Origin: a virus
Length of the DNA: 24,311 nt
IMG/VR virus record: IMGVR_UViG_3300012000_000001
Coordinates: 1-24,311 of that record
Strand: one strand, 5' to 3'
The number at the start of each line of letters is the position of its first letter. Position 1 is the stretch's first letter. The position numbers and the translations under genes were made by a program. This document shows positions 1 through 24,311 of this stretch, piece after piece. The notes under the pieces are model-generated. The model searched no databases, had not been told where the DNA came from, and was given only the letters and a program-made list of their open reading frames with translations.

Positions 1-78
1 CAGAGTATCCAGCGAACCACTGTTGAGCAGTTCGGTCAGTTCAGAAACGGTATTCAGGACGATCATGTTAGCAAACAT
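1..78 (-). CDS. Partial small protein, N-terminus only (unknown function)
   Basis: The first 26 codons of a minus-strand gene that runs off the left edge. The start ATG (78) is preceded by a purine-rich stretch (AGAAAGAGAGAAAAAG) that can serve as a ribosome binding site, and a good sigma70-type promoter lies upstream (121-148). The visible peptide begins MFANMIVLNTVSEL and contains a Thr-Val-Ser-Glu-Leu-Thr-Glu-Leu-Leu helix-like stretch. It resembles in style the N-terminus of the protein at 1379-1606 (MITFNTRDELVEFL): both have a short hydrophobic start followed by a [ST]-x-E-L-[TV]-E-[LF]-L pattern. No function can be assigned. Confidence 0.6.
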   Translation of the reverse strand, partial: MFANMIVLNTVSELTELLNSGSLDTL

Positions 79-120
79 CTTTTTCTCTCTTTCTTTTCTT
101 TCTCTTGTTCTTATATCGAC

Positions 121-148
121 ATTATACCAAAGGATATTTAGGTTGCAA
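121..148 (-). promoter_or_regulatory. sigma70-type promoter for the gene starting at 78
   Basis: Minus strand: -35 TTGCAA (143-148), 16-nt spacer, -10 TATAAT (121-126). The 21 nt from the -10 downstream (TATAATGTCGATATAAGAA) are the same as in the promoter at 938-966, so the initially transcribed region is conserved as well as the boxes. A 6-bp hairpin (160-177, CCTTAC/GTAAGG, 6-nt loop) sits just upstream of the -35. Confidence 0.75.
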
Positions 149-270
149 GCGAAAAGTTTCCTTACAATACCGTAAGGTTTGTGGCGTGCTGTGGCACACC
201 GTTTGCTAACCGTTTGCATTAGCTGTAACATGTTGGTACATAAGGAGTTACATCGCAGTCGGCCCGCCCC

Positions 271-293
271 GCTCGTCGCAAGTGCTTACGAGC
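271..293 (-). repeat. Stem-loop copy 1 after the gene at 307-624
   Basis: Minus strand: GCTCGT, an 11-nt loop AAGCACTTGCG, then ACGAGC (perfect 6-bp stem), starting 13 nt after the stop codon of the gene at 307-624. A second copy at 1124-1148 keeps the loop (one change) but has different stem bases that still pair. A GC-rich GGGGCGGGCC follows. There is no U-tract, so it is not a classical intrinsic terminator. It may be a structured RNA element such as a processing site, 3' stabiliser or regulator. Confidence 0.6.
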
Positions 294-306
294 TAAGGGT
301 TTGCGT

Positions 307-624
307 TCACCAAATCCAATTTGCATCCGTAACGGTCACGCCATCCTCATATGGTGTACCGTCATTCAGAAACCATTCGCCCTTTTTCTGGTACACCCGT
401 ACAGGTGAATACTGGTTGATTCGATCCTTCGTTGTGCTAGTATACCATCCCCCCGTATTGAGGGTAGCACTATTGTCGGGATGAATCTTCACAACGTAGG
501 TACTGTGCAGCATGATACCAACGCTACCATCTGCAAGAATCTCTGCACGGGTATTGTTGCCAACCTTACGAGTTTTGCGATTGGTCTTACCGTTCACCAT
601 CCGAACCGCTTCGTAGTGTGTCAT
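307..624 (-). CDS. Small phage protein with LNTGGW-type motif, unknown function
   Basis: A 105-aa protein. The start was set at the internal ATG (624; MTHYEAVRM) rather than at 675, because a purine-rich AAAGGGAAAAT site precedes it and a promoter (647-675) lies over the upstream codons. The central and C-terminal part has the pattern T.VV.IH.D.S.TLNTGGW.T.TTKDRINQY.P. From memory, similar short proteins with a Leu-Asn-[ST]-Gly-Gly-Trp...Thr-Thr-Lys-x-Arg-[IL]-Asn core occur in many phages and remain uncharacterised. Beta-rich, no membrane segment, no signal peptide. It is one of a series of separately promoted small genes, as in early phage regions. Confidence 0.75.
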   Translation of the reverse strand: MTHYEAVRMVNGKTNRKTRKVGNNTRAEILADGSVGIMLHSTYVVKIHPDNSATLNTGGWYTSTTKDRINQYSPVRVYQKKGEWFLNDGTPYEDGVTVTDANWIW

Positions 625-646
625 ATTTTCCCTTTCGTGTGTGTGA

Positions 647-675
647 AGAATACCAAAAATCAGAAATGCTGTCAA
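647..675 (-). promoter_or_regulatory. sigma70-type promoter for the gene at 307-624
   Basis: Minus strand: -35 TTGACA (670-675), 17-nt spacer, -10 TATTCT (647-652). The -35 begins only 4 nt after the stop codon of the preceding gene (680), showing very compact packing. A CCCC/GGGG hairpin (676-689) overlaps that stop codon. Confidence 0.65.
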
Positions 676-679
676 CCCC

Positions 680-898
680 TCATGCGGGGGAAGGATTCAT
701 GCGATAATACTTTGCCCACAATTCATCCACCACGAACTGCACAACCCGATCATGCGAGCCACGGCAAACATAGTAGCCCATATGAATGTCGAACAGAGCA
801 TACGTCCCATCCGTCTGCGGGTGGAACGTGAAGCCACACTTGTAGGCGTAACCGTTGATCTTACCCTTGATCGTCTTCGTCTTCGGAGGCTTTCTCAT
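680..898 (-). CDS. Small basic protein, unknown function
   Basis: A 72-aa protein starting at 898, preceded by AGAGAGAAGAAAA as ribosome binding site and by the promoter at 938-966. The N-terminus is strongly basic (MRKPPKTKTIKGKING), followed by an aromatic-rich middle (YAYKCGFTFHP, YALFDIHMGYYVCRG) and an amphipathic end (VVQFVVDELWAKYY). The basic tail could contact nucleic acid, but no family is recognised. Its G+C-richer codons resemble its neighbours at 1-1606 and differ from the AT-rich genes further right. Confidence 0.7.
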   Translation of the reverse strand: MRKPPKTKTIKGKINGYAYKCGFTFHPQTDGTYALFDIHMGYYVCRGSHDRVVQFVVDELWAKYYRMNPSPA

Positions 899-937
899 TT
901 TTCTTCTCTCTCTTTCTCTCTTACTTCTTATATCGAC

Positions 938-966
938 ATTATACCTACCCCTACTTGAGTTTGCAA
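938..966 (-). promoter_or_regulatory. sigma70-type promoter for the gene at 680-898
   Basis: Minus strand: -35 TTGCAA (961-966), 17-nt spacer, -10 TATAAT (938-943), then GTCGATATAAGAA as in the promoter at 121-148. A perfect 16-bp palindrome (970-985, AAAAATTCGAATTTTT) and a 6-bp hairpin (987-1004, TGTCAA/TTGACA with 6-nt loop) lie immediately upstream. These could bind a regulator. Confidence 0.75.
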
Positions 967-969
967 GAG

Positions 970-985
970 AAAAATTCGAATTTTT
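970..985. repeat. Perfect 16-bp palindrome upstream of a promoter
   Basis: AAAAATTCGAATTTTT reads the same on both strands. It lies 3 nt upstream of the -35 of the promoter at 938-966 and is directly followed by a hairpin at 987-1004. It is a candidate operator or part of a terminator for the gene at 1167-1316. The AT-rich composition makes a chance palindrome possible. Confidence 0.5.
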
Positions 986-1123
986 GTGTCAAGAAATTTT
1001 GACAAAACTTTGTAGATTTTTCCATGCGATTGGCACACCGTTTGTTAAAGCAATTTTCGTGCCAAAACAAGATTTTCCCTAAGTGCTTGTCACGAAAGAA
1101 CTTGCGTCGAATTTGCGCGGCCC

Positions 1124-1148
1124 GCCGCGTCGTAAGTGCTTACGCAGC
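1124..1148 (-). repeat. Stem-loop copy 2 after the gene at 1167-1316
   Basis: Minus strand: GCTGCGT, an 11-nt loop AAGCACTTACG, then ACGCGGC. This is a 7-bp stem with one G-U pair, 18 nt after the stop codon of the gene at 1167-1316. The loop matches that of copy 1 (271-293) at 10 of 11 positions while the stem has different, still pairing bases. A GC-rich GGCGGGCC block follows both. A TGGCACACCGTTTG[CT]TAA block (192-209 and 1031-1048, plus-strand reading) is also shared between the two intergenic regions. Confidence 0.6.
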
Positions 1149-1166
1149 CAAGGTTTGTGTCGATTC

Positions 1167-1316
1167 TCAATACTCTCCGTTGTCCTCGATCACTTCCTCA
1201 CCGATCACCCCGCAGTGTTCGCAGCAGCGAGGACAGATACCGTAGTCGGCCTGAGCGAAAGTCATCACGCATCCACAGCAGTCAGAAGAAAAGTAGACAG
1301 TCACGACGTTTTCCAT
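1167..1316 (-). CDS. Small Cys-rich, probable zinc-binding protein
   Basis: A 49-aa protein. The start was chosen at 1316 (MENVVTVYF), with AAAGGGGACC just upstream and the promoter at 1345-1372; the longer reading from 1433 crosses that promoter and the end of the neighbouring gene. Six cysteines lie in a pattern CCGC...CPRCCEHCG, matching a small zinc ribbon or knuckle: one CxxC-like pair near residue 14 and the CPRC/CEHC pair near residues 28-34. The C-terminus is acidic (EEVIEDNGEY). Such mini zinc proteins in early phage regions can bind host proteins or nucleic acid; the specific role is unknown. Confidence 0.7.
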   Translation of the reverse strand: MENVVTVYFSSDCCGCVMTFAQADYGICPRCCEHCGVIGEEVIEDNGEY

Positions 1317-1344
1317 GGTCCCCTTTCTCTTTTGTGTTGAGCTT

Positions 1345-1372
1345 ATTCTACAAGTTTTTCTGAGGATGTCAA
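1345..1372 (-). promoter_or_regulatory. sigma70-type promoter for the gene at 1167-1316
   Basis: Minus strand: -35 TTGACA (1367-1372), 16-nt spacer, -10 TAGAAT (1345-1350). It starts 6 nt beyond the stop codon of the gene at 1379-1606. The leader downstream of the -10 (GCTCAACACAAAAG) resembles that of the promoter at 1635-1663 (GTTCAACACAAGAGG), so these two form a second promoter subclass. Confidence 0.7.
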
Positions 1373-1378
1373 TACTGA

Positions 1379-1606
1379 TCAGTAGTACAGGTAGTCGCTC
1401 ACCACGTTCCCAGCATCGTCCACTTCGATGCACTCTCCCTCATCGCCATACGGGAAAAAATCCGTGATACAATACGACGGATCGGCCAGAGCCTCGGCCA
1501 GCAACTCTCCACCGATACGAGCCACACCGACCAGAGTATCGGGCGAAGTGCTATCCGTACCATACAGAAACTCGACCAACTCGTCTCGGGTGTTGAAGGT
1601 AATCAT
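1379..1606 (-). CDS. Small acidic protein, unknown function
   Basis: A 75-aa protein. The start is set at 1606 (MITFNTRDEL) because GAGGAG lies 9 nt upstream; the ATG three codons earlier abuts that site, and a consensus promoter (1635-1663) covers the longer reading. The protein is strongly acidic, with an N-terminal helix-like part (TRDELVEFLYGTD) and an Asp/Glu-rich end (YGDEGECIEVDDAGNVVSDYLYY). No domain is recognised. Acidic mini-proteins in early phage regions sometimes mimic DNA or bind host enzymes, but nothing in the sequence proves that here. Confidence 0.7.
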   Translation of the reverse strand: MITFNTRDELVEFLYGTDSTSPDTLVGVARIGGELLAEALADPSYCITDFFPYGDEGECIEVDDAGNVVSDYLYY

Positions 1607-1634
1607 TTTTCTCATCTCCTCTTGTGTTGAACGT

Positions 1635-1663
1635 ATTATACATATCGTCTTTTCGCGTGTCAA
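1635..1663 (-). promoter_or_regulatory. Near-consensus sigma70 promoter for the gene at 1379-1606
   Basis: Minus strand: -35 TTGACA (1658-1663), 17-nt spacer, -10 TATAAT (1635-1640). Both hexamers and the spacer are at consensus. This is the strongest-looking promoter in the window. Confidence 0.85.
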
Positions 1664-1924
1664 TACCTTAGAAAAATTTTTTTGGATTTTTTTCTGACTG
1701 CAAATACTATGCCAATCAAGGGACCCATACATAAACCCATTCTACATATAGACTTACGTCAAATTTTCGGGCGAGATCTTGACGCAAGTCCTTATGCTAC
1801 AATAACTTAGGGGGTTTTTTCGTTTCCAGAAACCTGCTGGACCCCGGCCCTAAACTTGCCCGGTGGTCTAAACACAATAAGGGGCTGGTATATTAAAAGT
1901 CTTACCTAAACCTATAAGGTTGCC
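1664..1924. other. Gene-free boundary region with inverted repeats
   Basis: No gene is supported here. The stretch separates the G+C-richer small-gene region from the AT-rich cluster. It holds a 12-bp inverted repeat with one mismatch (1751-1762 and 1779-1790) and a GC-rich hairpin with one bulged base (1840-1868, GACCCCGG/CCGGTGGTC). It also holds a short palindrome (1822-1833, GTTTCCAGAAAC) and a GGGGG-TTTTTT run (1810-1820). Neither large hairpin has a U-tract on the proper side, so neither is an evident intrinsic terminator. Confidence 0.5.
1751..1790. repeat. 12-bp imperfect inverted repeat
   Basis: GACTTACGTCAA (1751-1762) and TTGACGCAAGTC (1779-1790) pair at 11 of 12 positions around a 16-nt spacer. 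The position at a composition boundary between two gene modules suggests an operator, recombination site or processed RNA hairpin. No T-tract follows on either strand. Confidence 0.6.
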
Positions 1925-2253
1925 TTACCTCATCAGGTTGATTGTTGACACCACAGAAACCTGTTTCGATATCGGATCAAACACACGAATCTGAACAACA
2001 TTAGTTCCACGATGGAACCAGCTTCTATTAAAAGGAATATTAAATCCATGATACGAGCTGCCTATAGTATACTGAAGTGCTGGTCGATACTGATTAGCCC
2101 ACTGATATGCTACGAATCTGCCATTCACCCATACTCTTACAAGAACAGGAGAAGCCCCAGACCCCACTGTTTATCAATATATGGATCATTAGGAACAACG
2201 GACAATAGAGCTTTAGACTCTAATCTCTCTATACCCAGAACTTTTTTGTCCAT
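1925..2253 (-). pseudogene. Frameshifted secreted protein with planctomycete-type LE-x-(R/K) N-terminus
   Basis: Read from ATG 2253 (AAGGACG upstream), the protein starts MDKKVLGIERLESKALLSVV and stops early at 2137. A single extra G in the GGGG run (2162-2165) would join it to the frame ending at 1925, giving about 109 aa; the total length (329 nt) is one base short of a multiple of three. ERLESKALLS resembles the LE-x-R-x-LLS motif near the N-terminus of many planctomycete surface proteins (family knowledge, from memory), and PNDPYIDKQWG resembles the start of mature S8 subtilases. The second part (VRVWVNG...NQYRPAL...HGFNIPF...VQIRVFD) looks like a small beta domain appended to secreted proteins. 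So this may be an internally deleted secreted protein, with a frameshift that is real, programmed, or an assembly error. It follows glmS by 82 nt on the same strand. Confidence 0.6.
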
Positions 2254-2296
2254 CACGGCGTCCTTGCGAAATTTGTAGAAAAATCTGACTCTTCGC

Positions 2297-2324
2297 AATT
2301 TAACCGAAAAATTTGTTTTGTCAA
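2297..2324 (-). promoter_or_regulatory. Weak candidate promoter for the gene at 1925-2253
   Basis: Minus strand: TTGACA (2319-2324), 16-nt spacer, TAAATT (2297-2302, 4 of 6 matches to TATAAT), located in the gap between glmS and the frameshifted gene. Only the -35 is strong. Confidence 0.3.
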
Positions 2325-2335
2325 CATCACAGTGG

Positions 2336-4135
2336 CTACTCAACCGTTACACTTTTTGCTAGATTCCTAGGTTTGTCAACATTAAGACCCAACCCAACCG
2401 CACAATAATAGGATAGTAATTGCACAGGTACTACAGCCAAGAACGGAGCCAGCATATCCATAATGGGTGGAACTTTAATATTATTAGAATCATCTAATCC
2501 AATAGATATAACCGGCCCACCTCGTGCTTGTATCTCTTGAATATTGTTTTGCAACTTACTATACTGTTCTATATTATTTCCTATCACCACAGTTGGGGTT
2601 AGTTCATCAATCAGGGCCAACGGCCCATGTTTCATTTCTGCTGCCGCATATCCTTCAGCATGTATATAACTAATTTCTTTAAGCTTTAAAGCCCCCTCCA
2701 ATGCGATAGGAAAATTATATCCTCGTCCCAAAAACAAGCAATCCTTCATCCCCATATACCACTGCGACACATCTTGAATAATATCTGCCGTCTGTAGTGT
2801 TTGATTAATTAGACTAGGCAGTTCTAAAATGCTATGAATAATGCTTTTTCGTAAAAGACTATTTTTATTTTGATTTTGTTGTATCCACAGTGCTAATAAT
2901 AACAGCACCAGAACCTGATTAACGAATGTTTTCGTACTTGCAACACCTATCTCCACCCCAGACCTTAAAAAGATACCACAATCCGTCATCCTCGCCATAG
3001 AAGAATTAGGAACATTACATATTCCAATAATAATTGCATTATGTTCTTTAGCCTTTTGAAGAGCCGCTATAGTATCTGCTGTTTCGCCACTTTGACTAAT
3101 TCCTATAACAATATCTTTATCTTTATGAGCTGTTTTACGATATCTATATTCACTAGCGTATTCAACACTCACTTTAATATTAGTTAATTCTTCTATATAG
3201 TATTTACCAATCAATCCAGCATTCCAGCTAGACCCACAAGCTAATATAGTAATATGATGAGCTTCAGATAATATTTTCTCATAACCTATAAGGCCCCCCA
3301 ATTTCACACACCCATCACCCAACCGGCCACTGCAACACCTGATAATACTTTCTGGTTGCTCATATATCTCTTTAAGCATGTAAAACTCATAAGCCCCCTT
3401 CTCAGATGGCAACCTATGATCAAGTACCTTTTCTATCTCATAATCAATTCCAACCCCATGAGTCATATCATAGGTAATAATTTGATTACTAATTTCACAG
3501 ACAGTGTTGTCTTTGACATAGACTAAATCAGAAATACCATCGTCTATACCAAGCTTATCTGAAGATATATAATATTCATCGTCTCCAACACCGATAATTA
3601 AAGAACTGCCCTTCTTAGCACACACCAGAGTTGTAGGATCATTTATATCGACCAACACAATAGCATAGGCCCCCACAATCTGCCCCAATGCTAGCTTAGT
3701 AGCTTCAAATAAAGATAAGTTATTTTTAATTAATATATTATAAACTAAATATAATAAAGCCTCACTATCAGTATCACTTTTAAAAGGATACTCAGATAAC
3801 GACTCTTTAATTTCTTTATAATTTTCAATAATACCATTATGAACCAAAGCTAATCTATTATCATATGTTACATGAGGATGACAGTTGCTTACTGACGGTT
3901 TTCCATGAGTGGCCCAGCGAGTATGGGATAGTCCACAGTATGATTTTAAGGACACTTCGCCCACCAGCTCTTTTAAAGACTGTACCGATCCTACGGCCTT
4001 ATATGTTTTAAGTTCCGTTCCACAAACATAACAGGCGCCGGAACTATCATAGCCCCGGTATTCTAGGGATGATAGTTTGTCTATAAGATCAGACGAACAC
4101 TCATTTTTACCTAAATAAGCAACTATGCCACACAT
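2336..4135 (-). CDS. glmS: Glucosamine-fructose-6-phosphate aminotransferase (isomerizing)
   Basis: A 599-aa cytosolic enzyme that makes glucosamine-6-phosphate from fructose-6-phosphate and glutamine, the entry step to UDP-GlcNAc. The length is typical for the family. It starts MCGIVAYLG, exposing the Cys2 nucleophile of the Ntn-type glutaminase domain (about residues 1-220, with LEYRGYDSSG and SHTRWATHG). Two SIS sugar-isomerase domains follow (about 285-590) with CGSSWNAG, SQSGETADT, STKTF, EGALKLKEISYIHAEGY and the C-terminal DKPRNLAKSVTVE. All expected key motifs are present, so it should be active. The ATG lies 1 nt from the stop of the upstream fucose synthase gene, which implies translational coupling and leaves no room for a glmS ribozyme leader. 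An AT-rich gene, like its upstream neighbour. GlmM and GlmU steps are not encoded here and would come from the host. Confidence 0.96.
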   Translation of the reverse strand: MCGIVAYLGKNECSSDLIDKLSSLEYRGYDSSGACYVCGTELKTYKAVGSVQSLKELVGEVSLKSYCGLSHTRWATHGKPSVSNCHPHVTYDNRLALVHNGIIENYKEIKESLSEYPFKSDTDSEALLYLVYNILIKNNLSLFEATKLALGQIVGAYAIVLVDINDPTTLVCAKKGSSLIIGVGDDEYYISSDKLGIDDGISDLVYVKDNTVCEISNQIITYDMTHGVGIDYEIEKVLDHRLPSEKGAYEFYMLKEIYEQPESIIRCCSGRLGDGCVKLGGLIGYEKILSEAHHITILACGSSWNAGLIGKYYIEELTNIKVSVEYASEYRYRKTAHKDKDIVIGISQSGETADTIAALQKAKEHNAIIIGICNVPNSSMARMTDCGIFLRSGVEIGVASTKTFVNQVLVLLLLALWIQQNQNKNSLLRKSIIHSILELPSLINQTLQTADIIQDVSQWYMGMKDCLFLGRGYNFPIALEGALKLKEISYIHAEGYAAAEMKHGPLALIDELTPTVVIGNNIEQYSKLQNNIQEIQARGGPVISIGLDDSNNIKVPPIMDMLAPFLAVVPVQLLSYYCAVGLGLNVDKPRNLAKSVTVE

Positions 4136-4136
4136 T

Positions 4137-5054
4137 TTATAAGGTACTAAGGTACCAGTCTATGGTTTTCTTTAATCCTTCGACAAAATCTTGCTTGGCT
4201 TCCCATCCTAGGAGTTGTTTAGCCTTGGCCACGTTTAAAAATCTTCTTGGTTGACCATTTGGCTTGCTACAATCCCATAGAATATCGCCCCTATACTGCA
4301 CCAATTCTTTAATAATATCAGCTAAAACCATTATGCTAACTTCTTTTCCAGACCCCACATTAATAGGAGATGGATCATTGACTTTTTCCATACCGTCTAC
4401 TATAGCTCGTGCCGCATCTTCCACATACAAAAACTCTCGTGTAGCAGATCCATCGCCCCAACAAGTCACATTTGGAAGATTCCTATCCTTGGCCTCTATA
4501 AATTTACGTATTAAGGCCGGAATAACATGGGACGAATCAGGATTAAAGTTATCATAAGGCCCATATAAATTAGTAGGCACAATTACACAACTATTTAAAT
4601 TATACTGTTTTTGATAAGCGTCTAACATCACAAATAAGGCCTTTTTAGCCACCCCATACGGAGCATTAGTTTCTTCAGGATAACCATCCCAAATATCCTC
4701 TTCCATAAAAGGAGCATCACAAAACTTAGGATAGGCACAAACTGTCCCTACCTGAACAAACTTATCAACTTTCCATAATCTGCTAACTTCTATAAGATTT
4801 AATCCCATAGCCATATTAGCATAGAAAAATCGGCCACCATTGGCCATATTCGCCCCTATTCCTCCAACTTCCGCTGCTAGATGCACCACAACTGTTGGTT
4901 CAACATCATGAAATAACTTATGTACATCCAGAGAGCGAGTTAAATCATAATCCTTTTTACGTGGCACAAACACATTGTAATATCCACGATCAGATAATTC
5001 TTTTTTAACAAAATGGCCTAAAAATCCCCCACCACCAGTTAATAATATTTTCAT
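4137..5054 (-). CDS. fcl: GDP-L-fucose synthase (GDP-4-keto-6-deoxymannose epimerase/reductase)
   Basis: A 305-aa short-chain dehydrogenase of the extended type that converts GDP-4-keto-6-deoxy-D-mannose to GDP-L-fucose with NADPH. The Rossmann glycine motif GGGGFLG is at residues 7-13, the catalytic Tyr133-x3-Lys137 is in PYGVAKK, and the family signatures PTNLYGPYDNF and SSHVIPAL (His176) are present. In GTVCAYP, the usual catalytic Ser of the E. coli enzyme (GSSCIYP) appears as Thr104 while the Cys (106) is kept; Thr may substitute. An AAAAGG site precedes the ATG by about 11 nt. It lies 15 nt after the secreted-protein gene and 1 nt before glmS, in one operon. Its substrate would come from the dehydratase at 7427-8428 on the other strand. 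Confidence 0.93.
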   Translation of the reverse strand: MKILLTGGGGFLGHFVKKELSDRGYYNVFVPRKKDYDLTRSLDVHKLFHDVEPTVVVHLAAEVGGIGANMANGGRFFYANMAMGLNLIEVSRLWKVDKFVQVGTVCAYPKFCDAPFMEEDIWDGYPEETNAPYGVAKKALFVMLDAYQKQYNLNSCVIVPTNLYGPYDNFNPDSSHVIPALIRKFIEAKDRNLPNVTCWGDGSATREFLYVEDAARAIVDGMEKVNDPSPINVGSGKEVSIMVLADIIKELVQYRGDILWDCSKPNGQPRRFLNVAKAKQLLGWEAKQDFVEGLKKTIDWYLSTL

Positions 5055-5069
5055 ATTTTTTTATACCTT

Positions 5070-5384
5070 TTAATACCTATAAGGAAAAACATTTCTATTA
5101 ATATAATAAGGAACACTAGGACACAACCCACAAGACCTAGGATAGAAATAAACAACTGGTTGAGGATTCGGAACCGGATAAACCACAAAATTATGTGAGA
5201 CTATTGGCCGAAATTCCCAAGTATTAACCACAAGCTCCTTCTGCACAAATGTTGGCACAAAAGTTACAACAGGAGCTTGATAATATGAGAATGGTGCAAT
5301 TGGTTGATAATAATAACTAGCATCCTGACCATAAGTACTACAACATAAAACTAAAACTAATAATACGGTTAAGCTTTTAATCAT
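5070..5384 (-). CDS. Small secreted Tyr/Pro/Val-rich protein
   Basis: A 104-aa protein with an N-terminal signal peptide: a Lys at residue 3, a hydrophobic core (LTVLLVLVLCCS), then a TYGQDA region where signal peptidase could cut. CC near residues 14-15 leaves a lipoprotein form possible, although a clear lipobox is lacking. The mature part is rich in Tyr, Pro, Val and Phe (SYYYQPIAPFSYYQAPVV, VVYPVPNPQPVVYFYP) and has a C-x-x-C (CGLC). Similar low-complexity secreted proteins occur in planctomycetes, but no family is recognised. AAAGGA lies 7 nt before ATG 5384. It heads the operon with the fucose synthase and glmS, suggesting a role at the cell envelope. Confidence 0.75.
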   Translation of the reverse strand: MIKSLTVLLVLVLCCSTYGQDASYYYQPIAPFSYYQAPVVTFVPTFVQKELVVNTWEFRPIVSHNFVVYPVPNPQPVVYFYPRSCGLCPSVPYYINRNVFPYRY

Positions 5385-5420
5385 AAAGATGTCCTTTACA
5401 TAGCAAGGGGAAAAATTTGC

Positions 5421-5426
5421 ATTATA
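5421..5426 (-). promoter_or_regulatory. Possible -10 box upstream of the secreted-protein/fcl/glmS operon
   Basis: Minus strand TATAAT (5421-5426), 36 nt before ATG 5384. No convincing -35 is found at 16-18 nt spacing (AAAATG at 17), so it would need an activator or another sigma factor, or may be chance in AT-rich DNA. Confidence 0.35.
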
Positions 5427-5450
5427 GATACTACTTAAATATTCATTTTC

Positions 5451-5490
5451 CTAAAAATAAAAGCTACCAGATCATAGGAACCGGTAGCTT
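5451..5490 (-). terminator. Intrinsic terminator after the DNA-binding protein gene
   Basis: Minus strand: AAGCTACC, 14-nt loop, GGTAGCTT (5461-5490, perfect 8-bp stem), followed by TTATTTTT (5451-5460). It would end transcripts of the gene at 5527-5754 before the next operon. A perfect 12-bp palindrome (5512-5523, GTTTTTAAAAAC) lies between the stop codon and the hairpin. Confidence 0.7.
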
Positions 5491-5526
5491 CTATTTCAGA
5501 AACATTTCCTTGTTTTTAAAAACCCA

Positions 5527-5754
5527 TCAGACTACTGACGGGGCCACATTGTCCTTAATAACAGCGTTCTTACGAGGACGACCTCTGCTCTTCTTTAGAG
5601 CCAGCTTACGTCGCTGTCTACGAACCATAGCAGTAGTAATATTCTCATTTGTCATCTTACTTAGTGCTGCTGCCAGAAACTCATCACACAAATTGGTATG
5701 ATTATTCTGAATATAGTCTAGTTCGGCAGATGTCCACTTCTTATAGTTGGCCAT
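5527..5754 (-). CDS. Small DNA-binding protein (Myb/SANT-like helix-turn-helix plus AT-hook)
   Basis: A 75-aa, strongly basic protein. Residues 5-50 (KKWTSAELDYIQNN...LAAALSKMTNENITTAMVRRQRRKL) have the W-T-x-x-E...YI..N...T..aV..R layout of Myb/SANT-like phage helix-turn-helix proteins. Residues 57-62 (RGRPRK) form an AT-hook core. AAGGAG lies 6 nt before the ATG. It is transcribed away from the sigma-factor operon, and the intergenic space holds a promoter with a small palindrome (5786-5796), so it may regulate that divergent operon (inference). The putative small terminase at 6613-7434 starts with a similar helix-turn-helix. Its own terminator follows. Confidence 0.75.
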   Translation of the reverse strand: MANYKKWTSAELDYIQNNHTNLCDEFLAAALSKMTNENITTAMVRRQRRKLALKKSRGRPRKNAVIKDNVAPSVV

Positions 5755-5783
5755 AATAACTCCTTAAAAATCTTGAATGATAA

Positions 5784-5811
5784 TTGACAATTTGTCCAAA
5801 CAACATATTAT
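5784..5811 (+). promoter_or_regulatory. sigma70-type promoter for the packaging operon
   Basis: Plus strand: TTGACA (5784-5789), 16-nt spacer, TATTAT (5806-5811), 33 nt before the first ATG (5845). A perfect inverted repeat GACAA-T-TTGTC (5786-5796) overlaps the -35 box and could be an operator. The host polymerase would thus transcribe the sigma-factor operon. Confidence 0.7.
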
Positions 5812-5844
5812 AGTAAGGGTTGGCAAGTTTGAGGCAAGAAAAAA

Positions 5845-6018
5845 ATGAACGAATCAAATATAAAAGCAAATAATATTATCGACTCAGTATTGCATATACG
5901 AGCATCAGGGAGTATAGAGGATGTGTCTGCTGATTTGCAGGCCCAGCCGACAAAAACTATAGCACAACTATTAGATGAAAAAACAACAGAAACCACCAAA
6001 AACGAAAACTCAGAGTGA
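5845..6018 (+). CDS. 57-aa protein, first gene of the sigma/terminase operon
   Basis: An ORF from ATG 5845 to TGA 6018, with GAGG 10 nt upstream and the promoter at 5784-5811 directly before it. The protein begins MNESNIKANNIIDSVLHI and has an acidic, Thr-rich end (DEKTTETTKNENSE). Its helical character (IIDSVLHIRASGSIEDVSADL) fits a small adaptor or regulatory protein, but no family is recognised. Its last 44 nt overlap the sigma-factor gene in another frame, which suggests that translation of the sigma gene depends on ribosomes finishing this one. Confidence 0.65.
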   Translation: MNESNIKANNIIDSVLHIRASGSIEDVSADLQAQPTKTIAQLLDEKTTETTKNENSE

Positions 6019-6652
6019 ATTGCCTAATGGCGTTAAAACAGAAGATTTTTTGCAGGCGCTAGAAAATATTAGCAAAAGATTAGCTAATAAATTTAGATTT
6101 GCCTATCATAGTGTTGAAGATATGAAGCAGCAGGCTGCTGTCTTTGCTTTGGAGGGTTTACAAAATTATGATAATAAAAGACCATTAGAAAATTTCTTGT
6201 GGACGCACGTTCGTAATCGTTTATTTAACTATAAGCGAAATAATTATCAGCGTCCGGATAAGCCTTGCCATTCTTGTCCGTTTTTTGATAAAGGATGCAA
6301 AGTGTCTATCAATCAGTGTGAAAAATACTCTAACAAATATGATTGTGATCTATATTCGGCTTGGGCTAAACGCAACGAAGTAAAGAAAAATATTATTCAA
6401 CCTTCATATATAGAAACCTCATTACATCAATCGGTACAGCCTACTGATTTTGATATGAGTATGCAGAATCAAGAACTAATCAATTTTTTAGATACAAATA
6501 TACAGAGCGAATTTAGAGAAAGCTATTTAAAGCTAAAGCATGGTTCCAAGATATCAAAACTAGATTTGAAAAAGTTACAGCAACATATCCTTAACCTAAT
6601 GGAGACTCACAATTGGAAACCAACAACGTTCCAAGAAAACGAGGACAATTAG
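5975..6652 (+). CDS. Phage RNA polymerase sigma factor, gp55-like (late transcription)
   Basis: A 225-aa protein. Residues about 28-92 match sigma70 region 2 as in T4 gp55-type late sigma factors: HSVEDMKQQAAVFALEGLQNYD, then LENFLWTHVRNRLFNYKR. This region binds the core enzyme and recognises the -10 element. Five cysteines follow (98, 101, 108, 115, 124) in a CHSCPFFDKGC...C...C array that could bind zinc or a metal cluster. Region 4 is not evident; the C-terminus is helical and could bind a co-activator, as in T4 gp55/gp33 systems. No ribosome binding site precedes ATG 5975, consistent with coupling to the overlapping 57-aa gene. It overlaps the next gene by 40 nt. It probably directs late transcription. 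Confidence 0.8.
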   Translation: MKKQQKPPKTKTQSELPNGVKTEDFLQALENISKRLANKFRFAYHSVEDMKQQAAVFALEGLQNYDNKRPLENFLWTHVRNRLFNYKRNNYQRPDKPCHSCPFFDKGCKVSINQCEKYSNKYDCDLYSAWAKRNEVKKNIIQPSYIETSLHQSVQPTDFDMSMQNQELINFLDTNIQSEFRESYLKLKHGSKISKLDLKKLQQHILNLMETHNWKPTTFQENEDN

Positions 6653-7434
6653 GACTCGATGAAGAAAAATATATTAGAGACAACTACAAGTCTTTAGGTA
6701 TACAGCAAATTGCTGATAACTTAAATAGAACAGTAGCTCCTATTCAAAGATATATCTCTGAAAATCAGTTGTCTATGGTCGAAGTAGATAATGATTCAGA
6801 AATATTGAAACACAAATTACACACTAAGACATTCTGGTCAGAAATACAAAGACAATTCGATTCAGATACTGGTGAACTTCAGTATTTTGAGGATACATGG
6901 GTTGGATTAATTAGGCAGTTTCGAGAAGATGTTTTACCGGCCGAAGAATTACAAATCAAACAATTTATTACTATAGATATTCTTATCAATCGTAGTATGA
7001 AAGAGCGCAAGAGACATATTGCAGAAACAGAGAAGCTACAGAGACAAGTAGACAAAGAATACGAGAAAGAAGAGAGTGCCAGAGATATACCGAAACTGGC
7101 GAATCTGGAAACCCAACTGAGCTTTGCTCGCAATAGCATTGCTAATTATACGAATGAATATACTAAGTTACTTAATGAGCAGCAAAAAATAAGTAAGGAC
7201 TTAAAGGCGACAAGAGAACAAAGAATTAAACGAATTGAAGACGGAAAAAGTAGTTGGGTAGGACTAATACGCATGTTGGAAGATGAAGAAGTAAGAGAGA
7301 AAGAAGGACGAGAAATGGAAATTTTAAATATGGCTACAGAAAAAGTTAAACAAAAATTAACTGATTATCATACATATCAAGATGGGACAGTTGATCAACC
7401 ATTTTTAACACCCGAAAGTGTGGAACATGAATAA
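6613..7434 (+). CDS. Putative small terminase subunit (helix-turn-helix plus coiled coil)
   Basis: A 273-aa protein read from TTG 6613, with GGAG 8 nt upstream; no ATG gives a better start. Residues about 14-55 (LDEEKYIRDNYKSLGIQQIADNLNRTVAPIQRYISENQL) form a helix-turn-helix that could bind DNA. A long charged helical region follows (about 130-250, IAETEKLQRQVDKEYEKEE, KLLNEQQKISKDLKATREQ), probably a coiled coil used for oligomerisation. This layout and the position four genes before the large terminase suggest the small terminase (DNA recognition for packaging), but the sequence itself is not diagnostic. WVGLI occurs twice (about residues 96 and 216). It overlaps the sigma gene by 40 nt and the next gene by 8 nt. 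Confidence 0.6.
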   Translation: METNNVPRKRGQLGLDEEKYIRDNYKSLGIQQIADNLNRTVAPIQRYISENQLSMVEVDNDSEILKHKLHTKTFWSEIQRQFDSDTGELQYFEDTWVGLIRQFREDVLPAEELQIKQFITIDILINRSMKERKRHIAETEKLQRQVDKEYEKEESARDIPKLANLETQLSFARNSIANYTNEYTKLLNEQQKISKDLKATREQRIKRIEDGKSSWVGLIRMLEDEEVREKEGREMEILNMATEKVKQKLTDYHTYQDGTVDQPFLTPESVEHE

Positions 7435-8428
7435 AACAGCAATCATTAGCGGAGTAACAGGACAAGACGGATCATATCTTGCAGAACTATTGCTTGACTC
7501 TGGATATACAGTAGTAGGACTATACAGAAGATCAAGCATATCTAATTTTGAAAGAATCAACCATATCAGAAATAAAAATCTATTGCTGGAGGAATTTGAC
7601 TTAACAGACCCAAGTTCCTGCATCTATATTATCAATAAATATCGACCAAACGAGTTCTATAACCTTGCAGCACAGAGTCATGTTGGGACAAGCTTTAATC
7701 AGCCAACAACCACATTTGAAATTGATACGATAGGGGTTATCAATTTACTAGAAAGTATTAGAAAATTTTCTCCACATACAAAATTTTATCAAGCTAGTAC
7801 TAGCGAAATGTTTGGTGCAAATTATTCTGTAGACGCCTCTGGTAATAAATATCAGGATGAAGAGACCAAGTTTCTTCCACAAAGCCCATATGCCGTAGCT
7901 AAAATGGCCAGTCATCGCATGATACAAATATACAGAGAAGCCTATAACATCTATGCTTGCTCTGGAATATTGTTTAATCACGAGAGTCCACGTAGAGGCG
8001 TCAACTTTGTAACCAGAAAAATTACCAATTTTATAGGACAAGTAGCATCCAAGTCACCACTATCTGCACCAAAACTGGGTTTGGGCAATTTATCGGCTAG
8101 TAGAGATTGGGGACATGCCAGAGATTATGTATATGGGATGTTTTTAATGTTGCAACAAGACAAGGCGGAAGATTATGTTTTAAGTACTGGTGAAACATAT
8201 ACTGTTCAGAAATTTTGTGAGAAAGCATTTTCATATGCTGGTTTGAATTGGGAAGATTATGTATTTATAGATCCTGAGTTTTATAGACCTTGTGAAGTTA
8301 ATTATCTAAAAGGCAATAGTAATAAAGCTAGAAAACAACTCGGATGGCTTCCGAAGGTATCTTTTGACGATTTAGTTAAAGATATGGTTGATAGTGATAT
8401 TGCTAGGTATAAAAATACTAATGTTTAA
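7427..8428 (+). CDS. gmd: GDP-mannose 4,6-dehydratase
   Basis: A 333-aa short-chain dehydrogenase that turns GDP-D-mannose into GDP-4-keto-6-deoxy-D-mannose, the first step to GDP-L-fucose, GDP-rhamnose or GDP-perosamine. The start is ATG 7427 (MNKTAIISGVTGQDGSYLAE). The NADP-binding GVTGQDG is at 9-15, the active-site Thr125-Ser-Glu127 in ASTSEMFG, and Tyr155-x3-Lys159 in SPYAVAKMASH. The family signature NHESPRRGVNFVTRKI follows at 184-199, and GNLSASRDWGHARDYV later. All catalytic residues are present. It is embedded in the packaging operon with 8-nt start/stop overlaps on both sides (7427-7434, 8421-8428), so it is co-translated with terminase functions. The partner enzyme (4137-5054) lies on the opposite strand. 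Confidence 0.95.
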   Translation: MNKTAIISGVTGQDGSYLAELLLDSGYTVVGLYRRSSISNFERINHIRNKNLLLEEFDLTDPSSCIYIINKYRPNEFYNLAAQSHVGTSFNQPTTTFEIDTIGVINLLESIRKFSPHTKFYQASTSEMFGANYSVDASGNKYQDEETKFLPQSPYAVAKMASHRMIQIYREAYNIYACSGILFNHESPRRGVNFVTRKITNFIGQVASKSPLSAPKLGLGNLSASRDWGHARDYVYGMFLMLQQDKAEDYVLSTGETYTVQKFCEKAFSYAGLNWEDYVFIDPEFYRPCEVNYLKGNSNKARKQLGWLPKVSFDDLVKDMVDSDIARYKNTNV

Positions 8429-8696
8429 ACGCAATTTTGATGATCCAGAATATAAAAAATGGAGAACTAACGTATACAAAAGAGATAAACATCAATGTCA
8501 ATGGCCTGGGTGTAGTACAAAGAAAAAACTAAATGCGCATCATATTAAAACATGGGCCCAGTTTCCTGGTTTAAGATTTGATGTTAATAACGGTATCACA
8601 TTATGCTATGCCCATCATAAACTTATTAAAGGATTAGAACATATATACGAAGCAGTATTCTTAAAAATATTAGCAGATAAAAAAACAAATGACTAA
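8421..8696 (+). CDS. HNH endonuclease
   Basis: A 91-aa protein starting at ATG 8421 (MFKRNFDDPEYKKWR). It has the full HNH beta-beta-alpha metal site: Cys26 and Cys31 (CQWPGC), the His40-His41 pair (LNAHHIK), Asn56-Asn57 (VNNGITLC), and Cys62, His65 and His66 (CYAHH). Small HNH proteins next to large terminase genes assist DNA cleavage in packaging in several HK97-like phages (family knowledge); the placement here fits. A homing enzyme is less likely, as the gene sits in an operon with 8-nt overlaps at both ends and no intron is seen. Confidence 0.88.
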   Translation: MFKRNFDDPEYKKWRTNVYKRDKHQCQWPGCSTKKKLNAHHIKTWAQFPGLRFDVNNGITLCYAHHKLIKGLEHIYEAVFLKILADKKTND

Positions 8697-9168
8697 TTTA
8701 AATAACTTTACCATCATCATAGACACCCGAGAACAACAACCTTGGGTATTTAATAACTATACTACAGCTAATCGTAAGCTAGATACGGGTGATTACAGTA
8801 TAGAAGGACTAGAGCATCTATTATGTATTGAGCGTAAAAAAAGCGCTAGTGAATTTGCTAACAATATTATCGAAAGCAGATTTAAAGATGTTATTATGAG
8901 AATGAGTAATATGAAATACTCGTTTTTATTATTAGAATTTGATCTAGAAGATTTACTAATCTATCCCATAGGGTCAACAGTACCCAAAAAAATGTGGGAT
9001 AAAATCAAAATTAGTCCAGCATTTTTGATTAAGAATATTTTAGACCTAGAACTATTACATAATATTAAAGTTGTATTTTGTGGAGATGCAACCAATGCAG
9101 CTAAATTAGCAGAGATGATTCTTAAAAAAATTCATTATCTAGAAGTAGTGAAACAAAATAATGGTTAA
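8689..9168 (+). CDS. ERCC4 (XPF)-type nuclease
   Basis: A 159-aa protein with the nuclease core of the ERCC4 domain: IIIDTREQQPW (Asp12, Arg14, Glu15), TGDYSIEG (Gly34-Asp35) and LCIERKKSASEF (Glu48-Arg49-Lys50). These are the metal-binding and catalytic residues of XPF-type structure-specific nucleases. The length indicates a nuclease domain alone, without helicase or tandem helix-hairpin-helix. It probably cuts branched or flapped DNA, and its position between the HNH gene and the large terminase suggests a role in trimming replicated DNA before packaging (inference). No ribosome binding site is seen; translation is probably coupled through the 8-nt overlaps ATGACTAA and ATGGTTAA. Confidence 0.85.
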   Translation: MTNLNNFTIIIDTREQQPWVFNNYTTANRKLDTGDYSIEGLEHLLCIERKKSASEFANNIIESRFKDVIMRMSNMKYSFLLLEFDLEDLLIYPIGSTVPKKMWDKIKISPAFLIKNILDLELLHNIKVVFCGDATNAAKLAEMILKKIHYLEVVKQNNG

Positions 9169-11182
9169 ATGTGTAGCTTTTGATAATGCGTGGCTGGGAT
9201 TAGGAGATCTATCAGTATTGTCTGTGGATCAGAATCCTATGATTCATAGAAATGAATTTGATATTGAGCATCCAGATTTGCACTTGATGAAGTTATTGCG
9301 CAATCCTCAGTATATTGGAGCCACATGCAAGTTGCTTTTTAATATTGAATTACATCCTATTCAGATGGCTATCCTACAGGAATTCTGGATTAGACCATTT
9401 CCTATGTATATCGCCAGCCGTGGTTGGGGCAAGTCTTTCTTATTGGCCCTATACTGTATTATAAGAATGACATTTTATCCAGGTACCAAGATAGTTGTTG
9501 TGGGCGCCGCATTTCGTCAGAGTAAAATTATCTTTGAATATATGGAAACTATTTGGCGAAGCAGTCCGATATTAAGAAGTATTTTTGGTAGTGGTGACGA
9601 TGGCCCAAGACGAGATGTAGACAGATGCACTATGAGACTGGGAGATAGCTGGACAGTTGCTATTCCTATGGGTGACGGAAGTAAAATTAGAGGTTTAAGA
9701 GCACACATTATTATCGCAGACGAATTTGCATCAATCTCTCCGGATATTTATGAAACTGTAGTCTCAGGCTTCGCGGCAGTGTCTGCTAGTCCAATACAAA
9801 ACGTGAAAGAAGAAGCTAGAAAAGCAGCGATGATAGAGGCCGGACTATGGAATGAAGAACTAGAAATATTAAATACAAAAATGGGCAACCAAGCTATTAT
9901 TTCTGGAACAGCAGACTATGCCTTTAAGCACTTTGCACAGTATTGGAAACGATATAAAGCTATAATAGAAAGCAAAGGAGATACTAAAAAACTAGAAGAA
10001 ATATTTAAAGGAGAGGTTCCATCCAATTTTAACTGGAGAGATTACTCTATTATTAGAATACCATACGAATTAATTCCTAAGGGCTTCATGGACGATAAAC
10101 AGGTATCACGAGCCAAGGCTACTATTCATACTGGTATCTATAATATGGAATACGCCGCTTGCTTCGTTAGCGATAGTGAAGGTTTCTTCAGACGCAGCCT
10201 GATTGAGAATTGCGTTGTCTCCAACTCAAATATTCTTATAGATAATAAACCCGTCAAGTTTTCTGCAACAATCCATGGCGACTCAAATAAACAATACGTA
10301 TATGGAATTGACCCCGCTAGTGAACAAGATAATTTTAGTATCGTTATTTTAGAAGTTAATCCAACCCATTCTCGTATAGTATATTGCTGGACTACTAATC
10401 GTGCTAATTTTAAAGAGAGACAAAAAATAGGTTTAGCAACTGAGCACGATTTTTATGGATTCTGCGCTCGTAAGATTCGTAATCTAATGAAAACCTTTAA
10501 TCCCATAAGAATAGGTATGGATGCTCAGGGTGGCGGAGTAGCAATCGAGGAGGCTTTACATGATCCGATGAAGGCTGATCCTGGAGAACTCTTAATATGG
10601 CCAGTTATAGATGACAACAAGAGTAAAGATACTGACGGACAAGCCGGGCTTCATATTCTAGAGCTTGTGCAGTTTGCTAAAGCAGAATGGACCAGTCAAG
10701 CTAATCATGGTATGAGAAAAGACTTTGAGGATAAAGTTCTATTATTTCCTGAATTTGATAGCTTAACACTTGGTTTGGCTCTAGAACAAGAAAATAAAAA
10801 TATCTTAGAAACCGATTTAACTAGCGCTTTGTATGATAGTCTCAGTGAGTGTATTTTGGAAATTGAAGAATTAAAAAATGAATTGACCACTATTGTCATG
10901 ACCCAAACCAGCAATAGCTCTAATGCTCGTGATAGATGGGACACTCCAGAAACCAAACTTTCACATGGTAAAAAGGGTCGATTAAGAAAAGACCGATATA
11001 GTGCATTATTAATAGCTAATATGTTAGCCAGACAAATGAATAGAGCTTTGAAGCCTGTTGATTATGATATCATAGGAGCAGATGCTCGTACTTCAGTTAA
11101 GACTGAGGGCAATCTATATAAAGGCCCGGAATGGTTTGTTAACGGGGCAAACGACGATATTTATACGGGAATTTATAAATAA
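9161..11182 (+). CDS. terL: Large terminase subunit (packaging ATPase and nuclease)
   Basis: A 673-aa motor protein that pumps DNA into the prohead through the portal and cuts it. The ATPase domain shows an adenine-region HPIQM (about 65), Walker A ASRGWGKS (85-92), Walker B HIIIADE (182-188, catalytic Glu188) and a coupling motif ISGTAD (247-252). The RNase H-like nuclease domain shows YGIDPASEQDN (Asp384) and IGMDAQGGG (Asp454), with a third acidic residue probably near KDRYSALL. The length is somewhat above the usual 450-650 aa. The start overlaps the ERCC4 gene by 8 nt. The stop codon is part of a TATAAATA sequence (11174-11181) that may be a late promoter for the portal gene. Confidence 0.95.
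   Translation: MVKCVAFDNAWLGLGDLSVLSVDQNPMIHRNEFDIEHPDLHLMKLLRNPQYIGATCKLLFNIELHPIQMAILQEFWIRPFPMYIASRGWGKSFLLALYCIIRMTFYPGTKIVVVGAAFRQSKIIFEYMETIWRSSPILRSIFGSGDDGPRRDVDRCTMRLGDSWTVAIPMGDGSKIRGLRAHIIIADEFASISPDIYETVVSGFAAVSASPIQNVKEEARKAAMIEAGLWNEELEILNTKMGNQAIISGTADYAFKHFAQYWKRYKAIIESKGDTKKLEEIFKGEVPSNFNWRDYSIIRIPYELIPKGFMDDKQVSRAKATIHTGIYNMEYAACFVSDSEGFFRRSLIENCVVSNSNILIDNKPVKFSATIHGDSNKQYVYGIDPASEQDNFSIVILEVNPTHSRIVYCWTTNRANFKERQKIGLATEHDFYGFCARKIRNLMKTFNPIRIGMDAQGGGVAIEEALHDPMKADPGELLIWPVIDDNKSKDTDGQAGLHILELVQFAKAEWTSQANHGMRKDFEDKVLLFPEFDSLTLGLALEQENKNILETDLTSALYDSLSECILEIEELKNELTTIVMTQTSNSSNARDRWDTPETKLSHGKKGRLRKDRYSALLIANMLARQMNRALKPVDYDIIGADARTSVKTEGNLYKGPEWFVNGANDDIYTGIYK
11174..11181 (+). 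promoter_or_regulatory. Candidate T4-like late promoter (TATAAATA) before the portal gene
   Basis: An exact TATAAATA overlapping the terL stop codon, 56 nt before the portal ATG. T4 late promoters, read by gp55, consist of this box alone. By my reading it is one of only two exact plus-strand copies in the window, the other being at 22662-22669, and both precede genes. In AT-rich DNA one or two chance copies would be expected. Confidence 0.45.
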
Positions 11183-11237
11183 AAGTGTATAGTAGGGTTA
11201 ATCGCTTTACATTTGTATCATAATAATTTTATAAAAT

Positions 11238-13436
11238 ATGGCTAATAAAAAAACAAAAAATGACGTCATTAAAGACGCTAATATTATCCCAGAAGACGCA
11301 TATGTTACATGGGGTGATGATCTAGATAGTAAACAATTGGCCTTAAAGGCAGCAGCATCGTCACTTGATGAGTTTGCTTTAGTAGAAAGAGCTACCGCTG
11401 CTGGCGGAAGACGTTATAGTTTAGACTTTTCTAATCTAGATGGCGTAACAGGGGGAAGGCCAGGATTAACCAAGAGCGATTATTATACTTTTCGTCCGAA
11501 TGAGGCGCCGCCCAACCAGATCAAGCTCATCCTGCGTCGTGCAGAAGACATTTACCAAAGGGTTGGTTTAGTAAAAAATGTCATTGATCTCATGGGAGAC
11601 TTTGCTAGTCAGGGTATTAGACTTGTACATAGAAACAAAAGAATAGAGCGTTTTTATAGACAGTGGTTTAAGAAAATTAATGGCAAAGATCGTAGTGAAA
11701 GATTTTTAAATAACATCTATAAAAGCGGTAATCTTGTGATTGATCGCAGAACTGCCAAAATCAGTCTCAAAGTAACTGATAAGCTATACAAAGCTCTTGG
11801 TGCAGCAGATATGCAGTTGTCTGACATACCAGAGGTTCAGTTGGAAAAAAGAGAAATACCATGGAAATACACTTTCATCGATCCTGTTTATGTAGAAGTG
11901 TCTGCTGGAGCACTCTCTTCATTTGTCACTAATAAAACTTATGAACTACAACTGCCGCCAAGCCTGAGGCGCATTATCAATGCTCCAAAAACTGATGCGG
12001 AGAAAAATGTAGTAGCCAGTTTACCAAGTCAGATTATAGAAGCAGCTAAAGCTAAGAAGGCATATCCACTAGATCCCAACAAGACTCTCGTATTTCATTA
12101 TAAAAAAGATGATTGGCAGTCTTGGGCATATCCTATGATTTATGCCATTATGGACGATATTACGGTTATTGAAAAGCTGAAACTGGCAGATATGGCCGCC
12201 CTAGACGGGGCAATTAGTAATATTCGTATTTTTAAACTTGGAAACTTAGAGCACAAAATTGCTCCAACAAAAGCAGCGGCTTCTAAACTAGCTCAAATAT
12301 TAGGCAATAATGTTGGTGGTGGTACGATGGATCTTATTTGGGGTCCGGATATTGAATTATTAGAATCTAATACAAATGTTCATAACTTTTTAGGTGAAGG
12401 TAAATATGTCCCTCACCTTAATAGCGTTTATGCGGGTCTTGGTATTCCTCCAACACTCACCGGAACATTCGGAGCATCTGGAACAACAAATAACTTTATT
12501 AGCTTAAAAACCCTAACACAAAGACTACAATACGGACGAGATGTATTGGTGCAGTTTTGGGAACAAGAAATAGCACTAGTTCAAAAGGCTATGGGCTTCA
12601 AGTATCCTGCTAAAATAGAATTTGATCGTATGGATCTGAGTAATGAAGATAGCGAAAAGGCTTTATTAATTCAACTTGCTGATAGGAATCTTATTAGCGA
12701 CGAACTACTACAAACTAGATTTGGTTTTGATCCAGATATTGAAAAGTCTAGACTTAATCGTGAAAGTAGAGAAAGAGTGTCTGAACGAATGGTACAAAAA
12801 GCTGGTCCATGGCATGATCCTCAGTTCGAGAATTCGTTGCGTAAAATTGCTTTGCAACTAGGTATTGCAACACCTAGTCAAGTAGGATTAGAAATGGACC
12901 CAAAGAAGTCTGGAGAAAAAACAGCATTAGAACTTAAGATGTCTTTAACTCCACCTAAGCCAACAGCGCCGATTGGCGGTGGGAAAAATACAGAGTCAGA
13001 GGGTATGCCCAAGGAAGCAGGAGAAGGCCGACCCAAATTATCTAAAGATAGCGAAAAAAGAAAAGACAGGAAATTTACTCCAAGAACCGGCGCTTCTTTG
13101 AGACTATGGGCTACAGCAGCACAAGATGAAATTGGTGCTATTATTAATCCAATTTTATTAGAGTTTTTTAATAAGAAGAATTTACGTAGTTTATCTAATT
13201 TAGAAAGCAAACAATTAGAAGATATTAAAACAAATATACTTTTTCAATTAGCTCCATACGCTAATATTAATGATGTCGAAATTAGCAAAAAAATGAATGA
13301 GCCAGTTGATTCTTCATTAATTAATAATTACTACAATTGGTTAAAACTAATTTCTTTAGATATTAATAGAGAATTAAATGTTGATGAAATAAAACAAGCA
13401 AAGGCTTCTTTTTACGATATGGTGTATAATCAATAA
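11238..13436 (+). CDS. Portal protein
   Basis: A 732-aa protein, directly after terL and before the protease/scaffold gene, the usual portal place. Recognisable portal features are the N-terminal wing (about 95-160, VKNVIDLMGDFASQGIRLVH, FYRQWFKKINGKD) and PNKTLVFHYKKDDWQSW (about 280). The region about 390-440 (YAGLGIPPTLTGTFG, FISLKTLTQRLQYGRD) and the clip/stem region EFDRMDLSNEDSEKALLIQLADRNLISDELLQTRFGFD also match. Portals form the dodecameric DNA gate at one capsid vertex. The C-terminal part (about 560-620) is Pro/Gly/Lys-rich and probably disordered, followed by a helical tail, making it longer than average. No ribosome binding site is evident before the ATG. Confidence 0.9.
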   Translation: MANKKTKNDVIKDANIIPEDAYVTWGDDLDSKQLALKAAASSLDEFALVERATAAGGRRYSLDFSNLDGVTGGRPGLTKSDYYTFRPNEAPPNQIKLILRRAEDIYQRVGLVKNVIDLMGDFASQGIRLVHRNKRIERFYRQWFKKINGKDRSERFLNNIYKSGNLVIDRRTAKISLKVTDKLYKALGAADMQLSDIPEVQLEKREIPWKYTFIDPVYVEVSAGALSSFVTNKTYELQLPPSLRRIINAPKTDAEKNVVASLPSQIIEAAKAKKAYPLDPNKTLVFHYKKDDWQSWAYPMIYAIMDDITVIEKLKLADMAALDGAISNIRIFKLGNLEHKIAPTKAAASKLAQILGNNVGGGTMDLIWGPDIELLESNTNVHNFLGEGKYVPHLNSVYAGLGIPPTLTGTFGASGTTNNFISLKTLTQRLQYGRDVLVQFWEQEIALVQKAMGFKYPAKIEFDRMDLSNEDSEKALLIQLADRNLISDELLQTRFGFDPDIEKSRLNRESRERVSERMVQKAGPWHDPQFENSLRKIALQLGIATPSQVGLEMDPKKSGEKTALELKMSLTPPKPTAPIGGGKNTESEGMPKEAGEGRPKLSKDSEKRKDRKFTPRTGASLRLWATAAQDEIGAIINPILLEFFNKKNLRSLSNLESKQLEDIKTNILFQLAPYANINDVEISKKMNEPVDSSLINNYYNWLKLISLDINRELNVDEIKQAKASFYDMVYNQ

Positions 13437-13460
13437 GCCAAAATAATCTAGGTAAAAACT

Positions 13461-15053
13461 ATGCAAATATTTGAACAAGAAAAAGCCGACGGCCTTGAAC
13501 CCATCCTATCCGCTTCGGCCTCAATTTCATACGCTAGTGTTGCACAACCCTATGATGGTGCAAAGAAAGATACTAAGTACTTAAAGAGTACAGCATCTTT
13601 TATGGATGAAGATCTATACTATGTACAGTCAATTTTAGTATCTTCTTCATGGAATAAAAATGATGATATATTTGATAAATTAGAAGTTTGGAATGCTCGC
13701 AATACCCCTGAGCATAAGCCTACTAATTTAGAGCACAACGAAGAAACAATCATAGGTCATATTATTTCTAACTGGCCAATTACAGAAGACGGTATTTTAA
13801 TTGATGAAAATACTCCAGTAGATAATTTACCAGAAAAATATCATATTCTTACTGGTTCCGTTATTTATAGAGGATTTAGTAATCCTGAATTACGAGACCG
13901 ATCTAACAAACTAATAGCAGAAATTGAAGATGGTACCAAATATGTCAGTATGGAATGTTTCTTTAAGGGTTTTGATTACGGCGTATTAAATAAAGCAACC
14001 AATGAATATAAAATTCTTAATAGAAATAACGAAACAGCATATTTGACCAAATATTTACGAGCATACGGCGGATTGGGTGAACACGAAAACTATAAAATTG
14101 GTAGAGTTTTAAGAAATATTACTTTTACTGGAAAAGGTTATGTTGACAAACCAGCTAATGCTGATAGTATAATCTTTTCTAAGAATATGATTATAAAACC
14201 AGAAACTGAAACTAAAATAGACAATTTTGAAGAAAAAAATGAAGAAATTGTCAATTCAGGTGTATTAAGTTTTCAATCCAATACTAATTCGGAGATTTTA
14301 ACTATGAGTGCAGCTAAAGAAGAGGTTGTAATGGAAAACACAGAAGCTAAAACAGAATGTGCTGAAGCTACAGAAAAGGCTATTACACTAGCCTCTGAGA
14401 TGAGCACACAAGTATCAGAACTCAAGACAGCAAACGAAAAGCTTCAAGCTGAACTTAGCGAGGCCATTGCCGCTAAGGATAGTGAAATTGCTCAACTCAA
14501 AGAGCAAGCTGCACAAGTATTAGCTCAAGAAATTGAAAAGCTTCAAACAGAAATGTTAGCTGAAGCTGCTAAGAAAATGGAAGAAGACAAGAAGGCTAAA
14601 GACGAAGAAATGACTAAGGTCAAATCGGAGCTTGACGCCGCCAATGAAATTATTGCTGGTTACAAAATGAAAGAAGAAGAGATGGCCAAGAAAGAAAAGA
14701 AAATGAAGAGAATGGCATCTCTCGTTGAGGTTGGCTTTGATAACGAAGCCGCTTCTGCTACAGTAGATAAATTTGAGTCTCTTGACGATGATTCTTTTGA
14801 GGCTATGACTTCCCTCTTTGCTGGTAAATTACCTCCTTGGTTAAACAAGAAGGATAAAGAAGAAGACAAAGAGAAGAAAGATAAGCCTAAGGCCTCGTCT
14901 AATAATGCCGATTCCCAGGTTTTGGAGCAGGCTGAAGAAGATGAGTCTGTTAATTTGAGTGTTGGCGGCGATACAGAATCCGAAGTGGATTCAACAAGAG
15001 CTGCTTTGGTCGAATTCGTATGTAGCAAACTAGGCAAAAAGAATAACAAATAA
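13461..15053 (+). CDS. Prohead protease fused to scaffold protein
   Basis: A 530-aa protein with two parts. Residues about 1-235 look like a phage prohead protease of the herpesvirus-assemblin/T4 gp21 type: His92 in NLEHNEETIIGHI and Ser163 in TKYVSMECFF are the likely catalytic pair, and RNITFTGKGYVDKPAN is typical of this family just after the catalytic region. After a spacer (about 236-280), residues 282-470 form a highly charged coiled coil (ELKTANEKLQAEL, EKLQTEMLAEAAKKMEEDKK), as in scaffolds, followed by an acidic, Ser-rich tail. The scaffold would shape the prohead and then be cut by the protease. UAGGU (13450-13454) serves as ribosome binding site. An internal start at 14304 could make scaffold alone. 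Confidence 0.8.
   Translation: MQIFEQEKADGLEPILSASASISYASVAQPYDGAKKDTKYLKSTASFMDEDLYYVQSILVSSSWNKNDDIFDKLEVWNARNTPEHKPTNLEHNEETIIGHIISNWPITEDGILIDENTPVDNLPEKYHILTGSVIYRGFSNPELRDRSNKLIAEIEDGTKYVSMECFFKGFDYGVLNKATNEYKILNRNNETAYLTKYLRAYGGLGEHENYKIGRVLRNITFTGKGYVDKPANADSIIFSKNMIIKPETETKIDNFEEKNEEIVNSGVLSFQSNTNSEILTMSAAKEEVVMENTEAKTECAEATEKAITLASEMSTQVSELKTANEKLQAELSEAIAAKDSEIAQLKEQAAQVLAQEIEKLQTEMLAEAAKKMEEDKKAKDEEMTKVKSELDAANEIIAGYKMKEEEMAKKEKKMKRMASLVEVGFDNEAASATVDKFESLDDDSFEAMTSLFAGKLPPWLNKKDKEEDKEKKDKPKASSNNADSQVLEQAEEDESVNLSVGGDTESEVDSTRAALVEFVCSKLGKKNNK
14304..15053 (+). CDS. Likely internal in-frame start producing scaffold alone
   Basis: Within the protease/scaffold gene, GGAG (14291-14294) lies 9 nt before an in-frame ATG (14304, codon 282; MSAAKEEVVMENTE), just where the coiled-coil scaffold begins. 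The spacing and motif match those of the flanking structural genes (GGAG before 15077, GGGAG before 15564). This gives a 249-aa scaffold. The arrangement is known in lambda (C/Nu3) and herpesviruses (UL26/UL26.5), where scaffold is made in excess over protease. The start itself is inferred. Confidence 0.55.
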   Translation: MSAAKEEVVMENTEAKTECAEATEKAITLASEMSTQVSELKTANEKLQAELSEAIAAKDSEIAQLKEQAAQVLAQEIEKLQTEMLAEAAKKMEEDKKAKDEEMTKVKSELDAANEIIAGYKMKEEEMAKKEKKMKRMASLVEVGFDNEAASATVDKFESLDDDSFEAMTSLFAGKLPPWLNKKDKEEDKEKKDKPKASSNNADSQVLEQAEEDESVNLSVGGDTESEVDSTRAALVEFVCSKLGKKNNK

Positions 15054-15076
15054 CTCACTTTTAATGGAGAATTACA

Positions 15077-15535
15077 ATGGCTCTAAAACCAGATCGTGTT
15101 GAACTTTTAACTGACGTTTCCTTTTTCATGAATACAACAGCCGAACGTGGTGGCGTTGTTAGTGTCGTAACAGCCACTAGTGGTGTTGGCGTATCTATGG
15201 ATGATGCTAATGCTGTTGTTGCTTATGCTGCTGTAGCTTCTGGCGCCAAGCCAGTAGGTCTACTGCTTAATGATGTTGTTAACCTTGATCTAACCAGACA
15301 GCACATTAATTGGCACAAAGACGAGACACAAGTTGGTGGCAAGGTCACCGTGCTTCGTGTTGGTCAGGTAACAACAAACATGCTCGTTGCTGGCACAACA
15401 CCCTCCGCTGGTGCTGATGCTTATGTTGGTGCTAGTGGCTTGATTGGAACCAGCAGTACAAATGCTGTTAAGATTGGTCAATTCCTTAGCGCCAAAGATA
15501 CCGACGGCTACGTCAAAGTATCAGTTAACCTTTAA
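15077..15535 (+). CDS. Probable capsid decoration protein
   Basis: A 152-aa, Gly/Ala/Val/Thr-rich, beta-type protein between scaffold and major capsid protein, where head decoration proteins usually lie. It starts MALKPDRVELLTDVSFFMN and has small-residue-rich stretches (GGVVSVVTATSGVGVSMDD, AYAAVASGAKPVGLLLNDVV, TPSAGADAYVGASGLIGTS) typical of decoration proteins that trimerise on the capsid surface. GGAG lies 7 nt before the ATG. Assignment rests on size, composition and position; no catalytic motif is expected. Confidence 0.72.
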   Translation: MALKPDRVELLTDVSFFMNTTAERGGVVSVVTATSGVGVSMDDANAVVAYAAVASGAKPVGLLLNDVVNLDLTRQHINWHKDETQVGGKVTVLRVGQVTTNMLVAGTTPSAGADAYVGASGLIGTSSTNAVKIGQFLSAKDTDGYVKVSVNL

Positions 15536-15563
15536 TCATTTTTAAAAATAGGGAGATAAACAC

Positions 15564-16574
15564 ATGTCAGCTAAAACCGAAAGATTTCAACCTACACCAG
15601 AATTAACAGATCTTCTTGTTCGTTCTGGTTCGCCAAACAGAGAGGTAGCTATCGCTGCTAATGCTGAATTTGCAAAAGCTCTTGAGTTACCACTTCGCAG
15701 AGGCGTTCTAAGTGGAGACATTCTTGACGGCATTTTCGAGCCAATTCAATTAGCTCAAAGTGCTACTCCTGAGTTCCCACTCGATTTCCTTGCTCCTGGA
15801 ACTGAAAAGGACTTTGTTGCGTATACAATTCCTAATCACGGATATATTCCAGAGAGACATGTTGAAGGCGATTACGTCATGGTTCCAACATATGATGTTG
15901 GCGCATCCATCGACTATCTCCTAAAATATGCTCGTGATGCTCGTTGGGACGTTGTTGGTCGTGCTATGGAAGTGCTCGAAGCTTCATTCGTCAAGAAGAT
16001 GAATGATGACGGTTGGCACACCATTCTTGCTGCTGGCGTTGATCGCAATATCGTAGTATACGATAGCGATGCCAATTCCAGTCAGTTCACCAAGAGGCTC
16101 GTTAGTCTTATGAAAACTGTTATGCGTCGTAATGGTGGTGGTAATAGCACTAGTGCCAATAGAGGTTTGTTAACAGACCTTTATGTCTCACCAGAAGCTA
16201 TGGAAGACATTCGTAATTGGGGTCTTGATCAAGTTGACGAAATTACTCGTAGAGAGATCTACACAGCTGCCGATGGCAGTCTCAACAGAGTATTCGGCGT
16301 CAATTTACATGATCTCGATGAACTCGGTGTTGGTCAGCAGTATCAGCTGTTCTACAGCAACACTCTCAGTGCCGCCCTACCAACTGGTAAGACAGAGGTT
16401 GTTGTGGGTCTTGATCTCCGCAAGAGAGACAGCTTTATTATGCCAGTTCGCCAAGAAGTCCAAATCTTCGAAGACGAGACACTACATCGTCAGAAGAGAG
16501 CTGGTTTCTATGGCTGGGCAGAGCTTGGCTTTGCTGTTCTTGATAACCGTAGAGTTCTAGTTGGCGCACTATAA
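15564..16574 (+). CDS. Major capsid protein (HK97-fold type)
   Basis: A 336-aa protein with a strong GGGAG ribosome binding site 8 nt upstream, placed after the scaffold and decoration genes. Typical features of HK97-fold capsid proteins of this class are the N-terminal arm (about 1-50), the E-loop region (about 70-110, YTIPNHGYIPERHVEGDYVMVPTYDV) and the long spine helix (WDVVGRAMEVLEASFVKKMNDDGW). LLTDLYVSPEAMEDIRNW and the C-terminal RQEVQIFEDETLHRQKRAGFYGWAELGFAVLD, a common ending of such proteins, are also present. It forms the icosahedral shell. The scaffold gene's separate protease suggests N-terminal processing, but no cut site was identified. A strong terminator follows directly. 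Confidence 0.9.
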   Translation: MSAKTERFQPTPELTDLLVRSGSPNREVAIAANAEFAKALELPLRRGVLSGDILDGIFEPIQLAQSATPEFPLDFLAPGTEKDFVAYTIPNHGYIPERHVEGDYVMVPTYDVGASIDYLLKYARDARWDVVGRAMEVLEASFVKKMNDDGWHTILAAGVDRNIVVYDSDANSSQFTKRLVSLMKTVMRRNGGGNSTSANRGLLTDLYVSPEAMEDIRNWGLDQVDEITRREIYTAADGSLNRVFGVNLHDLDELGVGQQYQLFYSNTLSAALPTGKTEVVVGLDLRKRDSFIMPVRQEVQIFEDETLHRQKRAGFYGWAELGFAVLDNRRVLVGAL

Positions 16575-16610
16575 TATAGTGTCCAAACTATAATGTTTCA
16601 AAAGAAGATG

Positions 16611-16640
16611 GGCCAGTTTTACTGGCCTTTCTTTTTTTAT
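16611..16640 (+). terminator. Strong intrinsic terminator after the major capsid gene
   Basis: GGCCAG, TTTTA loop, CTGGCC (16611-16627), then TTTCTTTTTTT. It closes the head operon 36 nt after the capsid stop codon and separates it from the fibre genes, which therefore need their own promoter. Confidence 0.9.
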
Positions 16641-16678
16641 ATACATTGTTTCAGTACGCCATTAAGGTGTATTAGATT

Positions 16679-16686
16679 TATGAATA
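16679..16686 (+). promoter_or_regulatory. Candidate late promoter (TATGAATA) for the fibre operon
   Basis: TATGAATA differs by one base from the T4-type late box TATAAATA. It lies 31 nt before ATG 16718 and after the terminator at 16611-16640, where a promoter is needed. No good sigma70 pair is seen in this gap. Confidence 0.35.
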
Positions 16687-16717
16687 TACTAACACTAAAA
16701 TTTATCTAGGGCATAAT

Positions 16718-17119
16718 ATGGCAGCTAGTAAATATGATTTTGTCATAGAGCAAGGCTCTTCATTTAAACTGACACTAGTGTACAAAAATGAAAATGGCGA
16801 AGTTGTTGATTTAACAAATTGGTGCGCCAGACTAACATGGAAAACCAATACAAATATTACACAGGTTTTTACTACAGATAATTTAGACTATAGTGTATAT
16901 AAGTTTACAATAGAACCAGAAATTGGCAAGCTTACGCTGTTGATCCCCGCAAGTACAACTAATGGTTTTACTTTTAATACGGCTAAATATGATTTAGAAC
17001 TTCAAAGCGATTATGATCTATATACAGGAGGAGGTAAGTACGTTAGTCGTTTACTTTTTGGAACAGCAACCATTGGTAAGAGATTCAGTCAATCCACTGA
17101 TCTGCTGGAATGCGAATAA
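16718..17119 (+). CDS. Probable virion adaptor protein, Ig-like beta sandwich
   Basis: A 133-aa protein with AGGG 6 nt before the ATG. The pattern YDFVIEQGSSFKLTLVYKNENGEVVDLTNWCARLTWK, then GKLTLLIPASTT, then AKYDLELQSDYD and VSRLLFGTATI, matches a family of short phage structural proteins found before tail-fibre genes. In those, a QG-[AS]-[ST]-F...DLTG.-A core makes an Ig-like or baseplate-adaptor sandwich (family knowledge, from memory). It opens the fibre block here. No enzymatic residues are seen. Confidence 0.65.
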   Translation: MAASKYDFVIEQGSSFKLTLVYKNENGEVVDLTNWCARLTWKTNTNITQVFTTDNLDYSVYKFTIEPEIGKLTLLIPASTTNGFTFNTAKYDLELQSDYDLYTGGGKYVSRLLFGTATIGKRFSQSTDLLECE

Positions 17120-17122
17120 TTT

Positions 17123-17350
17123 ATGAGTAATTTTACTTTAGAGATTTTTGATACCAAGCATACAGTTGAGATAGAAACTACTATAGCTGATACTGTTAAT
17201 AATTTATTTATTGAGACCTCCTCTGATAAAAGTGTAGACATAACTGTTGGATATATTGGCGCTGTTGTATACGCTAGTGATATTGTTGGTTTAGATTCAT
17301 ACTTAACCAATTTCATAGATCACCACAATATCGATTGTGGTTCACCATAA
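17123..17350 (+). CDS. Small protein of the fibre operon, unknown function
   Basis: A 75-aa acidic protein, 3 nt after the adaptor gene, with only a weak GGAA site. It starts MSNFTLEIFDTKHTVEIETT and is predicted beta-rich (VDITVGYIGAVVYASD) with a short C-terminal helix (LDSYLTNFIDHHN). It is followed 18 nt later by the first large fibre, so it is probably a small virion or fibre-assembly protein. No family is recognised. Confidence 0.65.
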   Translation: MSNFTLEIFDTKHTVEIETTIADTVNNLFIETSSDKSVDITVGYIGAVVYASDIVGLDSYLTNFIDHHNIDCGSP

Positions 17351-17368
17351 TAACCAGGAGATGACATA

Positions 17369-19540
17369 ATGGCTGTTCAAACATTAATTCAGGTTCGTAG
17401 AGGCACAGCAAGCGAATGGAGAATAGCCAATTCAACGCTAAGCGCTGGTGAATGGGGTTTTGAAACAGACTCAAAAAGGTATAAAATAGGTGATGGTCTA
17501 ACATCATGGAATAGTTTGCCCTATTCGTCTATATTGCCATCTTCTAGCGATCTTTCTGGAGCAAGTGGTATAGCAGTTTCATTTACTGCAAACTCTGGCA
17601 TACCGGTTACTATCTCCGTTACTGGTATTAACTCATCACAAGTTACTAATTTCAATAGCGCGGTAAGTGGACTATTGCCAGTTAAGAGTATCACAGCAGG
17701 AAATAATATTACCGTTACTCCTAGTGGAGATAATGGTTTTGTAATTAGCTCTCCCGTAAATGAGAATACTGTTAAAGACATTATAGGCTCCACCATTGTT
17801 GGCGTGAGTGGGATTAGAGCAAGTTATGATAGCGTTGGTAAATTAGAAACCATCTCAGTTACTGGATTAACAAGCTCTTATATTGGAGACTTCAATACCT
17901 CAGTAAGCGGACTATTAGGTGTTAAGAGCCTGATTCAAGGTACCGGTATAGGCATTTCAAATGCTGGAGGAAATCAGACAATTAGTATTACTGGTATTCC
18001 AACATCTTTAATTACCAATTTTGCTAGTGGTGTCAATACCCTTATTGATAATGCTGTTAGTGCAAGTATTGTTGGTGGTAGTGGTGTTGATATTGTATAC
18101 AATAGTGGCACAAATACACTTACTATCAGCAGTGCTCTAACTGCAGGTAGTGGCATAGCATTAACTCATAATAGTGGAAATTATGTTGTTAGTCTAAGTG
18201 ATCCTACTATTCAACTAGTAGAGATCACAGACCTATCTTCTAACGCTAGAAGCTTTTTACTAACACCAAGTAGCAATAATCTTGCAACTCTTGTTACTGA
18301 TGAAACAGGTACCGGAAGTTTAGTATTTTCTAACAGTCCCACACTTAGTGGAGTTACTATTAATGGTAATCTTACTGTTAGTGGTAGTGGTCTAGTTGCT
18401 AGTAATGTTAATGACTTTAATACTGCTGTTAGAACCAATCGCTTGGATCAAATGGCTGTTCCTACAGGGAATGTGTCATTTAATAACGTTAAGATTACTA
18501 GTTTGGCAGATCCGGTTAGTGATCAAGATGCTGCTACAAAAGCATACGTAGATGCTGCACGAATGGGTCTTGATGTTAAACAAAGTGTTAGAGTTGCTAC
18601 CACAGACAGTATAACACTATCTGGAACCCAAACTATTGATGGGGTTGCTGTTGTAGCTGGTGATAGAGTATTGGTAAAGAATCAGACTACTGGTAGTCAA
18701 AATGGTATCTATACGGTAGCTGCTGGTTCTTGGAGTAGAGCGTCTGATGCAGACACTACCGCAAAAGTTACAGCAGGATTATTTACTTTCGTAACCGAAG
18801 GTACTGTTAATGCTGATAGTGGATGGGTAATTACTACTAATGATGAAATAGTGCTTGGTACCACCGCTCTAGTATTTGCTCAATTTTCTGGTGCTGGCCA
18901 GATAACTGCTGGTGCTGGTTTAACAAAGAATGGTAATACTATAGATGCTGTTGGTACAGCTGGTCGTATAGTTGTTAATGCTGATAATATTGATCTTGAT
19001 ACGGTAAGTCAAACAGATGGCAGCGGCTCGTCTGGTACTAGTTTTGTACAAAGCGTTACAAGAGATTCTTATGGACGAGTAACTGGAGTAACAACAGCCT
19101 CAGTACAAGATGCTACAACGTCTGCTAAGGGTATAGCTAGTTTTGATAGTGGAGATTTTAGTGTTTCTTCTGGCGCCGTAAGTATCAAAGCTAGTGGTGT
19201 CGATAATTCTCAATTAGCTAACAGCTCTGTAACTATTGGTTCAACATCAGTTAGTCTTGGAGGAAGCATAACTTCCGTATCGGGACTAACTAGCGTTTCT
19301 AGCACATCATTTGTTGGTTCTCTTAGTGGTACGGCTACCAACGCTTTGAATATTGAGGTGGATGTAGCAACTACTGGAACTAATAATCTAGTTTTTGTAA
19401 ATGGTACCGATGGAAACCTCAAACCAATTGTTAATGATAAATTAAGAATTAATTTGAGTAGCAATGAACTATTAGGCTCGTCCAACACTACCCCAGCCAC
19501 AACATTGAAATACTTTATTATAGATGGTGGAACACCATAA
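17369..19540 (+). CDS. Tail fibre protein 1 with Mtd-type N-terminal domain
   Basis: A 723-aa protein; AGGAG lies 8 nt before the ATG. Residues 1-52 (LIQVRRGTASEWRIAN...GEWGFETDSKRYKIGDGLTSW) are the domain seen at the N-terminus of major tropism determinants and many fibres, which attaches or trimerises them. Beta-repeat modules follow (about 95-120 and 175-200, FNSAVSGLLPVKSITAGNNI, FNTSVSGLLGVKSLIQGTGI), then DQDAATKAYVDAARMGLDVKQSVRVATT (about 388) and TIDGVAVVAGDRVLVKNQ, the common fibre-shaft module. After it come NGIYTV and GLTKNGNTIDAV. The C-terminus is not a recognised receptor-binding domain. It is a cell-surface contact protein; a similar N-terminus starts the fibre at 22700. Confidence 0.9.
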   Translation: MAVQTLIQVRRGTASEWRIANSTLSAGEWGFETDSKRYKIGDGLTSWNSLPYSSILPSSSDLSGASGIAVSFTANSGIPVTISVTGINSSQVTNFNSAVSGLLPVKSITAGNNITVTPSGDNGFVISSPVNENTVKDIIGSTIVGVSGIRASYDSVGKLETISVTGLTSSYIGDFNTSVSGLLGVKSLIQGTGIGISNAGGNQTISITGIPTSLITNFASGVNTLIDNAVSASIVGGSGVDIVYNSGTNTLTISSALTAGSGIALTHNSGNYVVSLSDPTIQLVEITDLSSNARSFLLTPSSNNLATLVTDETGTGSLVFSNSPTLSGVTINGNLTVSGSGLVASNVNDFNTAVRTNRLDQMAVPTGNVSFNNVKITSLADPVSDQDAATKAYVDAARMGLDVKQSVRVATTDSITLSGTQTIDGVAVVAGDRVLVKNQTTGSQNGIYTVAAGSWSRASDADTTAKVTAGLFTFVTEGTVNADSGWVITTNDEIVLGTTALVFAQFSGAGQITAGAGLTKNGNTIDAVGTAGRIVVNADNIDLDTVSQTDGSGSSGTSFVQSVTRDSYGRVTGVTTASVQDATTSAKGIASFDSGDFSVSSGAVSIKASGVDNSQLANSSVTIGSTSVSLGGSITSVSGLTSVSSTSFVGSLSGTATNALNIEVDVATTGTNNLVFVNGTDGNLKPIVNDKLRINLSSNELLGSSNTTPATTLKYFIIDGGTP

Positions 19541-19607
19541 TTAAGATTATTTTGAGTTTTATATGGCTCATAATTCCATCCATTATTTTTTGAAATAGGT
19601 ACACAAT

Positions 19608-21347
19608 ATGAAAAACGGCAAAATATTTATTAAAAATGGCCAACCTTATGTGGTGCCACTTCGCTTGGTAGATGGTGTTTTGTCTGGTTATGTTGAAGGA
19701 AATATAGCGGCAACTCCAACGGCTACGCCAAGCCCTTCAGCTACCGTCACACCAACGGCCACACCAACATCCACACCAACACCCACACTAACACGAACTC
19801 CCACTAATACTCCAACAACCACCATAACCAATACTCCCACTTCCAGTGCTATACCGGCTACACCCACACCAACTACTACTGCAACTCCAACTTTAACAGC
19901 CAGTATTACTCGGACTCCTACACAGACAGTCGCAGCTTCAGTTTCTTCCCTAGCGATTGTGAGCGGATCTGCTCAAGGGAGCGGCACGTCAGCATCTCCC
20001 TATTTAGTAGCAGCTGATACATCTCCATCTCCAATATATCAGGCAAATGTACCTGGGCTACTGACAGTAAACTTTACCAGTAGAAGATTCTTTGATTACA
20101 ACTGCGGAAAATCTGGATGCTCACAAGGTAGACACAACGAAGGTGTTTATTTCTTATGGCCAAATGGTATTTATTACGAACAAATACGAACTAATATAGA
20201 TAATTTTACAACTTCGACTGGTTTTGGGTATGAAGCATTTTTAACAAATGCCTCTAGAAATACCTTAACAACAATTAGCTACCCTATGCACGCCGGACAA
20301 AGATTAAGAATGAGCCAACATTCTCAGGCTGTGGGTGACGACCGATCTGCCCCCGATAACAACAGACAACTTACAAACACAAGAATAAGCTTTACGCCAG
20401 CGAGTAGTAATTTTAGCATAACAGCAATAGGATCCAGAAGCTTACATGGAAATGGAACCGCAGCAACTCCTTATACCACAACAAGTCGATACGACACAAA
20501 TCCTAATGAGAGAACATTAGTATTCAGGGCAAATGGAAATGGTGTTGTGGCCGTGTCCTGCGACAACATGGGCTATGATGCTGTAGCACCATTTAATGTT
20601 TTAGTAGGAGGAACAGCTAACAGTTTTTCTGGAGCAGTTTTAAAAGATAAAAATAATCTTTTCTCTTTTGCCAGATCTGCTAATAACACTATAAGCAGAC
20701 CTAATTATTATCATCGACCAAGATTCATCTGGGTTAACGATGGTGAAATATTCAGTCTAGCTTATCGTGAGTGCAACAAGAGTTCTTGTTGGTGGAGAGA
20801 AGTAAACACAGCATATGAGCCAACAGTAGTATGGGCTGTACCAAACTCTATATCTGCAAATGGTCTGTTTTTGATGAACTACTCGCCATTTCCAGTAGAT
20901 TTTGGGCTGCCAACTGTTGGCTGGCAGGGGCAAGTTTTACCAGGGAATAGTCCAGTTTATTGGTCTGGTCTTGGAACATCCTCTAGTCCAGCCAATATGA
21001 ATGATTGGAGTGCTAGCTTACACTTCATTGGCTATGGAGCAACAATCTACACATCCCTTAAGGGTACAATTTCTTTTAATTATCAAATTAGAGATCAACA
21101 ATGCAGTAAAAGTGGGTGTGTTTGGCCAAATCTTTTTGTTCAGATGACAACTAGACATGGTATATCGGGAGGATATGGCAACAGCAATGGCGGGCAGGTT
21201 TTATCAACAACTAATGTTTCAAACGGATTAAGTTCAGGAACACATACTGTAAACGTGTCAGCATTCAATAGCATTTCCTTTCTTTCTGCTAGTTCTGCGA
21301 GTGCATTTAAAATCACCAATCTAGTATTCACACCGAGCGTATCATGA
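19608..21347 (+). CDS. Thr/Pro-rich adhesin with repeated Cys-x-Lys-Ser-x-Cys motifs
   Basis: A 579-aa protein with AGG about 9 nt before the ATG. Residues 1-34 (MKNGKIFIKNGQPYVVPLRL) look like a virion-binding N-terminus. Residues 35-107 are a Thr/Pro repeat linker (TPTATP, TPTRTPT types), probably extended and a possible modification target. Then come three beta-type units opened by GSGTSASPY (124), GNGTAATPY (281) and GLGTSSSPA (454). CGKSGC (166-171), CNKSSC (389-394) and CSKSGC (499-504) could form disulfides or metal loops at the tip. No enzyme domain is seen. The stop codon overlaps the sulfotransferase start (ATGA), which ties it to the two enzymes downstream. It is probably a second type of fibre or head/tail adhesin. 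Confidence 0.75.
   Translation: MKNGKIFIKNGQPYVVPLRLVDGVLSGYVEGNIAATPTATPSPSATVTPTATPTSTPTPTLTRTPTNTPTTTITNTPTSSAIPATPTPTTTATPTLTASITRTPTQTVAASVSSLAIVSGSAQGSGTSASPYLVAADTSPSPIYQANVPGLLTVNFTSRRFFDYNCGKSGCSQGRHNEGVYFLWPNGIYYEQIRTNIDNFTTSTGFGYEAFLTNASRNTLTTISYPMHAGQRLRMSQHSQAVGDDRSAPDNNRQLTNTRISFTPASSNFSITAIGSRSLHGNGTAATPYTTTSRYDTNPNERTLVFRANGNGVVAVSCDNMGYDAVAPFNVLVGGTANSFSGAVLKDKNNLFSFARSANNTISRPNYYHRPRFIWVNDGEIFSLAYRECNKSSCWWREVNTAYEPTVVWAVPNSISANGLFLMNYSPFPVDFGLPTVGWQGQVLPGNSPVYWSGLGTSSSPANMNDWSASLHFIGYGATIYTSLKGTISFNYQIRDQQCSKSGCVWPNLFVQMTTRHGISGGYGNSNGGQVLSTTNVSNGLSSGTHTVNVSAFNSISFLSASSASAFKITNLVFTPSVS
19711..19928 (+). repeat. Degenerate Thr-Pro coding repeat
   Basis: About 73 codons dominated by ACN-CCN pairs (Thr-Pro), giving an extended linker in the adhesin. 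The repeats are degenerate at the third base, so the protein pattern rather than the DNA is conserved. The local base composition (C-rich, T-poor) differs from the flanking gene. Confidence 0.85.
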
Positions 21348-21883
21348 AAGGCGTTTGCGCATTACACAACGGTAAAGCTTTAGCTCTTGTTACAAGAAGC
21401 GGAAGTCATGCATTAATGAATTTGATGCTTCCAAAAGACCATATACAAACTCACCCAGAATGTCATAAAGATCAAAAGTGGCATCCTATAATGAACTTAC
21501 GAGGACATGATTTGAAAATGGGCTTACCAGAATGTGAAGTTTGTTGCATGGTAAGAAATCCCGTAGATAGATTCAGAAGCTCTTGCGCTAGACGGAATAA
21601 AACTGTTGAAGAAGGTTTATTAGAGGATGAGGTTCACTTTTGGAGCATGGAAAGTATGGGCCTTTTAAATGACAAAATTAAATACTTCTTATTTCCAGAA
21701 CAGATTGACGAATGTGCAGCTTGGCTAGGATTACCAACGCCTGTGCCGAGATTAAACGAAGAAAAAGATGATAAGAAACCAGTTTTAAGCGAGAGCCAGC
21801 TTGAACTAGTGGTCAAACAGTACTATAATGATAATGAACTATATCAAAAACTGAAGGAGAAATATTATGGCAAACAATTTTGA
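21344..21883 (+). CDS. Phage sulfotransferase (PAPS-dependent type)
   Basis: A 179-aa protein starting 4 nt inside the adhesin gene (ATGA). TRSGSHALMN (17-26) fits the 5'-phosphosulfate-binding loop and CMVRNPVDRFRSS (68-80, Arg71, Ser79/80) the 3'-phosphate-binding motif of sulfotransferases. The C-terminal LSESQLELVVKQYYNDNELYQKLKEKY is the usual final helix of the family. These enzymes move sulfate from PAPS to sugars, or to tyrosines in proteins. The short length suggests a minimal core. The catalytic base is not certain; His22 or a His in the middle region (HPECHKDQKWHP) are candidates. Overlap with the adhesin gene suggests the adhesin, or a glycan on it, as substrate (inference). Confidence 0.78.
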   Translation: MKGVCALHNGKALALVTRSGSHALMNLMLPKDHIQTHPECHKDQKWHPIMNLRGHDLKMGLPECEVCCMVRNPVDRFRSSCARRNKTVEEGLLEDEVHFWSMESMGLLNDKIKYFLFPEQIDECAAWLGLPTPVPRLNEEKDDKKPVLSESQLELVVKQYYNDNELYQKLKEKYYGKQF

Positions 21884-22457
21884 TGGAAAAGTTTTATTAG
21901 TTCCAAATTTTCTAATAGCTGAAGAAATCCAAATTTTAAAAGATTGGACAAACAAGGCTGTAGAAGAAGGTCAGTTTGTTGACGGAATAACTGGTGACTG
22001 GGATAAGAAAGAATTTAGCACAACAAAATTAAGACTCACAAATCGAATGAGTCAAAATATAAATTATCCTGATTTGGTTAAAGCTTTGCAAGACCGAATT
22101 CGTCAAACAATTCCATTAACAGCAAATGCTCCAGTTATTGATGGACACGGAAAAGATGGAGTTGTTGTGAGTGTAACCTATAACGACGGTGATGTTTACA
22201 AGCATAAAGATCCTAGTGTGGGCGAGGGGGTTGTTGGATTAAGATGTAATATTCTTGCCAGCAAAGCAGAGAGTGGTGGTAGTATTCATGTTGAAGATAA
22301 GACTTATAATTTAAATGAAGGTGATATGATGTGCTATTTAGTAACAGAACTTTATCATAGTGTTGATGTTTGTCACGGAAATAATCCACGAACACTATTT
22401 ATGTTTGGATTTGTTGTTGATAAAGATAGCTGGAATAGTCAGCTAGATATACTATAG
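21867..22457 (+). CDS. 2-oxoglutarate/Fe(II)-dependent oxygenase
   Basis: A 196-aa protein with AAGGAG 7 nt before the ATG; it overlaps the sulfotransferase gene by 17 nt. The double-stranded beta-helix iron site is visible: His113-x-Asp115 in VYKHKDPS and distal His164 in ELYHSVDV, with Arg175 in NNPRTLFMFGFVV as the 2-oxoglutarate ligand. LRCNILASKAESGGSIHVED and LNEGDMMCYL are the expected core strands. Such enzymes hydroxylate prolines, lysines or other groups, and phage versions are common with unknown targets. Given its neighbour, hydroxylation of the Pro/Thr-rich adhesin linker is an attractive possibility (inference). Confidence 0.85.
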   Translation: MANNFDGKVLLVPNFLIAEEIQILKDWTNKAVEEGQFVDGITGDWDKKEFSTTKLRLTNRMSQNINYPDLVKALQDRIRQTIPLTANAPVIDGHGKDGVVVSVTYNDGDVYKHKDPSVGEGVVGLRCNILASKAESGGSIHVEDKTYNLNEGDMMCYLVTELYHSVDVCHGNNPRTLFMFGFVVDKDSWNSQLDIL

Positions 22458-22519
22458 AACTAATTATTTGTCTCAAATTAGATGTGCTAAAAATATCATA
22501 GTAAATATGGAGTAATTAT

Positions 22520-22627
22520 ATGAGTAATTATTTATATAATATTTTCATTGATGAAATAGTATTAGAAACTGTTAAAGAAACTATTATTCTTTTTGGCATA
22601 GTTTGGTTAGTAGCTAGGTCGCAATAA
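22520..22627 (+). CDS. 35-aa single-span membrane peptide
   Basis: A short ORF from ATG 22520 to TAA 22627, with GGAG 7 nt upstream, which favours a real gene. The sequence begins MSNYLYNIFIDEIVLETVKE and ends with a hydrophobic segment TIILFGIVWLVARSQ, likely one transmembrane span with a short Arg-containing tail. It lies between the oxygenase and second fibre genes. A holin-like or lysis regulator peptide is possible, but size alone cannot show this. Confidence 0.55.
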   Translation: MSNYLYNIFIDEIVLETVKETIILFGIVWLVARSQ

Positions 22628-22661
22628 TTGACAACTTTTCTAATCTTTAAAAGGTGCGTAT

Positions 22662-22669
22662 TATAAATA
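22662..22669 (+). promoter_or_regulatory. Candidate T4-like late promoter (TATAAATA) before fibre 2
   Basis: An exact TATAAATA in the intergenic gap, 30 nt before ATG 22700, a distance typical for a T4-type late promoter. It is the second of two exact plus-strand copies found by eye. Confidence 0.5.
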
Positions 22670-22699
22670 GTATACCTCTCTATAGGAATTTTATTAATA

Positions 22700-24172
22700 A
22701 TGGCCGTAAATGATCTTATACAAATACGCAAAGGAACAGCTTCGGCATGGACTTCGGCCAATCCGGTATTAGCTAGCGGCGAGCCAGGATATGATTTGAC
22801 CAATAAGATTTTGAAAATTGGAGATGGAACATCTAACTGGACTAGTTTAGCTAGTATAAACCTTACCTCGTCTAATATTACCGATTTTAATACAGCTATT
22901 AGCGGAATCCTTCCAGTTAAGAATATAGTTGCTGGTAATAATATTACTATAAGTTCGTCTAGTGGAATTTATACTATTAATAGTACAGCAAGTGGAGGTG
23001 GGGGATCGGCATCGGCAAGGGGAAATATTACCACCACAGGAATACTATCTTCTTTTAATATTGCTGAAGGTTATTCTGTTGGTTATTTAGATTTATTCCA
23101 AAATGGTGTTAAATTATTAAGCGGTAGTGATTTTATTGCAACAGATGGTAACTCTGTTGGTCTAGTTAATAGCGTACCATCGGGAACAGTTCTAGAATAT
23201 ATTACTTTATTACCCTCTATTAGTTCTAATAATTATGTTAAACTAGATAATATCAGTTCATCTTTTAATGGCTCGTCTACATCATTTGGATTAGCAGTCA
23301 GCGGAACAGCATATTATCCTGTTAGTGCAAATACTTTAGGAATTTATGTTGGTGGCGTAGCCCAAGAACCAATTTTTGCATATAGTGTTAGTGGATCAAA
23401 TATAGTTTTTACTGAACCTCCAGCTAGTGGATTAACTTTCTGGGGAGTCGGTTATGGAACAACAACGGTGGCCACATTAAACGGAATAGCCCCCGGCTCA
23501 TCTGGATTTCCATCTATTAGTTCATCAAATGATTTGACCACAGGATTCTATTTTCCATCTGGTGGTTCTATTAGTATAGCTAGTTCTGGATATGATAGAT
23601 TTAAAATTAATAGTAATGGTAATGTTGTTTTTGGTGGACAAAATATTAATAGTTTAAGATATGTAGATATTAATAATATCAATAATTTATCAAACGCTGG
23701 TAGTATTCTAAGATTAGTTACTAGTAATGTTTCTGGTGTATCTATTAATGATACTACTAGTGCAGATTTGGTCAAATATAGTAATGGCCAATTTGGTATT
23801 AATAATAATGAAAGAGATCCTGCTGCTTTTATATCTTTTAATGTTGGTGTTACAGAAAAATTACGGATAACTTCGTCAGGCAATATCGGAATTGGTACTA
23901 CCAACCCAACAAGTAGTTTACATGTTATTGGTAATATTACCGCTAATAGTGGTAATTTTACTAATAATTTACGAGTTAATAATATTAATGTTAGTGTTAG
24001 TGGACACTCTCATACGGTTAGTGATATTGCTAATTTTAATAGTAGTGTTAGTGGTTTATTGCCCATTACTAATATAATTGCTGGAAGTGGAATTAATGTT
24101 GCTATTAGTGGTACCACAGCTATTATAACTAATGTTGGATTAAAACTTGGTACCGTCATGGCTTTAAGTTAA
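22700..24172 (+). CDS. Tail fibre protein 2 with Mtd-type N-terminal domain
   Basis: A 490-aa protein; AGGA lies about 12 nt before the ATG. The N-terminal 55 residues (LIQIRKGTASAWTSANPVLASGEPGYDL...LKIGDGTSNWTSL) match fibre 1 closely, so both probably attach to the same virion site. The module FNTAISGILPVKNIVAGNNITI (about 63-84) recurs near the C-terminus as FNSSVSGLLPITNIIAGSGI (about 446-465). Between them is LRITSSGNIGIGTTNPTSSLHVIG, a common fibre-shaft element, and SGHSHTVSDIANF. No tip domain or intramolecular chaperone is seen; the C-terminus is abrupt (LGTVMALS). It may act together with the next, partly visible protein. Confidence 0.88.
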   Translation: MAVNDLIQIRKGTASAWTSANPVLASGEPGYDLTNKILKIGDGTSNWTSLASINLTSSNITDFNTAISGILPVKNIVAGNNITISSSSGIYTINSTASGGGGSASARGNITTTGILSSFNIAEGYSVGYLDLFQNGVKLLSGSDFIATDGNSVGLVNSVPSGTVLEYITLLPSISSNNYVKLDNISSSFNGSSTSFGLAVSGTAYYPVSANTLGIYVGGVAQEPIFAYSVSGSNIVFTEPPASGLTFWGVGYGTTTVATLNGIAPGSSGFPSISSSNDLTTGFYFPSGGSISIASSGYDRFKINSNGNVVFGGQNINSLRYVDINNINNLSNAGSILRLVTSNVSGVSINDTTSADLVKYSNGQFGINNNERDPAAFISFNVGVTEKLRITSSGNIGIGTTNPTSSLHVIGNITANSGNFTNNLRVNNINVSVSGHSHTVSDIANFNSSVSGLLPITNIIAGSGINVAISGTTAIITNVGLKLGTVMALS

Positions 24173-24182
24173 AAGGTAAAAT

Positions 24183-24311
24183 ATGTCTAATCCAAATATA
24201 AACACCGCTACAAGCGTCTACGCCAACAACGCCTCGCTCTCGCTCACGACGACGAGCGCCACGCAGCTTGTGTCCAACGCCGCGAGCAGCGGCAAGGTGT
24301 ACCTGCTCGAC
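24183..24311 (+). CDS. Partial phage virion protein, N-terminus only
   Basis: The first 43 codons, cut by the window edge; AAAAGG lies about 5 nt before the ATG and the gene starts 10 nt after fibre 2. The peptide MSNPNINTATSVYANN...TTTSATQLVSNAASSGKVYLLD matches the start of a short phage virion protein type seen in many marine phages (M-[AS]-N-P-N-I...TSIYGNT...TNAASSGKV), probably a fibre-associated beta protein. From about 24205 the codons become strongly GC-rich (41 of 60 bases G or C at 24241-24300, against 14 of 60 at 23941-24000), suggesting a recent acquisition or a junction. Confidence 0.7.
   Translation, partial: MSNPNINTATSVYANNASLSLTTTSATQLVSNAASSGKVYLLD

Follow-up and report, generated by a model that had tools for sequence, protein, structure and literature searches.

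We propose that a small phage sulfotransferase-fold enzyme, joined in one clade by a 2-oxoglutarate (2OG)/Fe(II) oxygenase, modifies a lysine loop in the adhesin encoded directly upstream; as a reading of sequence data, we give this a probability of about 0.6. The window, by which we mean the whole stretch of DNA analysed (24,311 nucleotides), covers bases 1-24311 of a 197,026-base record of an uncultured virus (G000). It carries three ORFs overlapping in series, for the adhesin, the sulfotransferase and the oxygenase, exactly as a preliminary description had delimited them (Table 1). Fibre genes with Mtd_N domains flank the set, and terminase and portal genes lie 5' of it in the window: we therefore take the locus for a tail-fibre module. 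A diversity-generating retroelement with an Mtd-type target was considered and rejected, as the 197 kb record holds no match to RVT_1 (reverse transcriptase).

Table 1 Features of the adhesin–sulfotransferase–oxygenase locus (positions in the window).
Feature	Position	Strand	Basis or remark
Upstream fibre protein, Mtd_N domain (context)	17369..19540	+	Pfam match
Adhesin/fibre protein, 579 aa, proposed substrate	19608..21347	+	Directly 5' of sulfotransferase; no Pfam family
Thr/Pro-rich linker, residues about 32-99	19701..19904	+	Not constantly paired with the enzymes
Lysine loop 1, CGKSGC, adhesin residues 166-171	20103..20120	+	Motif co-occurrence
Lysine loop 2, CNKSSC, adhesin residues 389-394	20772..20789	+	Motif co-occurrence
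Lysine loop 3, CSKSGC, adhesin residues 499-504	21102..21119	+	Motif co-occurrence
4-nt overlap adhesin/sulfotransferase	21344..21347	+	Similarly short spacing in most sulfotransferase clusters
Sulfotransferase-fold protein, 179 aa, clade A	21344..21883	+	Fold model, conserved motifs
5'-PSB-like loop T17-R-S-G-S21 (predicted PAPS site)	21392..21406	+	Conservation
3'-PB-like motif R71-N-P-V-D-R-F77	21554..21574	+	Conservation
17-nt overlap sulfotransferase/oxygenase	21867..21883	+	ORF calls; also in close relatives
2OG/Fe(II) oxygenase, prolyl/lysyl-hydroxylase type fold, 196 aa	21867..22457	+	Fold model, invariant residues
Iron-binding H113-K-D115 (H113-x-D115)	22203..22211	+	H113, D115 invariant, 14 sequences
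Distal iron ligand H164	22356..22358	+	Invariant, 14 sequences
2OG-binding R175	22389..22391	+	Invariant, 14 sequences
Downstream fibre protein, Mtd_N domain (context)	22700..24172	+	Pfam match

Both enzymes of the window fall below the Pfam, NCBIfam and PHROG cut-offs; their family calls rest on motifs, with which the folds agree. In the PSB-like loop of the sulfotransferase, R18, S19 and G20 are invariant among 17 clade A sequences. Across 36 sequences R18 remains invariant and S21 nearly so, together with R71, P73, R76 and F77 of the 3'-PB-like motif (RxPxxRF). An AlphaFold2 model built with 17 relatives reaches a pLDDT of 87 and finds its best matches in a viral structure library among phage and giant-virus proteins named sulfotransferases (P-SSM7: E 1.6e-4, probability 1.0); in the PDB it matches heparan sulfate 3-O-sulfotransferase, with an E-value of only 0.011. 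By its modelled fold the small protein thus appears to be a sulfotransferase, with PAPS-dependent sulfate transfer predicted. Phage-made PAPS was rejected, with no phage APS kinase found in 17 records, so PAPS would be supplied by the host. Additional sulfotransferase-fold genes lie in the same cassette, including Pfam-recognised Sulfotransfer_4 proteins; no profile match, and hence no detectable homology, links these neighbours to the sulfotransferase described here.

The oxygenase model (pLDDT 83) adopts a double-stranded beta-helix fold. It matches first the Dictyostelium Skp1 prolyl hydroxylase PHD (E 7e-8), and also PHD2 and P. putida P4H. Median dN/dS values of 0.096 for the sulfotransferase and 0.083 for the oxygenase indicate that both are functional genes under strong purifying selection.

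Scans of IMG/VR returned 17 close relatives of the sulfotransferase, 117 relatives in all once an alignment was used (80 kept), and 29 relatives of the oxygenase; all are uncultured virus sequences, many of them fragments. No cellular homologue of either enzyme was found in 84,980 prokaryote genomes, and when the sulfotransferase and the adhesin were compared by tblastn with 50,697 phage records, no relative and no named phage came up. Within the collections searched, both enzymes thus appear conserved and restricted to phages. Among close relatives they recur as a pair, 75-90% identical and with the same overlap. Such joint recurrence at this level of identity, combined with the low dN/dS, suggests that the pairing is more than chance. 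The adhesin in front of them, in contrast, changes completely from one pair locus to another: the only relatives of the window adhesin there are identical copies.

What does remain is the position. Clustering at 93% identity sorted 113 sulfotransferase copies, from uncultured viral contigs, into 51 clusters, and in almost every cluster the sulfotransferase starts at most about 30 nt from the stop codon of a fibre or adhesin gene, often with the 4-nt overlap. The proteins encoded upstream match fn3, laminin-G, F5/8C and Gly-rich domains as well as virion families. The sulfotransferase tree has three main groups: clade A, which comes with the oxygenase, and clades B and C; none of the three matches a Pfam or NCBIfam family. 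Adhesins paired with clade C have a Gly-rich C-terminus, and clade A swaps among several adhesin types with the oxygenase retained. The cassette for fibre modification seen in the preliminary description is therefore well supported by its genomic context, but not with the target that was then assumed, a Thr/Pro linker (see below).

Across these unrelated adhesins of clade A we noticed a constant feature, a short lysine loop that lies outside the Thr/Pro stretch. The window adhesin has three copies, which take up six of its seven cysteines. In adhesins of loci with both enzymes we counted 29 instances of the strict motif C-x-K-[SGDN]-[SG]-C, as opposed to none in loci with the sulfotransferase only. 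A relaxed C-x-K-x-G-C-type loop is found near 14 of 15 loci of the first kind and near none of 32 of the second; divergent loci carry the forms CDKVGC, CDKTSC, CGKSGNC and CDKGGNNC, and a few have a Cys-less KSG or GKGG. In G000 the strict motif is confined to the window adhesin, and among 20,000 shuffles of that protein two contained a single motif and none contained three. Ten genomes of which most of the sequence was fetched contain 14 strict motifs, and 13 of these sit in the fibre genes that immediately precede the pair; three phages lacking the oxygenase (221,000 aa) have no strict motif at all.

We arrived at the motif post hoc and then put it to the test on homologues fetched or collected later, from one adhesin family and from the Gly-rich adhesins. 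In newly fetched loci of the former, the loop is present in 6/6 members with the pair behind them versus 0/8 others; these rows are related, and with near-copies counted once the comparison is about 4/4 versus 0/6. One of the eight loop-less members sits in a phage (L302/G004) whose sulfotransferase–oxygenase pair lies at another locus. We note two exceptions: a locus with only the Cys-less GKGG at the aligned site (L036/L072), and a more distant oxygenase that adjoins a loop-less adhesin (L300).

A lysine also marks the adhesins of the two clades without an oxygenase. In the Gly-rich adhesins of clade C, one column has lysine in 29/29 sequences followed by the enzyme versus 0/6 other homologues. 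It is the only column to split the two sets, the next best differing by 0.59, and none of 500 label permutations equalled it. On the best tree of this family lysine and enzyme change together five times; as well-supported branches force just one of these co-changes, their independence is not established. Clade B adhesins form seven BLAST groups, and the one region in which they can be aligned is that around K-[DENS]-G-x-Y; the strict motif is present in 8/11 and the lysine in 10/11, the exception being L065. The strict motifs of clades A, B and C are all enriched in adhesins encoded directly upstream: they occur in 12/20, 8/11 and 24/28 of these, as opposed to 14, 34 and 2 of 2,329 other ORFs, several of the clade A misses being enzyme ORFs; exact tests on such counts are descriptive, because the sequences share ancestry and are not phylogenetically independent. 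Since the lysine is found in clades B and C as well, it is tied to the sulfotransferase, and the Cys-framed form to clade A, the one that also carries the oxygenase.

We now propose a mechanism, inferring substrate role, modified atom and binding effect from gene order, conservation, folds, loop–enzyme co-variation and purifying selection. A clade-matched lysine loop in the neighbouring adhesin, absent from enzyme-less relatives, suggests that the phage probably modifies its own binding tip. The sulfotransferase would be a dedicated modifier of the receptor-binding protein whose gene immediately precedes its own: with host-made PAPS bound, it would act on the adhesin loop (C-x-K-x-G-C, three per adhesin here) in the cytosol and prior to assembly. 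The oxygenase of clade A would probably hydroxylate the same loop first, most simply the lysine, creating a hydroxyl open to sulfation; lysine is favoured over proline as its putative substrate solely through the co-occurrence of loop and oxygenase. In the clades without it, sulfate might go to the lysine nitrogen or to a neighbouring hydroxyl. Candidate acceptors are thus the hydroxylysine oxygen (O-sulfation), the Lys nitrogen (N-sulfation) and a nearby Tyr, and the outcome would be an altered charge at the receptor-binding tip.

Confidence differs between the parts. That the adjacent adhesin is the substrate we regard as likely; that the lysine loop is the modification site or a recognition element, as somewhat favoured; that the lysine itself carries the group, as doubtful. 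Instead of accepting the group, the loop lysine could bind sulfate or a glycan, or could serve in recognition. To our knowledge, lysine N-sulfation is not an established protein modification. The furthest-reaching version, in which a large phage-restricted sulfotransferase family sulfates a specific lysine of receptor-binding proteins (at the nitrogen, or as hydroxylysine where the oxygenase is present), making a new modification whose clade-specific loops move with the adhesin tip, seems rather unlikely to us.

The same co-variation might arise without any modified adhesin. If the enzymes modified a host surface glycan or its precursor, bringing about receptor change or superinfection exclusion, the adhesin lysine, often beside an aromatic residue, might bind the sulfated or unsulfated sugar, and loop and enzyme would vary together through a shared receptor. 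Heparan sulfate sulfotransferases, to which the fold is closest, act on sugars; glycosyltransferases and sugar genes are numerous in the genome of the window phage; K-aromatic loops could bind sulfated glycans; and the hosts are probably planctomycetes, bacteria that live among sulfated polysaccharides. However, a receptor-modifying enzyme has no need to be encoded a few bases from the adhesin gene, as it is in almost all lineages, and sulfating the adhesin's own receptor would favour re-adsorption rather than exclusion. This tight gene coupling, together with an oxygenase fold closest to protein hydroxylases, argues against the glycan as substrate, and we hold it to be unlikely.

The preliminary description had taken the Thr/Pro linker for a plausible target of proline hydroxylation, O-glycosylation or sulfation. 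Such a scheme could resemble the Skp1 pathway (prolyl hydroxylase, then a GlcNAc transferase of PF11397, then fucose). The stretch itself is real, with up to 42 of 60 residues being T or P, and the first fold match of the oxygenase is the Skp1 enzyme; the phage also encodes a PF11397-family glycosyltransferase (7.8e-77) and GDP-fucose genes. Moreover, T/P segments within 5 kb upstream are somewhat commoner at loci with both enzymes (8/15) than at sulfotransferase-only loci (4/32). By the same counts, many enzyme copies have no such segment nearby, and the enzymes do occur away from any Thr/Pro adhesin, an outcome that the preliminary description had itself named as speaking against its proposal. 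Among the ten largely fetched genomes, three phages lacking the oxygenase (G013, G017, G018) have several T/P-linker proteins, but one with both enzymes (G012) has none; G000 has four T/P proteins, of which three are encoded far away from the enzyme genes. We therefore reject the linker as a constant partner. PF11397 occurs in 8/33 records, some with the oxygenase and some lacking it, has no clear link to it and does not adjoin it, and the Skp1-like pathway was rejected; nor was any link found for GT25 as a hydroxylysine glycosyltransferase. The genes for the claimed sugar supply are there, glmS scoring above its NCBIfam cut-off and gmd and GDP-fucose synthase being recognised below theirs, but nothing positive was found for the role given to fucose. 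Altogether, modification of the linker appears quite improbable.

Tail fibre assembly proteins of the Tfa or gp38 type are likewise encoded by a small gene directly behind a fibre gene and exchanged with the tip domain. It is very improbable that the sulfotransferase-fold protein is such a non-catalytic folding or assembly chaperone of the adhesin tip: fibre chaperones typically sit directly behind the fibre gene and co-segregate with the kind of adhesin C-terminus, as it does, but it has another fold, its invariant residues form the cofactor-binding motifs, further sulfotransferase-fold genes, Sulfotransfer_4 among them, share the cassette, and the oxygenase would be left unexplained.

Modification of the adhesin loop, the reading we prefer, has partial precedents. 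Fold and PAPS-site motifs are shared with heparan sulfate sulfotransferases and with cyanophage 'sulfotransferase family' proteins, from which the enzyme of the window differs in its small size, its lack of detectable sequence-family membership and its place next to an adhesin. Viral 2OG oxygenases include the prolyl 4-hydroxylase of PBCV-1 (Eriksson 1999, as cited in a passage of PMC9301287) and those of cyanophage S-SCSM1 (mentioned in PMC9602691); in passages of the same two articles, the viral use of such hydroxylase or 2OG oxygenase genes is called cryptic or uninvestigated. S-SCSM1 has a row of four 2OG oxygenases among its tail-fibre genes, a setting akin to ours, and provides the closest named relative of the window oxygenase, at 30% identity. 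The identity of the PBCV-1 and S-SCSM1 enzymes to it is nevertheless about 30% at best, and no lysine loop is found near the S-SCSM1 oxygenase genes.

In the literature searched, we met no account of this cassette or of any sulfotransferase that serves phage adhesins specifically. Prolyl and lysyl hydroxylases of viruses are already known; lysine sulfation would be categorically new. Phage sulfotransferase and 2OG-oxygenase genes usually figure in lists of auxiliary metabolic genes whose use is unknown; in the present loci both types are tied to receptor-binding proteins. With candidate sites as short as six residues in clade A and a single lysine in clade C, the long-standing question of the role of these viral enzymes is reduced to a simple mass-spectrometry test. 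If the proposal is true, phages would adjust their binding tips through post-translational chemistry in addition to sequence, and the sulfotransferase family would offer compact tools for site-specific protein sulfation.

The nearest parallel is L230 of Mimivirus, described in a passage of PMC9614988 as a lysyl hydroxylase/glucosyltransferase acting on viral collagen-like proteins. There, as proposed here, a viral 2OG/Fe(II) oxygenase hydroxylates a lysine of a virion protein and a second group is then transferred; the difference lies in the substrate and the group, Gly-X-Y collagen and glucose as opposed to a candidate Cys-framed lysine loop of a phage adhesin and a sulfotransferase. A collagen-like substrate was discarded for the pair of the window, which has no Gly-X-Y fibres next to it. 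Collagen-like Gly-X-Y fibres do adjoin two distant loci that carry the oxygenase only (L117 and L120).

The record encodes a PF11397 glycosyltransferase. The Skp1 hydroxyproline GlcNAc transferase belongs to this family, and Xanthomonas phage XacN1 and two Stenotrophomonas phages also carry members of it. Glycosyltransferases and sugar-modifying genes are clustered at 139-151 kb of the record.

In five uncultured viral contigs the cassette holds additional sulfotransferases, among them a Pfam Sulfotransfer_4 member (6.3e-25), and with these inserts the gene row reads as three sulfotransferases and the oxygenase in succession. The L113 cassette has two more genes, which look like glycosyltransferases. 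Distant oxygenase relatives in two other contigs, L117 and L120, have no accompanying sulfotransferase and lie immediately upstream of long collagen-like fibre genes with 77-90 Gly-X-Y repeats.

A very long fibre protein of the record combines its Thr/Pro-rich linker with DUF285 repeats and an FGE-sulfatase-type (C-type-lectin-like) domain. No reverse transcriptase (RVT_1 match) was found across the 197 kb record.

DUF1501 is a planctomycete hallmark. Of the 24 related phage records, 6 encode such a protein (this one and five others), which suggests planctomycete hosts for these phages. A short reverse-strand ORF of the window, which contains ERLESKALLSVVPNDPYIDKQWGL, is apparently a piece split from the next ORF.

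Features of the virus record (G000) and of loci in uncultured viral contigs (L handles)
Feature	Position	Strand	Remark
PF11397 glycosyltransferase	G000:147137-148450	+	family match 7.8e-77
GT25 gene	G000:148457-149236	+	
Additional cassette sulfotransferases	L010, L013, L015, L113 at 8.5-9.6 kb; L036:8504-9067		
Collagen-like fibre loci	L117:9118-11646; L120:2003-4675		
Very long fibre protein	G000:70869-75410	+	Thr/Pro-rich linker
ORF with similar N-terminus (GTFDQTGN)	G000:75856-77295	+	N-terminal likeness to the very long fibre protein, seen in sequence
DUF1501 protein	G000:177767-179011	-	outside window; family match 5.5e-103
Short ORF	window 1925-2343	-	resembles planctomycete LEPRxLLS-type N-terminus
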